Shown here one piece after another: positions 1-64,000 of a stretch of 64,000 nt of DNA; positions within the stretch are counted from its first letter, which is position 1, and every line of letters begins with the position of its first letter. Where the stretch lies: positions 1 to 64,000 of the forward strand of contig NZ_JAMCCX010000083.1 in NCBI RefSeq assembly GCF_024706985.1, given 5' to 3'. The stretch is from Alicyclobacillus sp. SP_1. GTDB lineage: Bacteria; Bacillota; Bacilli; Alicyclobacillales; Alicyclobacillaceae. Position numbers and translations under genes: made by a program. The notes beneath the pieces are model-generated. The model worked only from the letters and a program-made list of their open reading frames with translations, had not been told where the DNA came from and searched no databases.

Positions 1-1135
1 GCCAAGGCTTTTCGCTCTCACCAGAAACGGCGTCTTCAAGGTTCTGCTTGATGCGATTACCTAACTGCGTTGTAGTGCTAAGGTTTTTTGATACATCCCA
101 TGGATTCTTCAGGTGTTCTAAAACATCTGCCGCAATAATGTAATCAAAGTACTCCAAAGGATACGCAAGCGGTTCCTCAGCGTCCATAGCACTGACAGTG
201 CAAAATGTCGATGCAACGTCAGCACTATTATGATTCAATTCAATGCCATGCAGTTCAGAATTTGGATAGTAATTTTTAATTTGCAGCAAGGTCGCACCAC
301 ATGCACAGCCGACCTCTAAGATTTTAAGTTCATCTGTCTTCTCGTGTCTATCCATAAGTTGGATAATTTCATGGCGTATCAGCATTGAATAGGATGGATT
401 AAATCCCCATTTAGCAATAAATTTTCGACTATTTGATGTCATTAATTCGTTATACAAAACAGGATCTTCTCGAAAAGTCGCGGAGCCAAAGTGATGAACA
501 AACACATCCTTACATACCACCAGGTCGTACCCCGCTTTTATTATCCGGATCGAAAGGTCATCATCTTCGAAGTTCCCGGGCGAAAACCTTTCGTCTAGTC
601 CACCCACATGATCAATTACGCTCCGCTTGATTAATATACAAAACCCTACAAGTTTCAATCTCCTCTCCCATACCTTATAATTTTCCACACGTATCTTTGC
701 TGCGTAAAGCTGCATTTCGTTTATATCGTCACCGTAGTTCGTTTCTATAGCCTGATAATTCGAAGCGTTATTTGTGACCGGCCCAACTGCGCCAATCGTG
801 TTTGAGCTATATAGACAGGAGATCAGTGAGTCCAACCAATGCTCAGTCACTACGACATCGTTATTGAGCAACAGGATATTCTGCCCCTGCGATTGGGCAA
901 TTCCTTGATTACATCCCGCAGGAAAACCTACGTTACTCGCGTTAAAAATAGGCGAGATATCCGTCTGGCGTAGCAACCACTCCTTGGTACCATCTGTAGA
1001 ACAATTGTCAACAACAATGATCTCATACGTATTCGGGGTCGTCCATCGACGAATGCTCTCAATGCATAGTCGTGTGAAGGCCAATTTATTATGTGTTAGG
1101 ATGACAATGCTTGTTATACACGCATGTTCCGACAT
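1..1135 (-). CDS. Glycosyltransferase family 2 / methyltransferase fusion, 3' truncated by window edge
   Basis: The gene starts with ATG at 1135 behind AAGGAG and runs off the left edge, so at least 378 residues are visible. The first ~260 residues read as a GT-A fold family 2 glycosyltransferase: a start of the type SIVILTHNK, then VVDNCSTDGT, the acceptor-side NVGFPAGCNQG, LLLNNDV, and FEDDDLSIR. From about residue 290 a class I SAM-dependent methyltransferase begins, with ILEVGCACGATL as motif I and a later YIIAADVLEHL typical of Methyltransf_11/23 proteins. Such fusions transfer a sugar and modify it, or act successively on surface glycans. It lies downstream of a second glycosyltransferase and the flagellin block, which suggests flagellin or S-layer glycosylation (inference). 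The stop codon is outside the window. Confidence 0.85.
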   Translation of the reverse strand, partial: MSEHACITSIVILTHNKLAFTRLCIESIRRWTTPNTYEIIVVDNCSTDGTKEWLLRQTDISPIFNASNVGFPAGCNQGIAQSQGQNILLLNNDVVVTEHWLDSLISCLYSSNTIGAVGPVTNNASNYQAIETNYGDDINEMQLYAAKIRVENYKVWERRLKLVGFCILIKRSVIDHVGGLDERFSPGNFEDDDLSIRIIKAGYDLVVCKDVFVHHFGSATFREDPVLYNELMTSNSRKFIAKWGFNPSYSMLIRHEIIQLMDRHEKTDELKILEVGCACGATLLQIKNYYPNSELHGIELNHNSADVASTFCTVSAMDAEEPLAYPLEYFDYIIAADVLEHLKNPWDVSKNLSTTTQLGNRIKQNLEDAVSGESEKPW

Positions 1136-1282
1136 TCTTCAGATCTCCTTATTTTAAACTAATCAAGGGCATGTAGCCATCCATATCACAAATCCGCGAA
1201 ACTCGGTACAGCTTGGCTCAAATATAGTATATATTACGAATTACTAGCGGCCGTGGACGACGTCCACAGTCTCGCACAAACG

Positions 1283-3553
1283 CTAGCTCCCCACGCGCCT
1301 CCATGTCTCCGACCAAGTCTTCCAGAAATCTAACATCGATGAATGGTCGTCCGCTATAGAGTCCGGCTTAAGAAACCATCGAACAGCCACCTTGTAATAG
1401 TAGGCGTAAGATAGGTCGGCTTCTCGGGAACCATCGACGTTTGGATTTAGCGACGACCTAATAAAGGTTATCAAATTCTCCAAATCTTCAATAGATTTTC
1501 TCATGTTTTCGTATTTGCATTGCTCATAATATGACAATATTTGAGTAGTGAGTGTCACTCCTCGGTCATGAAGGGATGCCAATTGCAAGTGAAAAGGCAT
1601 ACTTCTAACCGAAGTTTGAAGATAAATGTCACTCGCTCGCATAGTAACACCTCCAATTTCCGCACTTTTGAGCGCAATTGAAGCAAATTCCTGGTTTTGA
1701 TCAACCTTCCAAAGCTCTAAAATATTCCTCAGTGTTATCGAGTCTGGATATTCCTCTAAACCGAGTAGCAACAACTGCACCGCTTTCATTCTATCGTTGC
1801 AGCGCAGTGCCATATCACACTCTAGAAGTATTCGTCTTACTGTGACTGAGCCTGCCATAGCCCTACTCAACTGCCTGTTAGCATCCTCATAGCACTTCTT
1901 TGTGAATGCATCTAAAGCCAGAAACTCGTTTTCCCAAGGAATCTCACCTTGCCACGAGACACCCTTAAGTTGAATAAGAGTGTCTTTGTACTGGAGATAC
2001 TCAAAGACCTCTTCACGATCCGGGGCATTCGGGAGCCAACTCGACAAGATCTGTGTCGCATTCATGCAAACGAGATCTCTCACAAACGAACAAATAGGAG
2101 CTCCCTTCCAGCCAGCTTCAAAATAATCTTTGAGCTCTTGTTCCCTTGGACTACGCGGTTCTATGTTACCAATATCAAGGCTGTTCTCTATTGCGACAAT
2201 GCGCCGCCACAACCTATACTCCACTTCGTCGTCAACTTGAAGTTCTTCGTAACACGATTTGGGATTTTCGCGACATTTGACCGCAATTTTGGCCCTCTTC
2301 GTAACCCAATTGGCGCCGATTCTTGCTTCGACTCGCGTAACGACTTCCATAGCATCCGGCAAATCACTTACACAATAAGCCTCCGCATAGTTGCAAAGTG
2401 TCTGGAAGTCAGTGATTCTACTTTCTATTTCACTTCGAAGAAAATCCGTATCCCGCGGTAACAAGTCAAACAAATGTAATATGAGCAAATCTTGGTTTGG
2501 GTTTTCTAAGAATGATTTAAAATAAGAGTCTCGCGCACTTTCTTTGTCTCCTACCAACGACCAAGCTCGGCCGAGAAACAGAGACGGTAAATATGTCCCC
2601 ATCCCCTTCACTAAATCAAAAAGCGCTTCGGGAGGGTCACCCAAGGAGTGGGCTCGTGTAAGCGGGGCGATGGCGGAACCGGGTGACTTCGTCTGAACGA
2701 GCAGCATGCCCAACCTAGAATGAAACTCGGCCAATTCAGGATATATATTACAATATCGTTTCGCTACCAGAATGGCCTCGTCTTTTCTCCCCAGTCCATC
2801 TAAGCACGACACATGAAATACAAAAATTCTAGCAACAATGTGGTCCCATTTTGACGAGTGCATCTCGGCTATTATCTTTATACTTTCCTCAATAAGGTCC
2901 AACGATTGTTTATATTCACCTAGACGGACATATTCCGCAATGAGGTTGGAACGCTGATATAAATCCTGCGGATTTCTCTGCAATTCAGTCCTTATCAATC
3001 GCACATTACGTGCTGACTTGTCCTTAGCATGTACTACCTTATTGATATATCCGAGATGGTGAATGTCTAGATCCAATTTCTCAATCGATTTCTGAGCATT
3101 TAAAATGGCACCCGCCACTTGTTCATGAACAGAACCCGTGTACATATAACCGCGGCGAAAGATGCGAACCACCATTACAGGACGCGTTCCTACTAATTTG
3201 TTCCCGTTATCAACATAGTTTTGTATGTTTACCATAAAACCATCTGCAGCAGAATCTTCTAGGGAAGTCCTTAGTTTCTGTTTTTTAGAGGAATCCAGCC
3301 ACTCGTCCGCGTCGATAACCAGGACGAAATCCCCACTTGCATACCTCAAAGATTCATTTCTTGCGGCAGAAAAATCATGACTCCATTCGTAATCAAAGAC
3401 TTTGTCTGTGTAGGCTTTAGCGATTTCCCTTGTAGAATCCTTCGAACCAGTATCCACTACTATAATTTCATCCGCTATCCCCACAAGAGATTCTAGGCAG
3501 CGGGCCAAGGTCAACTCCTCATCCCGAACGATAAGACATGCTGAGAGTAGCAC
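1283..3553 (-). CDS. TPR-containing family 2 glycosyltransferase
   Basis: The N-terminal ~230 residues are a family 2 glycosyltransferase of the SunS/WaaE-like type: SACLIVRDEE, IIVVDTGSKDST, and VLVIDADEWL. The DADEW metal-binding motif and the later HHLGY are typical of this subgroup. The remaining ~520 residues are helical and TPR-like (for example residues 250-340), as in long Bacilli glycosyltransferases that bind protein acceptors. I place the start at GTG 3553 because AAGAAGGTG lies 8 bases upstream; a TTG at 3559 is also in frame. Downstream is the GT/methyltransferase fusion and upstream the fliT-like and fliD genes, all on the same strand. Transfer of sugar to flagellin or another surface protein is an inference from this position. 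AT content appears higher than in the housekeeping genes to the right. Confidence 0.85.
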   Translation of the reverse strand: MLLSACLIVRDEELTLARCLESLVGIADEIIVVDTGSKDSTREIAKAYTDKVFDYEWSHDFSAARNESLRYASGDFVLVIDADEWLDSSKKQKLRTSLEDSAADGFMVNIQNYVDNGNKLVGTRPVMVVRIFRRGYMYTGSVHEQVAGAILNAQKSIEKLDLDIHHLGYINKVVHAKDKSARNVRLIRTELQRNPQDLYQRSNLIAEYVRLGEYKQSLDLIEESIKIIAEMHSSKWDHIVARIFVFHVSCLDGLGRKDEAILVAKRYCNIYPELAEFHSRLGMLLVQTKSPGSAIAPLTRAHSLGDPPEALFDLVKGMGTYLPSLFLGRAWSLVGDKESARDSYFKSFLENPNQDLLILHLFDLLPRDTDFLRSEIESRITDFQTLCNYAEAYCVSDLPDAMEVVTRVEARIGANWVTKRAKIAVKCRENPKSCYEELQVDDEVEYRLWRRIVAIENSLDIGNIEPRSPREQELKDYFEAGWKGAPICSFVRDLVCMNATQILSSWLPNAPDREEVFEYLQYKDTLIQLKGVSWQGEIPWENEFLALDAFTKKCYEDANRQLSRAMAGSVTVRRILLECDMALRCNDRMKAVQLLLLGLEEYPDSITLRNILELWKVDQNQEFASIALKSAEIGGVTMRASDIYLQTSVRSMPFHLQLASLHDRGVTLTTQILSYYEQCKYENMRKSIEDLENLITFIRSSLNPNVDGSREADLSYAYYYKVAVRWFLKPDSIADDHSSMLDFWKTWSETWRRVGS

Positions 3554-3624
3554 GCACAAAGCACCTTCTTCTTAATTGATTTTCGAGAAATTGGATGAAA
3601 GCCCGCAATTTCAAGACAAAGTGC

Positions 3625-3936
3625 TCATTTCCCATTTACTAATTGCGAAAAACGATACGCTCGGTGGGCATGAAGTTGGGAAACGTATGCGGTGAACTCC
3701 GACTGCATGTCCTCTACCATATGTTGGATTCGAGTGATAATCAATTGCGTACATTCAGAGGCTGTCTCTATATCGAGCAGTGACAAAGTGACGCCGCCCT
3801 GGACGCAACGCTCAATCAAGTCCATACGATGCTGAAGCAAGACAAACACATCGACAAATCGTCTATTATCTAAGGCCTCGAGTATCATTGAGCCGAGAAG
3901 ATGAACTCGCTCAAAATGTTCGTCCGCTGTTTCCAT
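3625..3936 (-). CDS. FliT-like flagellar chaperone/hypothetical protein
   Basis: A short helical protein of 103 residues from ATG 3936, preceded by GGGGGTG. An upstream TTG at 3954 overlaps the fliD stop. It lies immediately downstream of fliD, where Bacilli carry fliS and fliT, and its length and all-helical, charged character fit a FliT-like FliD export chaperone. No diagnostic motif is visible, so the assignment is mostly positional. A recognisable fliS is not found between this gene and fliD. Confidence 0.5.
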   Translation of the reverse strand: METADEHFERVHLLGSMILEALDNRRFVDVFVLLQHRMDLIERCVQGGVTLSLLDIETASECTQLIITRIQHMVEDMQSEFTAYVSQLHAHRAYRFSQLVNGK

Positions 3937-3950
3937 CTTTTCACCCCCAC

Positions 3951-5492
3951 TCAAAGGGTCGTACTTGTCGAAGATGAAGTACTGGAGGACGAACTGCCGC
4001 CCATCAACGCAGCCAACTGTTGCATTTGCGATTGCGATTGTTGCATCGCGAGATTCAACTGATTCAATTGCTTCGTAAAGTCATCGACCTGCTGCTGTAT
4101 CTGTGAGTTAACCTGAGTCAAGTAACTTTGAATATTTTGTTGCTGTGCTTGCAAAGAATTAATGTCACTCTGCAAAGGACTAACTTGATTATCGCTACCC
4201 ACTAGATACGTGTTCAGTGTAGCATTCATATTTCCCAAAATACTACCTGTCTGGGGTATGGCTGTGCTTGCGTTCATCTGAACAACGCCAAACAATTGTT
4301 CCACAGCTTGAGGGTTACTAGTCATTGCATTCTCAAACATCGTTTGCCCACTCTGGAGGGTGCCCGTAAACGTTGAACCAGCAAAGCTGTAGCCAGAGGA
4401 AGACTGAAATTGCAAATTTCCATTGGTCGGATTTACTACGATGCCTATCGATGAAAGGGAGTTAACGGCAGCAGAGCTGGTACTTATGACATCATTCAGG
4501 GTCGATGGCAACTGAGATAGCAAATTATTCGCATTGACGTCCGTAAATAAAGGACCGGTCGTCGGAGCACTGGATGAACCAGAACCCGCCTGGTAAGATG
4601 TGTCTTTATGGAGCAAATTAATAAGTGTGTTGTAAGCATCCATCCACGTCTTAACCGCCGTAACACTTGACGATGGGTTTGAGGCGATAGTCAGGGTCGC
4701 TGACTGGGAGGACGACACCAGCTGCGAAACGTTAATCACAACATTCGGGATGGCATTCGAGAAGCTATCTGTGCTCGATGTGAAAGACTGTCCGTCAATC
4801 GTCATGTCGGCGTTGGTCGCGGTACTTTCGTTGGCGAATCCAAATTGACCGGATGACGAGCCTGAGACAGTGTCCGAAATTGTAAACCCATTGGCAGTTC
4901 CAGTCTGAGAAGAAGAGAGGGACAACGCATATCCGTTCGACGTGTCAAGCACTTGGGCTTGCACACCTGTAGAACTCGTATCAGCGTTAATCGCTTGGCT
5001 GATGCTCTCCAGACTCTCCCCAGAGGTCACACTAATAGAAGCGCTCGAGTTACTGGAACCTGAAACTGGCGTTAACGTCAATGTTCCCGCTGACAGGGTC
5101 GATGTTCCAGACGCCGATGTCTGTAAATTCGCAGTTTGAATGGATGTCTGGTAGCCAGCCAAGCTAGTCACCGAAATGCTGTAAGACCCAACCTGAGCTC
5201 CTGCACTGGTCGTTGCGGTAAAGGCGGTGGTATCGCTCGATGTTGCGGTTACAGAGTTCCAGTTTTGAGAGCTAGCAAGAGTTTGAGTTGCAGTTTGAAA
5301 TGTTTGAAGAGCCGTCTGCAAATCAGAGAGGGCACTTTCCGAGGTTTGCAAGCTATCAATCTGTTGCTGCGGCTGTACCGTCAGTTCTTGCTCCAAGGCT
5401 TGCTGCATGGCCTGCGTATACTGCGTCACAGGGAGTCCAACGCCGCCAGGATTGGAAATCGTATTAATGGCCTGTAATGGATTAAAGGACAC
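3951..5492 (-). CDS. fliD: Flagellar filament capping protein FliD
   Basis: FliD (HAP2) forms the pentameric cap that promotes flagellin polymerisation at the filament tip. The 513-residue product has the FliD N-terminal signature (G-G-[IV]-x(n)-Q-x-L, then coiled-coil QTALQTFQTA) and the GSYSISVTSLA segment around residue 115. A Ser/Thr/Gly-rich middle is followed by a C-terminal Gln-rich coiled coil (about residues 430-490) beginning at LQSDINSLQ, as in FliD_C. The start is GTG 5492, six bases after GGGGAGG; an upstream TTG-type start would add eight residues without a site. The stop overlaps the following FliT-like frame. The gene is separated from hag by a strong hairpin. Confidence 0.93.
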   Translation of the reverse strand: MSFNPLQAINTISNPGGVGLPVTQYTQAMQQALEQELTVQPQQQIDSLQTSESALSDLQTALQTFQTATQTLASSQNWNSVTATSSDTTAFTATTSAGAQVGSYSISVTSLAGYQTSIQTANLQTSASGTSTLSAGTLTLTPVSGSSNSSASISVTSGESLESISQAINADTSSTGVQAQVLDTSNGYALSLSSSQTGTANGFTISDTVSGSSSGQFGFANESTATNADMTIDGQSFTSSTDSFSNAIPNVVINVSQLVSSSQSATLTIASNPSSSVTAVKTWMDAYNTLINLLHKDTSYQAGSGSSSAPTTGPLFTDVNANNLLSQLPSTLNDVISTSSAAVNSLSSIGIVVNPTNGNLQFQSSSGYSFAGSTFTGTLQSGQTMFENAMTSNPQAVEQLFGVVQMNASTAIPQTGSILGNMNATLNTYLVGSDNQVSPLQSDINSLQAQQQNIQSYLTQVNSQIQQQVDDFTKQLNQLNLAMQQSQSQMQQLAALMGGSSSSSTSSSTSTTL

Positions 5493-5525
5493 GTGATACC
5501 TCCCCTTTCCAAGCAAGATAGGCTA

Positions 5526-5550
5526 GTGGCCCACAACGTATGTGGGCCAC
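5526..5550 (-). terminator. Perfect 10-bp hairpin after hag
   Basis: GTGGCCCACA and its exact complement flank a 5-base loop, 26 bases beyond the hag stop. The minus-strand tail is only weakly T-rich, so it could be an intrinsic terminator or a 3' stabilising stem that uncouples abundant flagellin mRNA from fliD. Confidence 0.6.
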
Positions 5551-5575
5551 CAACTGAACAACACAGCAACACGAA

Positions 5576-6412
5576 CTAGCTCAAGAGCTTCAAAATAGCA
5601 TCCGGTTGTTGCTGTGCCTGTGACAACATGGCGATGCCTACTTGATTCAGGACTTGCTGCTGACTGAAATTGGTGTATGTCTGCGCCATATTGGTATTTG
5701 TGATGGTCGAATCTGCATTTTGCAGATTTTCAGAAGAATTTTGAAGATTAGATATCGTGTAATTCAGTTGATCTTCGACCGCACCAACGTTCGCTTGATA
5801 CGCTGAGAGACTCGTAATGGCGGCTTGAACTGCGGAAATTGCCGCTTGAGCCGATGCCTGTGTGCTAATCGACACCCCAGACATACCCAAGGCAGATGAA
5901 GTGATAGTTGCCAAAGTAACCGTCAACTGCTGATCCGTTGTATCTTGTGCTCCTACCTGGAACGTTAGTCCCGTCGTTGCATAGTTGCCGTTTAACAGCG
6001 TCATGGTGTTGAACTGAGTATTTGACGCAATATCATTAATTTGGGTTGTCAAGGCAGTAAATTCTTGCTGCAAATTGTTCAAATCAGTCGACGTCTGCGT
6101 ACCGTTGGCCGCTTCGACGCTCAGCGTGTTCATCGTCTGGAGAATGCTCATCACTTGGTTCATTGCGCCACTGGCGGTCTGCAGCAAGCTAGTCGCATTC
6201 TGTGCATTTTGCGTAGCTTGATTGAGACCATCCACCTGCGAAGTCATCTGCTGAGAGATAGCATATCCCGCCGGATCGTCCGCTGCACTGTTAATACGAT
6301 TACCACTCGAAAGTTGCTGGTACGAGGTTTGCAACTGATTCTGAACGTAATTCAAATTGGACAGAATGTCAGATGCGGAGGAGTTGTTGTTAACGCTGAA
6401 TGAGATCCCCAT
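5576..6412 (-). CDS. hag: Flagellin
   Basis: A compact flagellin of 278 residues. The conserved D0/D1 N-terminus includes a QLSSGNRINSAADDPAG-type segment (residues 35-51), and the C-terminal D1/D0 helix contains NTNMAQTYTNFSQQQVLNQVG followed by a terminal LLS-like end. The central variable domain is very short, as in the Bacillus Hag minimal filament. The start ATG at 6412 follows AAGGGAG with a 9-base spacer. The central Ser/Thr-rich residues could be O-glycosylation targets of the adjacent glycosyltransferases (inference). A stem-loop separates it from flgL upstream, and another follows the gene, so the transcript may be made or processed separately. Confidence 0.95.
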   Translation of the reverse strand: MGISFSVNNNSSASDILSNLNYVQNQLQTSYQQLSSGNRINSAADDPAGYAISQQMTSQVDGLNQATQNAQNATSLLQTASGAMNQVMSILQTMNTLSVEAANGTQTSTDLNNLQQEFTALTTQINDIASNTQFNTMTLLNGNYATTGLTFQVGAQDTTDQQLTVTLATITSSALGMSGVSISTQASAQAAISAVQAAITSLSAYQANVGAVEDQLNYTISNLQNSSENLQNADSTITNTNMAQTYTNFSQQQVLNQVGIAMLSQAQQQPDAILKLLS

Positions 6413-6450
6413 TTTTGTAATCTCCCTTCGAAATATGATTCAAAATATAT

Positions 6451-6473
6451 AACAAGGAGTAACCTCCTGTGTT
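6451..6473 (-). promoter_or_regulatory. Stem-loop in the flgL-hag junction
   Basis: AACAAGGAG faces CTCCTGTGTT with one bulged base. On the minus strand the hairpin overlaps the flgL stop codon and lies about 40 bases before the hag start. It carries ACAGGAGG, resembling a CsrA-type GGA site, and a second GGGA lies in the hag Shine-Dalgarno. It may be an mRNA-processing or translational control element; a terminator T-run is absent. Confidence 0.35.
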
Positions 6474-7398
6474 ATCCATTCGGTAAAAAGCTCACTAGCG
6501 ACGGAAGAAGAACCTCTGAACCCATCTTTAAAGCAGCGGTAAAGACACTTTGATCCGTGTTGAATTGTGTAATGACTTGCGCCATGTTCGCGTCTTCCAA
6601 GTCCCCTTTATAGTTCGTGAGGACTGTTGAGTACTGCGACATCTGGCTTTGAAGTGATGTCAACCGCTTGATTCTGGCACCCACATCCGCGTTTGCATTC
6701 ACAACATTGCTCAGGTTCTCTTGGAGCGACGACAACAAGGAAGACATTGTGGATTGATTCGCATTCCCGGAGGAGAGCTGCGTAACCAAGCCGTCCAACG
6801 TACTTTGAAGAGTGTCTGAAGTACCGTTGGGGGCCGTATTCATAATTTGATCCGCAGTTACATTAATGGTGACATTTATAGATGACGAAACCTCAAGTTG
6901 AAGGTTCCCAGTAGCACTGGAGCTAACGGAAAAGCCGGTGGAATCTGCGGCACTGGATGACACCGGCGCACTAAGTGGTAGCGTCCCCCCAAACAGGTAT
7001 CGGGAGCCTTGAGTTGTATTGAGACTTTGATATATACCTCCAGCCAATTGCTTAATGGTTTCCCCGAGTGCTTCTTCGGAGGAAGACGTTTGATTGGTGG
7101 AGTTCATCGCCTCTACGACATAGGACTGAATGGACTGCAGGGACGATATCACTTGGTTTAAAGCCGAACTCGTAGAATTCATCCAAGTTAGGCCAGCGCT
7201 GATAGTATTCTCGTAGCCACTCGTCTGCGAAAGGGTTGCTCGCACGGACATATCTTGTGATACGGCCAATGGATTATCTTCCGGCATGTTCAAAACTTTC
7301 CCTGTAGAGAGCTCATTTTCGAGCGACTGCATCCGTTGATTGTCATTTGTAATATTGTATAGAAACGATTGAGTCATCATCTGCTGAGTGATTTGCAT
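6472..7398 (-). CDS. flgL: Flagellar hook-filament junction protein FlgL
   Basis: FlgL (HAP3) joins the hook-associated FlgK to the flagellin filament. The product has 308 residues, near the usual ~300. It shows the flagellin-like N-terminal helix with ITQQMMTQSFLYNI, NQRMQSLENELSTGKVLNMPEDNP (a FlgL hallmark, residues 20-43), and a flagellin-like C-terminal helix with YKGDLEDANMAQVITQFNTDQ. It lies 44 bases downstream of flgK in the usual flgK-flgL order. Serine/threonine-rich central segments are similar to those of the neighbouring FlgK and FliD. Confidence 0.93.
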   Translation of the reverse strand: MQITQQMMTQSFLYNITNDNQRMQSLENELSTGKVLNMPEDNPLAVSQDMSVRATLSQTSGYENTISAGLTWMNSTSSALNQVISSLQSIQSYVVEAMNSTNQTSSSEEALGETIKQLAGGIYQSLNTTQGSRYLFGGTLPLSAPVSSSAADSTGFSVSSSATGNLQLEVSSSINVTINVTADQIMNTAPNGTSDTLQSTLDGLVTQLSSGNANQSTMSSLLSSLQENLSNVVNANADVGARIKRLTSLQSQMSQYSTVLTNYKGDLEDANMAQVITQFNTDQSVFTAALKMGSEVLLPSLVSFLPNG

Positions 7399-7442
7399 CG
7401 AACGCTACCCCCTTCCCCAAAAGAAAGATTGATATAACGACT

Positions 7443-9017
7443 TCAAACGCTTTGTATCAACGTTTGCAGCATACTATTGAACACGCTAATAAATTTAGCT
7501 GCAGCATTATAGGAGTTTTGAAACTGAACCATAAGCGCCGCCTGCTGATTCATGTCCACACCAGAGACGGACTGTCGCAAGGTGGAACTTTGCTGAGCTA
7601 GCGCACTAGCTGTCGACTCGCTATTATTGACGCTCTGTGCCTCCACGCCAATTTGAGAGACTATTGAGGCCAGGGACTCATCGAATGTTCCACTACTGGA
7701 ATACGGAGCAGTAACTGCGTTATCTCCGGCGACACGAACATACTGCCAAGTGCCACTACCCGATTGACCAGCACTTTGCAGTTGGAACATAGCAGTAGCG
7801 TTGGAGTTCCCTTCCGGACCATCTGCCGCACCCCCCGCAGCGATGTCCGCCGTGGTAAAAGGCGTATTCGTGCTCGGGTCTGGCGCGGCTTGCAAAACAA
7901 CATTCCCGGCACTGTCGTTAGTCACCTCAAACAGGGGCGGCCCAGCTGTCCCTCCGAGTGTCAGCCCTTCCGCCTGTTGACTATTCACTTCCGAAGAAAA
8001 ATTATTTAGGAAATCGTTTACGCTCGCCAACGTGCGACTCGCGTCATCAAGCCCTTGAACATTTCCTGCAATGGCACCTGAGTTAATAGCGGATAACAAC
8101 GAATTGGAGGGTGAAGTAACCGAACCCTGTCCCGTATACCCGGACGAGGAAGGTAGATAATCCGACGTTTCTGACGGCGAGCTGGGCGGCTCGTTATATG
8201 CGGTCCAAACAACGTTGGTCCCGGTAATTGATGGATTCAAATCTTGATTGTATTCACTGGCAGTCCCGTTACCGCCAACCAGAGGGATGGCGTTAGCGCC
8301 ATTTCCCAAAAAGACGTTCACCGCACCGTTTGATTGAGTGGAATAAGTGATATTCGCGAGCTTCGCCATTTTATTCAGGAATTCTGCCCGCTGATCTAAG
8401 AGAGGATTCGGACTTTGACCAATTTGCGTCTGCATCGCAATCTGTTGATTGAGAGTCGCAACTTGCGCCGAGTACCCTACCAGTTCATTGACTTGACCTT
8501 CGATAGTTTGTGCCAATCCCTGCTGCTGCTGTTCCAACTGGCTGGTCACGGTTTCGAAGGTTTGGGCGACAGACTGCGCTTGTGAAATGACGGATTGTCG
8601 CGCAGCTGTATTGGTAGGATCCGTAGAGAGTGTCTGCCAAGACTGAAAGAACTGGTCGACTGCATTCTGCAGTCCACTGGACGACGGCTCGTTAATAATG
8701 CCCTGCAACTGGGTGAGGGTGGTCTGGTGCGCTTGATACATCGCCAAATAACCTTGATTGCTACGGTCTTGTGCATCCAGATATGCATTGGTCTGGCGTT
8801 GAATTTGGACAACCTGAGAGCCTTGTCCCATCTGCCCCACGGGAAGCGACTCGTTGTTCGCGGGAAAAGCTTGACTCTCGTCAATCACCGCATTCTCCAC
8901 TGCATATCCCGATGTACTGGCGTTGGCTATATTGTTGGATATGACATTTTCCGTCTGCTGTGCGGTCTCTAGCGCACTGACTCCAATGTTGAGAGCAAGA
9001 AATGTCGACGTCGGCAT
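7443..9017 (-). CDS. flgK: Flagellar hook-associated protein FlgK
   Basis: FlgK (HAP1) is the first junction protein distal to the hook. The 524-residue product begins MPTSTFLALNIGVSALETAQ and contains the rod/hook family motif NVISNNIANASTSGY (about residues 24-38). Its C-terminus, with SGVDMNQQAALMVQFQNSYNAAAKFISV, matches the conserved FlgK end. The start is ATG 9017 with AAAGGAGG seven bases upstream; the longer open frame to 9071 has no ribosome site. It follows the flgN-like chaperone gene and precedes flgL. Confidence 0.94.
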   Translation of the reverse strand: MPTSTFLALNIGVSALETAQQTENVISNNIANASTSGYAVENAVIDESQAFPANNESLPVGQMGQGSQVVQIQRQTNAYLDAQDRSNQGYLAMYQAHQTTLTQLQGIINEPSSSGLQNAVDQFFQSWQTLSTDPTNTAARQSVISQAQSVAQTFETVTSQLEQQQQGLAQTIEGQVNELVGYSAQVATLNQQIAMQTQIGQSPNPLLDQRAEFLNKMAKLANITYSTQSNGAVNVFLGNGANAIPLVGGNGTASEYNQDLNPSITGTNVVWTAYNEPPSSPSETSDYLPSSSGYTGQGSVTSPSNSLLSAINSGAIAGNVQGLDDASRTLASVNDFLNNFSSEVNSQQAEGLTLGGTAGPPLFEVTNDSAGNVVLQAAPDPSTNTPFTTADIAAGGAADGPEGNSNATAMFQLQSAGQSGSGTWQYVRVAGDNAVTAPYSSSGTFDESLASIVSQIGVEAQSVNNSESTASALAQQSSTLRQSVSGVDMNQQAALMVQFQNSYNAAAKFISVFNSMLQTLIQSV

Positions 9018-9077
9018 CTGCGTTCCTCCTTTCCGTCTACGCCACTGCAAAGGCTCGAAGATACAAATCAACCTGAC

Positions 9078-9392
9078 TCAGGCCTTCTGCGCATAAGCCC
9101 GATGTGGCGCGAGCACTCTGTTGAACTCATCAGAAACCGCCAAAGCTTGTTCCACCAGCTGTTGCTGAACCCCAACAGACTTGAGCAATTGAGTCATTCG
9201 AGCTCGGACTGAATCGTCCACAAGAGATTCCGGGATTGCTTGAAGGTACTGGCACTGCTTTACCACCAAGTCTACCAATCCATTACTTTCCATGCGGGTT
9301 AGCCTGTCCTGAATCTCTTGTGTAATACTTTCAATGCGTTCGAGAATCTCAAAAACTTCTGTTCGGCTCATTTCTGCATGCGTCTCGCTCAA
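9078..9392 (-). CDS. FlgN-like flagellar export chaperone
   Basis: A 104-residue helical protein between flgM and flgK, the position of flgN (yvyG in Bacillus). FlgN binds the C-termini of FlgK and FlgL before export. The helical heptad pattern (EVFEILERIESITQEIQDRLTRM) and length fit, although sequence identity to FlgN cannot be judged by eye. Translation probably starts at TTG 9392, whose bases overlap the flgM stop, with GGAG ten bases upstream, implying translational coupling. Confidence 0.65.
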   Translation of the reverse strand: MSETHAEMSRTEVFEILERIESITQEIQDRLTRMESNGLVDLVVKQCQYLQAIPESLVDDSVRARMTQLLKSVGVQQQLVEQALAVSDEFNRVLAPHRAYAQKA

Positions 9393-9607
9393 TGTTCAAG
9401 CTCTCCACTTCTCAATACTGCGGCAGCTAGTTTCTCGAAATTCACTTGATATGACCCCGACTTTACCTGAGCGCGAATCGTTTCCATCTTCTTCGACTTG
9501 CTCGACGATATGGCGCCGTCCCTCTCGATGGAATTCAGGCGCGTAGTCTCTACCTTATTGGAATTTCCATCGTTTTGAATCCCGTCCATGGGAGGTATCA
9601 TAGTCAT
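9389..9607 (-). CDS. flgM: Negative regulator of flagellin synthesis FlgM
   Basis: FlgM is the anti-sigma factor that holds sigma-28/SigD until hook completion. The 72-residue product has a polar, disordered-looking N-terminal half and the conserved C-terminal block IRAQVKSGSYQVNFEKLAAA (residues 45-64), which matches the sigma-binding helices of FlgM. GGGGG precedes ATG 9607; ATG 9601 is an alternative. Its stop overlaps the start of the flgN-like gene. A sigma-70-family gene with FliA-like features lies 52 bases upstream, which is unusual and suggests a partner pair. Confidence 0.85.
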   Translation of the reverse strand: MTMIPPMDGIQNDGNSNKVETTRLNSIERDGAISSSKSKKMETIRAQVKSGSYQVNFEKLAAAVLRSGELEH

Positions 9608-9662
9608 CAATCCCCCTTACACTCCTATACACGGTCGTTTCTCGTCGAATTTTGCGTGCATC

Positions 9663-10202
9663 TCAGGAGATTTGTAGATTTTTTTTGAGGAAGACAAGCG
9701 TTTTTTGATAGGAGCGAGTCACCGTCGATACGGCAACGTCGAGGATATCTGCGATTTCGGAGAAAGTAAGATCTTGCTCAAAATAGAGCGAAAGGATAAG
9801 TGCATCCCTCTCTGGCAACCGCTTCAGTTGCTGCACTAGGTCCATCCACAACTCGGTATCGTACGTCGGTTCTCCAGCGTGAATGTCAATGGCGTGTTCA
9901 ATGTCCACTGTTGTCAATTGTTGATAGGCGTCCAACTTGGAGCGCATGGAGCGGGTTACTTTGACAGGAGACGAATCTCGAACCGCATCGCGCATAGCCC
10001 CTTTAACATGCACGAAAAAATGACGACGAATCGCCTCCTCATCGATTTCATCGTCTACTCGACTGGCATACTGCCACCAGCGCAAACGCGCAGCAGACAC
10101 TAAGTCCTCGACATCGATGGCTGCACTCTGCCGCAAACGAACATACCGGCGCGCAAGCCTCAGTACATAATTTTCTTGTTCTTGAGTCCAACCCGATTCC
10201 AA
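9663..10202 (-). CDS. Compact sigma-70 family RNA polymerase sigma factor (FliA-like)
   Basis: From TTG 10202 (GAGAGG and AAAGGA just upstream) the product is 179 residues; the open frame extends to a TTG at 10346 with no better ribosome site. Region 2 is recognisable: IDVEDLVSAARLRWWQYASRV, then KGAMRDAVRDSSPVKVTRSM, which resembles the FliA/SigB stretch RGAMIDELR...PRSVR. The C-terminus is a clear region 4 helix-turn-helix: LKRLPERDALILSLYFEQDLTFSEIADILDVAVSTVTR. Only ~35 residues separate the two, so region 3 is largely missing. Its place directly upstream of flgM and the filament genes suggests control of the late flagellar genes, but it could be an accessory factor in addition to a SigD elsewhere. 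Confidence 0.75.
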   Translation of the reverse strand: MESGWTQEQENYVLRLARRYVRLRQSAAIDVEDLVSAARLRWWQYASRVDDEIDEEAIRRHFFVHVKGAMRDAVRDSSPVKVTRSMRSKLDAYQQLTTVDIEHAIDIHAGEPTYDTELWMDLVQQLKRLPERDALILSLYFEQDLTFSEIADILDVAVSTVTRSYQKTLVFLKKNLQIS

Positions 10203-10553
10203 AGGGCCTCTCGTTCCTTTCTGAAAATAAGGGCAAAATAGATATTGTGTTCCTGATTGTTGGTACTTTCCCGAGCGACTAAAGAAGCCCCATGATGAGC
10301 GAATATCGTCAATACGAAGCTCTGGAGATCCCGCTCTGCGAACCAAGAAAGTGCAGTAGCTAATACACCTTAAAGTTCGACAGAGGTCGACAGAGGAAAG
10401 CGAACCTCATCGCTTCGTCCCCTCCGCGACATCAATTTTGGAACCATTCCTCTGTTTTGGTCACTTTCTACCATCCAGTTTCGCCATACAAAAACCGACT
10501 CACACAACCAATCCATCGTCACAGGCGAGACAAACTGCGGTACGAGCCCACTT
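10203..10553. other. Region between methyltransferase and sigma gene, no convincing gene
   Basis: About 350 bases. An in-frame extension of the sigma gene to 10346 and a frame ending near 10370 are both open on the minus strand, but neither has a ribosome site or family features. No strong promoter, repeat or hairpin was recognised; a promoter for the flagellar block would be expected here. Confidence 0.4.
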
Positions 10554-11459
10554 TTAGACTTCCTCAAGTGGCTTCGTGGCCAAAATGACGACCTGACTCG
10601 TGATGTGAAACTGTGGCTGCAAAACTTCTTGGCGGTAGGCTGCCAAACAGTCGTCAAACTGGCTGGCCCCTAAGATGCCGTGGGCTACCATATCGTCCTT
10701 TGCAGCCTCAAAGCGGCGAATGGTGAGTTGCACGCCAGGGTCTTCCACGGTTGTTTGAATGAATTGGGTCTGTGGCAGGAGCGCGGTGGCCGTGATGTCG
10801 AAACCGGCATGTTTCAGGAGATGAGGCATCTTTCGGCCGATGTTGCGGTCCCTACCCTCCGCCGACTGCAACTCTGCGAACGCGCGCTGCAAGGCCGCAA
10901 AGCCCGTGTTCGTATTTTCTGGGTAGGTGATGGTAAGACCATCGTCCACGTCAATGACGCAGAGGACGCCACCTGGTTTAAGGCGACTTCGAAGCGCCAT
11001 GACTGCTTCGTAAGGATTGCTAAGGTGCTGAAACAGGAACCGGGCCGTGGCAAAGTCAAACACGCCCAATTCTTCCTTCGACCGCAGTTCGTAAACATCA
11101 GCACTGACGAAATCAACGCGCGAACCAAGCTCAAAGACAATCTCGAGTCGGTCATCCAAAGCACGGGCAATGCGCTCTGCGACGCCAGTCAGCGCGTCAT
11201 CCGAATCCAGAGCTGTGATGTCGAGGCGTTTGGTTGCAGCGAGATCGAACGCCAAAGCTCCAAAGCCAGAACCAACATCTAACACCCGCATGCCATCTTT
11301 GAGTGGCAAATGGGGTAACAGCGAACGCCGCGACGGTCCCGTGTAAATCGTTTGTTCCAAGAGCCAACGCTGGGGTAAATCCGGCTGGTTTAAGAAGTCA
11401 CGGTACACTTCATCGTGCACGTGAAGTCGAGATGTCCATGCGGAAGTGGATTCTGCCAA
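10554..11459 (-). CDS. Class I SAM-dependent methyltransferase
   Basis: A 301-residue protein with a Rossmann-like methyltransferase core. Motif I is RVLDVGSGFGALAFDLA (about residues 59-75), followed by DITALDSDD for the acidic ribose contact, FDFATARFLFQHL as motif IV, and GGVLCVIDVDDG as post-motif VI. This fits Methyltransf_11/25/31 proteins of unknown small-molecule or lipid substrate. The TTG start at 11459 has GGGAGG ten bases upstream. It stands alone between the sigma factor gene and a small membrane protein gene. The substrate cannot be predicted. Confidence 0.85.
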   Translation of the reverse strand: MAESTSAWTSRLHVHDEVYRDFLNQPDLPQRWLLEQTIYTGPSRRSLLPHLPLKDGMRVLDVGSGFGALAFDLAATKRLDITALDSDDALTGVAERIARALDDRLEIVFELGSRVDFVSADVYELRSKEELGVFDFATARFLFQHLSNPYEAVMALRSRLKPGGVLCVIDVDDGLTITYPENTNTGFAALQRAFAELQSAEGRDRNIGRKMPHLLKHAGFDITATALLPQTQFIQTTVEDPGVQLTIRRFEAAKDDMVAHGILGASQFDDCLAAYRQEVLQPQFHITSQVVILATKPLEEV

Positions 11460-11682
11460 ACAGGTCGTTCCTCCCTAGGCGAACAGTGCGCCAAGATTCC
11501 GATACTGGCGAAGCAAGTCGGGGATACGCGCACCAAGCGGAGCGCCAACACCAAGGCGGGCGTCACGAGTACGGTATTGGTCAGGCGCAACGCTTTGCTC
11601 GCTCTGACCGTCACCCGACCGCTTCTCAAAGCACCGTGATAGCCATGTTCGACTAGAGCAGGGCCGTTTCCTGCTCGGACGC

Positions 11683-11937
11683 TCAACGAGACTTTTTGGG
11701 GGGAAGCATCGTGGCCGATAGAATCGCCACTAAAATGGCAGACAGTCCAATGACCCAACTGTGGGACGGCACAACATCAATGACGGCAATAAACAACAGG
11801 ATGGCGATGACGTTGACGACGAGCCTCGTCCACATAGATAGTTTCAGTGCGGGCAAAACCAGTTGCAGCACGAACAGAGAGGCGCGCCACACAATGACAA
11901 ATCCGATTAATTGTGCGATATAAACGAGAATACCCAT
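11683..11937 (-). CDS. Small integral membrane protein
   Basis: Eighty-four residues from ATG 11937, with GGGAGG six bases upstream. Three hydrophobic segments are visible (approximately residues 3-25, 36-54 and 58-74), ending in a basic PPKKSR tail that would face the cytoplasm. No family is recognised. It is flanked by a methyltransferase gene downstream and the hpf terminator region upstream, with no evident operon partner. Confidence 0.7.
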   Translation of the reverse strand: MGILVYIAQLIGFVIVWRASLFVLQLVLPALKLSMWTRLVVNVIAILLFIAVIDVVPSHSWVIGLSAILVAILSATMLPPKKSR

Positions 11938-12065
11938 AGTGTTCCCTCCCATGTCAAAATTCCGCCACCCTTCTGCTCACCGCATTGCCTGAGTTCAGCA
12001 TTCAGCAGCGGAGAAGTGCCTACGCTTGTTACAGAAGAGGTATGCGGGGTGGACAGTCAACGTGC

Positions 12066-12100
12066 CAAAAATCAGGGCGCCCCACCAACTGGGACGCCCT
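12066..12100 (-). terminator. Intrinsic terminator of hpf
   Basis: On the minus strand AGGGCGTCCC pairs with GGGGCGCCCT across a 7-base loop, followed by GATTTTT. It lies 11 bases past the hpf stop. Confidence 0.85.
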
Positions 12101-12111
12101 TGTCAATACCG

Positions 12112-12663
12112 TCAATACTGAGGCTCAATCAACCCGTAATCGCCACCTTTGCGGCGATAGATGACATTGACTTCCTCTGACTCCGCATTGCGAAAGACGT
12201 AAAAATCGTGGCCGAGCAAATCCATTTGCATCATAGCTTCTTCGATATCCATCGGCTTTATAGGAAAGCGCTTCGTGCGAACGACGCGCGGTTCACTCTC
12301 ATCCGGACTTCGACTGCCGCCGATAAAATCCTCACGCACCCGCGTTCGCAACCCCTGATTGCGGAAACGCTGGTTTAATTTTGTCTTATGGCGATGAATT
12401 TGCTGTTCCAGTTTGTCCACCACGAGATCGATCGACGTGTACATGTCTTCGGACGATTCTTCTGCCCGAAACAAAACGCCATGCAGTTGCAACATCACTT
12501 CTACTTTGTGCATACCGCGCTCGACCGACATGGTCACCGAAATTTCGCGTTCTGGCGGAGCATCGAAGTACTTTTCCAAGCGACCCAACTTCTTGTCCAC
12601 AAAGTCGTGCAGCGCTGGCGTAACTCCAAGGTGATCACCATGTACCTGAATGTTCATGGACAT
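12112..12663 (-). CDS. hpf: Ribosome hibernation promoting factor, long form
   Basis: Long HPF dimerises 70S ribosomes into inactive 100S particles in stationary phase. The product has ~183 residues, the usual long-form length. The N-terminal S30AE/YfiA domain begins MNIQVHGDHLGVTPALHDFVDKKLGRLEKYF; the C-terminal dimerisation domain carries RTKRFPIKPMDIEEAMMQMDLLGHDFYVFRNAE and ends VIYRRKGGDYGLIEP, both diagnostic. GAAGGAGG precedes two close ATGs (12663 and 12657). In Bacillus this gene (yvyD) also follows the flagellar cap genes, and a hairpin terminator closes it here. Confidence 0.96.
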   Translation of the reverse strand: MSMNIQVHGDHLGVTPALHDFVDKKLGRLEKYFDAPPEREISVTMSVERGMHKVEVMLQLHGVLFRAEESSEDMYTSIDLVVDKLEQQIHRHKTKLNQRFRNQGLRTRVREDFIGGSRSPDESEPRVVRTKRFPIKPMDIEEAMMQMDLLGHDFYVFRNAESEEVNVIYRRKGGDYGLIEPQY

Positions 12664-12814
12664 CACTCCTCCTTCGTACGCATAGTATACCGCTGCCAGC
12701 CCGGAAAGTCATCGCAAATTGTCTGAAATTATCACAACTCGACCCACCGACCCCTGCGGACCTGTGAACAACACCTCATCAGCGCCCAGATGAGTGACCC
12801 CAAGCGGGCTCACG

Positions 12815-13216
12815 TCAGCGCGAGTAGAAACCTTTCTTCTCTGCGTCCTTTTTCTCCTCCGCGTGACGGCGCATGTTCTTTGTAGACTCTCCGAGTTCTT
12901 TCGCCATCTCCTGTGTACACTTGGCACACAGTCGACCCGTTTGCGTCATCTGTCCACAGCGCTCGCACGGATAGACGAGATTTGGATTGTCACGCAGGAG
13001 TAAGCGACCATCCTGAATCATCTGGACGATTTTCTCCGACGGAACGCCCGTGTTCTCGACCACATCGCCGATGGTGGCATTCTTGTTTTGGCGCAAGTAG
13101 TCGCGCACACGCAAAAAAGCCGCTTCTTCTTCCTCCACACAGGCCGGGCAGAGGTCTCGGCGAACTTTGTTAAAAATGCGCCCACAACGCTTGCAATTCG
13201 CTATCGGCACGTCCAT
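12815..13216 (-). CDS. yvyF: YvyF-like flagellar-locus zinc-ribbon protein
   Basis: From ATG 13216 the product is 133 residues. It begins with an N-terminal CKRCG...CPAC zinc ribbon (residues 7-29) and has a second CERCG...CAKC pair near residues 82-98, separated by a helical segment IGDVVENTGVPSEKIVQMIQDGRL that resembles a small winged-helix or MerR-like turn. The C-terminus is highly charged. This matches the TIGR03826/YvyF flagellar operon protein found between comFC and flgM in Bacillus, and here it again follows comFC. TATACT about 20 bases upstream may be its -10 element. The biochemical role is not established. Confidence 0.8.
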   Translation of the reverse strand: MDVPIANCKRCGRIFNKVRRDLCPACVEEEEAAFLRVRDYLRQNKNATIGDVVENTGVPSEKIVQMIQDGRLLLRDNPNLVYPCERCGQMTQTGRLCAKCTQEMAKELGESTKNMRRHAEEKKDAEKKGFYSR

Positions 13217-13343
13217 CCCACCCCCATAGCTAGTATACTCGCGACCAATTCTCGCCACTAGAGGAAAGACTGCCGAATCGACAAATTTCTTACCAGCCAC
13301 CCATAGACACATCGTTCCGAAATCAGCTTATCAGGCGAGCGAC

Positions 13344-14156
13344 TTACGGCACGTAGGCGACGGCCGCGCCCATCACATCGGCTGCCCCCGCCTGGTAGAG
13401 TGCACTGGCACATGCTGCCATGGTCGATCCGGTCGTGACCACGTCATCCACCAACAACACGCGCTTACCCGCAACCTCCGCTCCCGCTCGCGCCAGCTCA
13501 ATCTGGCCTTCGAGGGCCTGCATTCGCTCACTCTGCGACTTGCTCGTCTGAGATTCGGTAAATCCCCCATGCCGATTCTCTTTGATGAGCGCCGGCAGAA
13601 CCGGAGCGGAAATTTCTCGCGCGAGCACTGCAGCTAAAAGGTACGCCTGGTCATAGCCGCGCTTCGAAAGACGGTCTGGAGACGTAGGTACTGGCACAAT
13701 CCAATCCGGCGCCAGGGCCCCACCTGAAGCTCCGAGCGCCACCGTGACAAGCGCCATGCCAAACCAATCCGTCAACTCGATGGCGCCGTCATACTTCCAT
13801 GCCCGAATCATCGCAACGAGCGGCCCCTGGTAGGGCATGGCGCCGAGCACGCCTAACGGCTTGACGTGAAAGCCCCTCCTGGACCCTCTTCCAGCGGCAA
13901 CCAGCGGAGGCAGAGGTAGGTGGCGAAGAGCGGGATCGAGCGAAATTTTTGTTATGTCCTGTAAACAAAAGGGACACACCCGCAGAAGCAGGTGCATCCC
14001 AAAGCGATGAGGGCTACCAACGGCCGACCGCCGTGGTGCGCTCCGCCCGCACAAGCGACAATGGTCCGTTTCGAGAAAGAAGAGGTGGTCGAGAAAACGC
14101 TCTTTGCAATGTTTCCGCGCAAACGCCGGGTGCCAGCCAGGCGGAGTCATTCGCAT
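13344..14156 (-). CDS. comFC: ComFC-like phosphoribosyltransferase-family competence protein
   Basis: ComFC is required for DNA transformation in Bacillus. The 270-residue protein has an N-terminal four-cysteine zinc finger (CRLCG near residue 33 and CPFC near residue 61) and a C-terminal type I phosphoribosyltransferase fold. The PRPP-binding motif is VLLVDDVVTTGST (about residues 232-244), preceded by the family segment LSKRGYDQAYLLA. The 5' end overlaps the degV stop by ten bases, so the two are translationally coupled. The helicase gene comFA, usually just upstream, is absent, as is comFB, so degV adjoins comFC directly. Confidence 0.9.
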   Translation of the reverse strand: MRMTPPGWHPAFARKHCKERFLDHLFFLETDHCRLCGRSAPRRSAVGSPHRFGMHLLLRVCPFCLQDITKISLDPALRHLPLPPLVAAGRGSRRGFHVKPLGVLGAMPYQGPLVAMIRAWKYDGAIELTDWFGMALVTVALGASGGALAPDWIVPVPTSPDRLSKRGYDQAYLLAAVLAREISAPVLPALIKENRHGGFTESQTSKSQSERMQALEGQIELARAGAEVAGKRVLLVDDVVTTGSTMAACASALYQAGAADVMGAAVAYVP

Positions 14157-15016
14157 GGCCGATTCACCGTCCTCTCGTAGTAGACCAAAGCGAGCAACCC
14201 TTCTCCCACATGCGCCCCAATGACCGGCCCCAACTCTGCCACTTCGATACTCGCGTTTTCCACCTCCGAGCGGAGTTGTTCGGCCATCGAGAGCGCATCT
14301 TCTGGGCGATTCGCGTGCACGACCCCTAGTTGAAGGGGCGCGCCCTGCGCTGCATCCGCTTTGAATTCCTCGAGAATCCGCTCCAGTCCCTTACGGTGGG
14401 TGCGGACTTTTTCGTAGAGATCGATTTTTCCATCGCGCACAGTCAAAATGGGCTTAATTTGGAGAAGCGCCCCAAACACCGCTGAGGCTCCGCCAATTCT
14501 CCCACCCCGATGCAGTGCTTCCAGTGAACTGAGCAAGAATCGCGACTTCATGGTGGCCAACGCGGTGCCCCAGTGCGCGAGAATCTGCTCTCGCGTGGCC
14601 CCCTGTTCGCGATGCAACCACGCCGCATCTAACAGTGGCCCGGCGATACCGTAGCTGGCAATCCTCGAATCGACCACACACACCCGCTCCGTAGCCACCA
14701 TCTGCGCCCCTTGATTGGCAGAGGCAAACGTACCGCTGAGGCCATCCGACAGCGTGAGGCAAAGAACCTCGTCGTGCGTCTGCAACAGCCTCTCAAAGAC
14801 CTCCGCAAACGCACCTGGAGACGGCTGAGAAGTGGTGGGCAGGGTCTTCTCATTGCGCATCCGCTCATAAAACTCGCGGTGCGTCAAATCCACGCCTTCC
14901 CGAAACGACTCCCCGTTCATCAACACTTGAAGTGGAACCACCGTAATCTCATAGCGGTCCCGGTCCTCATCTCGCAAATAAGCCGTACTGTCCGTGACCA
15001 GCGCGATTGTTCGCAT
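14147..15016 (-). CDS. degV: DegV family fatty-acid-binding protein
   Basis: DegV/FakB-like proteins bind a fatty acid and present it to the FakA kinase. The 289-residue product has the family start IALVTDSTAYL, PLQVLMNGESFREGVDL, the TSQPSPGAF loop and the SDGLSGTFASA fatty-acid carboxylate motif (near residues 88-98), followed by VVDSRIASYGIAGP. LSSLEALHRGGRIGGASA and ILTVRDGKIDLYEKVRT are also conserved. The ATG start is at 15016. It lies upstream of comFC as in Bacillus (yviA). Ligand and partner kinase are not encoded nearby. Confidence 0.92.
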   Translation of the reverse strand: MRTIALVTDSTAYLRDEDRDRYEITVVPLQVLMNGESFREGVDLTHREFYERMRNEKTLPTTSQPSPGAFAEVFERLLQTHDEVLCLTLSDGLSGTFASANQGAQMVATERVCVVDSRIASYGIAGPLLDAAWLHREQGATREQILAHWGTALATMKSRFLLSSLEALHRGGRIGGASAVFGALLQIKPILTVRDGKIDLYEKVRTHRKGLERILEEFKADAAQGAPLQLGVVHANRPEDALSMAEQLRSEVENASIEVAELGPVIGAHVGEGLLALVYYERTVNRPCE

Positions 15017-15122
15017 CGACGTCCCTCAACTTTCGCTAAGCTTGCGGCACCAGAGGATGGCCGCCCTTGCCTTTGCTCGACCCGCCACCCGCCGCGCCAC
15101 TCTTCACGCACCCGGGGCTCCT

Positions 15123-16442
15123 TTACACGATGGAGAATTCCGACTCATCCGGCAGTTGGCTGTCCAGCCGGGAAAGTGTAAACCAAAAGTCGCTGCCTTT
15201 CCCTATTTCGCTCTTCACCCCGACTTCGCCTCCTAGCGCCGTCACGATGTGCTTGACAATCGACAACCCCAGACCCGTGCCGCCCGATGCCCGACTGCGG
15301 TCCCGATTGACGCGATAAAACCGCTCAAACACCCGCCCCAAATGCTCTTCGCCAATGCCAATACCCGTGTCGACAACGTGGACCTTAACGCGATCGACCA
15401 ATATTTCACAGCGAACACTCACCACTCCGCCCTGCTGGGAATAGTGAATGGCGTTGCTCATCAAATTCAAAAACACCTGCAACAACATGTCGTCATCCGC
15501 CCACACCGCGACATCTGGTAAACTCTCAACGCGCATGACAATCTGCCGCTCCTCGGCGACGGACTGGAGCCTATCCAAGGCTCGATGGACGATACCAGGC
15601 AAGTCCACCGCCACGAGTTGAACGCGGTGCTCCTCTGCTTCGAGCCGCGACAATTCCAACAGGTCGGAGACGAGCGCACTCATTCGGTTCGACTCGTCAT
15701 AGATGGTCCGGAGGAATTTCTGCCGCGTCTGGCGCGGGATGTCGTCATCCAAGAGCGTCTCCGCAAAGCCGCGAATCGCGGCAATCGGCGTTTTCAATTC
15801 GTGCGACACATTCGCAACAAACTCACTGCGCATGCGCTCCAAGCGGCGGAATTCGGAGACATCATTACAGAGCATCAGCACATCATACGCTGTCTCAGCG
15901 GCGCCGCTCGACTTCGTCTTCGACAAAATCGGCACCAATCGCACCATAGCCGTCTGATTTTCGCGAATGTGCAGTTCACTTTGCCACGGCGCGCCAAACA
16001 GCAGCGCATTGTCGATGGCTGCACCGAGATTGTAATTCCGAAACAGCGTCCAGTGCTGGCGATGGGTCCATTGTTCCAACGGTTTGCGAAACATCAGTTG
16101 CGCAGACTCGTTCACCATCTCCACGTGCCCGCTGCGATTAATGTAGATGATGCCCGTATTCATATTATGCAAAATATGCTGCAGGACATCTCGCTCACCA
16201 GACAAGATGTCGATCTCGCCATCCACATGGTCGGCCATTCGATTAAAGCTGTCTGCAATGGGCTGCAGGAACCCTTTTCCTTCGTGCTCGTACATGCGCA
16301 TCCGGTAAGTCCCAGACGCCAGAGCATCCAGCGAGTCGCGCAGGTAGGCGAGGAACTGCCGCATCCGGTATGCGCGTACCCACAGCCAAACACCCATCCC
16401 AACTACGCCGACAGCCAAACCAATCCCAAAGGCGACAATCAT
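15123..16442 (-). CDS. PhoR-like sensor histidine kinase lacking an extracellular domain
   Basis: A 439-residue kinase with a single N-terminal membrane segment (residues 3-22), a HAMP-like linker, a PAS domain (about 90-185, with NTGIIYINRSGHVEMVN), and a HisKA domain with the phosphoacceptor in FVANVSHELKTPIAAIRG. The HATPase_c boxes are NLMSNAIHYS, VDTGIGI, FERFYR and GGTGLGLSIVKHIV. The order matches PhoR/WalK-type kinases, but the usual second membrane span and extracytoplasmic sensor loop are missing, so input may be intramembrane or cytoplasmic via PAS. It overlaps the response regulator stop by four bases. Confidence 0.88.
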   Translation of the reverse strand: MIVAFGIGLAVGVVGMGVWLWVRAYRMRQFLAYLRDSLDALASGTYRMRMYEHEGKGFLQPIADSFNRMADHVDGEIDILSGERDVLQHILHNMNTGIIYINRSGHVEMVNESAQLMFRKPLEQWTHRQHWTLFRNYNLGAAIDNALLFGAPWQSELHIRENQTAMVRLVPILSKTKSSGAAETAYDVLMLCNDVSEFRRLERMRSEFVANVSHELKTPIAAIRGFAETLLDDDIPRQTRQKFLRTIYDESNRMSALVSDLLELSRLEAEEHRVQLVAVDLPGIVHRALDRLQSVAEERQIVMRVESLPDVAVWADDDMLLQVFLNLMSNAIHYSQQGGVVSVRCEILVDRVKVHVVDTGIGIGEEHLGRVFERFYRVNRDRSRASGGTGLGLSIVKHIVTALGGEVGVKSEIGKGSDFWFTLSRLDSQLPDESEFSIV

Positions 16443-17161
16443 GCGTTGCGCCCGGACGGATCTGTAAATTTGTATCCGATGCCGCGCACGGTTCGAATAT
16501 ACACTGGATTTTTCGGGTCATCTTCGATTTTGTCTCGCAAATGGGAGACGTGCACATCGACAATCCGCGTATCGGTGGCGGAACTGTAGCCCCACACGCG
16601 GTCCAGCAGTTGGTCTCGAGACAAGACGTGTTCCTTGTTTTCCATGAAGTATTGGAGAAGTTCAAACTCTTTCGGGGTGATGTCAATCAACTCGCCATCA
16701 AACAAAAGTTCATGCTTCGACAGGTCCAAAGTGACAAATCCTGCTTTCAGGACTTTCGGCGACTCCTCGTCTTCCTCATCCTCGCCATCGGCGTCAAAAC
16801 GCCGTAAGACAGCCCGTGCGCGTGCTACCAATTCGCGCGGAGAAAACGGCTTTTTGACGTAATCGTCGGCCCCCATCTCCAAGCCGAGAACGAGGTCCAC
16901 TTCTTCATCGCGGGCGGTCAAGAGAATGATAGGTACATCAATTTTATCTTGGCGCAACCGCCGACATATTTCCATGCCATCCATTCCTGGCAGCATCAAA
17001 TCGAGAACAATCAGGGCCATGCGTGCATGATGCTGTTTGATGACTTCGTAGGCTTGCCGTCCATCCTCCACAGTTTCCACGTCATACCCGGCGCGTTCAA
17101 AATTGTACGCGACTAGGGTGCGAATAGACTCTTCATCGTCTACCACCAAAACGGTTGGCAC
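16439..17161 (-). CDS. OmpR/PhoB family response regulator (PhoP-like)
   Basis: A 240-residue regulator. The receiver domain has VLVVDDEES (acidic pair), the phosphoacceptor in LIVLDLMLPGMDGMEI, LLTARDEE and YVKKPFSP with the conserved Lys. After a short acidic linker (EDEEDEE) comes a winged-helix DNA-binding domain ending DTRIVDVHVSHLRDKIEDDPKNPVYIRTVRGIGYKF. Its composition closely matches PhoP of Bacilli. The start is GTG 17161 or TTG 17164 behind AGAGGGG. It forms a two-gene operon with the overlapping kinase and is divergent from the HTH-TPR regulator. Confidence 0.9.
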   Translation of the reverse strand: MPTVLVVDDEESIRTLVAYNFERAGYDVETVEDGRQAYEVIKQHHARMALIVLDLMLPGMDGMEICRRLRQDKIDVPIILLTARDEEVDLVLGLEMGADDYVKKPFSPRELVARARAVLRRFDADGEDEEDEESPKVLKAGFVTLDLSKHELLFDGELIDITPKEFELLQYFMENKEHVLSRDQLLDRVWGYSSATDTRIVDVHVSHLRDKIEDDPKNPVYIRTVRGIGYKFTDPSGRNA

Positions 17162-17313
17162 CAAATCGCCCCTCTAAAATTTTTACTTAAGTCTATTGTA
17201 ACTGGTCACGCAAGGGCCTGCCAATATGGTATAGTTTCGAAGAAAAGACGAACTTATGAAAGCTGTTCCATGACCATGCTTTGAACCCCACATTTTGTGA
17301 AGTTGGTGAATAA

Positions 17314-18645
17314 ATGGCCACTATAGGAGAAAAAATTCGCGAAATTCGGCAACAGCGCGGCTTGACGCAAAGCGAGTTAGCTGGCGGAGTCGTAACTCCC
17401 AGCATGATTAGTCAAATCGAGGCGGACCGCGCTCGACCTTCCTACAACTTACTTACCAGCATTGCAAACCGTCTGGGCATGCCGATAGATTACTTTATGG
17501 ATGAAGTGGACGGACAGCACGTCATGGCTGCCTCCATCACCATCGCGGCTTACCACCTCATCAGTGGACGACCACAACAAGCATTGAACGAATTAGACAA
17601 AATGGACATCCCCGATGTCTACGGGCCGAGTTACAAATCGTATTTGCTGACGGGCGCGCGGGCCAGGAGAGCACTTGGTGAAGTATGGAGCAGCTTGGAG
17701 ACGTTCGAAAAACTGCGCGAAGAAGCGTTCCGAACACAAGACCGGCAACTGCTGTACGAGGTTTGCAAAGAATGTGGCACGACCGAATTCGCCTTAGGCA
17801 ACATCGACGGCGCTATTCACGAATGGAAGAAAGCGCTCAAGTACGGCACACAACTGGTGGAAGACAAAGTGATGTCTCCACTCGATTTTGACCGAGAGTC
17901 GCTCAGTATCTACTTGCAACTTCACGAAGCCGCCAAGGTAAGCCGCTTCCAGACGGAAGACGCAGCCCACTACCTTGAGTCTGCAGTGGCACTCGCGGGT
18001 GGAGTTCAGACATATCAGAACTTGGCGGATGCCCTCATCGCGTCAGCCATCTCTTTTCTCGATTATGACTCTGGAAAAGCGCGGTCGTTTGCAGACCGTG
18101 GACTGTCCTTGATTGAATGCATCAGCCACATGGAACAGGCACTCGTAGCACGTGCCACTGCCAATGAAACGCTGCCGCAAACAGCGAGTGACCCGTGGGT
18201 CGAGATTGCTGCCGCATCGACTACCGTCAGCAGCCTGGTCTTCCTCGAAGCAGAGTATCGGCGCGCAGAGAAAGAGATGGACGCACAAGACTACAATGCC
18301 GCTCGTAACCGCCTGAGTCGGGCGCGAGACATCCTGCACGAATACGAGCTGGAAGTGCCCGACCTGAAGGCCGACTGTTTTGAGTCCTACTGCACACTTC
18401 GCGAGCTGGAAGCCGACTTGTGCCGAGTCACTGGACAACTACAACAGTCTGCCGATATTTTGACAGAACTTCTTCAGATGTCGGAGAGTACCGAGGAAAA
18501 CAAGCGCACCTCGAAGTGGCTGGCGAACATTGTGCTCCTCTATCGCGACCTTGGAGACACCGCAAAGGTGCAAGAATACGGGGAAAAACTGGCACAGAGG
18601 TACGCGCAGGACTTGCCCATTCGGTGGGTTGATACACGAGGGTAA
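17314..18645 (+). CDS. HTH-TPR (RRNPP-like) transcriptional regulator
   Basis: The 443-residue protein starts with a Cro/C1-type helix-turn-helix (residues 4-60): IGEKIREIRQQRGLTQSELAGGVVTPSMISQIEADRARPSYNLL. The remainder is built from helical repeats of TPR type (about 75-430), for example GNIDGAIHEWKKALKYG and AQDYNAARNRLSRARDIL. This HTH-plus-TPR architecture and length are those of RRNPP peptide-responsive regulators (NprR, PlcR, Rgg), but many HTH-TPR proteins have no known peptide. The gene diverges from phoPR and converges on the GGDEF/HD-GYP gene, whose operon begins with a 29-residue exported-peptide-like ORF, a possible ligand source (inference). Confidence 0.85.
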   Translation: MATIGEKIREIRQQRGLTQSELAGGVVTPSMISQIEADRARPSYNLLTSIANRLGMPIDYFMDEVDGQHVMAASITIAAYHLISGRPQQALNELDKMDIPDVYGPSYKSYLLTGARARRALGEVWSSLETFEKLREEAFRTQDRQLLYEVCKECGTTEFALGNIDGAIHEWKKALKYGTQLVEDKVMSPLDFDRESLSIYLQLHEAAKVSRFQTEDAAHYLESAVALAGGVQTYQNLADALIASAISFLDYDSGKARSFADRGLSLIECISHMEQALVARATANETLPQTASDPWVEIAAASTTVSSLVFLEAEYRRAEKEMDAQDYNAARNRLSRARDILHEYELEVPDLKADCFESYCTLRELEADLCRVTGQLQQSADILTELLQMSESTEENKRTSKWLANIVLLYRDLGDTAKVQEYGEKLAQRYAQDLPIRWVDTRG

Positions 18646-18693
18646 CTCCAGAGGGATAGCAGAGTTGCATAAGAGTTGTGGTGTGGGGAATCA

Positions 18694-18729
18694 AAGACAT
18701 GGCCGTTTGTTAAAAAATGGCCGTGTCTT
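18694..18729. terminator. Convergent-gene hairpin
   Basis: AAGACATGGCC pairs with GGCCGTGTCTT (one G-U) around a 14-base A/T-rich loop. It lies between the HTH-TPR stop (18645) and the end of the GGDEF/HD-GYP gene, overlapping that gene's 3' end. No classical T-tail on either strand. Confidence 0.4.
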
Positions 18730-20545
18730 CTTCGAATTCAGAGGGAAGAATGCCCACCTCACGAACGACCTCTTTGAATGGCTCAATCAAGGCCGGATCG
18801 AACTGAGTTCCAGCACAAGCATCGAACTCATCAAAGGCTTCGAGCATGGTGCGGCGGCGTTGATACGGACGACTCGTGGTCATGGCATCGAACGAGTCGA
18901 CAATCGTCATAATGCGCGCTTCGAACGGTATCTTCTCCCCTTTTAACCCATGTGGGTAGCCAAATCCGTCAAAGCGTTCGTGGTGATGGCGAATGAGGTC
19001 AAGGCACGGGCGCAGAGACTTAATCTCGTGAACCATGTAGTACCCTTGCTCCACGTGGTTGCGCATGATGTCCCACTCTTCTTTCGACAGTGGATCCCGC
19101 TTGACCAACACATCAATGGGTGTCTGCAATTTACCGACATCATGGAGGAATGCTCCGATACGAATGTGGCGTTGTACATCCAGACTGAGACCAAGACGCT
19201 CCGCCAGCTTACCAGCATAACGCACGTTTCGCTCGGTATGCCGGTACGTATACCTGTCCCTCGTATTCATCATCTGCATATACAATTCGAGAGTGTTGAT
19301 AATGTCTTCCGACACGTCCAATCCGTCCAGTTCGCGTCGGATATCTTCCACCACCGTGCTGTACACCGCCACGCGGTTGCGCGCGGCAACCTTGATACGA
19401 TAAAGTGCGTCGTCTGCGGCGACCATCAAGTTCTGCTTTTTATCTGCCATTTCCGGATACCGGGCAACTCCGATAGAGGCTGTGATGTGCGTCTTTTTGG
19501 ACTGGTCCGGGCCCGGAAACTCGGCTTCTTCGATGGCTTTGCGAAACGCATTGGCCCGCTCTTCGGCAACCTCTACACTCACATCGGGAATGGTAATAAC
19601 AAATTCTTCACCACTATACCTCGATACCTGTTCCCCTTCGCGCGCGGTGCTCCGCATCAACTTGCCAAGGAACGTCAACGCTTTGTCTCCATGAAGATGT
19701 CCGAAAAGCTCGTTGTATCGCTTAAAATTGTCAATGTCCATAAGGAGCACACTGAACGGCTCCTCAGCCGCAATGCGGTCATCCATCCATGTGTGGATGT
19801 AGCGATGGTTGTGAAGCCGCGTCAACTCATCGGTAATCGCCAAATCCTTGAAGTGCTGTGCCATTTTGAAGTACTCGCGATAGACTCGCGATACGATGAG
19901 TATGAGTGCGGTGAAGAGGATGGTACCGCGAAGGCCGGAACTGTGAATGACAAGCGCGAGCAGATACCCGGTCAGAATGCCTACGCCGTAGACACCGAGC
20001 AACGCACCAGTGAAGATCGATTTTGCTCCGTCGACCAGACCGTCTACACCAAACCTTACATAATAGCTGAGAAATACAAAGAACATATTCGCCGTGAAAT
20101 AGACGACGGCGAAAAAAACAAGAGAAAGTAGGCTTATATGAAAGATTTGGCCGCTACGGTTGAACGTCAGTAGGGACAACTCGTAGGCAATAATGCTCGA
20201 GAGGCAGATTATAGTGTAGCTGTATAAAAAAGACAACCATCTTTTCCCTTTTCGGAAGGACAATATAAATCCTGCAACTATACCCCCAAGCGCAACCGTT
20301 ACCGTAGGATAGCTCAGAATGAAACCAATATAAAACGCTGTTTCCCAAGAAAAGTAGGCTTTTTGACTTATGTCTATCTCGAATGCGGAGGTCAAAGCCA
20401 ATAAGCCTATCAAGGCGTACGTGACCACGTAGCTGTCCATGTCCATCCTAGCAAACCTTACAGTAATGAACGCTATAAGCGTGATTACGCTAGCAACCTT
20501 GAGTGCCGAATAACAATATACTCTCAAGTTTTGAGTCTTAGTCAT
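18710..20545 (-). CDS. Multi-TM GGDEF and HD-GYP protein (c-di-GMP turnover)
   Basis: The ~611-residue protein has six to eight hydrophobic segments over the first ~225 residues. A GGDEF domain follows (about 235-395), with DELTRLHNHRYI, LLMDIDNFKRYNE and the active-site variant SGEEF. The C-terminal HD-GYP domain (about 415-600) is intact: HTERNVRYAG, HDVGKLQTP, NHVEQGY, HHHERFDGFGYPHGLKGEKIP and DSFDAMTTSRPY. It may both make and degrade c-di-GMP, or use GGDEF as a GTP-sensing input. The start is ATG 20545, whose frame overlaps the DUF5317-like gene by eight bases, indicating coupling. It is the third gene of the peptide operon. Confidence 0.9.
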   Translation of the reverse strand: MTKTQNLRVYCYSALKVASVITLIAFITVRFARMDMDSYVVTYALIGLLALTSAFEIDISQKAYFSWETAFYIGFILSYPTVTVALGGIVAGFILSFRKGKRWLSFLYSYTIICLSSIIAYELSLLTFNRSGQIFHISLLSLVFFAVVYFTANMFFVFLSYYVRFGVDGLVDGAKSIFTGALLGVYGVGILTGYLLALVIHSSGLRGTILFTALILIVSRVYREYFKMAQHFKDLAITDELTRLHNHRYIHTWMDDRIAAEEPFSVLLMDIDNFKRYNELFGHLHGDKALTFLGKLMRSTAREGEQVSRYSGEEFVITIPDVSVEVAEERANAFRKAIEEAEFPGPDQSKKTHITASIGVARYPEMADKKQNLMVAADDALYRIKVAARNRVAVYSTVVEDIRRELDGLDVSEDIINTLELYMQMMNTRDRYTYRHTERNVRYAGKLAERLGLSLDVQRHIRIGAFLHDVGKLQTPIDVLVKRDPLSKEEWDIMRNHVEQGYYMVHEIKSLRPCLDLIRHHHERFDGFGYPHGLKGEKIPFEARIMTIVDSFDAMTTSRPYQRRRTMLEAFDEFDACAGTQFDPALIEPFKEVVREVGILPSEFEEDTAIF

Positions 20546-21086
20546 TGTCTGCCACACCAACCATCCCAGTCATCGAATATACGATAAACACAATGATTCC
20601 GATGCTAAAAAGACAGTCCCCAATACTCACAACACTCTGAGGATAAATGTGAATGGGTATAATGTCGCCAAGGAACGGAAGGAATGTGGACTTCGTCATG
20701 ACAACGCTTTTTCCGTAATTTCCTCTGAGAAGCTCCGCGGCAAGAGTTCTATTGACACTGCGCACTGCAGGAAGATACGCTGGCATCCTTAATCCATTCG
20801 CGGACATCTCCAAAAAATTCAGAGCTGTCCCAACGCACGCCATCCATACCCCCGGTTGCTTGATGTTCAGGACACAAAAGAGGATCAGTGTGGTATAGCT
20901 CAAAATCATTAGCACTCCATAAAATGCGTGATTTCCAACGTGAATGGATACAAACTGAAGAACATACGACAGGATAACCATCCAAAGCATTCTTAAGCGG
21001 ATAGTAGAAAGAGAGGCAAATGAACCTCTCCTAAAGAACCCTATGACGAGCCCGCAAATGACGGATAGCCCTTCGAATGCCACCAA
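20538..21086 (-). CDS. DUF5317-like integral membrane protein
   Basis: A 182-residue protein with about five hydrophobic segments (approximately residues 5-18, 32-50, 55-70, 80-95 and 155-175). The internal NFLEMSANGLRMPAYLP and FLGDIIPIHIYPQSVVSIGDCLF segments resemble DUF5317 (N-G-x-x-M-P and L-G-D-x-I-P...S-I-G-D). The family has no assigned function. Translation begins at TTG 21086 or GTG 21083 behind AGGAG. It lies between a 29-residue exported-peptide-like ORF and the overlapping GGDEF/HD-GYP gene. A role in peptide processing, export or sensing is attractive but unproven. Confidence 0.75.
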   Translation of the reverse strand: MVAFEGLSVICGLVIGFFRRGSFASLSTIRLRMLWMVILSYVLQFVSIHVGNHAFYGVLMILSYTTLILFCVLNIKQPGVWMACVGTALNFLEMSANGLRMPAYLPAVRSVNRTLAAELLRGNYGKSVVMTKSTFLPFLGDIIPIHIYPQSVVSIGDCLFSIGIIVFIVYSMTGMVGVADND

Positions 21087-21129
21087 AGCACTCTCCTAGC
21101 CTGTTTAGTGTATGACACAATCTTAAATA

Positions 21130-21158
21130 CGAAAAGATTGGACCGGCAGCACCGGTCC
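21130..21158 (-). terminator. Hairpin between the peptide ORF and the DUF5317-like gene
   Basis: GGACCGG-TGCTG-CCGGTCC on the minus strand, followed by AATCTTTTCG. It begins 11 bases after the peptide stop and ends 44 bases before the next start. It could act as a partial intrinsic terminator, giving more peptide than membrane protein. Confidence 0.6.
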
Positions 21159-21169
21159 GGGTACATAGA

Positions 21170-21259
21170 TTAAAACTTAACTCCGACACCAGCCTGTGCT
21201 GCAATCGTGAAAAGAACAAGTGCGCCTAAAACTGCTACTGCTTTAACGCGTGGTGACAT
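21170..21259 (-). CDS. 29-residue putative exported peptide
   Basis: ATG 21259 is preceded by GAGGAGG with an ideal spacer, and the frame ends TAA at 21170. The product has a basic N-terminus (Arg4, Lys6), a hydrophobic core of about 14 residues (7-20), then an AQA tripeptide at 21-23 followed by GVGVKF. This looks like a signal peptide with an A-x-A signal peptidase I site that would release a hexapeptide, though it could also remain as a single-TM peptide. It has a ~150-base structured leader and is first in the operon with the DUF5317-like and GGDEF/HD-GYP genes. It is not a recognised family; the ORF itself is well supported by its ribosome site and position. Confidence 0.6.
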   Translation of the reverse strand: MSPRVKAVAVLGALVLFTIAAQAGVGVKF

Positions 21260-21273
21260 CGTGGGTTCCTCCT

Positions 21274-21302
21274 CAGATAGGTCCAAAATCAGGACCAATC
21301 TG
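21274..21302 (-). promoter_or_regulatory. Leader hairpin abutting the peptide ribosome-binding site
   Basis: CAGAT-A-GGTCC, a 7-base loop, then GGACC-A-ATCTG: ten pairs with one A/A (T/T on the transcript) mismatch. The 3' side of the stem touches the GAGGAGG Shine-Dalgarno of the 29-residue ORF, so folding or ligand binding could modulate its translation. Confidence 0.55.
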
Positions 21303-21415
21303 AAGTGCTTGAGCTACTGGTGCGACAGAAGAGTTGCCCGACTTTTGCTAGCCTCGCAAAATGCCGAGTGCCGTAAATGCGATGGTTACTATAGGAGTTA
21401 CACCCCGATGAGAGC

Positions 21416-21421
21416 ATTATA
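21416..21421 (-). promoter_or_regulatory. -10 element of the peptide operon
   Basis: Perfect TATAAT on the minus strand in an AT-rich stretch, about 155 bases upstream of the peptide ATG. No good -35 hexamer is seen at 16-18 bases, so the promoter may need an activator. Confidence 0.45.
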
Positions 21422-21563
21422 TAGTGAAAACGACAAGATTTTCTACTATGCGGACGAAAAAAAGGACAAAATTTCTCGAAATTTGATAGATTTCTCGCTG
21501 AGGCGACATGCTCAGGGCATGAAATATGAGATCTCCGTCCGTTCGTGCGTCACGTGCCGCAAC

Positions 21564-21590
21564 AAAAAAAGACGCTCTTCACGGCGCCCC
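21564..21590 (-). terminator. Possible terminator with seven-T tail
   Basis: On the minus strand GGGGCGC pairs with GCGTCTT (G-U tolerated) around CGTGAAGA, followed by a T run. It lies ~245 bases downstream of the glycosyltransferase-like gene at 21835. Confidence 0.4.
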
Positions 21591-21834
21591 TGTGCGAATC
21601 GAATGATTCTGTTGTGCATCGATGATCGCTACGTCTTGGTCGGAGATTGGGGATAGTCGCGCGGAAAAGCGGCCCCACATCTTCCATCGGGTCGGGTTCC
21701 TGCTGCACCAGCGGGTCGGATCAAGGGAAGCGCGCTCCCGATTGCCTCAGCGAGAGCCGCGCCAATCGGTGGCCCGTGTGGCGACTTCACCGCTTCCGCA
21801 TCCGCGAGCGCGTGGATTCTGGTCCGTCATACTA

Positions 21835-22284
21835 TCATCTCGATGGAGAGTCCAAAAATGCCGAGGTGATGGCTTGAGGAGTACCGGGCAATCGCAAGTC
21901 GTAGATGCATCCGATGGCGGGCTCCGCGAAGCAGACGTTGCGGATGACTTCGAGTACTTCGTCTTCACTCGGCACGCGGCAATAGTCGAGGCCCTCGTTC
22001 TTGACTTGAAGGAGACGTACAATGTCTTCCGTTCCGTCGGTCGATCCGGTATCGACGACGACAATCCGACACTCTCTCCGATGCAAGAGGTTGCTGCCGA
22101 GTATCCAGCGAATAGACCCTTCAATCGTCTCACAGGCATTCTCCACCAACAAAAGGTAGACGACTGGTTCTGGATTGCCGTAAGCCGCCACATGTCGACG
22201 TCTCTGATAAGCGCGCACAGATTGCACAACGAGTGTACCAGCACCGTACATCGCGAGTATCCAATAGAGGAGAATCCACCACAT
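21835..22284 (-). CDS. Membrane-anchored glycosyltransferase-like mini-protein
   Basis: From ATG 22284 (GGGGGTGA upstream) the product has 149 residues: one N-terminal membrane helix (MWWILLYWILAMYGAGTLVV), a basic stop-transfer region, then a ~100-residue piece resembling the first half of a family 2 glycosyltransferase, with VVVDTGSTDGTEDIVRLL. The DxD metal motif and acceptor half are absent, so catalytic transfer is unlikely. It may be a regulatory or degenerate protein. It lies downstream of metK beyond that gene's terminator. Confidence 0.7.
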   Translation of the reverse strand: MWWILLYWILAMYGAGTLVVQSVRAYQRRRHVAAYGNPEPVVYLLLVENACETIEGSIRWILGSNLLHRRECRIVVVDTGSTDGTEDIVRLLQVKNEGLDYCRVPSEDEVLEVIRNVCFAEPAIGCIYDLRLPGTPQAITSAFLDSPSR

Positions 22285-22320
22285 CCCCCTCACCCCCTTA
22301 CTTCCAACATATGCGAGGGC

Positions 22321-22357
22321 AAAAAAAAGCGGCACCGATGGTGAAGCAATCGGTGCC
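22321..22357 (-). terminator. Intrinsic terminator of metK
   Basis: GGCACCGAT and ATCGGTGCC flank a 9-base loop, followed by GCTTTTTTTT on the minus strand, ~110 bases beyond the metK stop. Confidence 0.88.
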
Positions 22358-22468
22358 AAGAGTATGGGGTAAGGGTAATGCTATATCATACGTAGCGCGG
22401 TCGCTGGTTCTGTCCGTCGAGCGACGATTTTTCTCTTTCGACCGTCAGACAAGTCGCCGAGCCTAACT

Positions 22469-23677
22469 TCACACGGTCGGCGCCGACAAACCCGCGTCTT
22501 CCAGAAGAGCAGCCGCTTTGTCGGTACGTTCCCAGGGAAGATCGAGATCGACCCGACCAAAGTGCCCATAAGCCGCAGTCTGGCGGTAAATCGGCCGACG
22601 CAAATCGAGGTCTCGAATAATAGCTGCTGGCCGCAAGTCAAAATGGCGACGCACCAGTTCGACCAATTTGTCTTCACTGATTTTTCCGGTACCGAAGGTA
22701 TCGACCGAAATGGATACTGGCTTTGCTACGCCAATGGCGTAGGCCACCTGAACTTCGCACTTTCGCGCTAATCCGGAGGCAACGAGATTTTTGGCCACAT
22801 ACCGTGCGGCATAAGCAGCGCTGCGGTCCACTTTGGTGGGGTCTTTGCCGCTGAAAGCTCCACCGCCGTGTCGTGCGTAGCCGCCGTACGTGTCTACAAT
22901 AATTTTGCGACCCGTCAGCCCCGCGTCGCCTTGCGGCCCGCCGATGACAAAGCGCCCAGTCGGATTGATAAAGTACTTCGTGTCTGCGTCAAGATATTCC
23001 GAAGGCACGACTTTTTGAATGACGTGTTCGCGCATGTCGCGGTCGATGGTCTCCAGAGACGTGTTTTCGTCGTGCTGGGTGGAGATGACAATGGTGTCCA
23101 CGCGCACTGGCTTGTCACCGTCATACTCAACCGTCACCTGCGTCTTTCCATCGGGGCGCAAATACGGCAAGGTACCCTCTTTGCGAACTTCGCTAAGGCG
23201 TCTCGACAGCTTGTGGGCCAGCGAGATGGGCAGAGGCATCAGTTCTTCCGTCTCATCACAGGCAAAACCGAACATCAAGCCTTGATCTCCGGCGCCAATT
23301 TCCTCCACCTGCTCATCGGTCAGATGGCGTGACTCCAGTGCGACGTTGACGCCTTGAGCGATATCCGGGGACTGTTCGTCAATGGATGTGATGACCGCAC
23401 AAGTTTCCGCATCAAAACCAAATTTCGCCCGCGTATAGCCAATCTCCGCCAATGTCCGGCGGACCGTCTTAGGAATGTCCACGTAGCAGGAGGTGGTAAT
23501 TTCTCCGGCGACCAAGACAAGCCCAGTCGTAACGGAAGTTTCACAGGCAACTCGAGCAAACTTGTCATGCGCCAATATCTCATCCAATACGGAATCTGAA
23601 ATTTGGTCGCAAATTTTATCTGGATGTCCCTCTGTGACCGATTCAGAGGTAAATAGCCGACGATTGGTCATGGCCAT
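22469..23677 (-). CDS. metK: S-adenosylmethionine synthetase
   Basis: MetK condenses ATP and methionine to SAM. The 402-residue length is typical. The N-terminal domain has [20 protein letters not shown] (ATP and Mg contacts), the central domain [16 protein letters not shown], and later [22 protein letters not shown] and [23 protein letters not shown], all hallmark motifs. The start is ATG 23677 with GGGAGGG nine bases upstream. No S-box riboswitch was recognised in the ~190-base upstream region, so regulation differs from Bacillus subtilis metK or is not visible. It is monocistronic, with a strong terminator. Confidence 0.98.
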
Positions 23678-23869
23678 GGTCTATCGCCCTCCCTTATAAA
23701 GACCGTTGCAAAACAGAGTAATCGTAGTCTATTTCGGCGAAAGCGTCAAACCGTAAAGAGGTGTTCGAGATTGGGTCGGCTCGATGCGCTGACCAAGATG
23801 CTGCCTAAAAATCATGATTGTACATACCATAAAATGTTGCTATCGTTGCCGTATGAGGAGGCTTTTACG

Positions 23870-24658
23870 ATGCATACGACAGCAATACTCGGCACTTCTG
23901 ACTTTAGTTATCGGAAGAATGGGAAAACAGCGACATTCGATGAGCTATTCCCGGAATTTAACGAGCGCGACCGAATTGGGATAGTCACTCGCAGCCCTGG
24001 CGGAAGTGTGGGGGCCAGCGCGCTGCTGTTGGCGGCCATCACGCGGTTCTATGACTTTTATCGCCCGCTGCTCGGCAACGAACCAGGCAAGCTACGTATC
24101 TATCCGGACTACTTTATTTTTCATGTCGGACAGAAACAGATGGACCATTATTGGATGGACATATGGCCGCCGAACAAGGAGGTCGTGGTCGAAGATGACC
24201 CGGAAGAGATTTTGGAGTCCATCAACGACCGCGGGATTACGCGGTTGCTGGTCGAGGATATCACACCCTCACAACCCACATTGCTCAGGGGGCCAAAAGA
24301 CAAACACCGATGGCAGAGCGACACCTCGTCCCCCATCTTGCTGGCGGAAACCGTGGCTAGTGCTGAACAGCGGATGGTCACTGCGTTGGCCTACCATCCG
24401 ACCGGGCAGACAGCTCATCCAGATGTGTGCGTGACGAGTTGCCAAGAAGCTGAACGGTACATTCGGATGTCCATAGAGGAATCTGAAAACTTGCGACCCG
24501 AGGAGCGCGAAGCACTGCATACCACCCGAGATGCGCTCTACTCGAACGGTCAAGTCTCCGAGTCCTATCGCAGTATTGCTGTGGCCCAGGCCATCTGTAT
24601 GCTCACCCAGTCAACGACGAGCGGTCCTGCCACTCGTCGGCACATGGCCAAGTGGTAG
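23870..24658 (+). CDS. Hypothetical protein of unknown family
   Basis: Starts at ATG 23870, eight bases after GAGGAGG; a longer in-frame extension to 23771 lacks a site. The 262-residue soluble protein has no signal peptide or membrane segment. Visible features are an IGIVTRSPGGSVGASALLLAAITRFYDFYRPLL segment, an aromatic YPDYFIFHVG...MDHYWMDIWPPNKEVVV stretch, EDITPSQPTLL and a charged C-terminal third. It may be related to Alicyclobacillus-specific hypothetical proteins. It diverges from metK and converges with tagA at 18 bases. I assign no function. Confidence 0.75.
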   Translation: MHTTAILGTSDFSYRKNGKTATFDELFPEFNERDRIGIVTRSPGGSVGASALLLAAITRFYDFYRPLLGNEPGKLRIYPDYFIFHVGQKQMDHYWMDIWPPNKEVVVEDDPEEILESINDRGITRLLVEDITPSQPTLLRGPKDKHRWQSDTSSPILLAETVASAEQRMVTALAYHPTGQTAHPDVCVTSCQEAERYIRMSIEESENLRPEEREALHTTRDALYSNGQVSESYRSIAVAQAICMLTQSTTSGPATRRHMAKW

Positions 24659-24676
24659 ACAACGGGAGAACTCGAA

Positions 24677-25444
24677 TCAGCGTTTATGCGGAGCATAGGA
24701 TTGATTTTGACGCACCACGCGCCATGCGAAACGAGGCAGCGCAGTCTGGCGGCGAATGCGACTCGGTTCACGAAGCAAGCGATACAGCCATTCCACATTG
24801 AGCTTGCGGAAGATTTGTGGCGCCCGGGGCACCGTACCTCCCCAGACGTCGAAACTCCCGCCAACGCCAAGCGCGACGCAGGGTGGAAGTTGCGATAGCC
24901 ACTGATAAATCACCTGCTCTTGGCGCGGTTGTCCCATGCCTACCAACCAAACATCCGGCGCAAAATCCGCAATGGCTTCCATGACGTGCGGCATCTCAGT
25001 GGTTGGGAAATAACCATCCCGGCCCGCGAACTGATGCATGGGGAAATCTCGCCGCAGCACCGCTAAACAAGCTTCCAGCGACGGCAGTGAGGAGCCTAGC
25101 AAATACACGCGCAACGTTTGATTGCGGCGAATTGCTTCCTTTAATAACTCGAGAACCAATTCTACGCCCGTCACCCGTTCCGGAACGGGACGACCCATGC
25201 GCGCCGCCGCCCACACGACGCCAATTCCGTCTGCAGTAACGAGGTCTGCCGCACGGCTGATTTTGAGCACTTCAGGAACCTCTTGACTCTTCATGACAAA
25301 TTCCGGACCGGCCGTGATGACCATGCGGCGGCTTTTTTCTGCAATCCAGTGCAACATCAACTCAATCGCTTCAGCCGATGTTGTCCGGTGGAAGCGTACT
25401 CCGAGTACTTCCACCACATGCTCGGCCAGTGATTCCGTCGACAA
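24677..25444 (-). CDS. WecG/TagA/CpsF family glycosyltransferase
   Basis: WecG/TagA enzymes add N-acetylmannosamine(uronate) to a lipid-linked disaccharide precursor in wall or capsular polymer synthesis. The 255-residue product matches the family length from TTG 25444 (AAGGGG upstream); the open frame reaches 25720 without a site or family features. Motifs include EVLGVRFHRTTSAEAIELM, the ITAGPEFVMKSQ block, the catalytic TADGIGVVWAA segment, PERVTGVELV, VYLLGSS, and the C-terminal PDVWLVGMGQPRQEQVI with LGVGGSFDVWGG and RAPQIFRKLNVEWLYRLLREP. It lies 150 bases downstream of a small membrane ORF and converges with the hypothetical gene. Confidence 0.92.
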   Translation of the reverse strand: MSTESLAEHVVEVLGVRFHRTTSAEAIELMLHWIAEKSRRMVITAGPEFVMKSQEVPEVLKISRAADLVTADGIGVVWAAARMGRPVPERVTGVELVLELLKEAIRRNQTLRVYLLGSSLPSLEACLAVLRRDFPMHQFAGRDGYFPTTEMPHVMEAIADFAPDVWLVGMGQPRQEQVIYQWLSQLPPCVALGVGGSFDVWGGTVPRAPQIFRKLNVEWLYRLLREPSRIRRQTALPRFAWRVVRQNQSYAPHKR

Positions 25445-25596
25445 AACGAATTCCCCTTCCCAACGCTTTCCTTGGAGATTACATTCGCCGCGAACGCGAA
25501 GAAACCCTCCATCCGCCATCGGTGCAAAACGGGTGGAACACGCCCTCTCCATACCGTCGGTTGGGTGTCCATCTGCGAAACACTCTCCGAACAAGG

Positions 25597-25767
25597 TTAC
25601 AACCATCGAACCAGACGGACCAGATGATCTCGCCAAACGGAGAAGTCGCTCGAGGATACAAGATGCGGATGAAGCTGTACCAGAATGCTGACCAGCGAGA
25701 CCGCGGTCATGGCGAGACACAGCAGAGCAACGCCAAGATAAAATACCTGCTGGAGACGGTGTAACAC
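25597..25767 (-). CDS. Small single-TM protein upstream of tagA-like gene
   Basis: A 56-residue frame from GTG 25767, preceded by AGGAAG at about seven bases. It contains one membrane helix of about 22 residues (about residues 9-32, beginning FYLGVALLCLAMTAVSLVSI) and a C-terminal amphipathic basic segment VWRDHLVRLVRWL. It resembles a small membrane accessory peptide. No family is recognised. It lies 150 bases upstream of, and on the same strand as, the TagA-like glycosyltransferase. Confidence 0.45.
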   Translation of the reverse strand: MLHRLQQVFYLGVALLCLAMTAVSLVSILVQLHPHLVSSSDFSVWRDHLVRLVRWL

Positions 25768-25885
25768 GCCTGCTCTTCCTTTCCCTGACGAAAAATCTCT
25801 CTTTTCACAGTGTCTCCCTCGATGCTTTGAATTGAAACGTGCGGGATGCAGAAATCAGCGAGACATTCCCTGTATTGTCAGTCCA

Positions 25886-25914
25886 TTGACTCCCAGTCCA
25901 TAACATGATACTGT
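25886..25914 (+). promoter_or_regulatory. Sigma-A promoter of the cold-shock gene
   Basis: TTGACT, 17 bases, TACTGT, about 55 bases before the csp GTG start. The spacing is ideal for SigA and leaves a short leader. Confidence 0.75.
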
Positions 25915-25969
25915 AGACTTGTCAGCAAAATATGTTCGAGTACGTGCGTACTTGGTAGGAGGCAACAAG

Positions 25970-26170
25970 GTGCAACAAGGGACGGTCAAGTGGTTCAACT
26001 CAGAAAAAGGATATGGCTTCATCCAAGTTGAAGGCGGAAATGATGTTTTTGTACATTACACCGCGATTCTCGGAGACGGCTTCCGCACTTTGGAAGAAGG
26101 CCAGAGTGTCGAGTTTGAAATCGTCGAAGGACAGCGCGGTCCTCAGGCCGCCAACGTCACCAAGCTGTAA
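25970..26170 (+). CDS. csp: Cold-shock protein, CspA family
   Basis: A 66-residue OB-fold RNA chaperone that melts structured mRNA. The start is GTG 25970, seven bases after GGAGG; the longer frame has no site. RNP1 (KGYGFIQV) and RNP2 (VFVHYTAI) are intact, after the family start [16 protein letters not shown]; the C-terminus has [19 protein letters not shown]. It has its own promoter and a terminator shared with the convergent MFS gene. Confidence 0.97.
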
Positions 26171-26200
26171 GCTGTAGAAAATTCCAGGTGAGTTGAATCG

Positions 26201-26232
26201 AAGACGCTCCGCATGCGGGGCGTCTTTATTCT
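26201..26232. terminator. Bidirectional terminator between csp and MFS genes
   Basis: AAGACGCTCCGC pairs with GCGGGGCGTCTT (one G-U). The plus-strand tail is TTTATTCTATT; on the minus strand the MFS stop lies at its edge. Confidence 0.8.
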
Positions 26233-27469
26233 ATTCCGCTGAAACTGTAGACACACGGATGGGCTCGGGATGGTTCATCGTGCGGTTAAAAACTAGCACG
26301 ATGGCATTCAAGACCAAGACCGACATGGTGACATAAAAAACGGATCGAATCCCATAAGACGCCGCCACCATGCCACCCAGTAGCGGACCGACGAGATTGC
26401 CCAAAAATGTGGCGCTCGAATTGAGTCCGAAGGCCATGGCCTGCATTTCTTGAGGAGCCATCTTGCGCACGAGGACGTTCAGGCTCGGCAACATGCCGCC
26501 AATAAAGAGCCCGAGCAGAAAACGGCCAATAAGCAGGAGCCCGATGGTATGTGCAAGCGCTTGTGGGACATACATCAAGGCTGCACCGCAGAGCGCCACA
26601 ATGAGAATACGCTTTTGGCCCACTTTGTCACTGTAACGCCCAAGCAGGGGCGAACCAATTAAGTTTGCGAAACCTGACAGCGCCACCACGAGACCCGCCA
26701 CGACCTGCAGATGGCCGCCGTGGTAGATGGTCTTTGTGAACACGGTGACAATCGGCTCGATGCTCATCACGCCCAATTGTGTCACAAACGAAGCCAGGAA
26801 CACGGGCAGCAATGGCCGGAGCGTCCAGACGCTCAATTTGGGCCGCTGAATCAAGACTTTCGGGTGCTTGGGCTCCTTGACGAAGAAGAGAACTACAATA
26901 CTCGTTACAAAGAGCATGCCACCCGTGAACAAAAAGACCAGGCGAATGCCGAATGCTTCTGACAAGACCCCACCCAGTAGAGGCCCGATGAGCCCCCCTG
27001 CAATGCCCCCCGTTTGAAGAATGCCGAGAGCTCGTCCAGCTTGGTCTTCCGGTGTGACCGAGGCTTGCAGAGAAATAGCCATCGAGATAAAACCTGAAAA
27101 AATCCCGTTGACAAATCGCAAAATCAGCAATTCCCACGGTGCTCCCACGAGTCCCATCAAGGCGGTCATCGCACCCATCCCAAAACCAGCACGCAACAGC
27201 ATGATTTTGCGGCCCCGCCGATCCGCAACGGCACCCCAAATTGGCTGAAACGCAAACGAGGTCAGAAACTGAGCAGCAAAAATCCAACTGGACCACCGTT
27301 CCAGTTGGGCTAGGTTGTGAATGCCTAAATCTCCTATATATATCGGCAAAAACGGGATGACAAGATTCATCCCGGCCATGACTCCAAAATTCGCAATCCA
27401 AAGAATGATGAGTGTTCGCTGCCAACTTAGCCCTTCCCCGGCAGCGGGCGAAGAAGACCGACGGTTCAT
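26231..27469 (-). CDS. MFS drug-efflux-type transporter
   Basis: A 412-residue transporter with about 12 membrane segments, close to the MdtG/YttB/TetA DHA1 drug:proton antiporters. Motif A-like WGAVADRRGRKIMLLRAGFG lies in the first loop (about residues 79-98) and a second RYSDKVGQKR in the C-terminal half, with GILQTGGIAGGLIGPLLGGVLSE for motif C. Substrate cannot be predicted. Its start overlaps the stop of the phosphohexomutase gene by four bases, so the two form an operon. Confidence 0.9.
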   Translation of the reverse strand: MNRRSSSPAAGEGLSWQRTLIILWIANFGVMAGMNLVIPFLPIYIGDLGIHNLAQLERWSSWIFAAQFLTSFAFQPIWGAVADRRGRKIMLLRAGFGMGAMTALMGLVGAPWELLILRFVNGIFSGFISMAISLQASVTPEDQAGRALGILQTGGIAGGLIGPLLGGVLSEAFGIRLVFLFTGGMLFVTSIVVLFFVKEPKHPKVLIQRPKLSVWTLRPLLPVFLASFVTQLGVMSIEPIVTVFTKTIYHGGHLQVVAGLVVALSGFANLIGSPLLGRYSDKVGQKRILIVALCGAALMYVPQALAHTIGLLLIGRFLLGLFIGGMLPSLNVLVRKMAPQEMQAMAFGLNSSATFLGNLVGPLLGGMVAASYGIRSVFYVTMSVLVLNAIVLVFNRTMNHPEPIRVSTVSAE

Positions 27470-29190
27470 TGAATTCGCGTCTCAATAGCTCGACGCATCC
27501 GCTCCGCTTTCGAATCTGCCTGCGGCTCGCTGGTCGCGCGCGCACTCACATACACTTTCAATTTTGGTTCCGTTCCCGACGGGCGAATCGCTATCCACGA
27601 CTCATCCTCGTAAATCCACTTCAAAACATCCGCTTTAGGCAAGGTCAATGGCTCGCTGCCCACTTCCGAGCCACCATCGCCATAGTTCTTGGCTTCCTGA
27701 GACAGGTAGTCTTCGAACCGCGCCAAAGAGATGCCCGGCACCTCGACCGCTTCCGTGCGGAGCGATGCCATGCAACGCTGCATCCGGCGGATGCCGTCTT
27801 CTCCTGGCAACGTGACATTGAGCATACGTTCCACAGAGTAGCCATACTCTCTCTGCAGCGCATCGAGCGCTGTCAACAAGGATTTACCTTCTGCTTTGTA
27901 ACAGGCAGCCATTTCACAGATGGCCAGCACGGACTGAACTGCATCCTTGTCACGAACGATGTCTGACAGGAGATACCCATAGCTCTCTTCGTAACCAAAG
28001 AGAAACGTACCCGTTCCAGACTCCTCACATTCCCGGATGCGCGCACCAATATATTTAAAGCCAGTCAGCGTGTCTTCCACGCGTACACCATGCCGCTTGG
28101 CAATGCGAGCGCCCAAATCGGATGTGACGATGGTTTTAAAAACCACCCCATCGTTCGGAAGTGTGCCAGCCGACTGGCGCGCCCGGAGCACAAAGTCGAC
28201 CAAAAGTGCCCCTACTTGATTGCCACTGAGCAGGCGATACTGCATCGGTGCCTCCAGCACGGCAATGCCAACGCGATCAGCGTCCGGGTCTGTGCCAAGT
28301 ACCACGTCCACCCCCGCCGTCGCTGCCGCTTCCATCGCCATCGACAACGCTTCTGCTTCCTCTGGATTAGGGCTTTCTACCGTTGAAAAGTCCGCATCCG
28401 CCTCGGCTTGCGGCCCGAACAGAGACGCCCTCGTGTATCCAGCCAGTTGCAGGACCTCGCGGACAGGCACTGCACCAGTCCCATGGAGCGGCGTGTAAAG
28501 GACTTCCAACTGCTGCCGATCCGCTGGTTGAACGAGTTCCACTTGCACTTCTCGTAACACCGCCTCGAGGTAGGCGGTTCGCACCTCGTGAGCCGTCGCG
28601 ACGACCATGTTGGAATCTTCCGCGTCTTTTGCACCGAGCGTCGGTATGGAGAAGATATCTTCGAGTGCAGGCAAGTAGCGCGATACTGCTCGAACGGCCT
28701 CCGGCAACATTTGCCCGCCATCCGCGCCGTATACTTTGTAACCATTGTATTCGGGCGGATTGTGACTGGCCGTAATCATCACACCAGCCCCCGCTTTCAA
28801 GTAGCGCACGGCAAACGACAATTCCGGCGTGGGGCAGAGCACTGGCGAGACGCTCGCACGAATACCGACTGCAGCCATCGCGAGCGCTGCTTCCTCAGCG
28901 AAGCGACGCGACATCCGTCGGCAATCGTACCCGATGACAATCAAATGGCCGCCGTTCTCCTGCACGTACTTGGCTAGCGCATGAGACACCCGCCGCACCA
29001 TGGGGACATTCATCCGGTTGAGTCCGGCACCGAGAATTCCGCGCATACCCCCGGTTCCAAACTCTAATTCGCGGCCAAACCGCTCCTCAATTTCCTCTGG
29101 TCTGGATGCAAGCATCTGCAACTCACGAGCATCTTGTTCTGAATGGCCCGGGTGTTCGAGCCAGCGCCGGTACTCCTTCGCCGCGTCCAT
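27466..29190 (-). CDS. pgcA: Phosphoglucomutase/phosphomannomutase
   Basis: The 574-residue enzyme interconverts hexose 1- and 6-phosphates for sugar-nucleotide and envelope synthesis. The alpha-D-phosphohexomutase motifs are present: FGTGGMRGILGAGLNRMN near the N-terminus, the active-site serine loop GVMITASHNPPEYNGYKVYG (about 131-150), the metal loop GTDPDADRVGIAV (about 297-309), the sugar loop FGYEESYGYL (about 398-407), and the phosphate loop IRPSGTEPKLKVYV near the end. The start is ATG 29190, six bases after GTGGAGG. It lies upstream of the MFS gene. Confidence 0.95.
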   Translation of the reverse strand: MDAAKEYRRWLEHPGHSEQDARELQMLASRPEEIEERFGRELEFGTGGMRGILGAGLNRMNVPMVRRVSHALAKYVQENGGHLIVIGYDCRRMSRRFAEEAALAMAAVGIRASVSPVLCPTPELSFAVRYLKAGAGVMITASHNPPEYNGYKVYGADGGQMLPEAVRAVSRYLPALEDIFSIPTLGAKDAEDSNMVVATAHEVRTAYLEAVLREVQVELVQPADRQQLEVLYTPLHGTGAVPVREVLQLAGYTRASLFGPQAEADADFSTVESPNPEEAEALSMAMEAAATAGVDVVLGTDPDADRVGIAVLEAPMQYRLLSGNQVGALLVDFVLRARQSAGTLPNDGVVFKTIVTSDLGARIAKRHGVRVEDTLTGFKYIGARIRECEESGTGTFLFGYEESYGYLLSDIVRDKDAVQSVLAICEMAACYKAEGKSLLTALDALQREYGYSVERMLNVTLPGEDGIRRMQRCMASLRTEAVEVPGISLARFEDYLSQEAKNYGDGGSEVGSEPLTLPKADVLKWIYEDESWIAIRPSGTEPKLKVYVSARATSEPQADSKAERMRRAIETRIQ

Positions 29191-29255
29191 GGTCAGCCTC
29201 CACATTCTTTCGAAAATATTGATGCGTCTTCGCCAGCCTCAGTAAAACAGGAGCC

Positions 29256-29280
29256 GAAGCGAGACACGGCGTCTCGCTTC
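29256..29280 (-). terminator. Probable terminator after dienelactone hydrolase gene
   Basis: GAAGCGAGAC and GTCTCGCTTC flank a 5-base loop. The minus-strand tail GGCTCCTGTTTTACT is moderately T-rich. Confidence 0.55.
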
Positions 29281-29308
29281 CAGCATCCTCCTCCATCCGC
29301 TTCACCTG

Positions 29309-30124
29309 CTATTGCAGATGCTGTTGGTAAAAGCCGAGCACTGTCGCAAATGCGTCCCGGGCAGCCGAAACGTTATAAGATGCGCGGTCGTCATTGAAGA
29401 AAGCGTGGTGCGCACCCTCATAGATTTTGTATTGAAACGACTTCCCAAGAGACTTCATGTCGTCCGCAAACTGCGGAACCGTATCGGAAATGCGCGGGTC
29501 GAGAGAGCCGTAAAAGCCATAGACAGGGCATGCAATTTTCGCCATCGCCTCTTTACTCGGCGAATTGCCGTAGAAGATGACTGCTGCAGACAGATGCGCG
29601 TCTTCCGTTGCCAGCAGTGCGGAGAGAGCGCCACCCATGCAAAAACCGACGGAACCAATTTTGCCACCACGCGACAGTTCCTGTTCTTCCCGCAAATATT
29701 TTGTGGAAGCGAGCATCTGCGGTACGTACTTGGGCAGATTCATGCCTCCAAAGAGAGTGCCGAACGTGCTGCGGACCTGGGTTCCTTGAGGCTCAGGCAA
29801 ACGATTCATGGCCTCCTCGCGCTCGGCTGGATTATTCCACGCGCTCGGCGGAACCGTCTCCAAAAACTTTTTCACAGCTGCCACGCGGTCCGCAGCGAGT
29901 GCTTCCGGACGTTGGCCGTTCTCCGCGTACAGGTCTGGAGCCAAAGCTATGTACCCGGCTTCGGCAAAGCGCCTTGTCACATGTTGAATGTGGTCGTCCA
30001 CACCCCAAATTTCTTGAAACACAACCACTGCTGGCTGCGGTCCGGTGACGCGCTCCGGCGCTGCGAGATATCCTAAGTACGCATGGTTATCCCCGTATCG
30101 AACCCACTCTGTTTTGACGGTCAT
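29309..30124 (-). CDS. Dienelactone hydrolase family protein
   Basis: A 271-residue alpha/beta hydrolase. The nucleophile elbow GFCMGG carries the cysteine typical of dienelactone hydrolases (about residue 160), FQEIWGVDDHIQHVTRRFAEAGYIALAPDLY is the conserved N-terminal block, and the acid and base are in YGSLDPRI and YEGAHHAFFND. Typical substrates are cyclic dienelactones, but most bacterial homologues act on unknown esters. It is monocistronic, between pgcA and the P450 gene. Confidence 0.9.
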   Translation of the reverse strand: MTVKTEWVRYGDNHAYLGYLAAPERVTGPQPAVVVFQEIWGVDDHIQHVTRRFAEAGYIALAPDLYAENGQRPEALAADRVAAVKKFLETVPPSAWNNPAEREEAMNRLPEPQGTQVRSTFGTLFGGMNLPKYVPQMLASTKYLREEQELSRGGKIGSVGFCMGGALSALLATEDAHLSAAVIFYGNSPSKEAMAKIACPVYGFYGSLDPRISDTVPQFADDMKSLGKSFQYKIYEGAHHAFFNDDRASYNVSAARDAFATVLGFYQQHLQ

Positions 30125-30228
30125 TCTCCAATTCGCTCCTCTTATTGACTGTGTTTACCGCACTAGGCGTGCACCTACAACAACGTTCCATCGATTCAAC
30201 TACAGCTTCTATGATACCGAAAGAAAGC

Positions 30229-30247
30229 CCCGGAAACAAATTCCGGG
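30229..30247 (-). terminator. Probable terminator of the P450 gene
   Basis: CCCGGAA and TTCCGGG flank a 5-base loop; the minus-strand tail GCTTTCTTTC is T-rich. It lies ~160 bases past the P450 stop. The rest of 30125-30404 has no recognisable gene. Confidence 0.55.
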
Positions 30248-30404
30248 ATTCGAAATATCGTGAAGCATTCAGTGCTCTGGAACAGTCTATTCCGCGCCCT
30301 ATCCGCTTCATGCACGGCGGCATTTCACTCGATGTAAGGGTAGATTGACTTCATGCGACGCGGTCTTTCGAGCTCAGCGCCGCTCTCATCACTTATCTCA
30401 TCAC

Positions 30405-31766
30405 TTAGACGCGTTCCTCTCGCGAACGTGGATAGAGAACTGCATGGAGACCCCTTCGGACCCGCAGAGACACGGACGGATCGGCCACCACATCCTCAGG
30501 CCTCTGCACCGCCCATTCTGCTTTTTGCAAGAGGACGCCAAGCACGATACTGGCCTCGAGTTGTGCGTACGTGTTGCCGATGCACGTGCGTCCACCAGCG
30601 CCAAACGGAATGTATGCAAATTTCGGCCAAGGTGGGTCTTCTGTGCCCGCGAAGCGCTCTGGCAAAAATGCTTCCGGATGGTCGAAGTACTTCGGATTGC
30701 GATGTAAGCAGTAGGGACTGAGAATCAAGCTAGCCTTGGCTGGCAGGAGGATACCCTCGACTTCGAGAGGTTCCGTGGTCTCGCGCAAAATGGTCCAAGC
30801 TGGAGGGTAGAGCCGCAATGTCTCGCGCAGCACTTGGCGCAAGAAAGGCGTCTGCCGCCCATCGGCAGTCCAAGTGGCAACATCTGCGGCGGCCCCCAGT
30901 GCATCGACCTCTGCTCGCGCCACTCGCTGCACGGCGGGATGCTGGTCGAGCAGATAGACCACCCAAGACAGCAGATTCGCAGTCGTTTCATGCCCGCCAA
31001 TGATAAAAGTCGAAATGTGGTCGATAAGCTCTGAATCCGACAGCGGTTGCCCGTCTTCGTCGCGTGCGCACACCATAAATTGCAGAGCATTCTCTGGCAC
31101 CCCACCCGCTTTCTCCAATTTTCGCTTGGCTTCAACGAGAACCGTGGCTGCTATGCTGCGAAGACGGTGCACAGCCCGCACGTGACGGCGAACGGAAGGC
31201 GTTGGGACAAATCTGGGTAGAGTAATGGCTGAGAGCAGTTGCTTTGTACTGTAGACAATGGTTTCTTCAATGAGTTCATGCAGCGACTGTCGATGCTCGC
31301 CCACAGACACGCCGAAAAGGGTCTCGAAAACGATGTCGAGCGTGAGGTCGAGCAGCGCTTCCGAGAGATTGCGAGGCTGCCCATCGAGCCACGACTCGAC
31401 GTGACGCACTGCGAGGTGCGCCATCTTCTCCGTACCATCGGCGATGACTTTCGCGTGAAAGGCGGGCTGCAGATATCTGCGCTGTGCCAGATGCAGCGGT
31501 CCTTCGCTGGTGAGCAGGCCGGAGCCGAGCGTGTAACCGAGAATTCTCCCCGATTTGCCCTTGACAACAGACGATTCGTGCGTCGCCAAAGCGGCCCGGA
31601 CAACCTCGGGATGATGGACAATAAAAGTCGGGACTCCAGTGACTGAGGGCAGTTGAATCAAGTCTCCGGAAGCAGCCGAAGAGAGCAGGAAGTCCAGCGG
31701 ATCGCGCCGAAATTTCAGGTAGAGCGACCAACTGGCTCCGGAAATCCGCGCCCGTTGTATGGGCAT
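30405..31766 (-). CDS. Cytochrome P450
   Basis: A soluble P450 of about 453 residues. The I-helix oxygen-activating motif FIIGGHETTANLLSW, the K-helix ETLR (with LRLYPPAW), PERF, and the heme loop FGAGGRTCIGNTYAQLEA with the axial Cys are all present. The overall organisation resembles CYP102/CYP4-like fatty-acid or terpenoid hydroxylases, but no reductase domain is fused and no redox partner is encoded nearby. The start is ATG 31766 or GTG 31772; the latter is better spaced from AAGGAGG. It diverges from the mogA/moaB-like gene with only ~35 bases between. Confidence 0.93.
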   Translation of the reverse strand: MPIQRARISGASWSLYLKFRRDPLDFLLSSAASGDLIQLPSVTGVPTFIVHHPEVVRAALATHESSVVKGKSGRILGYTLGSGLLTSEGPLHLAQRRYLQPAFHAKVIADGTEKMAHLAVRHVESWLDGQPRNLSEALLDLTLDIVFETLFGVSVGEHRQSLHELIEETIVYSTKQLLSAITLPRFVPTPSVRRHVRAVHRLRSIAATVLVEAKRKLEKAGGVPENALQFMVCARDEDGQPLSDSELIDHISTFIIGGHETTANLLSWVVYLLDQHPAVQRVARAEVDALGAAADVATWTADGRQTPFLRQVLRETLRLYPPAWTILRETTEPLEVEGILLPAKASLILSPYCLHRNPKYFDHPEAFLPERFAGTEDPPWPKFAYIPFGAGGRTCIGNTYAQLEASIVLGVLLQKAEWAVQRPEDVVADPSVSLRVRRGLHAVLYPRSREERV

Positions 31767-31806
31767 ACCCACCACAAGCTCCTCCTTCAGAAAGGGTGAC
31801 ATCTCG

Positions 31807-32307
31807 ATGGAAGTGACGGAAAGTCGACCACAATGCGGCGTGCTCACCATCAGTGACGGCTGTTACCATGGCACGCGTGAAGACACGGGCGGACCGCTGC
31901 TCATCCGCCTGGCCGCAGACATCGGCCTCGCCCTGCATCGGCACAGCGTAGTCCCCGACGAACAACGCATCATCTCGGCGGCACTCGAAGAACTGGCGAG
32001 CGCGCCAGCCGTGCGCGTCATTCTGACCACGGGTGGAACTGGTCTCGCCGCCCGCGACGTCACGCCAGAGGCAACTCTCGCGGTGGTCGACCGAACCGTG
32101 CCGGGCATGGCCGAAGCCATGCGCAGCGCCAGTCTTGCCAAGACCCCGTTTGCCATGCTGTCCCGGCAAGTCGTCGGCGTCCGTGGCCACACGCTTATCA
32201 TCAACTTCCCCGGCAGTCCGCGCGCCGTAGAAGAGTGCTTTGCGGTGGTGGCTCCCGTTCTCCCGCACGCTATCCAGTTGCTCTCCGGGCACACCGCACA
32301 CAGCTAA
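31807..32307 (+). CDS. MoaB/MogA family molybdenum cofactor protein
   Basis: MoaB/MogA adenylylates molybdopterin before molybdenum insertion. The 166-residue product has the family length and motifs: VLTISDGCYHGTREDTGGPLL at the N-terminus and VILTTGGTGLAARDVTPEA (about residues 76-94) with the catalytic Gly and Asp, then LIINFPGSPRAVEE for substrate binding. The start is ATG 31807, eight bases after AAAGGGTG. No other cofactor genes adjoin it, except a ThiF/MoeB-like gene ~19 kb away. Confidence 0.92.
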   Translation: MEVTESRPQCGVLTISDGCYHGTREDTGGPLLIRLAADIGLALHRHSVVPDEQRIISAALEELASAPAVRVILTTGGTGLAARDVTPEATLAVVDRTVPGMAEAMRSASLAKTPFAMLSRQVVGVRGHTLIINFPGSPRAVEECFAVVAPVLPHAIQLLSGHTAHS

Positions 32308-32337
32308 TGTAAGGGCCCGGCACCGCCATGTTTGGCT

Positions 32338-32403
32338 CGTGCATTAGGCCGATCCGCCACCGCGAACTGTAAGCCCGTGCATTAGGCCGATCCGCCACCG
32401 CGA
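32338..32403. repeat. 28-bp direct repeat at the proC 3' end
   Basis: A 28-base unit beginning CGTGCATTAGGCCGATCC occurs at 32338-32365 and again, identically, at 32376-32403, a 38-base period. The second copy contains the last codons and stop of proC, so the first copy is a displaced duplicate of the gene end. It looks like a recent tandem duplication. Confidence 0.9.
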
Positions 32404-33260
32404 TAGATTCTTCCCATCTCGGCAGACCGACTGGCCGCAGCGGACAGGGCTTCGGCGACCGCCTGCTTCAAACCGGACTGCTCAAACACCTGAACACCGG
32501 CGTGCGTCGTCCCGCCCACGGAGGTCACGCGCCGCCTCAACACTTCCGGAGACAGCTTCCAGTCGAGCAGGACTCTGGCCGTTCCCGCGACTGTGTGCAG
32601 AAGTAAGGCGCGCGCGGTAGCTTCATCGAATCCGAGCTGTTCTGCGGCTTCTTCCATGGCTTCGAGGAAGTAGCAGACAAACCCCGGTCCACTTCCAGAA
32701 AAAGCCGTTGTGGCGTCCATCATGGCTTCGTCCATCTCCACCACAGCCCCAACCTGCTCCAGTAAAAAGCGGGCGAGCAACCGCTGATGGCTAGAGACCT
32801 TGGCATGAAACGCGACCGCCGTCACGCCCGATTCGACAGCAACTGGGAGATTCGGCATGGTGCGGACGACTGCCGCTTTCCCGCCACTCGCCTGGTCCAG
32901 CAAAGCGATAGGGATACCCGCAGCAAACGAGAGAAGCAATTGCCCATTGAGGTAGGGACGCAATTGTTCCAATGCCAATACGGTATCCGCAGGTTTTACT
33001 GCGAGCACGACCACAGCCGCGTCGGCCACTTCCGCGAGCGACTCCGCAGGAGTGATGCCGTATTCACTTTGCAGTTGGTCTAACACATCGCGTCGGCTGC
33101 GGTTTTTGACGCGAATTTGACTCGATTCGATGGCTTGGCGCCGAACCAAGCCGCGAATGAACGCCTCCGCCATGGCTCCCGCCCCAAGAACGAACAGACT
33201 CGGCTGCCGTCCCTGCGCCGCTCCTTCGCCAAGGGTACTGCCGTCGACTCCTTCTACCAC
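32382..33260 (-). CDS. proC: Pyrroline-5-carboxylate reductase
   Basis: ProC reduces pyrroline-5-carboxylate to proline with NAD(P)H. The Rossmann start is LFVLGAGAMAEAFIRGL (about residues 22-38), followed by VVLAVKP, LLLSFAAGIPIALLD and the family signature with MPNLPVAVESGVTAVA. The C-terminal catalytic helix bundle is FSGSGPGFVCYFLEAMEEAAEQLGF, and TSVGGTTHAGVQVFEQSGLKQAV contains the substrate-binding TSPGGTT-like motif. The 292-residue reading uses GTG 33260 with ~20 residues before the fold; the start is uncertain. The 3' end is duplicated as a direct repeat. Confidence 0.94.
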   Translation of the reverse strand: MVEGVDGSTLGEGAAQGRQPSLFVLGAGAMAEAFIRGLVRRQAIESSQIRVKNRSRRDVLDQLQSEYGITPAESLAEVADAAVVVLAVKPADTVLALEQLRPYLNGQLLLSFAAGIPIALLDQASGGKAAVVRTMPNLPVAVESGVTAVAFHAKVSSHQRLLARFLLEQVGAVVEMDEAMMDATTAFSGSGPGFVCYFLEAMEEAAEQLGFDEATARALLLHTVAGTARVLLDWKLSPEVLRRRVTSVGGTTHAGVQVFEQSGLKQAVAEALSAAASRSAEMGRIYRGGGSA

Positions 33261-33294
33261 CCTGCACTCACCACCCTTTCGTGCTCAGCGAAAC

Positions 33295-34056
33295 TCATGC
33301 CCTAGTCACAAAATCCGTGACAGCCGCCAAAACCTGAAGCTCCCAATCATGCCGATTGAAGGTATGATCCGCTTCTTCCACCAGCATCACTTCTGCTTTT
33401 CCACGATACGCTTCATCTCGATATCGATACGCAACCTCATACGAGACCGATTCATCGTGAGTGCCATGGACGAGTAGCACAGGGCCACTGTACGGTGCTG
33501 CCCGCGAAAATCCGTCAATTGTCATTAAATCGTCATAAAAACGCCATCCGACCAAATCTCCACCCGCATCATAGAGAATGTCGCCACGGCGCTCAGGCGC
33601 TTCTCCAACGCCGCGAGCGATCAATTCACGCATGTTCCCGGCAGCCGCTAAGAGAACCAAGCGATGGACATCCGCTGGTCGCTCCCCCGCCAAAATACCC
33701 CCGACCAAGCCGCCCATGCTGAGACCCAAGACGGACACCCGGGTCGCATCCACGCGACGGTCCGCCAAGACCATGTCGAGCAAGGCATGCGCCTCACAAA
33801 GCTCACCGGAAACCGTCATCTCTTCAAAGTCACCGTCACTCTCTCCGCTCCCTGAGAAGTCAAAACGAATCGCCGCTACGCCGCGTTCACACAAGGCTCT
33901 GCAGATTTTCAAAAAAAGCCGATGTTCCTGCAACTTGTTGGCGGTAAACCCGTGAAATAAGAGCACCGCTGGCACCGGCAGACGGTCTCCATCCGGGAAA
34001 TGTTCCATCCCTCTCAGCACTTTTCCATCGACCGTACATGTGATGGCTTGCTGCAT
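33295..34056 (-). CDS. Alpha/beta hydrolase (cinnamoyl-esterase-like)
   Basis: A 253-residue serine hydrolase. The oxyanion-hole segment is VLLFHGFTANK, the nucleophile elbow GLSMGG (near residue 118), and the acid and base are in LLVHGTHDESV and EADHTFNR. RFDFSGSGESDGDFEEMTV is typical of Est1E-like feruloyl/cinnamoyl esterases and related lysophospholipase-like enzymes. Substrate unknown. It has a possible -10 (TATAAT, minus strand 34150-34155) upstream and lies tail-to-head with proC (35-base gap). Confidence 0.9.
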   Translation of the reverse strand: MQQAITCTVDGKVLRGMEHFPDGDRLPVPAVLLFHGFTANKLQEHRLFLKICRALCERGVAAIRFDFSGSGESDGDFEEMTVSGELCEAHALLDMVLADRRVDATRVSVLGLSMGGLVGGILAGERPADVHRLVLLAAAGNMRELIARGVGEAPERRGDILYDAGGDLVGWRFYDDLMTIDGFSRAAPYSGPVLLVHGTHDESVSYEVAYRYRDEAYRGKAEVMLVEEADHTFNRHDWELQVLAAVTDFVTRA

Positions 34057-34234
34057 GTCACGTCACCCTCTCTGCCCCGTCATTCCAGGCAATTCTGACT
34101 TTGCGGAACGGGCTTCGCAACACTCGTCCCAAGACTTTCGCGTAAGCCCATTATACCGTCTCCACCAAGGCTTGCGCCCATCCACCGCATACCTGTTGCA
34201 GACATCGGTGTCACGCCTTTTTTAGCACCGTAAT

Positions 34235-34251
34235 TGTGAGATAATCTTACA
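34235..34251 (+). promoter_or_regulatory. GlnR/TnrA-like nitrogen box
   Basis: TGTGAGATAATCTTACA matches TGTNA-N7-TNACA exactly. Its centre is ~52 bases upstream of the expected glnA start site and 8 bases before the -35, the position of TnrA activation sites in Bacillus. Confidence 0.75.
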
Positions 34252-34258
34252 AGCAAAC

Positions 34259-34288
34259 TTGACATCTCGAGTTTAGGACTTCTATCAT
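34259..34288 (+). promoter_or_regulatory. Sigma-A promoter of glnA
   Basis: Perfect TTGACA, 18 bases, TATCAT, then AAAAGAG. It lies ~45 bases upstream of the glnA start. Confidence 0.8.
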
Positions 34289-34334
34289 TAAAAGAGAACT
34301 TTTTTTCGACACAACACGTGAGGAGTTGGAGAGT

Positions 34335-35759
34335 TTGACCGCACGCGAAGTTTTGGATTTGATGCAAAAGCATCATATCGAAATGGTGGATTTCCGTATC
34401 GTCGACGTGCCTGGTAGGCAACATCATGTCACTGTGCCCGCCGTGGAAGTGGATGAAGGGATGTTGCAGAGTGGGATTGCCTTCGACGGGTCGAGTATCC
34501 AAGGCTTTCGCGGCATCGAACAGAGTGACATGGTGATGAAGCCAGTCCTCGAGACAGTTTATGTCGATCCGTTTTACACCACGCCCACCTTGGGTCTGAC
34601 CTGTACCATTTATGAGCCAGAGGGAGCAAGGTACGAGCGAGATCCCCGGTATATTGCAGAGAAAGCCGAGAAATTCTTGAAAGACTCCGGTGTGGCAACC
34701 GATGCGTTCTTCGGCCCAGAACTGGAGTTTTTTCTATTAGACGATGTTCGCTTTGCATCCTCGTCAGAAGGCGCGTTCTACTCGGTCAACTCGGAGGAGG
34801 CCATGTGGAACACGGGACGCGGAGATGAGCCGAACTTGGGTTACAAGGTGAAGAACAAGAGCGGCTACTTTCCGCTCCCCCCGACCGACACTCAGCAAGA
34901 CATCCGCACCGACATTGTCAAAGAGTTGATGGCGGCAGGCATTCGCGTCGAGCGACACCATCACGAGGTGGCAACAGCCGGTCAAGCAGAGATTAACTTT
35001 CGCTTCAACACCTTGACCAAAACAGCCGACACGCTACTGCTTTACAAGTACATCGTCCGGCAAGTGGCTCGCCGCCACGGCAAGGTTGCCACGTTCATGC
35101 CAAAGCCGATTTTTGGAGATAACGGAAGCGGTATGCACGTCCATCAAAGCTTGTTTGCGGGCGATACGCCGCTCTTTTACGAAGAGGGAGCATACGGCCA
35201 CATTAGCGAATTGGCGCGTCACTACATCGCTGGTATATTGATTCACGCACCAGCACTTCTTGCTTTCTCCAATGCGAGCACGAATTCCTACAAGCGGCTG
35301 GTGCCAGGTTTTGAAGCACCAGTCAACCTGGTCTATTCAAAAGGCAACCGCAGCGCGGCAATCCGCGTGCCAGTAGCCGCCGTCACCCCGAAATCGGCGC
35401 GGATTGAATTTCGGACACCCGATGGCACTGCCAATCCATACTTAGCTTTTGCCGCCATGTTGATGGCAGGCTTAGATGGCATTCGCCGGCGCCTCGACCC
35501 GACCGCCGAAGGGTTTGGTCCGATTGACAAGAATATTTACGATCTCGATGCCGCCACCAAAGCTCAGATTCAAAGTGTGCCGAAGTCGTTTGAAGAGTCG
35601 TTGCGCGCCCTCGAAGCGGACCATGAGTTCCTGCTCGAAGGCGGCGTTTTCTCAAAGGACTTCATCCAAAACTGGATACAGCTGAAGCACTCGACGGAAT
35701 TGCAACCGCTCAGTCAACGGCCGCATCCGTATGAATTTCACCTGTACTTAGACCTGTAA
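34335..35759 (+). CDS. glnA: Glutamine synthetase, type I-beta-like
   Basis: Catalyses ATP-dependent amidation of glutamate, a dodecameric enzyme. The 474-residue product carries GIAFDGSSIQGF, the metal and glutamate ligands in FGPELEFFLLDDVRF and HHHEVATAGQAEINFRF, KPIFGDNGSGMHVH, NSYKRLVPGFEAPV and IRVPV. Its length and the segment between residues 140 and 180 with GYFPLPPTDTQQDIR resemble proteobacterial/cyanobacterial GSI-beta rather than the ~444-residue Bacillus GSI-alpha. NIYDLDAA occupies the place of the adenylylation loop (NLYDLPPE), with the tyrosine retained. TTG 34335 follows GAGGAG at 8 bases. An exact GlnR/TnrA-like box and a SigA promoter precede it; a strong terminator follows. 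Confidence 0.96.
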   Translation: MTAREVLDLMQKHHIEMVDFRIVDVPGRQHHVTVPAVEVDEGMLQSGIAFDGSSIQGFRGIEQSDMVMKPVLETVYVDPFYTTPTLGLTCTIYEPEGARYERDPRYIAEKAEKFLKDSGVATDAFFGPELEFFLLDDVRFASSSEGAFYSVNSEEAMWNTGRGDEPNLGYKVKNKSGYFPLPPTDTQQDIRTDIVKELMAAGIRVERHHHEVATAGQAEINFRFNTLTKTADTLLLYKYIVRQVARRHGKVATFMPKPIFGDNGSGMHVHQSLFAGDTPLFYEEGAYGHISELARHYIAGILIHAPALLAFSNASTNSYKRLVPGFEAPVNLVYSKGNRSAAIRVPVAAVTPKSARIEFRTPDGTANPYLAFAAMLMAGLDGIRRRLDPTAEGFGPIDKNIYDLDAATKAQIQSVPKSFEESLRALEADHEFLLEGGVFSKDFIQNWIQLKHSTELQPLSQRPHPYEFHLYLDL

Positions 35760-35772
35760 CGGTCACCCCATG

Positions 35773-35824
35773 GATTGAGGGGAGGAGGCGTTTGTAGCCG
35801 CCTCTTTCCCTCAATCTTTTCTTC
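35773..35824 (+). terminator. Intrinsic terminator of glnA
   Basis: GATTGAGGG and AGGAGGCG pair with CGCCTC and CCCTCAATC in a long imperfect stem, followed by TTTTCTT. It begins 14 bases after the glnA stop. Confidence 0.85.
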
Positions 35825-35825
35825 T

Positions 35826-36461
35826 CTACACTCCGTTCTTCACGCGCGTTGCCTGTCGAGTATCCGATGGTCCATCACGCACCACTTGCCCTTTGTTCAG
35901 CCAACCCGACCAACCTGCAGACTGCAGCCAGCCGTACAGGCTCGGCGAACGAAGGTACGCAGGTGAATTCGAGTTGACTTGACAACAGACCACATTTTGT
36001 AAATACTCAACTCGGTACTCTCCGGTATCGAGGCTCTTCACCAATCGATAGGCTGGGTAGACCGTAATGGCTTCGTGCCTCGCCTGCAAATGCAAACGCG
36101 GCGGTCCGAGATACTCATGCAACTGGCGCAATGAGTTCGGGTCTGCTACTGGGCTCACAGGCGCAGAATAAGGCGTGGCAGCGAGCATCCACTGAAACAC
36201 CATCGCCCCCAGCTCTGCTGGGTGCCTTAACCGTTCCATGGCCTCGTCCGGATGGCCGTCCGTGACTGTGGCCGACCGCAGAGACGTCGACGGCGGCAGC
36301 ACCACGGTCAGCGCGTCCTGCTCCTTTGAAACATCGGCCGCTCGCGCTGGTTGGTAAACACCTGCGAGATACCAACCGATGGTCACGAACAGGAGCGCCG
36401 AGACCAGAATGCGCCACACTTTTGAAGCGGACATGTGAGTATTCCATTGTCCTTCCTTCAA
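35826..36461 (-). CDS. Membrane-anchored extracytoplasmic protein, unknown
   Basis: From TTG 36461 (GGAGG eight bases upstream) the product has about 211 residues. ATG 36434 is an alternative. After a short basic N-terminus there is one hydrophobic segment (VWRILVSALLFVTIGWYLAGVY) that ends near an ARA and could be a signal peptide or anchor. The rest is soluble, with a terminal region rich in Trp/Tyr and Ser and a CC pair (about residue 155). No family is recognised. Its divergence from the mug gene leaves ~100 bases with a shared promoter region. Confidence 0.7.
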   Translation of the reverse strand: MKEGQWNTHMSASKVWRILVSALLFVTIGWYLAGVYQPARAADVSKEQDALTVVLPPSTSLRSATVTDGHPDEAMERLRHPAELGAMVFQWMLAATPYSAPVSPVADPNSLRQLHEYLGPPRLHLQARHEAITVYPAYRLVKSLDTGEYRVEYLQNVVCCQVNSNSPAYLRSPSLYGWLQSAGWSGWLNKGQVVRDGPSDTRQATRVKNGV

Positions 36462-36566
36462 ACACATCACCTCCGACGTCTGCACCCATCCACCGATGGC
36501 ACAGACGTGTGTTCTAAAACGACCCAATGTAAGGTAGAACGTTTCCAACGAAATCAGGTGCGCTTG

Positions 36567-37103
36567 ATGATACATGACAGTTTAACCAAAAATATGACGC
36601 TTGCTTTCATCGGCTTCAATCCGTCACTAACATCGTTTTCGACGGGATTTCACTACGCGCATCGCAGCAATCGCTTCTATCGCATTCTCCACGCGAGTGG
36701 ACTGACTCCCGTTCTCCACAGCCCAGCCGAAAGTGTTCACTTCCCAGAATGGTATGATTATGGATTCACCAACATCGTCTCTCGCCCAACCCGCAGGGCC
36801 GACGAATTGACCCGGGAAGACTATGCTTCCGGGCGGTTGCGATTGCGAGAGAAACTCGAGTATTTCAAACCACACTTTGCTTGTTTTGTTGGGAAAGGGG
36901 TATATCAGCAATACGCTCAGACAACCCGAGTGGCATTCGGATTTTGCGTACTACCGAAAGTAGAGGGAGTGCGGGAATTTGTCGCGCCGGGAACGAGTGG
37001 GTTGGTTCGCATGGCGCTGGCTGAACAGGTAGCCATCTACGCGGAACTGGCACGGGCTATCGCCGAATATCGGGCGACAGCCCGTGCCAGTGAAGGCGAC
37101 TAG
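36567..37103 (+). CDS. mug: Mug-type G/U(T) mismatch-specific DNA glycosylase
   Basis: Removes uracil, and to some extent thymine, opposite guanine after deamination. The 178-residue product has the Mug/TDG active-site segment FIGFNPSLTSFSTGFHYAHRSNRFYR (about residues 14-39), with the catalytic Asn in GFNPS, then GFTNIVSRPTRRADELTREDYASGR and FACFVGKGVYQQY. It matches E. coli Mug ([23 protein letters not shown]). ATG 36567 is the chosen start, with a weak CAGGTG; an upstream open extension has no features. It ends four bases inside the bioY stop on the opposite strand. Confidence 0.9.
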   Translation: MIHDSLTKNMTLAFIGFNPSLTSFSTGFHYAHRSNRFYRILHASGLTPVLHSPAESVHFPEWYDYGFTNIVSRPTRRADELTREDYASGRLRLREKLEYFKPHFACFVGKGVYQQYAQTTRVAFGFCVLPKVEGVREFVAPGTSGLVRMALAEQVAIYAELARAIAEYRATARASEGD

Positions 37104-37711
37104 GCGGAAGGATATTCGGGCTGTCCTTCCGTGGACACACCACTTCTTCCCGGCATACCGACGATGCGCGAGACTGTGAAAACACGCCGGACAGGTACCA
37201 CGATGAGTGCAGTCACAATAGCTTTTGCTGCATCGCCAGGAAGATACGGATATGCGCCGAGGACGAGCGCTTTCTGTAACGATAAATGATAGACGTGAGC
37301 GAGCCAGCCCACGCCAGTCACATAACAGAGCAAATCCCCGAAAACATAGGCGATGACAGCAATGAGAAAAATAGATTTTAGTCCACTTCCGCGCACCCTT
37401 CGGACCAAAAGTCCCGTGAGCAGGGCACAAATCGGGTACATCCAAACATACCCTCCGGAAGCACCGAGCAGAACTCCCATGCCACCAGCGCCATCGAGCA
37501 TGGGCAAACCGACCGCCGTCAGGACTACGACCAGAAGCATGCTGAAAAATCCATAACCGCCGCCTAGTAGCGCGCCTGCCAGCATGACGACGATGTTTTC
37601 CAGCGTGATGGGCACTGGGGTGAATGGGAGATGCAACGAAACGAAACTAAGCCCAGCCAGTAGAGCGGCAAACAAAGCACTGAAAATAACTCCGCGAACC
37701 GTTAGTCGCAC
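37100..37711 (-). CDS. bioY: Biotin transporter BioY (ECF S component)
   Basis: BioY is the substrate-specific membrane component of the biotin ECF transporter. The 203-residue product has six hydrophobic segments and the family signatures SFVSLHLPFTPVPITLENIVVMLAGALLGGGYG and LLGASGGYVWMYPICALLTG, with the C-terminal YLPGDAAKAIVTALIV. GTG 37711 follows GGAGGG at seven bases. Divergent from the ATPase genes; a BirA operator and a -35/-10-like pair (TTGTTA, 17, CATTAA) lie in the divergent region. Confidence 0.95.
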   Translation of the reverse strand: MRLTVRGVIFSALFAALLAGLSFVSLHLPFTPVPITLENIVVMLAGALLGGGYGFFSMLLVVVLTAVGLPMLDGAGGMGVLLGASGGYVWMYPICALLTGLLVRRVRGSGLKSIFLIAVIAYVFGDLLCYVTGVGWLAHVYHLSLQKALVLGAYPYLPGDAAKAIVTALIVVPVRRVFTVSRIVGMPGRSGVSTEGQPEYPSA

Positions 37712-37784
37712 TGTACAACCCTCCGACAACACATAGAATGAAGTTCTCTTCCAAGCAGACTACTCTCAAACCATTGAACCTCAC

Positions 37785-37822
37785 CAATTGTTAATGTAAG
37801 ATAAATCTATGGTTAACAATTG
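37785..37822. promoter_or_regulatory. BirA-type biotin operator
   Basis: CAATTGTTAA and TTAACAATTG are exact 10-base inverted halves separated by 18 bases, matching the TTGTTAACC-N-GGTTAACAA operator. It lies between bioY and the ATPase gene and overlaps a plausible bioY promoter, so biotinyl-BirA could repress both. Confidence 0.85.
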
Positions 37823-37885
37823 ATTTTGAGCACATTCTAGCACAGTCTTTCGAATTGACAAGAGGCATGACAGGAGTAGAGGTCG

Positions 37886-38767
37886 ATGCAAAGAGTCAAC
37901 CCACTATTGACAGCCGTTCACGCACAATTTGGCTACGCTTCTGAAGACGGATTCGTCGCCAAAGTCGTCGATGCGTCGTTCACAGTTTGGCCCGGACAAA
38001 TAATGGTCTTGGTCGGTCCGAACGGCGGCGGCAAAACCACGCTGGTCCGGGGCATTTTAGGCCAATCGGCCATCTTGGGAGGGTCCCTCAAACGCATCTC
38101 ACCCGATGCTGTCCATCCTCTTTGTATTCGCTATGTCTCCCAACGCTCTCAAGCAGGATTTCTGGGAGACACGGTTGGAGATGAACTATGGATGGCCATG
38201 CCGTCAGAGCAAGACTGGCAGCGCGTCCGAGACATTCTCGCAGAGGTCGGGCTGACGGTATCTCTTGAGACCCGAGTCACGCGCCTGTCTGGCGGACAAA
38301 TGCAGTTACTCGCGCTGGCTGTGGCCCTACTTCACAACCCCCATGTCCTGGTCGTGGACGAGGGAACCTCTATGCTGGCCTCGGAAAGCCGCCAACGCGT
38401 GGTGGACTGTATTCTTCAACGCGTGCAGGAACGGTCGATGGCGCTCGTTTGGGTCACACAACAACTGGAAGATATAGCGTTTGCTCATGAAGTGGTCGTC
38501 ATGGATGCTGGCCGCCTGATTTGGCAGGGAACACCGCACGCATTTTTCTACGGCGACTGTCCTTCAGACTGGAAGGTCGAGGGCACTTTGCTCGCTGCCG
38601 ACTGCCGAGAAGCAGAAACGCCATGCCGAAGGCTCGGTTTCACCCCACCGACCGTCATCCAGATTGGAGAACAGCTCGCGGCGCGAGGCTTCTCACCGTC
38701 AGAGCTACCCTTACACTACGAAGATATTTTGCGAGGATGGGAATCCCACACATGGCAATCCAACTAA
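37886..38767 (+). CDS. Energy-coupling factor (ECF) transporter ATPase
   Basis: A 293-residue ABC ATPase. Walker A is VGPNGGGKTTL (residues 45-55), the Q-loop is YVSQRSQ, the ABC signature is LSGGQMQLLALA, and Walker B is VLVVDEGTSM. It starts at ATG 37886 behind a GGAGT/GAGG. The downstream ATPase-EcfT fusion overlaps its 3' end by 16 bases. Being divergent from bioY under one BirA operator marks it as part of a dedicated biotin ECF system. The C-terminal ~60 residues beyond the ATPase core resemble EcfA extensions. Confidence 0.88.
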   Translation: MQRVNPLLTAVHAQFGYASEDGFVAKVVDASFTVWPGQIMVLVGPNGGGKTTLVRGILGQSAILGGSLKRISPDAVHPLCIRYVSQRSQAGFLGDTVGDELWMAMPSEQDWQRVRDILAEVGLTVSLETRVTRLSGGQMQLLALAVALLHNPHVLVVDEGTSMLASESRQRVVDCILQRVQERSMALVWVTQQLEDIAFAHEVVVMDAGRLIWQGTPHAFFYGDCPSDWKVEGTLLAADCREAETPCRRLGFTPPTVIQIGEQLAARGFSPSELPLHYEDILRGWESHTWQSN

Positions 38768-40470
38768 ACGACATCACTCTGCATCACGAAGGACAGCCAT
38801 CGCCCACTTTGAAAGCGGTGCGTGCAGAGTTTGCGGTCGGTCAAATCCACTTGCTCGTGGGCGCGATAGGCAGCGGTAAATCGTCTCTGCTCAACGCCAT
38901 CGGCGGTCTCTTGCCTCTGTCCGAAGGGCGAATGAGCCAGAACAGCGGCTCGGACCACACGCTCGAACTCACACCCACTTCCGACGCAAAGTCCCTCCAA
39001 CCGTGGTTGTTGCAGATGGCCCACTTGTTTCAATTTCCCGAAGCGGCATTCTGCACTTCCAGCGTGGCCCGCGAGTTCCGACTGACCCTCGCCCCGTATG
39101 CCAAAGCGAATCCCTTGGCGGCTGGCGAGCTGCCGACCTTGGCATTGGCCGAGGTGGGTCTGCCCGCCAGCCTGCTGGAACAGCCCCCCCTGCTTCTCAG
39201 TGGTGGCCAAAAACGTCGGCTCGCCTTGGCCCTGGAAAGCAGTACAGGCGCAAACTGGCTCCTCTGCGACGAACCGACCGTCGGCATGGACCCATCGGCA
39301 CTCCCATACCTCACCCGCCTGCTCTGCCGTTGGCGCGACGAACATCCTGACGGAGGAGTGATTGTCGCCACACACGATTTGGAAGCCATGTTCCCAATTT
39401 GCGATAGAGTGTTCTTTCTTGGTCAGAAAACCATGGTCCGATCCACCACTCAGACGGAAGTCATTGCCCATCCGGAATGGTTGTCGGAAGCGGGAATACA
39501 AGTGCCGACGCAGCTCTGCATCCAGCATCTGTTTGCCGCCGACGGTATTCCAGAAGCTACCGCCCGGTGGTGGAGCCTCACTGAACTAACCGACACGCTC
39601 GTCGCACGACGTCCGCGGCAATCCGGCGAGATGGAGGAACCCCTACCTACATCGGACACGTTTTCCCGGACGGCGCTCGCCAGCACACAGGACCAACCGG
39701 AACCGCAGCCCGAAAAAGCACCCTACCCCACCTTCATGCCCGGTGAAGTTAGGGCAGTGAAAGATGTCCGATCCGCTTGGCTATCCACATGGATGCTCAC
39801 AATCGCGTGTTTTGCGACACACGGTCCGCTCGGTAGCTTGGCTGCTGCCATCCTCGCTGGAGTATACGCGGCAGCCTACCATGTTCCGTGGCGGCGCCTG
39901 TTCCGAACGGTGCGACCTTTAATCTACTTGACGGTAGCATCGGTCGCCCTCGCTGGAGTGGTCTGGCAGCCTCACGGGAGCCCGTTCCCGCTCACTTTTA
40001 ATGCGGTTCACGCGACCACCACACTTTTGACCAGCATCCGGCTATTTGCCGCCATGACGATTGGGCTGTTGGTGCCTTTGACCGCCTCAGAGAGATCCTT
40101 GCAGACGGCTTTACAGCGGCTTTTACGTCCTCTCGAACGCCTCCGAGTACCGACGGCTGCTATCGCGTTCGGAGCCACCTTGACGCTCCAGTTTCTCCCG
40201 CAAATCCGGCGCGAGTGGCAACACTTTGCACAAATCTCGCTGGCGCGCCGGAAGCGAAAAATCACGTTGTGGGCCTTGCCGACAGCCGTGCTTCCGATGA
40301 CCTTGTCCTTGCTCCAGTCGGCAGAAGACGTAGCAGACACCCTGGCAGCGCGAGGAATCCATCACTTTCACGACATCAAACAGCCCGTCGACAAAAGTCG
40401 CTGGCAAAGACACGACTGGTGGCACTTAGCCACGGCAGCACTGTTGTTTGGCATTTTAATCGCCGTTTAA
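38752..40470 (+). CDS. Fused ECF ATPase-EcfT transmembrane protein
   Basis: The 572-residue product joins two ECF parts. Residues 1-~290 are an ATPase with Walker A VGAIGSGKSSLL, signature LLSGGQKRRLALALE, Walker B WLLCDEPTVGMD, and the H-loop VATHDLE. A Pro/Glu-rich linker of about 50 residues follows. From about residue 345 there is a membrane protein with some five segments, ending with the EcfT coupling region containing LARRKRK and DTLAARGIHHF (Ala-Arg-Gly motifs). EcfA and EcfT are normally separate. ATG 38752 (or 38737) starts it, overlapping the first ATPase stop. Confidence 0.88.
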   Translation: MAIQLNDITLHHEGQPSPTLKAVRAEFAVGQIHLLVGAIGSGKSSLLNAIGGLLPLSEGRMSQNSGSDHTLELTPTSDAKSLQPWLLQMAHLFQFPEAAFCTSSVAREFRLTLAPYAKANPLAAGELPTLALAEVGLPASLLEQPPLLLSGGQKRRLALALESSTGANWLLCDEPTVGMDPSALPYLTRLLCRWRDEHPDGGVIVATHDLEAMFPICDRVFFLGQKTMVRSTTQTEVIAHPEWLSEAGIQVPTQLCIQHLFAADGIPEATARWWSLTELTDTLVARRPRQSGEMEEPLPTSDTFSRTALASTQDQPEPQPEKAPYPTFMPGEVRAVKDVRSAWLSTWMLTIACFATHGPLGSLAAAILAGVYAAAYHVPWRRLFRTVRPLIYLTVASVALAGVVWQPHGSPFPLTFNAVHATTTLLTSIRLFAAMTIGLLVPLTASERSLQTALQRLLRPLERLRVPTAAIAFGATLTLQFLPQIRREWQHFAQISLARRKRKITLWALPTAVLPMTLSLLQSAEDVADTLAARGIHHFHDIKQPVDKSRWQRHDWWHLATAALLFGILIAV

Positions 40471-40585
40471 TGCTGTTGCTTGCCTCGCCGGCGACCGCGA
40501 AGCAATCCGCTCCCACGGGGCATTGCAGAGAACGGAAGTCACAAGCTCGACCTGCCCTCGACCTTGCGAGTCCGGTCTTCGTGCC

Positions 40586-41116
40586 TCAATGCGTGGCGCC
40601 TTGGCGCTCCAAACGGCGTTCGTGAAGCAGCACCATGACGTAATAGACGAGATAATAGGCCACCACCACATAGAGCAAGATGAACGTAAGCGGGCTATTG
40701 CTGTACGTCGCCTGCAAATGACTGACAGCAGCGTTCCTGCCCGCTGCAGCATCCGCCGCCGCCATTTGCTGATAAATGGTGTAGTAGTCGTATGCGAAGC
40801 GGAGCAAGAAGACGGTCACGACCACCAAACCGACCCACGGATTGGCTCGGTAATACCATCCCGATTCGCGCTTTTCAAAGCGGCTGGTACGCATCGCCAG
40901 ATACGCCAAGGCGCCGCCCACCACAAGGCCAATCAGAACGTACAAGATGTACATCGGACTGGCAGCGATGCCCGTCAGCAGAAACACGCCGATGACTCCA
41001 AACAAGACAATGCGCGTTATCATCTGGGTCCTTCGGACGGGTTGATATGTCAGTGTTCGGCGCGCACGCCGATACATGACAAAGACGAATAAAGCGATGA
41101 GAATAAAAATGGGCAA
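40586..41116 (-). CDS. CcdC/DUF1453-like membrane protein
   Basis: A 176-residue membrane protein with about four helices (approximately residues 3-17, 36-52, 55-70, 93-108 and 140-162) and conserved-looking RRTRT basic segments after the first helix. The length and N-terminal RRARRTLTYQPVRRTQMI pattern fit DUF1453/CcdC, a thiol-redox or sporulation-associated membrane family in Bacilli, but identification by eye is tentative. The start is TTG 41116 with a nearby GGGAG; an in-frame CTG behind GGAGGAGG is an alternative. Confidence 0.55.
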   Translation of the reverse strand: MPIFILIALFVFVMYRRARRTLTYQPVRRTQMITRIVLFGVIGVFLLTGIAASPMYILYVLIGLVVGGALAYLAMRTSRFEKRESGWYYRANPWVGLVVVTVFLLRFAYDYYTIYQQMAAADAAAGRNAAVSHLQATYSNSPLTFILLYVVVAYYLVYYVMVLLHERRLERQGATH

Positions 41117-41277
41117 CGCGGCTCCCAGGGTGAGTCCTCCTCCATCGGTTGATCTCGTTCACCACTTGCAGGCCAGGGACGCTTCGAAATTCAGACGGCC
41201 TGTTTGCTCTTGTCCTCTTGTGCAGCCCTTATCTAGGCGCTTTGTGAGTCGCCTGAGACCGCAACGGACGCACGTCT

Positions 41278-41571
41278 CTATGCGTAAATCTCATCAAACA
41301 GTCTCGCCAGTCGGAAGTCTAACTCCGTCAGCCCGCCAGCATGCCACGACACCAACTCCAACGTCACCGATTTGTAGTCAATTGAAATAAACGGATGATG
41401 TTGATTGGCCTCTGCCACCTCAGCCACTCGGTTGACAAACTCGATGGCCTTCGGGAACGTCGAGAATTTGTATCGACGGCGAATCAACTTTCCTTCGCGC
41501 GACCAAGCTGGCCGTTCTGCCAGAGCTGAAATGATGCTGGCTTCATCCAATACGTCGGCCACTGCGTCCAC
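41278..41571 (-). CDS. phhB: Pterin-4-alpha-carbinolamine dehydratase
   Basis: The enzyme dehydrates 4a-hydroxytetrahydropterin to recycle biopterin; in bacteria without aromatic hydroxylases it may act on related pterins or molybdopterin. The ~97-residue length and the segment FVNRVAEVAEANQHHPFISIDYKSVTLELVSWHAGGLTELDF, with the conserved HHP and W-H pattern, define the family. The start is GTG 41571 or 41562 (better spaced from GGGGGG). It precedes the quinone oxidoreductase stop by 20 bases. Confidence 0.9.
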   Translation of the reverse strand: MDAVADVLDEASIISALAERPAWSREGKLIRRRYKFSTFPKAIEFVNRVAEVAEANQHHPFISIDYKSVTLELVSWHAGGLTELDFRLARLFDEIYA

Positions 41572-41590
41572 CCCCCAGTTTCGACTCCGC

Positions 41591-42577
41591 TCAATTTTCG
41601 ACCAGGAGGACTATCTTTCCGGTATTGCGATTCTCCTCCATATATCGATGGGCAGCAGCTGCCTCCGACCACGGAAACGTGCTATCAATGATGGGAGCAA
41701 TGCGCCCCGCCTCCAGCCCATCGCGAGCAAACGACATAAACTCCCGCGTCAGACGAATTTTTTGAGCCACCGATCGCGAGCGCAAGGCTGTCCCAATAAT
41801 TTGCAGTCGCCTGCGCAAAATCGTCCCTAAGTTCAGTCCTTGCACTTCCACGCCGCCCATCGTTCCGATGATGATGAGCCTACCGTCCATCGCCAGCGAC
41901 TTCAAATTCTGTTCAAAGTAACTCGCACCAATAAAATCCAGAATGATGTCCGCGCCGTTTCCATCCGTTTCCCGCTCCACAAATGCATCAAAGGGACCGT
42001 CGTGATAGTTCCATCCTGCGACGGCTCCAAGACTCTTGGCCACTGCTAATTTTTCGGCCGATCCCGCTGTCACAATGGCGGTCGCCCCTGCTTCTCGAAT
42101 CAACTGCAGCGCGGATGTCCCTACCCCACTGCCGGCGGCATGCACCAGTACGGTCGACTCCCGCATCAATCGGCCGAGCCAAAACAGATTGAGGTAGGCG
42201 GTCAAAAAAGCCTCCGGAATGGCAGCACCCTGCGCATAGGAAATATTATCAGGCAATGGCATAGCCATCCCCACCGGAATCTTGACGTACTCGGCATAGC
42301 CGCCTCCGGGCAACAAGGCACAGACGCGATCTCCCAACGCGACGTCCGCCACACCTGGAGATACTTCAACAACTTCTCCAGCCATCTCCAGTCCTAGAAT
42401 ATCGGATTCTCCCGGCGGAGGCGGATAAAATCCTCGCCGCTGGAGCAGGTCGGCGCGATTCAGGGCAGTGGCTCGCACACGCACCAACACTTCTCCTTGA
42501 CCCAACTTCGGCGTCTGCGCATCTCCCAGTTGCAATACTTCTGGGTCTCCAAACTCTTTCTGGCGAACAGCTCGCAC
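41591..42577 (-). CDS. NAD(P)H-quinone oxidoreductase, PIG3/Qor type
   Basis: A 328-residue medium-chain dehydrogenase/reductase without the zinc ligands of alcohol dehydrogenases. The substrate-domain start is EVLVRVRATALNRADLLQRRGFYPPPPGESDILGLEMAGEVVEV, which matches PIG3 (TP53I3) and other zeta-crystallin relatives, and the Rossmann motif is VLVHAAGSGVGTSALQLIREAGA. Such proteins reduce quinones one electron at a time using NADPH. GTG 42577 follows GAGGTG at seven bases. Confidence 0.92.
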   Translation of the reverse strand: MRAVRQKEFGDPEVLQLGDAQTPKLGQGEVLVRVRATALNRADLLQRRGFYPPPPGESDILGLEMAGEVVEVSPGVADVALGDRVCALLPGGGYAEYVKIPVGMAMPLPDNISYAQGAAIPEAFLTAYLNLFWLGRLMRESTVLVHAAGSGVGTSALQLIREAGATAIVTAGSAEKLAVAKSLGAVAGWNYHDGPFDAFVERETDGNGADIILDFIGASYFEQNLKSLAMDGRLIIIGTMGGVEVQGLNLGTILRRRLQIIGTALRSRSVAQKIRLTREFMSFARDGLEAGRIAPIIDSTFPWSEAAAAHRYMEENRNTGKIVLLVEN

Positions 42578-42659
42578 GAGCAGGCACCTCACTCAAAGTG
42601 GAATAGTACCATCATACCACTTGGCGTGACAATGTCATGGTCTGTTCGGACCACATCCG

Positions 42660-42845
42660 TCAGATCTCTCGAGGAGGGAGTTCTTTTAGTTTCTCGTGCG
42701 TAATCTCCTGAACCACAGAAATTCGCCCGTTGATAATCAAGCCGATGGCGACCATGACTGCCCCGACGGCAATCAGGGACTGACCTACCGGGAGCAGAAA
42801 TTGAACGCTGTACTGACCCAGCTTTTTCAGTTGCTGTGATTCCAC
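42660..42845 (-). CDS. Small single-TM protein
   Basis: About 61 residues from GTG 42845, with GGGGGTG seven bases upstream; the frame reaches 42881. A membrane helix (FLLPVGQSLIAVGAVMVAIGLIING) is followed by a short basic/amphipathic tail. Unrecognised family. Confidence 0.5.
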   Translation of the reverse strand: MESQQLKKLGQYSVQFLLPVGQSLIAVGAVMVAIGLIINGRISVVQEITHEKLKELPPREI

Positions 42846-42992
42846 CGCTCCACACCCCCAACATCCCTGCGGTCTCTCCACAGTTCATGCACCCGAAATC
42901 GAGATGGCAACGGCAGTGTACACGAGTTGGCAAAATGCCCGTCAAACTGTCTCCACAAACACGGACCGTTGGATAATCCCCATGCTCTCTAT

Positions 42993-44315
42993 CTACCCAA
43001 AGGTGTGAACAGTGGTCCAGTGCAGTCCTCCATCAGTCGTTTGATAAAGCGTCGACGGCGCATGTTGAAAAGCCGTGCTGACCGCTATAAATCCAACGGT
43101 CGGAGACAAAAATGAAGGGACGACCTCTTGTCCTGGAAGTTTCAGAGATAGAACCGTCCATTTGACTCCCCCGTCCAGCGTCTTCGCCAGCGTGATCCGA
43201 CCTCGAACTCCACAGGCGGAGCATTCTCCAAACTGATAGGCAATGCCATGCGGCAGCGCCACCAGTGGCCCCGGCTCGACACCAGTACCATGGAATCCAC
43301 CCGGATGCTGACCAGCATAGCCGGGCGCTGGTCCTGCCCCCGCCGTCGCACTGCGGATGACAGCCTGCCACGTCTGTCCGCCGTTATCGGTATGAAAGAC
43401 GGTGTAGGACTGCTGATTCATGCCAGCTCCACCAAGCACCGTTCCCCAGATGTCCCGTGCACTGACCACTGTAGACAAGCCGGGACGAAACGCCTCAGAG
43501 ACGGCTAGCGCCGTCTTCAGAGAAACGGTATTGGACGAAGGACGGTCCAAGTAGACGGCTTGCACTTCTGACGCAGACGCAGGACTGCTCGTCTCGCCGT
43601 TGTTCCAACGGAAGCGAACAACGGTCGGCAGCTTCTCCATTCGCCAATGCGCTCCTCCATCGGTAGTGACCCACTCGACCTCCGCCGTGGAGTCCTGACG
43701 CCCACTGCGCGAGGAACCGGAGCCACTATGCCCCACACGCTCCAACACATATCCGTCGTTGACCGAAGTAAAGTGCACATTTCTGTTTCTATAGGAGCGT
43801 GACCAGAAGTCGGGCAGCACGTTCACCTTCGTCCAACTCAGACCGCCATTCCGCGTGGCAAGCAAAACCCCCGGTTGATTCTGAGTCTGTCCGACCGCCA
43901 GCGCGTAACCGTCCAGCGAGTTGACCATATCAAAATGTTCCACGCGGTAGGGTCCTTGATAAGACGTGTCCCACGTATGCCCCCCGTTGTCCGTTCGCAG
44001 AATGTAACCACTCGCCCCAGCCAGACCAACCTTGCGGGACACAAAATCCAACGCGTCGAGCGTCATGGTCTTTGTGTTGACCGACAACTGTGGAGGCGTT
44101 GCGTTATGCTGAGGTACCGTTGTGTTCGACGAGTTGGGCGAATTGGATTCCTTCGGCGCAGTCGGCACTTTAGCCTGTGTGCTTGTCTGCGTCTTGTTCC
44201 CCTTGTCTTGTGCAGTCCTGTGCACTAGAGTTGCAGAAGACACCCCGCAGCCCGTCAAACCAGCCACAGCGAGTACCGACAACACCATATAAAAGAAAGG
44301 TTTTTGAGACTTCAT
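42993..44315 (-). CDS. Secreted lipoprotein with BNR/Asp-box repeats
   Basis: The start is ATG 44315, eight bases after GAGGAG. The N-terminus is a lipoprotein signal with a VAGLTGC lipobox (Cys about residue 23). A Ser/Thr/Pro-rich linker of some 45 residues leads to at least six Asp-box (SxDxGxTW-like) repeats: DNGGHTW, NGGLSW, DGGAHW, DNGGQTW, DGGVKW, DGGLHW. This indicates a beta-propeller of the sialidase/YCF48 type, a fold used for extracellular binding or scaffolding. No catalytic glycosidase residues are evident. A solitary gene. Confidence 0.85.
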   Translation of the reverse strand: MKSQKPFFYMVLSVLAVAGLTGCGVSSATLVHRTAQDKGNKTQTSTQAKVPTAPKESNSPNSSNTTVPQHNATPPQLSVNTKTMTLDALDFVSRKVGLAGASGYILRTDNGGHTWDTSYQGPYRVEHFDMVNSLDGYALAVGQTQNQPGVLLATRNGGLSWTKVNVLPDFWSRSYRNRNVHFTSVNDGYVLERVGHSGSGSSRSGRQDSTAEVEWVTTDGGAHWRMEKLPTVVRFRWNNGETSSPASASEVQAVYLDRPSSNTVSLKTALAVSEAFRPGLSTVVSARDIWGTVLGGAGMNQQSYTVFHTDNGGQTWQAVIRSATAGAGPAPGYAGQHPGGFHGTGVEPGPLVALPHGIAYQFGECSACGVRGRITLAKTLDGGVKWTVLSLKLPGQEVVPSFLSPTVGFIAVSTAFQHAPSTLYQTTDGGLHWTTVHTFG

Positions 44316-44596
44316 CGATTCCACTCCTCACATTGCTCTCGGTGCTCCAGTGGAAACTGAGAGTTTGTCGACCATCCATCCGGACATCCACCATTAGACG
44401 ATGAGAAGTACAACAATGTGACATGCTTCTTCTCGATTCAGACAAAATCTTCGGCCCAAAGGGTACTGGGTTCCGAACGAAAAGGCCCACGCGATTTGAC
44501 AGTGCCAAGCATCCGTCGGTGACGCTGAATGGACTCCCGCCACACGGAGTGAGTCGGCATAGCTAGCGTGAGTCTGGTTCTTCTCTACAAGGACGC
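44316..44596. other. Intergenic, no gene seen
   Basis: No good ORF, promoter or repeat was recognised upstream of the lipoprotein gene. Confidence 0.5.
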
Positions 44597-44632
44597 AAAA
44601 AAACCGCTTGCCGACTGGGTCAGCAAGCGGTT
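44597..44632 (-). terminator. Intrinsic terminator of trxA
   Basis: On the minus strand AACCGCTTGC and GCAAGCGGTT flank an 11-base loop, followed by TTTTTTGCG. It is 30 bases past the trxA stop. Confidence 0.9.
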
Positions 44633-44661
44633 GTCATGCAACGACAGCTCTGATATTCGAC

Positions 44662-44979
44662 TTATAGATGTTCAGCCAAGCGGGAAGCCAATTCCGCTTT
44701 GGGCATATAGCCCACCAACTGCTGGGCAACCTTTCCGTCCTTGAACAGAATCATTGTCGGGATGCTCATGATATTGTATTTGCCAGGCGTCTGAGGATTT
44801 GCATCCACATCCATCTTCGCGACTGTAACCTTATCCGCATGCTCTGCCGAAAATTCCTCCAAGACTGGAGCCATCATGCGACAAGGTCCGCACCAAGTAG
44901 CCCAAAAATCCACCAAAACCGGTTTATCGGATTTAAGCAACTCGGGAAATTTATCGTCCGTTACTGGAACTGTAGCCAT
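44662..44979 (-). CDS. trxA: Thioredoxin
   Basis: A 105-residue thioredoxin with the active-site WCGPC in LVDFWATWCGPCRMMAPVLEE, cis-proline in SIPTMILFKDGK and the C-terminal helix. It is the general cytoplasmic disulfide reductant and a likely electron donor to the neighbouring Tpx. A TATAAT -10 lies upstream. ATG 44979 follows a GAGGT site. Confidence 0.98.
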   Translation of the reverse strand: MATVPVTDDKFPELLKSDKPVLVDFWATWCGPCRMMAPVLEEFSAEHADKVTVAKMDVDANPQTPGKYNIMSIPTMILFKDGKVAQQLVGYMPKAELASRLAEHL

Positions 44980-45065
44980 TGTACCTTACCTCCTCAAAAT
45001 AGATGGGACAACCGTCGAAAGACGGCAGTGCCCATGGGGACACTCGTTCGATGCGCCCTAGCATC

Positions 45066-45095
45066 ATTATACCCCAACGGGGCATCGTATTGCAC
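45066..45095 (-). promoter_or_regulatory. Probable SigA promoter of trxA
   Basis: GTGCAA, 18 bases, TATAAT on the minus strand, ~87 bases before the trxA ATG. Confidence 0.55.
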
Positions 45096-45207
45096 GTGAT
45101 TCTTTTAAAATCATCGCATCAACAAGTTTCTGGGTGTACCCAATGACACCCTCACAAACGATGTTCATCTCTTCGGCCAGACTCGCTCTGACTCGCCTCT
45201 GTTTGAA

Positions 45208-45726
45208 TTACACGTGAGCCTTCGCTGCTGCAAGCGCTGCTTCATAGTTCGGGTGCTGTGTGATATCCGGCACATACTCTGCGTGGACGACCACATCGTC
45301 TTTGTCCACCACAAACACCGCGCGGCATTCAATGCGGCGCTCTTTCAAATATGTACCGTAGCTGGTTCCAAAATTCATATCCATGTGGTCAGAAAGAGTG
45401 ACAACTTGTTCCAGACCGGAAGCGCCGCACCACCGTTTTTGAGCAAACGGAAGGTCTGCACTGATGGTCAGCACCACCACTTCACTCCCGAGCTTCTGCG
45501 ACTCTTCGTTAAATCGACGAGTCTGCGCATCACACACACCCGTGTCTAGAGAAGGTACTACACTCAAGATACGCACCTTGTTCGCATAATTATGAAGGGA
45601 CACTTTCGACCAATCGTTCGCCGTCAATTGAAAATCAGGCGCGGTCTCACCCACTTGAATCTCCGAACCAACCAACGTGACCGGGTTTCCCCCCATGGCC
45701 ACCACACCTTGCCGCTCCTCAGCCAT
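45208..45726 (-). CDS. tpx: Thiol peroxidase (atypical 2-Cys peroxiredoxin)
   Basis: Tpx reduces peroxides using thioredoxin. The 172-residue product has SVVPSLDTGVCDAQTRRFNEE with the peroxidatic cysteine, the resolving cysteine in FAQKRWCGASG, and the family VGETAPDFQLTANDWSKVSL. The start is ATG 45726, behind GGAGGGGTGA. It lies upstream of trxA on the same strand with ~230 bases between; purN is 87 bases upstream. Confidence 0.95.
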   Translation of the reverse strand: MAEERQGVVAMGGNPVTLVGSEIQVGETAPDFQLTANDWSKVSLHNYANKVRILSVVPSLDTGVCDAQTRRFNEESQKLGSEVVVLTISADLPFAQKRWCGASGLEQVVTLSDHMDMNFGTSYGTYLKERRIECRAVFVVDKDDVVVHAEYVPDITQHPNYEAALAAAKAHV

Positions 45727-45813
45727 CCGTTCACCCCTCCATGACCATCCAAACATCCCAACAGAGATATCGTACGCCATCTCTTTGGAAGATGCCAGCA
45801 AACATTGCAACGT

Positions 45814-46455
45814 TTATTGCAAACGAGGAGTATTGCCATTCGAGCTTCCATTCGAGCTCCCGTTCGCGCCTCCATCCGTGGCTCGCGACCAGGCTTGGAG
45901 CACTTCGACAAACAGCGTTGCTTCGAGCGCCTTGACCCGTTCAGCCAAAGTCTCTGGTGTGTCGCCAGGCTGCACCGAGAGGGCTCTTTGCGCCAAAATC
46001 CGACCGTGATCGTACTCTTCATCGACAAGATGAATGGTGGCTCCCGTTTCCGTTTCTCCTGCCGCAATCACCGCTTCGTGCACATGCAGGCCGTACATCC
46101 CCTTCCCGCCGTATTTCGGAAGCAACGCGGGATGCACATTGAGGATACAATCTCGATACGCGAGCAGCGTATGCTGGCCAAGTTTTCGCATGTAGCCGCT
46201 GAGGACGACCACATCCACCTCTGCCTCCTTCAGTGTTGCACAAATCGCCTCGTCTTCGGAGGCATACGGAGCGTACCGCGTCTGATGGATAATTTCAGTT
46301 CGCAGTCCGCAACTTTCGGCGAATGACAAAGCGGAACTGCCACTGCGATTCGAAATGACGACCATCGGTACTGCATCAAGCATTCCTTGGTTACAGGCGT
46401 GGACAATTGCGCGCATGCTACTGCCATTATACGATGCCAAAAACCCTAGTCTCAC
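45814..46455 (-). CDS. purN: Phosphoribosylglycinamide formyltransferase
   Basis: PurN transfers a formyl group from 10-formyl-THF to GAR in purine synthesis. The 213-residue product has the phosphate-binding start GFLASYNGSSMRAI, VLSGYMRKLG, the catalytic NVHPALLPKYGGKGMYG (Asn and His; about residues 106-122), and IHLVDEEYDHGRILAQ with the catalytic Asp. It ends with an unusual low-complexity tail GGANGSSNGSSNGNT built from a 12-base tandem repeat (about 45837-45872). It is not in a purine operon here. ATG 46455 is the start. Confidence 0.94.
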   Translation of the reverse strand: MRLGFLASYNGSSMRAIVHACNQGMLDAVPMVVISNRSGSSALSFAESCGLRTEIIHQTRYAPYASEDEAICATLKEAEVDVVVLSGYMRKLGQHTLLAYRDCILNVHPALLPKYGGKGMYGLHVHEAVIAAGETETGATIHLVDEEYDHGRILAQRALSVQPGDTPETLAERVKALEATLFVEVLQAWSRATDGGANGSSNGSSNGNTPRLQ

Positions 46456-46649
46456 GGTGCGAATCGTCTCCTTTCGATAGTGTGGAAATTGCGAGAAATG
46501 TTGGAATACCTCAATAACGGCAGGATTTTATGGGGAAACACGTCGAATACGTGCAATCACAGCCAAATGACCGCACGGGCGGGAACCCAGCGACTCTTTT
46601 CATCCCTGCATTCACCCACCTAGATTGGCACACAGGAGGTTCCACGCTC

Positions 46650-48608
46650 ATGAAATCTCGCTCGTTTCTTCAATGGTTCGCAGCAGGTGCTCTCGCCAGC
46701 TTGGCACTCTCTGCATTCGCACCACAGACGGCGTACGCAGCCACCAACCCATCTCCTATGACCAAACGTTGGATTGACGTCAATGGTCAAGCGTACGAGC
46801 ATCCTTACGCTTTTGTCGCCAACGGTACTACTTACATGCCACTTTACTACGTCATGCAGGCTCTCAACCACATGGGGCTGACAGACAAATGGAACGGTCA
46901 GACCTGGACCATGAGCGGTCCGTCCAGTTTGCCCGCCAATTTCGCGGACATCACACTGAACCAGTCCACGTCGAACATTGTACTTGATGGCACAACCATT
47001 GAACACTTTCCACGCATGGTCGCGGTCGATCCATTCTCAGGCAAACAAACGACCTACATTCCCATCTGGTACCTGCAACAAGCGCTTAATCGACTGCAAA
47101 TTTTCAATCCGTGGGACGGTCAAAAGTGGAGTTTGTACAGCCCCAGTCCACTGTTGGCCTTAGCCGCCCAGCCGGCTGGGCAAGCCTCAAGTGCCCAAGG
47201 AGGCGCCGACTCGACGGGCGACCTCTTCGCCGCTTACGCGTCACCTACCGCCACGCCGCAGCAGTTCGGAAGCGAGGCGGCGGCTGCAAACGCCATTTCC
47301 GGCAACGCGGAAGGCTACATCGTCAACCTCAGCACCCATCAAGTCGTTCAACTGCCCGAAGACGCCTGGTCTTTGAATGCGAATGGACAGTTTACTTCTA
47401 CGGAACTTCCCGGATACCCCTTTTCCACACCGACGTTTGCACAGGCGGGAGACGTCTATGAGGCAGTCAATGCGGTTGCCGGAAGTACCCCAAATGACAC
47501 GCAATTCTATCTCATCTCCCAAGATGGAACCTACTCAGGAGCGTTCGCCGGCGTCTACGAAGACCCTTTCCGCACCGTCGACCTGCGGTTCCCTGCCCCC
47601 GCCGCCATCCAGGCTTCGACCTTGAACGCTTTCGTTCAAACGATGAAGCCGAATGCCGGTCTATCGGGGCTTGGTGACGTCATCATGACGTCTGCCAAGG
47701 AGTATGGCGTGAGCGCCAGCTATCTGCTCTCTCACGCTATTTTAGAGAGCGGATACGGCAACAATCCGATTGCCAGCATCAAAAACAATCTCTATGGTTT
47801 TGGTGCGTATGATGCCAACCCGCAGAATGATGCTGGTGTGTTTCCCAGCAAAGCTTATGCCATTCGTTTTCAGGCTTGGTTCGTTCGGAACACTTATCTC
47901 GACCCCAGTGGCAGCGAATACTACGAATCGCCCACGCTGGACGGGATGAATCAAAACTATGCGACCGATCCGCTCTGGGCCATCCAAATCGCCGGTATCA
48001 TGCGGGAGCTATCCGACTTTGCTGGCACGCATGCAGACCAGTACACACAGTACGAAGACACGAACGTCCCACCGACACCTGTCACTACCGCAGAACCCGT
48101 CTTCCTGATGACGGGTGCCGTCGGCGCCATCGAGAGCGATGCGCCAAGCGGCGGACTTCCCATCTACCCGTCCGTAGCAGACGGAGAGTCGGTCAATGGT
48201 ACGGGGATCATGGACAGCACGGCCCTGTTGAGTCCGGGAACGAGCGTCCAAGTCAACGAAATGATGCAGGGATTTGCCAATGGCTTTGTTGTCGAATGGT
48301 ATCACGTTTCCACCGACACGGTTTCCGGTTGGGTCGATTCACAGTACGTGGCGCTCAGCAATGTGTATCGCGCGGTCGCCGACGGATCGCCCATTCTACC
48401 TGTCTACGGCAGCGCTAGCCTGACCAGCCCGACCATCTACACCATTCACACCGGAAACTACGTCGTGTCTGCCGCGCCAACCAATATCGTGAATGGGATG
48501 GTAAGCGTGCAATTGGTCAACCAAGAAAACGGGGCGCCACTGACTGGATATCTTCCAATCAGCGAGGTTTCGTTGGTACCAGTGGCACCGCAGGGCGGAA
48601 ACTCGTAA
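46650..48608 (+). CDS. Secreted N-acetylglucosaminidase with stalk-like domains
   Basis: The start is ATG 46650, ten bases after AGGAGG; the longer frame has no site. A signal peptide ends near TAYA (residues 1-~30). Two copies of a copper-amine-oxidase-like stalk domain (WIDVNGQAYEHPYAFVANGTTYMPLYYVM and VLDGTTIEHFPRMV...TYIPIWYL) follow, then a linker. The glucosaminidase domain (PF01832-like, about residues 330-480) has SASYLLSHAILESGYG with the catalytic Glu, then NNLYGFGAYD, YAIRFQAWFV and GMNQNYATDP. The C-terminus holds an SH3-like region that probably binds wall. A peptidoglycan hydrolase, likely in cell-separation or growth. Confidence 0.88.
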   Translation: MKSRSFLQWFAAGALASLALSAFAPQTAYAATNPSPMTKRWIDVNGQAYEHPYAFVANGTTYMPLYYVMQALNHMGLTDKWNGQTWTMSGPSSLPANFADITLNQSTSNIVLDGTTIEHFPRMVAVDPFSGKQTTYIPIWYLQQALNRLQIFNPWDGQKWSLYSPSPLLALAAQPAGQASSAQGGADSTGDLFAAYASPTATPQQFGSEAAAANAISGNAEGYIVNLSTHQVVQLPEDAWSLNANGQFTSTELPGYPFSTPTFAQAGDVYEAVNAVAGSTPNDTQFYLISQDGTYSGAFAGVYEDPFRTVDLRFPAPAAIQASTLNAFVQTMKPNAGLSGLGDVIMTSAKEYGVSASYLLSHAILESGYGNNPIASIKNNLYGFGAYDANPQNDAGVFPSKAYAIRFQAWFVRNTYLDPSGSEYYESPTLDGMNQNYATDPLWAIQIAGIMRELSDFAGTHADQYTQYEDTNVPPTPVTTAEPVFLMTGAVGAIESDAPSGGLPIYPSVADGESVNGTGIMDSTALLSPGTSVQVNEMMQGFANGFVVEWYHVSTDTVSGWVDSQYVALSNVYRAVADGSPILPVYGSASLTSPTIYTIHTGNYVVSAAPTNIVNGMVSVQLVNQENGAPLTGYLPISEVSLVPVAPQGGNS

Positions 48609-48645
48609 ACTGTTCAACAACATGACGACAAAGGCAGGGATGAGA

Positions 48646-49848
48646 ATGAAGATCCCCATGGCGAATCGACTCGCGCCACTGTCCACAGGGATTTTTGCAG
48701 AACTGGCTGCGGAGAAGCGGAGACTGTTGAAAGCAGGACGCGATGTGATTGACCTGAGCGTAGGTAGCCCGGATTTACCACCACCCCCGCTGATACTGGA
48801 CAAGATGGCGACGTATGTCGCCAATCCGGACCTTTACTCGTACAGCATTTCAGGCATTGAGGCCTTTCAACACGCTGCCGCCTCGTTCTACCAGGCGCGC
48901 TACGGTGTATCGCTGGACCCACAGTCTGAAGTTCTGCAACTCGCGGGTACACAGGAGGGACTTTCACACCTGCCGCTGGCGATGCTCAACGAGGGAGATG
49001 TCGCCCTCGTTCCCAATCCAGGATATCCTATTTATGAAACAAGCGTTCGCCTCGCAGGTGCTACGCCATATTCTTTGCCTCTTCGTGAAGAGCGAAACTT
49101 CCTCCCGGATTTTGACGCCATTCCCGGCGATATTTTGGAGCGCACAAAACTCATGATTTTGAACTATCCGGGCAATCCAGTGACAGCACTTGCTGACCGC
49201 TCTTTCTTCGAAGAAGTCGTCACGTTCGCGAGGCGCCACCACATTTTCGTTGTCCATGACTTCGCGTATTCAGAACTCGTTTTTGATGGGATACGCCCCA
49301 TATCGTTTCTCGCCGTCCCAGGCGCCAAGGAAGTCGGTGTCGAGTTCAACTCGCTCTCAAAGACGTTCAACATGGCAGGTTGCCGTGTTGGTTACATCTG
49401 TGGCAACGCAGAAGGCATTGCCCGCCTCTCGATGCTCAAGTCGCATATGGATTTTGGAAACTTCTTGCCCATTCAATGGGCAGCAGTCGACGCATTGACA
49501 GCACCATCCGAGGTTTTCGAGGCGCAGCTGAGTGAGTACGTCAAACGCCGCGATGCCCTGCGAGATGGCTTGGCGGAAGCTGGCTGGACCATTCCGACCA
49601 CGCGCGCCACGATGTTTGTCTGGGCCCGCATACCCGCCGCGGTGTCATCGCGCGAGTTTGCTTTCTCACTCCTTCGAGAGGCTGGCGTTGCCTGTACGCC
49701 CGGAGATGCTTTCGGATCCGAAGGGGAAGGCTACGTCCGAATGGCGCTCGTTCATCCGGTGGAAAAGCTGCAGGAGGCGGCGCACCGAGTGTCAAGATTT
49801 CTTGAATCGACCGTCGAGCGCACCACGAGCTACAGCGAACCACGCTAG
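48646..49848 (+). CDS. Class I/II PLP aminotransferase (DapL/LL-DAP-aminotransferase-like)
   Basis: A 400-residue fold-type I aminotransferase. VIDLSVGSPDLPPPP and YSYSISGIEAF begin the family, the PLP lysine sits in FNSLSKTFNMAGCRVGY (about residues 233-249), and LVPNPGYPIYETSVRLAG, LILNYPGNPVTA-like and HDFAYSELVFDG give the cofactor-ring and pyridine contacts. The grouping near LL-diaminopimelate aminotransferases (DapL) is by overall pattern; the substrate is unproven. ATG 48646, behind AGGGATGAGA, is chosen. It is 37 bases after the glucosaminidase gene. The 3' end overlaps the convergent PsiE-like frame by 57 bases. Confidence 0.9.
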   Translation: MKIPMANRLAPLSTGIFAELAAEKRRLLKAGRDVIDLSVGSPDLPPPPLILDKMATYVANPDLYSYSISGIEAFQHAAASFYQARYGVSLDPQSEVLQLAGTQEGLSHLPLAMLNEGDVALVPNPGYPIYETSVRLAGATPYSLPLREERNFLPDFDAIPGDILERTKLMILNYPGNPVTALADRSFFEEVVTFARRHHIFVVHDFAYSELVFDGIRPISFLAVPGAKEVGVEFNSLSKTFNMAGCRVGYICGNAEGIARLSMLKSHMDFGNFLPIQWAAVDALTAPSEVFEAQLSEYVKRRDALRDGLAEAGWTIPTTRATMFVWARIPAAVSSREFAFSLLREAGVACTPGDAFGSEGEGYVRMALVHPVEKLQEAAHRVSRFLESTVERTTSYSEPR

Positions 49849-50211
49849 CCGCACGAGTAAGACCACAGTGAAAGCCCCCACCTCGAGAGCGAGATTTTGC
49901 TCATCGGCAGACAGCAAAATTTTTCGCGCCAAGACGGTGAGTAGCACGTCCATGAGACGGTCGGGGGAGAGGGTACGAACGAGATCGACAATTTCATAAA
50001 CCAAAAGCAACCAAAAAATGTCCTCAGCCACAGATGGGAAATGCCCCAAAAACGCCTGTGGCTTGAGTACGTAAACGGCCCATTTGGCGAGAAAACCGGC
50101 GATGCCAAGGACAAGTGAACAAAGAATGATGAAAACAATCACCCAGCGAATATACAGAAAAACTTTGTGGCCACTGTGCTCCAACCAATTTTCGGGCCCT
50201 TGTTCCGCCAT
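49792..50211 (-). CDS. PsiE-like membrane protein
   Basis: A 139-residue protein with about four membrane helices (about residues 20-45, 65-85, 90-100 and 110-128). The family features IRWVIVFIILCSLVLGIAG, EDIFWLLLVYEIVDLVRTLSPDRLMDVLLTVLARKILL point to the phosphate-starvation-inducible PsiE family, whose function is unknown. The start ATG 50211 is preceded by AGGAGG at seven bases. It overlaps the 3' end of the aminotransferase gene. Confidence 0.75.
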   Translation of the reverse strand: MAEQGPENWLEHSGHKVFLYIRWVIVFIILCSLVLGIAGFLAKWAVYVLKPQAFLGHFPSVAEDIFWLLLVYEIVDLVRTLSPDRLMDVLLTVLARKILLSADEQNLALEVGAFTVVLLVRLAWFAVARGALDGRFKKS

Positions 50212-50479
50212 CCGAATGCCTCCTCTCTCACCCGCTATACAGGCGCGAGTACCGGGTCTCGTCCACTCGGCGAACGACGCTGGTCAGAATCTGCTCGACC
50301 ATTCTGCCCGCAATGGCCTTACTGCATACCCATTTTGCAGAGGGCGGGCCATTTCCGCTAGACTGTAGGCAGTGAGCCTTCGGCGCTCGCCTCCAGTTCG
50401 CTGTGAATGTGCCCGCCGATGCCTCGAATCCATCCAGCGAGAACGGCTCTCTGGAATCCCTTGTCAGGAGGTGGCTTAT

Positions 50480-51187
50480 CTGAGTAGCCATCCCACGCTT
50501 GTACTGGCCTTCGTAGCTGGCCTTTTATCTTTTCTATCTCCCTGTTGTCTGCCTCTGTATCCGTCTTACATTTCCTACATTTCCGGAGTCACCTACAGCC
50601 CATCCGGATACAGTCTCGGCAACCGCATGCGTGCCCTTCGTCACACGCTCTTTTTCATTGTTGGGTTTTCAATTATTTTTTTCGCTCTCGGGCTCTCTGC
50701 GACTCTGCTCGGTCGGCTTTTTATCGACTATCGCGAAGCCATTCGCATCGGTGGCGGCATCATCATTTTCGTGATGGGCCTGATGCTTTCCGGACTGATT
50801 GCGCCGAACTGGATGTTGCGTGAGCGAAAGTGGGAGTACCGGAGTAGCAAGACGAGCTATTTCGCCTCGGTTCTGGTCGGTATCAGCTTCGCAGCCGGTT
50901 GGACCCCTTGCATCGGTCCCATCTTGGCAGGCGTTCTCGTCTTGGCAGCCAATGAAAGTGCCTCCGGCATAGCCCTCATTCTGATGTACATTCTCGGTTT
51001 TGCCGTGCCTTTTCTCCTCTTTGGGTTCACTCTCGGGTCTGTCCGCAAACTTGCCAAATACGGAGCTTGGCTGTCTCGCATTGGCGGATATGTGATGATG
51101 GTGATGGGTATTTTGCTCGTCACGAATGAACTGTCCCGGATTACCATCTGGCTCATTCAACTGTACGGAGGTTTTACGGGATTTTAG
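50480..51187 (+). CDS. ccdA: Cytochrome c biogenesis/thiol-redox protein CcdA
   Basis: CcdA passes reducing equivalents from cytoplasmic thioredoxin across the membrane. The ~235-residue product has six hydrophobic segments and the paired redox cysteines in AFVAGLLSFLSPCCLPLYPSYISYISG (helix 1) and GISFAAGWTPCIGPILAGVL (helix 4). Length matches B. subtilis CcdA (about 235). CTG 50480 is eight bases after AGGAGG and fits the family start; no ATG, GTG or TTG is better spaced, and an upstream GTG at 50471 overlaps the site. A rare CTG start should be checked. Confidence 0.9.
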   Translation: MSSHPTLVLAFVAGLLSFLSPCCLPLYPSYISYISGVTYSPSGYSLGNRMRALRHTLFFIVGFSIIFFALGLSATLLGRLFIDYREAIRIGGGIIIFVMGLMLSGLIAPNWMLRERKWEYRSSKTSYFASVLVGISFAAGWTPCIGPILAGVLVLAANESASGIALILMYILGFAVPFLLFGFTLGSVRKLAKYGAWLSRIGGYVMMVMGILLVTNELSRITIWLIQLYGGFTGF

Positions 51188-51283
51188 CAAGACCACGAGG
51201 TGACCGATCACGCTGCCATGCGCGACTTCCATACCACGCTTCCATGGCACTTCCAACGTCCCCTATAAGCGCTTCGCTTATCC

Positions 51284-52303
51284 TCACATGCCGACATACC
51301 GTGCATACAAACTGCGAGCCTTGGCACTGTCGTCGACGCCATGAATCAGCGCTCGTCCGTCCGCAAACAAGGTCAATTGCACGTCTCCGAAGTCGCAGCG
51401 GAGCAAATGGGCATTGTGACGCACTTGCCCAAGCCTTGACAACCGTTCTGCCATCGCTTCCAAAGAAACTTGCAAACTACTCTCTGGTCGTACCTGAATC
51501 GTCCGGCGGCCACAAAGAGACACCGTCAGCCCGTCGGTTCGTGCCTCCAGTGACTGAAACTGCCGGAGCTGACAACACGGGCAATCCGTCTTTGGCGGGG
51601 ACAGTTGCACAGACCGAAATTCGTTGTCCCACACGTTGACATGCATCAGAGCATTGCTGAGGGCAGCCAAGTTCCCCGTGAGATACTTCAAAATCTCTGC
51701 CACTTGCAAGGATGCGATGATGGCTACGACCGGTGCAATGACGCCGACCGTGTCACAAGTGTCGTGCCCTCCAACATCTCCATCGCTGCCAAACAAGCAC
51801 GTCAGGCAAGCGGTTTGTAAAGGGCGAAAAAACGCGGTGGTCCCATAAGAACTGACGGCTCCGCCGTACGACCAAGGAATACCGTATTGAACTGCAACGT
51901 CATTCATCAGATAACGCACTTGGAAGTTATCCGTTCCATCGACAATCACGTCGACATCCGCCAACCACTTCTTTGCATTGCGCCATGTCAAATCTTCGAT
52001 GACAGCTTCAATCTGCACGTCGCGATTCGCAGCTTGTAGCTTTTGGGCAGCGGCTTCCGCCTTCGCTCGACCCAGCTCGGCATCTTCTTCATCGTAGAGC
52101 GTTTGCCGCTGCAAGTTAGACGGCTCGATAATATCGCGATCGACCAGGCGCAAAAACCCAACTCCCGCCCGCACCAATTGCGTTGCCAGCACCGTTCCCA
52201 ACGCACCCATCCCAACGATGACAACCCGTGCTGCCGCTAATCGCTGCTGGCCTTCACGGCCAATCGGCCGAAACAACACTTGCCGGGAATATCTATCGTC
52301 CAT
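51284..52303 (-). CDS. ThiF/MoeB-family adenylyltransferase
   Basis: An E1-like enzyme activating a ThiS or MoaD sulfur-carrier C-terminus. The 339-residue product has DRYSRQVLF, the nucleotide loop VVIVGMGALGTVLATQLVRAGVG (about 26-48), the conserved DRDIIEPSNLQRQTLY, and the catalytic aspartate stretch VDVIVDGTDNFQVRYLMND. Zinc-binding CLTC (near residue 172) and CPCC (near 242) pairs are intact. A C-terminal ~95-residue domain extends it. ATG 52303, six bases after GGGGGAC. Neither thiS nor moaD adjoins it. Confidence 0.9.
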   Translation of the reverse strand: MDDRYSRQVLFRPIGREGQQRLAAARVVIVGMGALGTVLATQLVRAGVGFLRLVDRDIIEPSNLQRQTLYDEEDAELGRAKAEAAAQKLQAANRDVQIEAVIEDLTWRNAKKWLADVDVIVDGTDNFQVRYLMNDVAVQYGIPWSYGGAVSSYGTTAFFRPLQTACLTCLFGSDGDVGGHDTCDTVGVIAPVVAIIASLQVAEILKYLTGNLAALSNALMHVNVWDNEFRSVQLSPPKTDCPCCQLRQFQSLEARTDGLTVSLCGRRTIQVRPESSLQVSLEAMAERLSRLGQVRHNAHLLRCDFGDVQLTLFADGRALIHGVDDSAKARSLYARYVGM

Positions 52304-52431
52304 CCATAGTCCCCCACAATCCATCATCGATAAAGAACTCTACTACTGATACCACGCCCACGGAGGGCTATGCAACAGCGAGTCTATGGGTGTGCACGAG
52401 TTGACCGAATAACCAGCCATCCGCAGAGCAC

Positions 52432-52471
52432 AAAAAACGCCTCTTCGAGCGCACTTACCGCTTGAAGAGGC
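52432..52471 (-). terminator. Intrinsic terminator of the secreted protein gene
   Basis: GCCTCTTC and GAAGAGGC pair around a 17-base loop, followed by GTTTTTTG on the minus strand; 26 bases past the stop at 52497. Confidence 0.85.
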
Positions 52472-52496
52472 AGTCTGAACGAGCAACTTGGTCGTG

Positions 52497-53174
52497 TTAG
52501 TTTCCGTAGGTAGATCCGGTTGTCGTGACGGTCGTACCCGACTGAGACGTCTTCTCCATCGAGAGAAGGACGCGAGTATAGTGGATTTCAGCGTTCTGCA
52601 AGCGAAGAATCGTGTTGTACAAGGAAGCCATACTGTCGTGATAAGGATATTTGTGCCAGTTGCTTAATTGGCCATTATCTTGCACTCTGGCAATCCGTTT
52701 ATCGACCTTCAGCAATTCCTTGGAGTCCATATTGTGCTCACGAATCGCAGCCGCCAGTTCGCCTTTCTTCCGTGGGTGGTGCGAATAATCGATGACTAAC
52801 TGCCAAGCGTGCTCATTGTTCCGCAAAATGGCCTGCCGATGTTTTTCCAGTTTATTGAGTAACTTGTGATTGATGACGGGCCTTTCATTCAACACCGGAA
52901 TGGAACTGCGTTCTTGAATCAAGTTCTGTTCTACGTTGTACAAGTTCCCCACTTGTTGTCCGATGTCTTGCACGACAGACAGTAGGTCTGTCTCCGAAGT
53001 CGTCAGATTCGTGGTTTGGACCTCATTCATCAACTGTGCTTCTGTGGCCACATGCGCTTGATAGCTCTGTGCAAACGATTCTTTGTGCCCGGCAGCAAAA
53101 GCAACCGTACCGCTCATGGCCAGAGTCACCACCAGAGCACTTCCACCAAACAACCATTTTTTCGACGTGAACAT
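52497..53174 (-). CDS. Secreted helical protein, unknown
   Basis: A 225-residue protein with a signal peptide (FTSKKWLFGGSALVVTLAMSGTVAFAAG, AFA cleavage near residue 27) and a predominantly helical, Gln/Asn/Leu-rich mature part with few cysteines. It ends in a Thr/Ser tail (GTTVTTTGSTYGN). No family is recognised. It lies 150 bases downstream of a sensor kinase on the same strand, so it could be a regulatory target. Confidence 0.8.
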   Translation of the reverse strand: MFTSKKWLFGGSALVVTLAMSGTVAFAAGHKESFAQSYQAHVATEAQLMNEVQTTNLTTSETDLLSVVQDIGQQVGNLYNVEQNLIQERSSIPVLNERPVINHKLLNKLEKHRQAILRNNEHAWQLVIDYSHHPRKKGELAAAIREHNMDSKELLKVDKRIARVQDNGQLSNWHKYPYHDSMASLYNTILRLQNAEIHYTRVLLSMEKTSQSGTTVTTTGSTYGN

Positions 53175-53323
53175 TGATCATCGTCCTCCTCGTAGCAAGG
53201 AATTTGAGTTCCTCATCCTGGACCATGCGGACACTGTGCCGCTTCGATGGTTCGATGAGACGAACCCCTCTTCCAAAAGATACGAGGGATTTGTGTCAAG
53301 AGCATGTCAATGTCAAGAGCCTA

Positions 53324-54805
53324 TCAAATAGAATCTAACCGAAGTGACGAGCCATCGTCTATGTCTGCTTCGGCCGTGCTGAAAATCGGAAAGATGAGCG
53401 TGAATACCGTTCCCTCTCCTTCTTTCGACGCCACCTGAATGCTCCCATGAAGTCTCTCGACCAGATGCTTCGTGATGGTCAATCCCAAACCAGTTCGAGA
53501 CTGCTCTGCTTCTCGACGATTGCTCGTGGTAAAGAACCTCTCCCAGATATGCGGCAAAACCGATTCGGAAATGCCTTCGCCCGTATCGTACACACGGACC
53601 ACTAAACGGTATTCAGACACTTCACTCGAGAGCCCCACCTGCCCCGTGGAAGTATGCCGGATGGCATTGTCCAACAAGTTAAAAACGATTTGTGTCAGTC
53701 GAGAAAAATCTCCGAGTAACCACACCGATACAGCAGGTACGTCGATGATGAATTGAAGGCCTTTTTCCTCTGCCCGCACGCGCACAGAATTGGCCGCCTG
53801 GGAAACAACCTGTGACCAAAGAACTGGACGGGCATCCACCGAGATTTTGCCCGTTTCCAATGCAGCGAGATCGAGCATACTGGACAAAATATGTCCGAGG
53901 CGGGCCAATTCACGATTCGCTGCCTCCAGATATTGGCGTTCTTTGGAAGGCGGAATGACCCCGTCGAGAATTCCTTGAACAAACCCGCGAACGGAGGTCA
54001 GTGGATTGCGAATTTCATGAGACACGTTGGCAATCAGGTCCTTGCGCATATCCTCCAACGCCCGCAGTTGAACGACCATTTGGTTGAAGGTCTCGGCTAA
54101 ATAAGCCACTTCATCTTGACCACGCACGACAATTTTCTGATTAAAATCGCCTCGACCAATGGCCCGAACAGCTTTGCTCATCTCCATCAACGGATTGGAA
54201 AAGCGACGAGTAAAGACATACAAAACGGCGATGGACAACACTAACACCGGAATGGCAATCAACAGAAGAATCTGTGTGACCTGCCCACTCTCCAAATTTT
54301 GCACGGGCGTATGAAGAAACAGAGCACCTGTTATCAAGCCGTCCGTGCGAATGGGTACTCCCACAGTCAACATGGACTCTCGATTGAACTGAATGAAAGG
54401 CCCAATCAGTTCCACCCGCTGTCCATTCAGCACGCGATTGACCGCTTGTCCATTGACCAAATCTTGCTGATGCGTCAATTCTTGAGCTAATTTGTGGACT
54501 TTGCGGAGCTCGTTGCCCTTGCCGAGCAACAGCAAGTTGATACTCGCATCATCTTGCTGCTTAAACCGGGTAAGCAGCCGCGTGAAGTGTCCGTTGTGGT
54601 ACGGGCTGCTCCCGTAGTGGTCGAGGTACGGCAAGAGAGCATTCGCTTCATGCTGTAGGACGGCCAGCCTCTGTTCTGCAAGAAAGTGTCGAACTTCGAT
54701 GTGCACAACGACCGACAGGATGGCAAAAGCCCCAACCATGACGGCGATGTAGACGACGAGAATGCGCTGGAACATCGACGTGAGCTTTCTCGAGGAAGTT
54801 TTCAT
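53324..54805 (-). CDS. Sensor histidine kinase with extracytoplasmic sensor
   Basis: A 493-residue kinase: TM1 (about residues 12-34), an extracytoplasmic domain of ~140 residues, TM2 (about 178-197), HAMP (RRFSNPLMEMSKAVRAIGRGDFNQKI), then HisKA with LIANVSHEIRNPLTSVRGF. The H-box reads SHEIRNPL, a variant of SHELRTPL. HATPase_c boxes NLLDNAIRHT, DTGEGIS, FFTTS and TGLGLTITKHLV are intact. It overlaps the response regulator by four bases and ends the four-gene operon with the phosphodiester glycosidase and propeller genes. Confidence 0.9.
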   Translation of the reverse strand: MKTSSRKLTSMFQRILVVYIAVMVGAFAILSVVVHIEVRHFLAEQRLAVLQHEANALLPYLDHYGSSPYHNGHFTRLLTRFKQQDDASINLLLLGKGNELRKVHKLAQELTHQQDLVNGQAVNRVLNGQRVELIGPFIQFNRESMLTVGVPIRTDGLITGALFLHTPVQNLESGQVTQILLLIAIPVLVLSIAVLYVFTRRFSNPLMEMSKAVRAIGRGDFNQKIVVRGQDEVAYLAETFNQMVVQLRALEDMRKDLIANVSHEIRNPLTSVRGFVQGILDGVIPPSKERQYLEAANRELARLGHILSSMLDLAALETGKISVDARPVLWSQVVSQAANSVRVRAEEKGLQFIIDVPAVSVWLLGDFSRLTQIVFNLLDNAIRHTSTGQVGLSSEVSEYRLVVRVYDTGEGISESVLPHIWERFFTTSNRREAEQSRTGLGLTITKHLVERLHGSIQVASKEGEGTVFTLIFPIFSTAEADIDDGSSLRLDSI

Positions 54806-55518
54806 CCGTTACGATAGACGCGAAATTTGTAGCCAATACCGCGTACGGAACAAACTTCGTAATCTTCTGACTTAGAAATCTTGCTACGCAGTCGTTTCAC
54901 GAGCACGTCCACCACCCGGTCCTCTCCTACAAAGTCGACTCCCCAGACAAGGTCGAGCAACTGCTGCCGGTCCAACACTTGATTGGGATGCTGCGCTAGG
55001 ATATAGAGCAATTGAAACTCCCGCGGGGACAAGTCCATTCGCTCTCCTCGCAAGAACACCTCATGCGCTACCTTGTCTATGACGAGCGCTCCGAAACGCA
55101 GCGTGGTGACGCGCGTACGCGGTCGCTCCCATCCGTATGTTCGGCGCAAGAGAGCGACCATGCGCGCCACCAATTCCTTCGGGTTGAACGGTTTCACCAA
55201 ATAATCGTCGGCTCCCAGTTCCAGGCCTTTTAATTTGTCGGACATTTCGCCGCGCGCTGTGACCATCAGAACTGGCAGGTGGTGGTCACGGCGGATAGCC
55301 TGACACATTTCCCAGCCATCCATGCCGGGCATCATGACGTCCAGAACCACGCCGTGAACTTCTTCCTGTTCCAGCGCTTTCATCCCATCTGCCCCATCTG
55401 CCGCAGAGAGAACATGAAAGCCTTCGCTTTTTAAATAGAGACCGATGACTTCACAGATGTTTGGGTCGTCATCGACCACCAGAATACGAAAGTCTTTCGG
55501 AGAAAATTCCGGCGCCAC
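54802..55518 (-). CDS. OmpR-family response regulator
   Basis: A 238-residue regulator with VDDDPNICEVIG, phosphoacceptor in GVVLDVMMPGMDGWEM, VTARGEMSDKL and YLVKPFNPKELVARM in the receiver, then a winged-helix output with LSPREFQLLYILAQHPNQVLDRQQLLDLVW and VVDVLVKRLRSKISKSEDYEVCSVRGIGYKF. GTG 55518 lies nine bases after AAAGAGG; TTG 55527 is an alternative. It pairs with the overlapping kinase. Confidence 0.92.
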   Translation of the reverse strand: MAPEFSPKDFRILVVDDDPNICEVIGLYLKSEGFHVLSAADGADGMKALEQEEVHGVVLDVMMPGMDGWEMCQAIRRDHHLPVLMVTARGEMSDKLKGLELGADDYLVKPFNPKELVARMVALLRRTYGWERPRTRVTTLRFGALVIDKVAHEVFLRGERMDLSPREFQLLYILAQHPNQVLDRQQLLDLVWGVDFVGEDRVVDVLVKRLRSKISKSEDYEVCSVRGIGYKFRVYRNG

Positions 55519-55556
55519 AGGATACAACCTCTTTCATGTCCGAAGACTGACTGACA

Positions 55557-56603
55557 TCAAGCATTGGTATTATTATTCAAAATGGCATAGTGCGCAGGGC
55601 CCTTCAAGGCACGGATGGACCCATTCGCTGAAACGTCAATATCCCGCGCCACAACAGGATTTTTCAGATTGGCCACAAAAGTCGATTGAGCCGTCGCCAA
55701 ATTGTATTTGAACACGCTGGTCGCCAGTCCCTGACTGTTAACGTCCGCATAGTAGAATGTATTGCCAACGCATCCAATCAATCCAGCATTCGTCTGAATC
55801 AGATGGACCGACCAATGGTTCAAATGGGGACTTTGCGTGAGGTACCCAACATTGAACGTACCCCCTGCGTAATCTTCAAAATAGAGAATGTCTCCCGTCT
55901 GTGACACGGAGATGTTGCGGATGTCCAGGCCACCAAAGTGCGTCTGAAACAAATTGCCATCGGTGTCATAGTGATAGACCACACTGCTGCTGGAGTCTGC
56001 AATGAGGACATAGGTATCGTTCGTGTACGGACTGTCGGTGATTTTGACAAAATTCGCCGTTGGCGAAAGTCCGGCGAACGTCTGAATCAGACGCGTACCA
56101 CCACTCAACAGATTGGCAGTTTCGAGAACCAACTGGCCGTTACCCGCATTTTCGCCAACAAAGACCTCGTCATTGCGAAGCCAGCGCAAATATGTGACCG
56201 TATTCGGGAAAGCGCTCGAAAATACCGACTTGTTGGTTTTGAGATTGACCATGTGAAGCACATTGTCGCTTCCCGCGTAGGCTGCATATTGATGGTTTGG
56301 AGACTCTACAACGAGAGGATATGACTTTCGCAAAGCAGCCACGCGGAGTGCTGCCAGCTGTGCCTCGGTTTGCTCTTGATGGATGATTTTCTCACTGACT
56401 TTGTGAGAGTGATGTCCCGCTCCGGTCAAGAGCGAATTATAGTGTTGAAAAAACAAAAACTCCAGCAGCGCGATGAGCGCTGCCACCATCAGCAGTCGAC
56501 GTCCAATATGCCGACTCGGACGAACATTTGTTGGCGTTCCTCGACGGCCCCGGGTCTGTGCAGCCGAGCGAGATTGCACGCGATTCGTTTCCAAAAGGTC
56601 CAT
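55557..56603 (-). CDS. Membrane-anchored propeller-like extracytoplasmic protein
   Basis: A 348-residue protein with a basic N-terminus and one membrane anchor (LLMVAALIALLEFLFFQHY, about residues 37-55). The extracytoplasmic part has repeated blade-like segments (about 95-345) such as HQYAAYAGSDNVLHMVN, EVFVGENAGNGQLVLETAN, YVLIADSSSSVVYHYDTDGN and DILYFEDYAGGTFNVGY, which suggests a beta-propeller. It is four bases downstream of the phosphodiester glycosidase gene and 39 bases upstream of the regulator gene, hence probably a sensory or structural partner. Confidence 0.75.
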   Translation of the reverse strand: MDLLETNRVQSRSAAQTRGRRGTPTNVRPSRHIGRRLLMVAALIALLEFLFFQHYNSLLTGAGHHSHKVSEKIIHQEQTEAQLAALRVAALRKSYPLVVESPNHQYAAYAGSDNVLHMVNLKTNKSVFSSAFPNTVTYLRWLRNDEVFVGENAGNGQLVLETANLLSGGTRLIQTFAGLSPTANFVKITDSPYTNDTYVLIADSSSSVVYHYDTDGNLFQTHFGGLDIRNISVSQTGDILYFEDYAGGTFNVGYLTQSPHLNHWSVHLIQTNAGLIGCVGNTFYYADVNSQGLATSVFKYNLATAQSTFVANLKNPVVARDIDVSANGSIRALKGPAHYAILNNNTNA

Positions 56604-56607
56604 CCTT

Positions 56608-57585
56608 TCACTTTCCGGCAGGAAAAATTAAGAATGCCGTGGCGACTTCCCGCTCACCAAGTACATCCGAGGGCTGATTGACTAGCTTGCCCTGATACAT
56701 CATGGTGGTGGACGACCCTCCATCGAGATTGGCAGCCGTCACCGCCCCCAGGCGCAGCATCAGATTTTGCAATTGAAGCAGAGACGCCCCAACGTCATTT
56801 GGCCCGTGGATGCCCCGTCCGTCGGTGACGACAAACAGCAAGGTTCCATCCGCCTTTTGTCCGATAGCCGTGCGAGGCGCATAGCCCCAACCACCGTTAC
56901 CACTGACAATCATGCCGTGCCCATTTTGGACCAAAGTTGGCCCGAAGGTGATGGCCTGCGTGACGTGAAGTTGCTTGAGTTGCTGGAGCGTATAGGGTCC
57001 ACTCAGCAGTTGCCCCTCGTTCGTCAGTGCGATCACCGTCTGGTTACTCGATTGCTGGTCGGTGATGACTTTCCCATTCATGATGGTGATACCCTGAGGA
57101 GAACCACCCGTACCCCGCCAATGTTCCACATCTTTGAAAGCGCCGCCGTTGATACCACCGATGGCGTGATAGTGCTGCAACATCTCGCTGAGCGTCATGC
57201 CAAACTTACCGATATAAGCGGTCACACCCACGCGGACACGAGTGGGATCAGGAACAATCATAATGTTGGCGGTATACGTACTGCCGTGGTAGGTCTGAAA
57301 ACGGATGGCAGACGCTTTGTCATTGGAGAAATTCTGCTGTGCCACCTTGGTCGTAGCCGACTGAATGTCGCGCAAGCGGGGCTTCGCTTCCTCTACCACT
57401 TTTTTCGACAGCGTATCGAGAGCCAGCGGCTCGAGCAAATAGCCATGCATCGTCGTTCCCAACGAGTCAATGACGTAGGAGCGCACTGCCGGGAACGGGC
57501 CATGAAACAACAACACGGAGCCGAGCACAAATGCATAGACCAACGTGCCGACCGCATATAATCCGTAGCGGATGATGCGTCTCAA
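56608..57585 (-). CDS. Phosphodiester glycosidase (NAGPA)-family exported protein
   Basis: A 325-residue protein with one N-terminal membrane anchor (YGLYAVGTLVYAFVLGSVLLF). The catalytic-like domain (about 90-325) has GVTAYIGKFGMT, GGINGGAFKD, GSPQGITI, FGPTLVQNG, PRTAIGQKADGTLLFVVTDGRG, and the family-defining ANLDGGSSTTMMYQG near the end, typical of the NAGPA/YveB family that cleaves or uncovers GlcNAc-phosphodiesters. TTG 57585 lies six bases after AGGAGG; the longer open frame is not coding-like. First gene of the operon with the propeller protein and two-component system. Confidence 0.85.
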   Translation of the reverse strand: MRRIIRYGLYAVGTLVYAFVLGSVLLFHGPFPAVRSYVIDSLGTTMHGYLLEPLALDTLSKKVVEEAKPRLRDIQSATTKVAQQNFSNDKASAIRFQTYHGSTYTANIMIVPDPTRVRVGVTAYIGKFGMTLSEMLQHYHAIGGINGGAFKDVEHWRGTGGSPQGITIMNGKVITDQQSSNQTVIALTNEGQLLSGPYTLQQLKQLHVTQAITFGPTLVQNGHGMIVSGNGGWGYAPRTAIGQKADGTLLFVVTDGRGIHGPNDVGASLLQLQNLMLRLGAVTAANLDGGSSTTMMYQGKLVNQPSDVLGEREVATAFLIFPAGK

Positions 57586-57677
57586 AAAAATCCTCCTATT
57601 CGTTTCCGAGCATCGTACCACTCCGATTCTATCGCTTCTCGCGCCGGACGTAAACACCGGGAGTCCGCCACACCAGT

Positions 57678-59591
57678 CTACGTCAACGTTTCGACAAAAT
57701 TGACAGACCACTCTCCCGACGAAGAACGCACAGTCAGCACATCCCCAACCAGCCACACCTCGGGAGCGGACGACAACAAGCGGTCCGGTGGTAAAGACGC
57801 ATCCGACACGCGCTGACCGAGAAAACCATGAATCAGCGTCCCGTCTCCTATCGAGAATTCCTGCGTTAGCATAGGAATCACCGTCGCCGGAAACAACAGA
57901 TGCGTGTTCGGCTCCGCCTCGACCCATGTGTAGTCCGCATGGCTCCCATAGTCGACCACGCCAGACGCAAGTTGACGGTGCACCCCCAACTGTCCTCGCT
58001 CGAAGTTGTGGACGGTAGATTCAAATTTCGGCAGGGCAAATCCGCCGTCTGCCAACAGCAGGCGTCGACCCGACACCACTCGATGGACGCGAATGTGCCA
58101 AGGTAGCAGCGGAACAACCCACGTGGTGATGGTGACATCTGGCCACGGCTGCCATGTTCGGCGCACAAACTGCTCCGTAACCGTGTCGTCTGAGAGCCCA
58201 TATGCCGATTCGTAGAGAGGAACCGCACGGCCTGCTTCAGCAACGGCCAAACAGTTGTCAAATGCCCCTTGCCGCAACGCGAGACGTCCTTTCGGAACAC
58301 TGAAAGCAAAGCTTGTGGAGTAGACAAATTTCTCATACTTGGCATCCGCGTGCGCGTGTTGTGACGAATGTTGGCCGGCAGTGAACGCCTGCACCTCGTC
58401 TCCCTCAGGACTGCGACAGACCAACATTCGCGGTTCGCGTTGAAGCTGTACGTGAGCGCAGTCAACGGGTTGTGGCTCGGCCTGCCAAAACGGATGGGCG
58501 TCGTTCACCGCCAACAACAGGTATGTTTTTAAAGCCCAGTAGGGCGATCCCGCTGCATTATAGCCCTCCGCCATCACGACATTGGGGTACTTGTAGCCGA
58601 CCGTGAGGTACCCACCCTCGCCGATCATCTCCGTATCATCCCAGTACTCGAGGTGACGAAACAGCAACTGTTTGATTTGACCCCAGGGAAGCGCTTCGAC
58701 ATCGGCAAAGACCAAGGCCGAAAAGAAAGCCCCGTGAGCGAACCGATAGGTCAGGCTCCGTCCGAAGGGAATGCTCGCTCCCGTCGAAGCAAACCAGTGG
58801 ACGTAGTTTGCCGCAAATTCGCGCGCACGGGAACAAAATCGCTCGGCACGTAGCGGATCGTCCAAAGCCATAAACTTGGCGTAAATCAACGAATAATAGT
58901 GAAAGGCCATCGGAACATAGTAATCAATTTGGTCGACAAACCCGTCGCAGTACCACCCGTTTCCAAGATACAATTGTTCGAGCGTATCCAGCGCCTCTTC
59001 CATGTGCCGCGGTGACCACGCGCAGTTGCGCTGCTTGAGCGCAACATTGACCAGCACGCGAAAAAACAGCCAATTGGTGGCGGGCATCTCGTAGTCGTTG
59101 ATTTGACCGAGCCAAGTGGCTAGATGCTGCTGCTGTCGGGACGTCAGCGTGTCCCAGAAGCGCTCCGGATGCAACAACAGCGCCGTGGCCAGAGCTGCCA
59201 TTTCGACCATGCGCTGATCAAACGGGCCAATGTCGCCCCAGTAATGCGGACTGTCTGGATGAGTTCCGGCAATCACGCCCTCAACAAAGACGTTCAACCT
59301 CGCGTCGTCAGGCTGTGCACAGCCAAGCGGTGCCACGCCCCAGAGCAAGCGCAAAAACGTCTCCATGTGGCGAATCCGAGGGGCATAGACAGAGCCGCCC
59401 CCGGACAATGCGTAAAGCCCTGTTTGAAGCATCTCCGGATGCGCGAGAAACGGTTCCAGGAACTGCTTCACGCGCGCCACCAAGCGCCGCTTGTCAGCGG
59501 GCATGTCGATTCGAGGTGAAATGCGAGAGGACCTTGGAGCGCAGCCATCCTCGATGCCCTCTCCCACGGAATGTCGATTCTCGCGCACCAC
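57678..59591 (-). CDS. DUF2264 family protein
   Basis: A 637-residue cytoplasmic protein (no signal peptide). The N-terminal half has the family signature HYWGDIGPFDQRMVEMAALATALLLHPERFWDTL (about residues 155-190 of the longer reading) and the LYLGNGWYCDGFVDQIDYYVPMAFHYYSLIYAKF repeat of an (alpha/alpha)6 barrel; the rest is beta-rich. DUF2264 proteins occur with polysaccharide-degradation genes but lack a proven reaction. GTG 59591 with GGGGGAGG upstream is chosen over longer starts. Next to a Gfo/Idh/MocA gene, suggesting sugar catabolism. Confidence 0.9.
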   Translation of the reverse strand: MVRENRHSVGEGIEDGCAPRSSRISPRIDMPADKRRLVARVKQFLEPFLAHPEMLQTGLYALSGGGSVYAPRIRHMETFLRLLWGVAPLGCAQPDDARLNVFVEGVIAGTHPDSPHYWGDIGPFDQRMVEMAALATALLLHPERFWDTLTSRQQQHLATWLGQINDYEMPATNWLFFRVLVNVALKQRNCAWSPRHMEEALDTLEQLYLGNGWYCDGFVDQIDYYVPMAFHYYSLIYAKFMALDDPLRAERFCSRAREFAANYVHWFASTGASIPFGRSLTYRFAHGAFFSALVFADVEALPWGQIKQLLFRHLEYWDDTEMIGEGGYLTVGYKYPNVVMAEGYNAAGSPYWALKTYLLLAVNDAHPFWQAEPQPVDCAHVQLQREPRMLVCRSPEGDEVQAFTAGQHSSQHAHADAKYEKFVYSTSFAFSVPKGRLALRQGAFDNCLAVAEAGRAVPLYESAYGLSDDTVTEQFVRRTWQPWPDVTITTWVVPLLPWHIRVHRVVSGRRLLLADGGFALPKFESTVHNFERGQLGVHRQLASGVVDYGSHADYTWVEAEPNTHLLFPATVIPMLTQEFSIGDGTLIHGFLGQRVSDASLPPDRLLSSAPEVWLVGDVLTVRSSSGEWSVNFVETLT

Positions 59592-59653
59592 CCCATGCCT
59601 CCCCCTTTTCTCGTCAGCGGATGAAAGCGGATGAAACATGTGCCTTGGCTCTC

Positions 59654-60655
59654 TCAAGGGCGCAAATCCGTGAGTCTTACTGGCTGGCCAGCGACCGCAG
59701 CCAAATTGGACGCCTCGACTAGCTTTGTCAAATCGACGGCTATCTCGTTTTGTTCTGCTGCGTCTCGCCCCGTTTCGATGTTCTCCACCCACTGGTGGAA
59801 GGCGGACGGTTTAGCTTCTCGCATCGGATACGGCGTCCACTCTGCGAATCCATGAGCTGCACTTTTCACTCGGACTGAAGAACCTGAGCCATCCGTTTGG
59901 CTGTAGACGGCGGATCCGCTCATTCCATGCACTTCCATCGTAAACGGGGAACTGCCCGACACAAATCCGGTTTCAGCAATCCCGATAGCTCCACTGGCAT
60001 ACTGGAAAATCGACACCGCGTTGTCTTCCACGGCTTTTCCGAGCATCCGCCCGTAATGCGCCGATACTCGGTCTGGGAGACCGAGCAAAAGCCTCGTCAA
60101 ATAAAGAGGATGGCAACCCAAATCGGTCAAGGCGCCACCCCCGCACTGCTCGTAATCATAAAAATGTGCGGGCAACCAGTCGTCGGAAGCTCCACCGTGG
60201 GCCAAGCGCACTCGCACTTGACTGATGGTACCAAGCAGACCACGGTCCACCACTTCTTGAAACGTAAGGGTATACGCGTCATTCAATCTTGGTAACGAGA
60301 CCATCAACTGTACCCCTGCCGCACGAACACTGGCGATAATGCGGTTCGCGTCGTGTAAAGTGAGCGCGAGCACTTTTTCAGTAAAAATATGTTTTTTCGC
60401 CTCTGCCGCGCGGATCATCACGTCTGGGTGTAAGTTGGTCGGCGTATCGACGACGACCGCATCCACGAAGTCCTGAGCCAATACTTCGTCCAGGGAGTCA
60501 TAGAAGGGAACTCCGAGACGACTTGCCTCTTCCCTGCCTCGTTCGGGAACTTCATCCCAAACTGCCACTACTTCCGTCTGCGGATGTTCCAACGCCTGTT
60601 TCCGGTAGTCTTTCGCATGCACATGCCAAAAACTGAGCATTGCAATTCGAACCAT
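59654..60655 (-). CDS. Gfo/Idh/MocA family oxidoreductase
   Basis: A 333-residue NAD(P)-dependent dehydrogenase for a sugar or cyclitol. The start ATG 60655 is seven bases after GAGGAGGGG. The Rossmann part begins VRIAMLSFWHVHAKDY, lacking the perfect GxGxxG (here LSFWHVH), followed by VVAVWDEVPERGREEASRLGV, VVDTPTNLHPDVMIRAAEAKKHIFTEKVLA with the EK(V/P) catalytic lysine, and LTDLGCHPLYLTRLLLG near the substrate site. The longer open frame to 60847 has no site. The DUF2264 gene is 62 bases downstream. Confidence 0.9.
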   Translation of the reverse strand: MVRIAMLSFWHVHAKDYRKQALEHPQTEVVAVWDEVPERGREEASRLGVPFYDSLDEVLAQDFVDAVVVDTPTNLHPDVMIRAAEAKKHIFTEKVLALTLHDANRIIASVRAAGVQLMVSLPRLNDAYTLTFQEVVDRGLLGTISQVRVRLAHGGASDDWLPAHFYDYEQCGGGALTDLGCHPLYLTRLLLGLPDRVSAHYGRMLGKAVEDNAVSIFQYASGAIGIAETGFVSGSSPFTMEVHGMSGSAVYSQTDGSGSSVRVKSAAHGFAEWTPYPMREAKPSAFHQWVENIETGRDAAEQNEIAVDLTKLVEASNLAAVAGQPVRLTDLRP

Positions 60656-60843
60656 GAGAACCCCTCCTCTGCCGGCGCGTGCCCTTTCATTATACATGTC
60701 CCACTTTTTTGCGTCTTTCCTGCGCCGGGCCGGTCCGGGAGTGGAGGTTCCGTCCGAGATAGAACCCTCATTCGAACCCTCCACCCACGCGAAGAGGCAA
60801 ATGTTCCGATGAATGCATCGCATGGTCGATGCGAGAGAATCAG

Positions 60844-62622
60844 TCACATCGTGTCAGAGGAGGAGGCGACGACATCTCGATTCCCAAATTGAAAAGCGGC
60901 CAACTCACCGCGCGTCTCTCGCAAATCCCGGCGCAGGTCTTCGGTCGCCACCTCGTCTACCTCCGTAGTACCAGGCTTAAAGACAACCCCATACGACTTG
61001 GCGGCCTTGTCTCGACTGACAAGCCCCCGGGCCACATCCGCACGAACGCGGTCTGGGTGGCGTTCGAGCGGATCGCCAAAACCACCACTGCCACCCGTCA
61101 CAAACAGCACCTGATCGCCTTTATGAACCTCCACACCATCGAGTTTCGACGGCAAGTGTTCGACGGTTCCGTCGCTGCGAATAAGAATTTTATACGAGGA
61201 TGTACCTGGCTCTCCTCCATTGATACCCCACGGTTGAAGTTTGGCCCGGTCATCGTGGATAGACACCAAACCATCGGCGAGACACGTATAGAGTTTCTCG
61301 TTGCAATTGCCACCGCGGTGAAGTCCCGCTCCTCCCGAGTCCATACCCGTTCGGTAGTACTCCACACGGAGCGGATAGTATGTCTCTAAGTACTCGGTAG
61401 GAATGTTGACGAAAGCAGGCCACCAAGAGTGACCATCCAAACCATCGCCAATCGGTCGGCCCGGCAACCCTCCGTACATGACTTCCATTAAGTGGTAGTC
61501 GCGACCGTCCGCATCCGTTCCAGAGTAGATGAAATACGGACTCGTACCGTAACCGGCAGCCGGACTATTTTCCGGAGTGTTCAGCGACAAAGCTCCACTC
61601 AACACGTCGAATAGGCGACTCAGCACATGCGTCCGACAACCGAGAGCAGCCGGGAAGTTGGGACGGAGCAGACTGCCTTCTGGGGTCGTGACGTGAAGTA
61701 AGTCGTAAAAACCATCATTGAACATGATGGCCGGGTCAAACACAGAAATGAGAAAGGCACCAATGAACATTTTGAACATGGCGTCGCTGAGGTAGTAGCT
61801 GATGGGGCCTTGTGCCTGCGGATCGGTTCCCGTCCAGTCAAAGAAAGCTTGGTCTCCCTCTCGCCAGATGCTGAGCTTCATCTTAAAGGGTCCATTGCCG
61901 AGCCCATCGTCATCCACGTAATCTTCGAAAGACACGGGTTGCTCCGGTAAAAACCCTTGAATCAACTGACGCATCATGCGATTGGTGCGCGCAAGGAGTT
62001 CATCAAGGGCCTCTTGGTAAGTGTCTGGACCAAATCGTGCGCACAATTCCACGACTCGCTTCTCGGCAGTGCGGCAAGCCGCAACAAGTGCCATCAGGTC
62101 GCTGTAATTTTCTAGAGGAGTCCGCGTGTTCGCTTGAATGATGCGCAGCACCGCGTCATTCAACTTGCCTCGCTCATAGAGTTTGACAGGGGGAAAGCGC
62201 ACCCCTTCACCAAAAATGGAGGTTGCCGTCACGGGCAAACTGGCCGGCACAGGACCACCCACGTCCATCACATGTCCAAACATCGAAGCGTATCCGACCA
62301 GGCGTGAGCTAAAAAAGATTGGGATGATAATCATCCAGTCGTTGATATGCGAGATAGACCCACCACAACTGTACGGGTCACTTAGAAAAATGACATCGCC
62401 TTCGGCCACTCCCTCGGGAAAGTGCGCAATGACTTCCGGCACATGCGACCCAAAGTTGCCAACCACCATTTGACCGTGGACATCCGTAATCATCGGAAAA
62501 CAGTCGTGTTGCTCCCGAATGACTGGAGACATCGCCGACCGAAACAGGGTCACATCCATTTCGTCTTTAATGTTTTTGAGCGCGTTCTCGACAATGTCCA
62601 CCGTAATGGAATCCATCGCCAT
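60844..62622 (-). CDS. hyuB: Hydantoinase B/oxoprolinase family protein (HyuB)
   Basis: The B subunit of ATP-dependent N-methylhydantoinase/5-oxoprolinase/acetone-carboxylase-like enzymes. The 592-residue product has DSITVDIVENALKNIKDEMDVTLFRSAMSPVIREQHDCF, GHVMDVGGPVPAS, FLSDPYSCGGSISHINDW and, near the C-terminus, YYRTGMDSGGAGLHRGGNCNEKLY and VTGGSGGFGDP, all conserved in HyuB. ATG 62622 follows GGGAGGG. HyuA lies 64 bases upstream, the usual A-B order. The substrate (hydantoin, oxoproline or another ring) is not predictable. Confidence 0.93.
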   Translation of the reverse strand: MAMDSITVDIVENALKNIKDEMDVTLFRSAMSPVIREQHDCFPMITDVHGQMVVGNFGSHVPEVIAHFPEGVAEGDVIFLSDPYSCGGSISHINDWMIIIPIFFSSRLVGYASMFGHVMDVGGPVPASLPVTATSIFGEGVRFPPVKLYERGKLNDAVLRIIQANTRTPLENYSDLMALVAACRTAEKRVVELCARFGPDTYQEALDELLARTNRMMRQLIQGFLPEQPVSFEDYVDDDGLGNGPFKMKLSIWREGDQAFFDWTGTDPQAQGPISYYLSDAMFKMFIGAFLISVFDPAIMFNDGFYDLLHVTTPEGSLLRPNFPAALGCRTHVLSRLFDVLSGALSLNTPENSPAAGYGTSPYFIYSGTDADGRDYHLMEVMYGGLPGRPIGDGLDGHSWWPAFVNIPTEYLETYYPLRVEYYRTGMDSGGAGLHRGGNCNEKLYTCLADGLVSIHDDRAKLQPWGINGGEPGTSSYKILIRSDGTVEHLPSKLDGVEVHKGDQVLFVTGGSGGFGDPLERHPDRVRADVARGLVSRDKAAKSYGVVFKPGTTEVDEVATEDLRRDLRETRGELAAFQFGNRDVVASSSDTM

Positions 62623-62686
62623 GCCAATCCCTCCCACACATATTGTCAACTCACTCCATCTGTAGCACTGTTGGCACTGTCTTCTC

Positions 62687-64000
62687 CTATTCCACGACGG
62701 TCGATACCGGGGTTATCACCAAGTTACTCAACACGTCCACCGTTGCCACAAACCCCGGAAGCACCAGTGTCGTACTGTCCTTCTGGATGACGATGGCAGG
62801 CCCCTCCACTTGGTTCCCAGGTACTAAGCGCGCCCTATCGTACAGTGGTGTACGCCGAAATTCTCCGTCGAAGTATGCTTCGTGCTCCGCATCCACCAGA
62901 GCGTGAGATGCATCCTCGTCCGACAGTGCAAGCATCGGCGCTACCGGAGATGTCACCTTTCCGACCGCCACAGCTCGCAAATTGACCACTTCGAGTTCCA
63001 TGTCCATTTTGAATCCGTAGGTACGCTCGTGAATCTCGTCAAACATTTGCTTGAGCACGCCAAGCCCTTCTTGCTGTAACATATCAACCGAAACCTGCAG
63101 CGGAATTTCAAAGCCTTGCCGGAAGTAGCGTACATCCACCTCGTGTGTCACGGAGCGCAGAGCTTTGGCCACCTGCTCCGCCTCCAGCCATCGCTCTGCC
63201 TCTTCGGACAGCGCCTTCAACTCTGCAATGAACGTCTCGAGATGCATTTGGCTCTGCGTTTGAATAAAAGTACGAGAAAACTCATTTCGCACATCCGACT
63301 CCAAGAATCCGAGCGCGGAGAGCACTCCAGGAGTGGGCGGAATGACCACTGGGTACGATCCCGCTAGATTCGCGAGGGCATTTGCATGCAGCGGTCCCGC
63401 TCCGCCCAATGCCAGCAAAGCAAACTGACGTGGGTCGTACCCTTTCTCCACAGACACGACTCGCAGTGCTCCGTACATGTTCTCATTGACGATATCGTAG
63501 ATGCCTTTGGCGGCACGGTACACGTCAATGCCGAGTTTTTCAGAAATGCGGAGTACAGAAGTCTTCGCCGCCTCAGGGTCCAACTTCATTTCTCCGCCGA
63601 CGAGACTCGGCGGTAGATAGCCGAGTAGCACATTGGCATCCGTAACCGTCGGTTCCTCGCCTCCCCGGCCATAACATGCGGGGCCAGGCACAGCACCGGC
63701 ACTTTGCGGCCCAACTCGAAGCGCTCCCGTCAGCGGTACATGCGCGAAGGAACCGCCCCCGGCCCCAATGCTCACCACCTCTAGGCTGGGTGATTTGACG
63801 GGAAACACGCCGACTTTCGTTTCCCTTGAAACGCGCGGCTGCCCGTCATACGTCAAAGCCACGTCCGTGGAAGTACCACCCATATCGAAAGAAATAACAT
63901 TTCGAAATCCCGTTCTTGTGCCGATAGAAGCCGCCGCTGTGACCCCACCGGAGGGACCAGAGAGCATGGTGTGCACTGGCCTCTCGCTTGCTGCAGCTAC
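62687..64000 (-). CDS. hyuA: Hydantoinase A/oxoprolinase family protein (HyuA), 5' truncated by window edge
   Basis: The A (ATPase) subunit, with ~437 C-terminal residues visible of a usual ~690. The reading runs off the right edge with an open frame. Visible motifs are TMLSGPSGGVTAAASIG, VISFDMGGTSTDVAL (the actin-fold phosphate loop), VVSIGAGGGSFAHV, SAGAVPGPACYGRGGEEPTVTDANVLLGYL, ALGGAGPLHANALANLAG and the PPTPGVLSALGFLESD stretch, diagnostic of HyuA. It is co-oriented with hyuB 64 bases downstream, consistent with a heteromeric enzyme. Confidence 0.93.
   Translation of the reverse strand, partial: VAAASERPVHTMLSGPSGGVTAAASIGTRTGFRNVISFDMGGTSTDVALTYDGQPRVSRETKVGVFPVKSPSLEVVSIGAGGGSFAHVPLTGALRVGPQSAGAVPGPACYGRGGEEPTVTDANVLLGYLPPSLVGGEMKLDPEAAKTSVLRISEKLGIDVYRAAKGIYDIVNENMYGALRVVSVEKGYDPRQFALLALGGAGPLHANALANLAGSYPVVIPPTPGVLSALGFLESDVRNEFSRTFIQTQSQMHLETFIAELKALSEEAERWLEAEQVAKALRSVTHEVDVRYFRQGFEIPLQVSVDMLQQEGLGVLKQMFDEIHERTYGFKMDMELEVVNLRAVAVGKVTSPVAPMLALSDEDASHALVDAEHEAYFDGEFRRTPLYDRARLVPGNQVEGPAIVIQKDSTTLVLPGFVATVDVLSNLVITPVSTVVE

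Follow-up and report, generated by a model that had tools for sequence, protein, structure and literature searches.

A putative peptide-signalling operon pairing a DUF5317 protein with a GGDEF/HD-GYP receptor in Alicyclobacillus sp. SP_1

The window, the whole stretch of 64,000 nucleotides that was analysed, contains an operon on the minus strand in which a 29-aa ORF is followed by a DUF5317 gene and a GGDEF/HD-GYP gene. The small ORF, a candidate pheromone precursor (21170..21259, minus strand), reads MSPRVKAVAVLGALVLFTIAAQAGVGVKF, with its ATG at 21259 and its stop codon at 21170-21172; a GAGGAGG ribosome site can be read from the sequence 5' of it, at 21268-21274. Its leader codons (21191..21259, minus strand), MSPRVKAVAVLGALVLFTIAAQA, specify a basic N-terminus, a hydrophobic core, and an A-x-A end. 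The remaining sense codons (21173..21190, minus strand) encode GVGVKF, the inferred mature signal, behind an inferred cleavage site; such tails vary among loci and the leader is kept. The second gene (20538..21086, minus strand) encodes a 182-aa DUF5317 membrane protein (PF17248), for which a role in leader processing or export is inferred. The third (18710..20545, minus strand) encodes the putative receptor and c-di-GMP enzyme, of about 611 aa from an ATG or 616 aa from TTG 20560. Its longest frame, from the TTG, overlaps the DUF5317 gene by 23 nt. The start at ATG 20545 gives an 8-nt overlap, as in the related loci L053 and L056, and seems the likelier of the two. An earlier note, made from the DNA letters, had described this gene order on one strand, the overlap of the last two frames, a signal-peptide-like small ORF, a DUF5317-like protein of about 182 residues, and a multi-TM GGDEF/HD-GYP protein; ORF and Pfam checks bore out each of these parts.

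A terminator scan found a hairpin with a T-rich tail 3' of the peptide gene (21140..21158, minus strand), a possible partial terminator. At the window itself this evidence is weak, because two terminator-like sites lie in 1.2 kb and 1.3 are expected from shuffles. Among relatives, such a site follows the peptide gene in 51 of 98 cases vs 8 of 294 shuffles, which supersedes an earlier count (19/30) made without shuffles. Folding of the whole intergenic stretch was not unusual (z -1.06), consensus matches for a regulated promoter stayed at chance level, and Rfam gave no match in the window or in the related locus L139.

Judged by its sequence, the small ORF is a genuine gene rather than a chance frame. 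A profile of 18 such ORFs, termed A-type, gave a single strong match, at E 2.6e-10 or better, in each of 20 genomes among the 41 of the family. Nineteen of these matches adjoin a DUF5317 gene, and the remaining one (G035) ends exactly at a contig end; two weak matches elsewhere (E 0.03 in G029, E 0.06 in G020) are probably noise. Across the 18 A-type peptides M1, K6, G12, A13, A20, A21, and A23 are invariant. Constraint is far weaker in the last 4-15 residues: dN/dS is 0.08 in the leader vs 0.41 in the tail (25 pairs with leaders at least 80% identical), and nonsynonymous changes number 34 over 1339 leader sites vs 65 over 314 tail sites (p=4e-26). This run replaced an earlier one that mixed distant peptide types (leader 0.36, tail 0.46). 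The border was placed by the analyst at conserved motifs, so leader conservation is partly by construction; DNA alignments of the L112/L113 type show the same break independently of that rule. The earlier note had named non-conservation of the 29-residue ORF as a refuting outcome, and this was not seen, as the frame is kept and constrained. A short precursor gene with a conserved leader and a variable C-terminal part meets a criterion of peptide quorum sensing. Conservation of the hydrophobic cores exceeds what a generic signal peptide requires. Separately, some tails (TIA|PWPWI, VVQ|SPWF) are poorly compatible with an A-x-A cut. Pfam gave no match to the small ORF of the window at E 0.01, and seven representative small ORFs searched at E 1 returned chance-level SPC12 and DUF945 hits only.

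A filter for peptides of 22-46 aa with a hydrophobic core, a net basic N-terminus, and a ribosome-site score recovered a small ORF adjoining DUF5317 at 67 of 70 named loci from genomes that we take to be Bacilli-like, as we take part of the relatives' genomes to be Paenibacillus; the other three were found by eye, and none was found at nine other named loci. Precursors under this filter measure 24-43 aa, and some loci carry tandem copies. The small ORF and DUF5317 occur together with GGDEF/HD-GYP, HD-GYP, or kinase partners in Alicyclobacillus, Geobacillus, Anoxybacillus, Paenibacillus, Cohnella, and Bacillus. The combination is also present in a small number of genomes that belong to other classes of this phylum. 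Absence of co-occurrence, which would have spoken against the reading, was thus not seen, with the limits that the partner may also be HD-GYP alone or a kinase and that DUF5317 also stands alone. Because DUF5317 is found without the small ORF or the sensor, the three are not obligate partners. Within Bacilli its distribution is uneven (in one family, 16 of 61 genomes have it), and 31 of 35 loci from other classes lack a filter-passing small ORF, so that the protein has, or had, another role.

The DUF5317 assignment is secure (E 1.4e-29; 103.5 bits vs a curated cut-off of 25), and no other Pfam family matched the protein at E 0.01. Its AlphaFold2 model reached a pLDDT of 93.5, and the fold search turned up nothing clear: the top Foldseek hit had E 1.7, and the top VIA hit had Z 7.0 across 53 residues. 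A profile search found no PDB relative at E 10. The invariant columns of 71 sequences contain neither Cys nor His. Phages gave no DUF5317 match with the window protein as query, and plasmids gave three weak ones with the L164 protein. Like LspA (PF01252), the protein shows in sequence and model a pair of Asp spaced by about 16-19 residues, with the second at the start of the last helix; the two invariant Asp of DUF5317 are D141 and D157. Profile comparison reached a probability of 0.35% against a single LspA sequence and, in hhalign, 6% (E 0.0058, 36 columns) against 27, the best among the DUF5317 comparisons; LspA was absent from the Foldseek and VIA PDB match listings. The Asp spacing is suggestive, but with this low profile probability and no fold match, homology to LspA is kept only as a possibility. 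A role in leader processing or export is inferred, without bench data.

The receptor begins with a membrane sensor domain (19841..20545, minus strand), followed by a GGDEF domain with an SGEEF motif (19373..19840, minus strand; E 5e-37) and an HD-GYP domain (18788..19285, minus strand; residues 426-591 of 616; HD_5, E 8e-37), in which the HD and HH...GYP motifs are read in the translation. Among 101 receptors GGEEF was found in 85, SGEEF in 11, NGDEF in one, and no such motif in four; HH...GYP is kept in 98. The protein is therefore described as a bifunctional enzyme with its catalytic motifs kept, and activity is inferred from these motifs. The AlphaFold2 model of the sensor (pLDDT 92.4) predicts the fold of ECF S-components, known from proteins that take up vitamins and metals. 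The top 21 rows of the structural comparison were S-components or CbiM/NikM-type ECF subunits (Z 8.3-13.5), and the next row had Z 5.3; the tool itself cautions that for helical bundles a Z below about 13 may be misleading, and Foldseek gave no match to the sensor below E 0.001. The sensor domains of receptors with kinase, GGDEF/HD-GYP, and HD-GYP-only outputs are homologous to one another, and the small ORF adjoins DUF5317 at HD-GYP-only and kinase loci too. In one clade the output is a histidine kinase (HisKA PF00512). Of 11 kinase loci, five were confirmed by Pfam and six by motif only.

Another reading is that the small ORF encodes an antimicrobial or toxic peptide, with DUF5317 or the sensor serving immunity or detection. 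The peptide is small, cationic, hydrophobic, variable, and sometimes tandem, which would suit a toxin. However, its mature part would comprise only 4-15 residues, signalling outputs are present in the partner genes of almost all complete cases, and no recurring transporter was seen beside the module (12 neighbourhoods by eye, no family search). We regard this alternative as very unlikely.

The strongest evidence for signalling is co-variation of the peptide tail with the sensor. In 35 independent pairs of close relatives, sensors had diverged far beyond the output domains where tails differed and had not where tails were the same. The median difference between output and sensor identity was 0.012 in 19 same-tail pairs, mostly from Paenibacillus, vs 0.179 in 16 different-tail pairs (Mann-Whitney p=3e-7). 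A permutation test over 258 pairs, which ignores relatedness, gave p=0.0005. In the six closest different-tail pairs the outputs are 95-100% identical and the sensors 55-76%. DNA identity between L152 and L153 is 98% in DUF5317, 99% in the leader, 71% in the tail, 66% in the spacer, 64% in the sensor, and 96% in the output, and in L112/L113, L232/L241, and L135/L136 the break likewise lies where the leader meets the tail. One-residue tail changes (FSLG/FALG) occur among the different-tail cases. Across a wider, non-independent set of 455 pairs, tail change correlated with divergence of the sensor (rho -0.33, p=9e-13) and of DUF5317 (rho -0.26, p=2e-8) and not with that of the leader (rho -0.07, p=0.14); for DUF5317 the relation was not significant in the 35 independent pairs (p=0.054). 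None of the tested pairs includes the window locus, which has no close relative, so the signature rests on other loci. The loci L118-L132 were excluded from pair tests and dN/dS because they repeat genomes already in the set, and L121 was not in the analysis. The 101-locus test dropped receptors truncated at a contig end or lacking an HD motif past residue 400, a rule that removed kinase and HD-GYP-only loci, and L280 and L284 were lost because the DUF5317 pattern missed them. The co-variation in relatives is that of pherotypes in peptide quorum sensing, and it would make the sensor the receptor; this role is inferred, without biochemical data.

Three further explanations bear on this pattern. 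Tail variation could be neutral, with only the leader mattering (for instance as cofactor to DUF5317) and the sensor diverging independently. A tail dN/dS of 0.41 and raised synonymous changes in the tail (p=0.004) are in its favour. Free drift would, however, not couple tail to sensor changes at fixed output identity, and motifs recur: PW is shared by tails at kinase loci and those of other classes of the phylum, and (F/Y)(K/R) by many tails from Bacilli. Neutrality is thus very improbable.

The small ORF could also be a membrane-anchored regulatory subunit that is never released and whose outer tail touches the sensor of the same cell; MgrB and SafA are examples of such subunits. A single hydrophobic helix with a short outer tail, strong conservation of the leader core residues, and the fact that direct contact would also produce tail-sensor co-variation all support this. 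Against it, repeated changes of tail and sensor at 91-98% identical output DNA, down to FSLG/FALG, suggest selection for diversity, which favours private signalling and is unexplained by a fixed subunit; the A-x-A end and tandem copies suit a released signal too. We consider the anchored subunit unlikely.

Finally, the tail could be imported and read by a neighbouring XRE regulator (17314-18645, plus strand) as an RRNPP-like pair, with the GGDEF/HD-GYP gene incidental. The regulator (HTH_3 E 1.8e-12) is convergent with the operon and 64 nt away, it has a TPR match (E 0.009) below the curated cut-off, and similar ORFs stand at the equivalent place in L032, L045, and L048. The tail length is compatible with RRNPP peptides. 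Yet a regulator occupies that place in only three of nine A-type loci inspected, and changes in the tail instead go with changes in the membrane sensor, with co-variation of the XRE protein itself not compared. This reading is very unlikely, and membership in RRNPP was rejected on the three-in-nine count and the sub-threshold TPR match. Precursors of SHP/Rgg and RRNPP systems have 20-45 aa, with a short signal at the C-terminus behind a hydrophobic leader, much as here; their signals are read by cytoplasmic regulators after import, whereas in this module the co-varying partner of the tail is a membrane sensor.

The quorum-sensing-like reading, which we prefer to these alternatives, has partial parallels in known systems. 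Details of Agr (AgrB-AgrD-AgrC-AgrA) given here are general background, apart from those in PMC3754575. Like Agr, the module joins in one operon a small precursor, a membrane protein of about 190 aa, and a multi-TM sensor, with a variable signal and, in one clade, a kinase output. It differs in that the membrane protein is DUF5317 and not AgrB by Pfam, many outputs are c-di-GMP enzymes, and the sensor has a predicted S-component fold. Membership was rejected, as the AgrB protease family PF04647 was not matched and DUF5317 has no invariant Cys or His; a cyclic (thio)lactone was rejected as well, as GVGVKF contains no Cys or Ser and neither is common to the tails. The Agr parallel drawn in the earlier note therefore held as analogy and failed as homology. 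In ComQXPA of Bacillus subtilis, the pre-peptide varies most at its C-terminus and the receptor in its N-terminal membrane part, and the polymorphism creates pherotypes (PMC4008528), a pattern that tail and sensor share. ComQXPA differs in its ComQ transferase (not searched for here) in place of DUF5317, its PF07730 kinases vs HisKA PF00512, and its precursors of 52-73 vs 24-43 aa; membership was rejected, with no ComX (PF05952) match and DUF5317 as partner. In the 5TMR family (PF07694), a membrane domain resembling S-components is likewise joined to a kinase, GGDEF, or another output (PMC11109136), as predicted for the present sensor, and PF07694 did not match the window receptor or eight relatives at E 0.01. 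The main text of PMC11109136 mentions no HD-GYP, quorum, or pheromone; 'peptide' occurs 11 times and, in the passages inspected, refers to signal peptides, antimicrobial peptides, or references. The RpfC/RpfG DSF system uses a fatty acid ligand, a separate kinase, and an HD-GYP enzyme. It resembles the module in coupling a cell-cell signal to an HD-GYP enzyme and differs in its fatty acid ligand, sensed by the separate kinase. The present module likely works like Agr or ComQXPA and belongs to neither. No description of such a system was found in the open-access literature searched, as the earlier note had supposed.

The locus likely encodes a peptide-pheromone module whose outputs can be swapped, with c-di-GMP turnover as the output at this locus; this is inferred, and neither a peptide nor its cleavage, its binding, or a change in c-di-GMP has been demonstrated. 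In the proposed mechanism, the 29-aa precursor would be inserted N-in/C-out via its leader and cut after AAQA, which may free a short tail (about GVGVKF) outside the cell. DUF5317, whose invariant polar residues are predicted by the positive-inside rule to lie on the outer membrane side, would most likely help to cut, export, or hold the precursor. The tail would bind the sensor domain, as inferred from co-variation, and the bound sensor would set the balance of c-di-GMP synthesis (GGDEF) vs breakdown (HD-GYP) in the same polypeptide, in a direction that is not known. At related loci the same peptide/DUF5317/sensor input would feed a histidine kinase or HD-GYP alone. Activation of the receptor by a secreted peptide at high cell density is only inferred, with no such data at this locus or its relatives. 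The signalling operon proposed in the earlier note is supported in this sense, its functional part still inferred, and tail-sensor co-variation adds evidence absent from that note.

A bolder reading, against which we lean slightly when it is taken as one joint claim, is an undescribed class of peptide quorum sensing across Bacilli and some other classes. In it, DUF5317 would be a dedicated LspA-like aspartyl peptidase or exporter, and free tails of 4-15 residues would be read by S-component-fold receptors. The signal would pass directly to c-di-GMP turnover in the receptor polypeptide without a phosphorelay, and tail-plus-sensor cassettes would recombine as exchangeable pherotypes. If true, a single receptor molecule would link peptide quorum sensing to the control of motility and biofilm by c-di-GMP, DUF5317 would gain a function, and S-component-fold receptors a ligand class. 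Natural pherotype pairs in Paenibacillus (L152/L153, L232/L241) would make receptor specificity testable by domain swaps, and the occurrence of the module in Paenibacillus, Geobacillus, and Alicyclobacillus would give it relevance to agriculture, industry, and food spoilage.

The operon in the window comprises three genes on the minus strand: a small ORF of 29 residues with a good ribosome site (21170-21259), a DUF5317 protein of 182 residues (20538-21086), and a receptor (18710-20545, from the likely ATG) whose membrane N-terminus, the sensor, is followed by an output of one GGDEF and one HD-GYP domain. The receptor has SGEEF as its GGDEF motif, and it also carries both the HD and the HH...GYP motif. 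No DUF5317 match was detected elsewhere in the genome, outside the window. An XRE regulator (HTH_3, weak TPR, 443 aa; 17314-18645) faces the operon in convergent orientation; in the DUF5317 loci (L numbers) L032, L045, and L048, a similar ORF occupies the same place, but none was seen there in L034, L037, L038, L041, L053, and L056. Upstream, a 174-aa ORF (21835-22359) gave a weak glycosyltransferase 2 match and has look-alikes, judged by eye, in L032, L038, L041, and L053.

The small ORF is a real, conserved gene, and peptide, DUF5317, and partner co-occur. DUF5317 is present in 29 of 41 genomes of the host's family, and a similarly built small ORF adjoins it in 31 of 33 examined loci; the other two (L062 and L063) are contig-edge fragments. 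The first kind of peptide (n = 19) reads MSxKVKaxxifGAxVLFSxAAQA plus a variable tail, and its partners are GGDEF/HD-GYP proteins where complete (one is split, one cut). A profile of this kind gave one strong match in 20 of the 41 family genomes; 19 adjoin DUF5317, and the 20th, in genome G035, ends exactly at the contig end. The second kind (n = 11) has PW-motif ends and histidine kinase partners, five recognized by Pfam and six by motif, and the L033 peptide represents a divergent third kind. Genomes G017 and G018 (L042, L043, L045, L046) each carry two modules, one with a kinase and one with a c-di-GMP receptor. In Alicyclobacillus pomorum (L043/L125), the GGDEF/HD-GYP gene consists of two separate frames (160 + 394 aa) and is possibly broken.

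Beyond this family, five genomes of a sister family carry peptides such as MKKKLIAAATVVALVLVASA followed by the tail DSYVI, with HD-GYP partners where readable; two sister-family loci without a peptide are cut at contig ends. A survey of named loci covered 79 of 80, namely 70 Bacilli-like and nine others. A filter on length (22-46 aa), hydrophobic core, net basic N-terminus, and ribosome-site score was passed by 67 of the 70, and the remaining three (L137, L139, L147) carry a peptide by eye, although in L147 only its first codons are present before the sequence is cut. The peptide was absent from all nine others, one of which (L194) lacks upstream DNA. Phylum-wide, 10 of 41 loci passed the filter: 6/6 of the same class and 4/35 of other classes. 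The other-class peptides read MKKxFFWLTVAxMxLAxxA plus (K/R)xPW(H/R), and L089 has a fifth such peptide, which narrowly misses the hydrophobicity limit. DUF5317 occurs in 75/75 genomes of the genus of G434, which we take to be Paenibacillus, and the peptide in all 40 loci retrieved. The module is patchy, since only 16 of 61 genomes of another Bacilli family have DUF5317. Tandem peptide genes were observed, with three copies in L272 and two in L158, L162, L163, L165, L167, L172, L182, L184, and L185. In Parageobacillus caldoxylosilyticus (L139), the peptide gene and DUF5317 are about 240 bases apart; by eye, the stretch about 15-245 bases past the DUF5317 stop looked like part of a group II intron, but Rfam gave no match for it.

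A GC hairpin followed by T-rich sequence lies 3' of the small ORF (21140-21158, minus strand). In the window alone it is weak evidence, as two terminator-like sites in 1.2 kb compare with 1.3 expected, and the fold z of -1.06 is likewise weak support. In relatives, 51 of 98 loci have a hairpin and T tract behind the peptide gene, compared to 8 of 294 shuffles. Because of this recurrence, the peptide transcript may outnumber that of the genes behind it.

Leader and tail evolve differently. Over 25 independent pairs of relatives, dN/dS was 0.08 in the leader vs 0.41 in the tail, with nonsynonymous differences at 34/1339 and 65/314 sites, respectively (p = 4e-26). Synonymous changes in the tail were raised too (p = 0.004), so the signal marks segments that were replaced, not clean positive selection. 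In L112/L113, the DNA is identical over 60 upstream bases and the full 60-base leader; the tails then read DSYVI and EVVLV, and identity resumes about 60 bases beyond the change.

In relatives, the peptide tail and the sensor co-vary. Among 101 receptors with HD-GYP and a recognized leader, we examined pairs whose output domains share at least 80% identity. In same-tail pairs (n = 19 independent), sensor and output were equally similar (median sensor deficit 0.012), whereas the sensor deficit was 0.179 in different-tail pairs (n = 16 independent; Mann-Whitney p = 3e-7). Permutation of tails over 258 pairs gave p = 0.0005, with relatedness not kept. At output identity ≥0.95, mean sensor identity over all pairs was 0.97 (31 same-tail) vs 0.68 (nine different-tail). 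Six independent different-tail pairs at this level have sensors 55-76%, outputs 95-100%, and leaders 92-100% identical; DUF5317 is 95-98% identical, but 66% in L035/L037. Even a one-residue tail change, FSLG/FALG, accompanies a sensor identity of 0.76 and an output identity of 0.99. For L152/L153, DNA identity is 98% in DUF5317, 99% in the leader, 71% in the tail, 66% in the spacer, 64% in the sensor, and 96% in the output, compared to 95-97% throughout in the same-tail control L153/L154. DUF5317 had no significant effect in the pair test (p = 0.054, independent pairs; p = 0.88, all pairs). In an earlier, non-independent pair set it correlated with tail change (rho -0.26), perhaps in part because Alicyclobacillus gene order puts DUF5317 between tail and sensor, inside the changed stretch. 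The Alicyclobacillus pair L035/L037 has DNA identities of 95% (leader), 57% (tail), 60% (DUF5317), 65% (sensor), and 94% (output). The same pattern is reported for ComQXPA, in which variability is greatest at the C-terminus of ComX and also high across the N-terminal domain of ComP, giving rise to pherotypes (PMC4008528).

Different outputs sit on one sensor type. Profile comparison showed that the N-terminal domains of GGDEF/HD-GYP, histidine kinase, and HD-GYP receptors are homologous: sensors of the wider Bacilli set matched kinases (96% probability), other-class HD-GYP receptors (97.6%), and sister-family HD-GYP receptors (85%), and Alicyclobacillus sensors matched kinases directly at only 27%. 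Matches of the sensor sets to DUF5317 and LspA stayed below 1%. The AlphaFold2 model of the window sensor (pLDDT 92.4) predicts an S-component-like fold. Its top Foldseek matches are ECF S-components, but none is below E 0.001; with a second aligner, the top 21 rows are S-component-type chains (Z 8.3-13.5; next row 5.3). Similarly, 5TMR receptors join an S-component fold to kinase or GGDEF outputs (PMC11109136, 2024), and a 5TMR Pfam match was absent from the module's receptors tested. Both the sensor type and c-di-GMP turnover also occur outside the module, as the window genome has 13 GGDEF matches in total and one other protein with a sensor-type domain. This protein (L226; contig C50, near 51903-52442) has the membrane domain followed by two GGDEF matches.

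AlphaFold2 models DUF5317 (pLDDT 93.5) as five long helices plus a small beta region, a fold for which the structure searches gave no match. Judging from the positive residues, the loop that follows helix 1 is inside; on this inferred topology, the invariant residues (N97, M101, P102, D141, S154, G156, D157) would face outside, where the tail emerges. D141 and D157 are reminiscent of the Asp pair in lipoprotein signal peptidase, but DUF5317 has only a weak profile match to that enzyme (6%, E 0.0058). Its function is inferred: it most likely acts on the leader, which is kept through pherotype changes, as is DUF5317 outside the changed stretch. This role may be borrowed, because 31/35 other-class loci have DUF5317 without a filter-passing peptide alongside. 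A gene resembling secA, judged by eye, directly follows a peptide-less DUF5317 gene in several loci from the phylum's other classes (L075, L077, L086, L092, L095, L098, L099, L103, L105, L108, L116).

Membership in Agr, ComQXPA, and RRNPP was rejected for the module. The open-access literature searched contained no recognized description of the module and no mention of DUF5317. The agr locus of Clostridium difficile is reported to affect c-di-GMP genes through transcription (PMC3754575), a different route from that of the module. With cleavage, secretion, binding, the function of DUF5317, and the effect on c-di-GMP being inferred, the module is likely to function like peptide quorum sensing.
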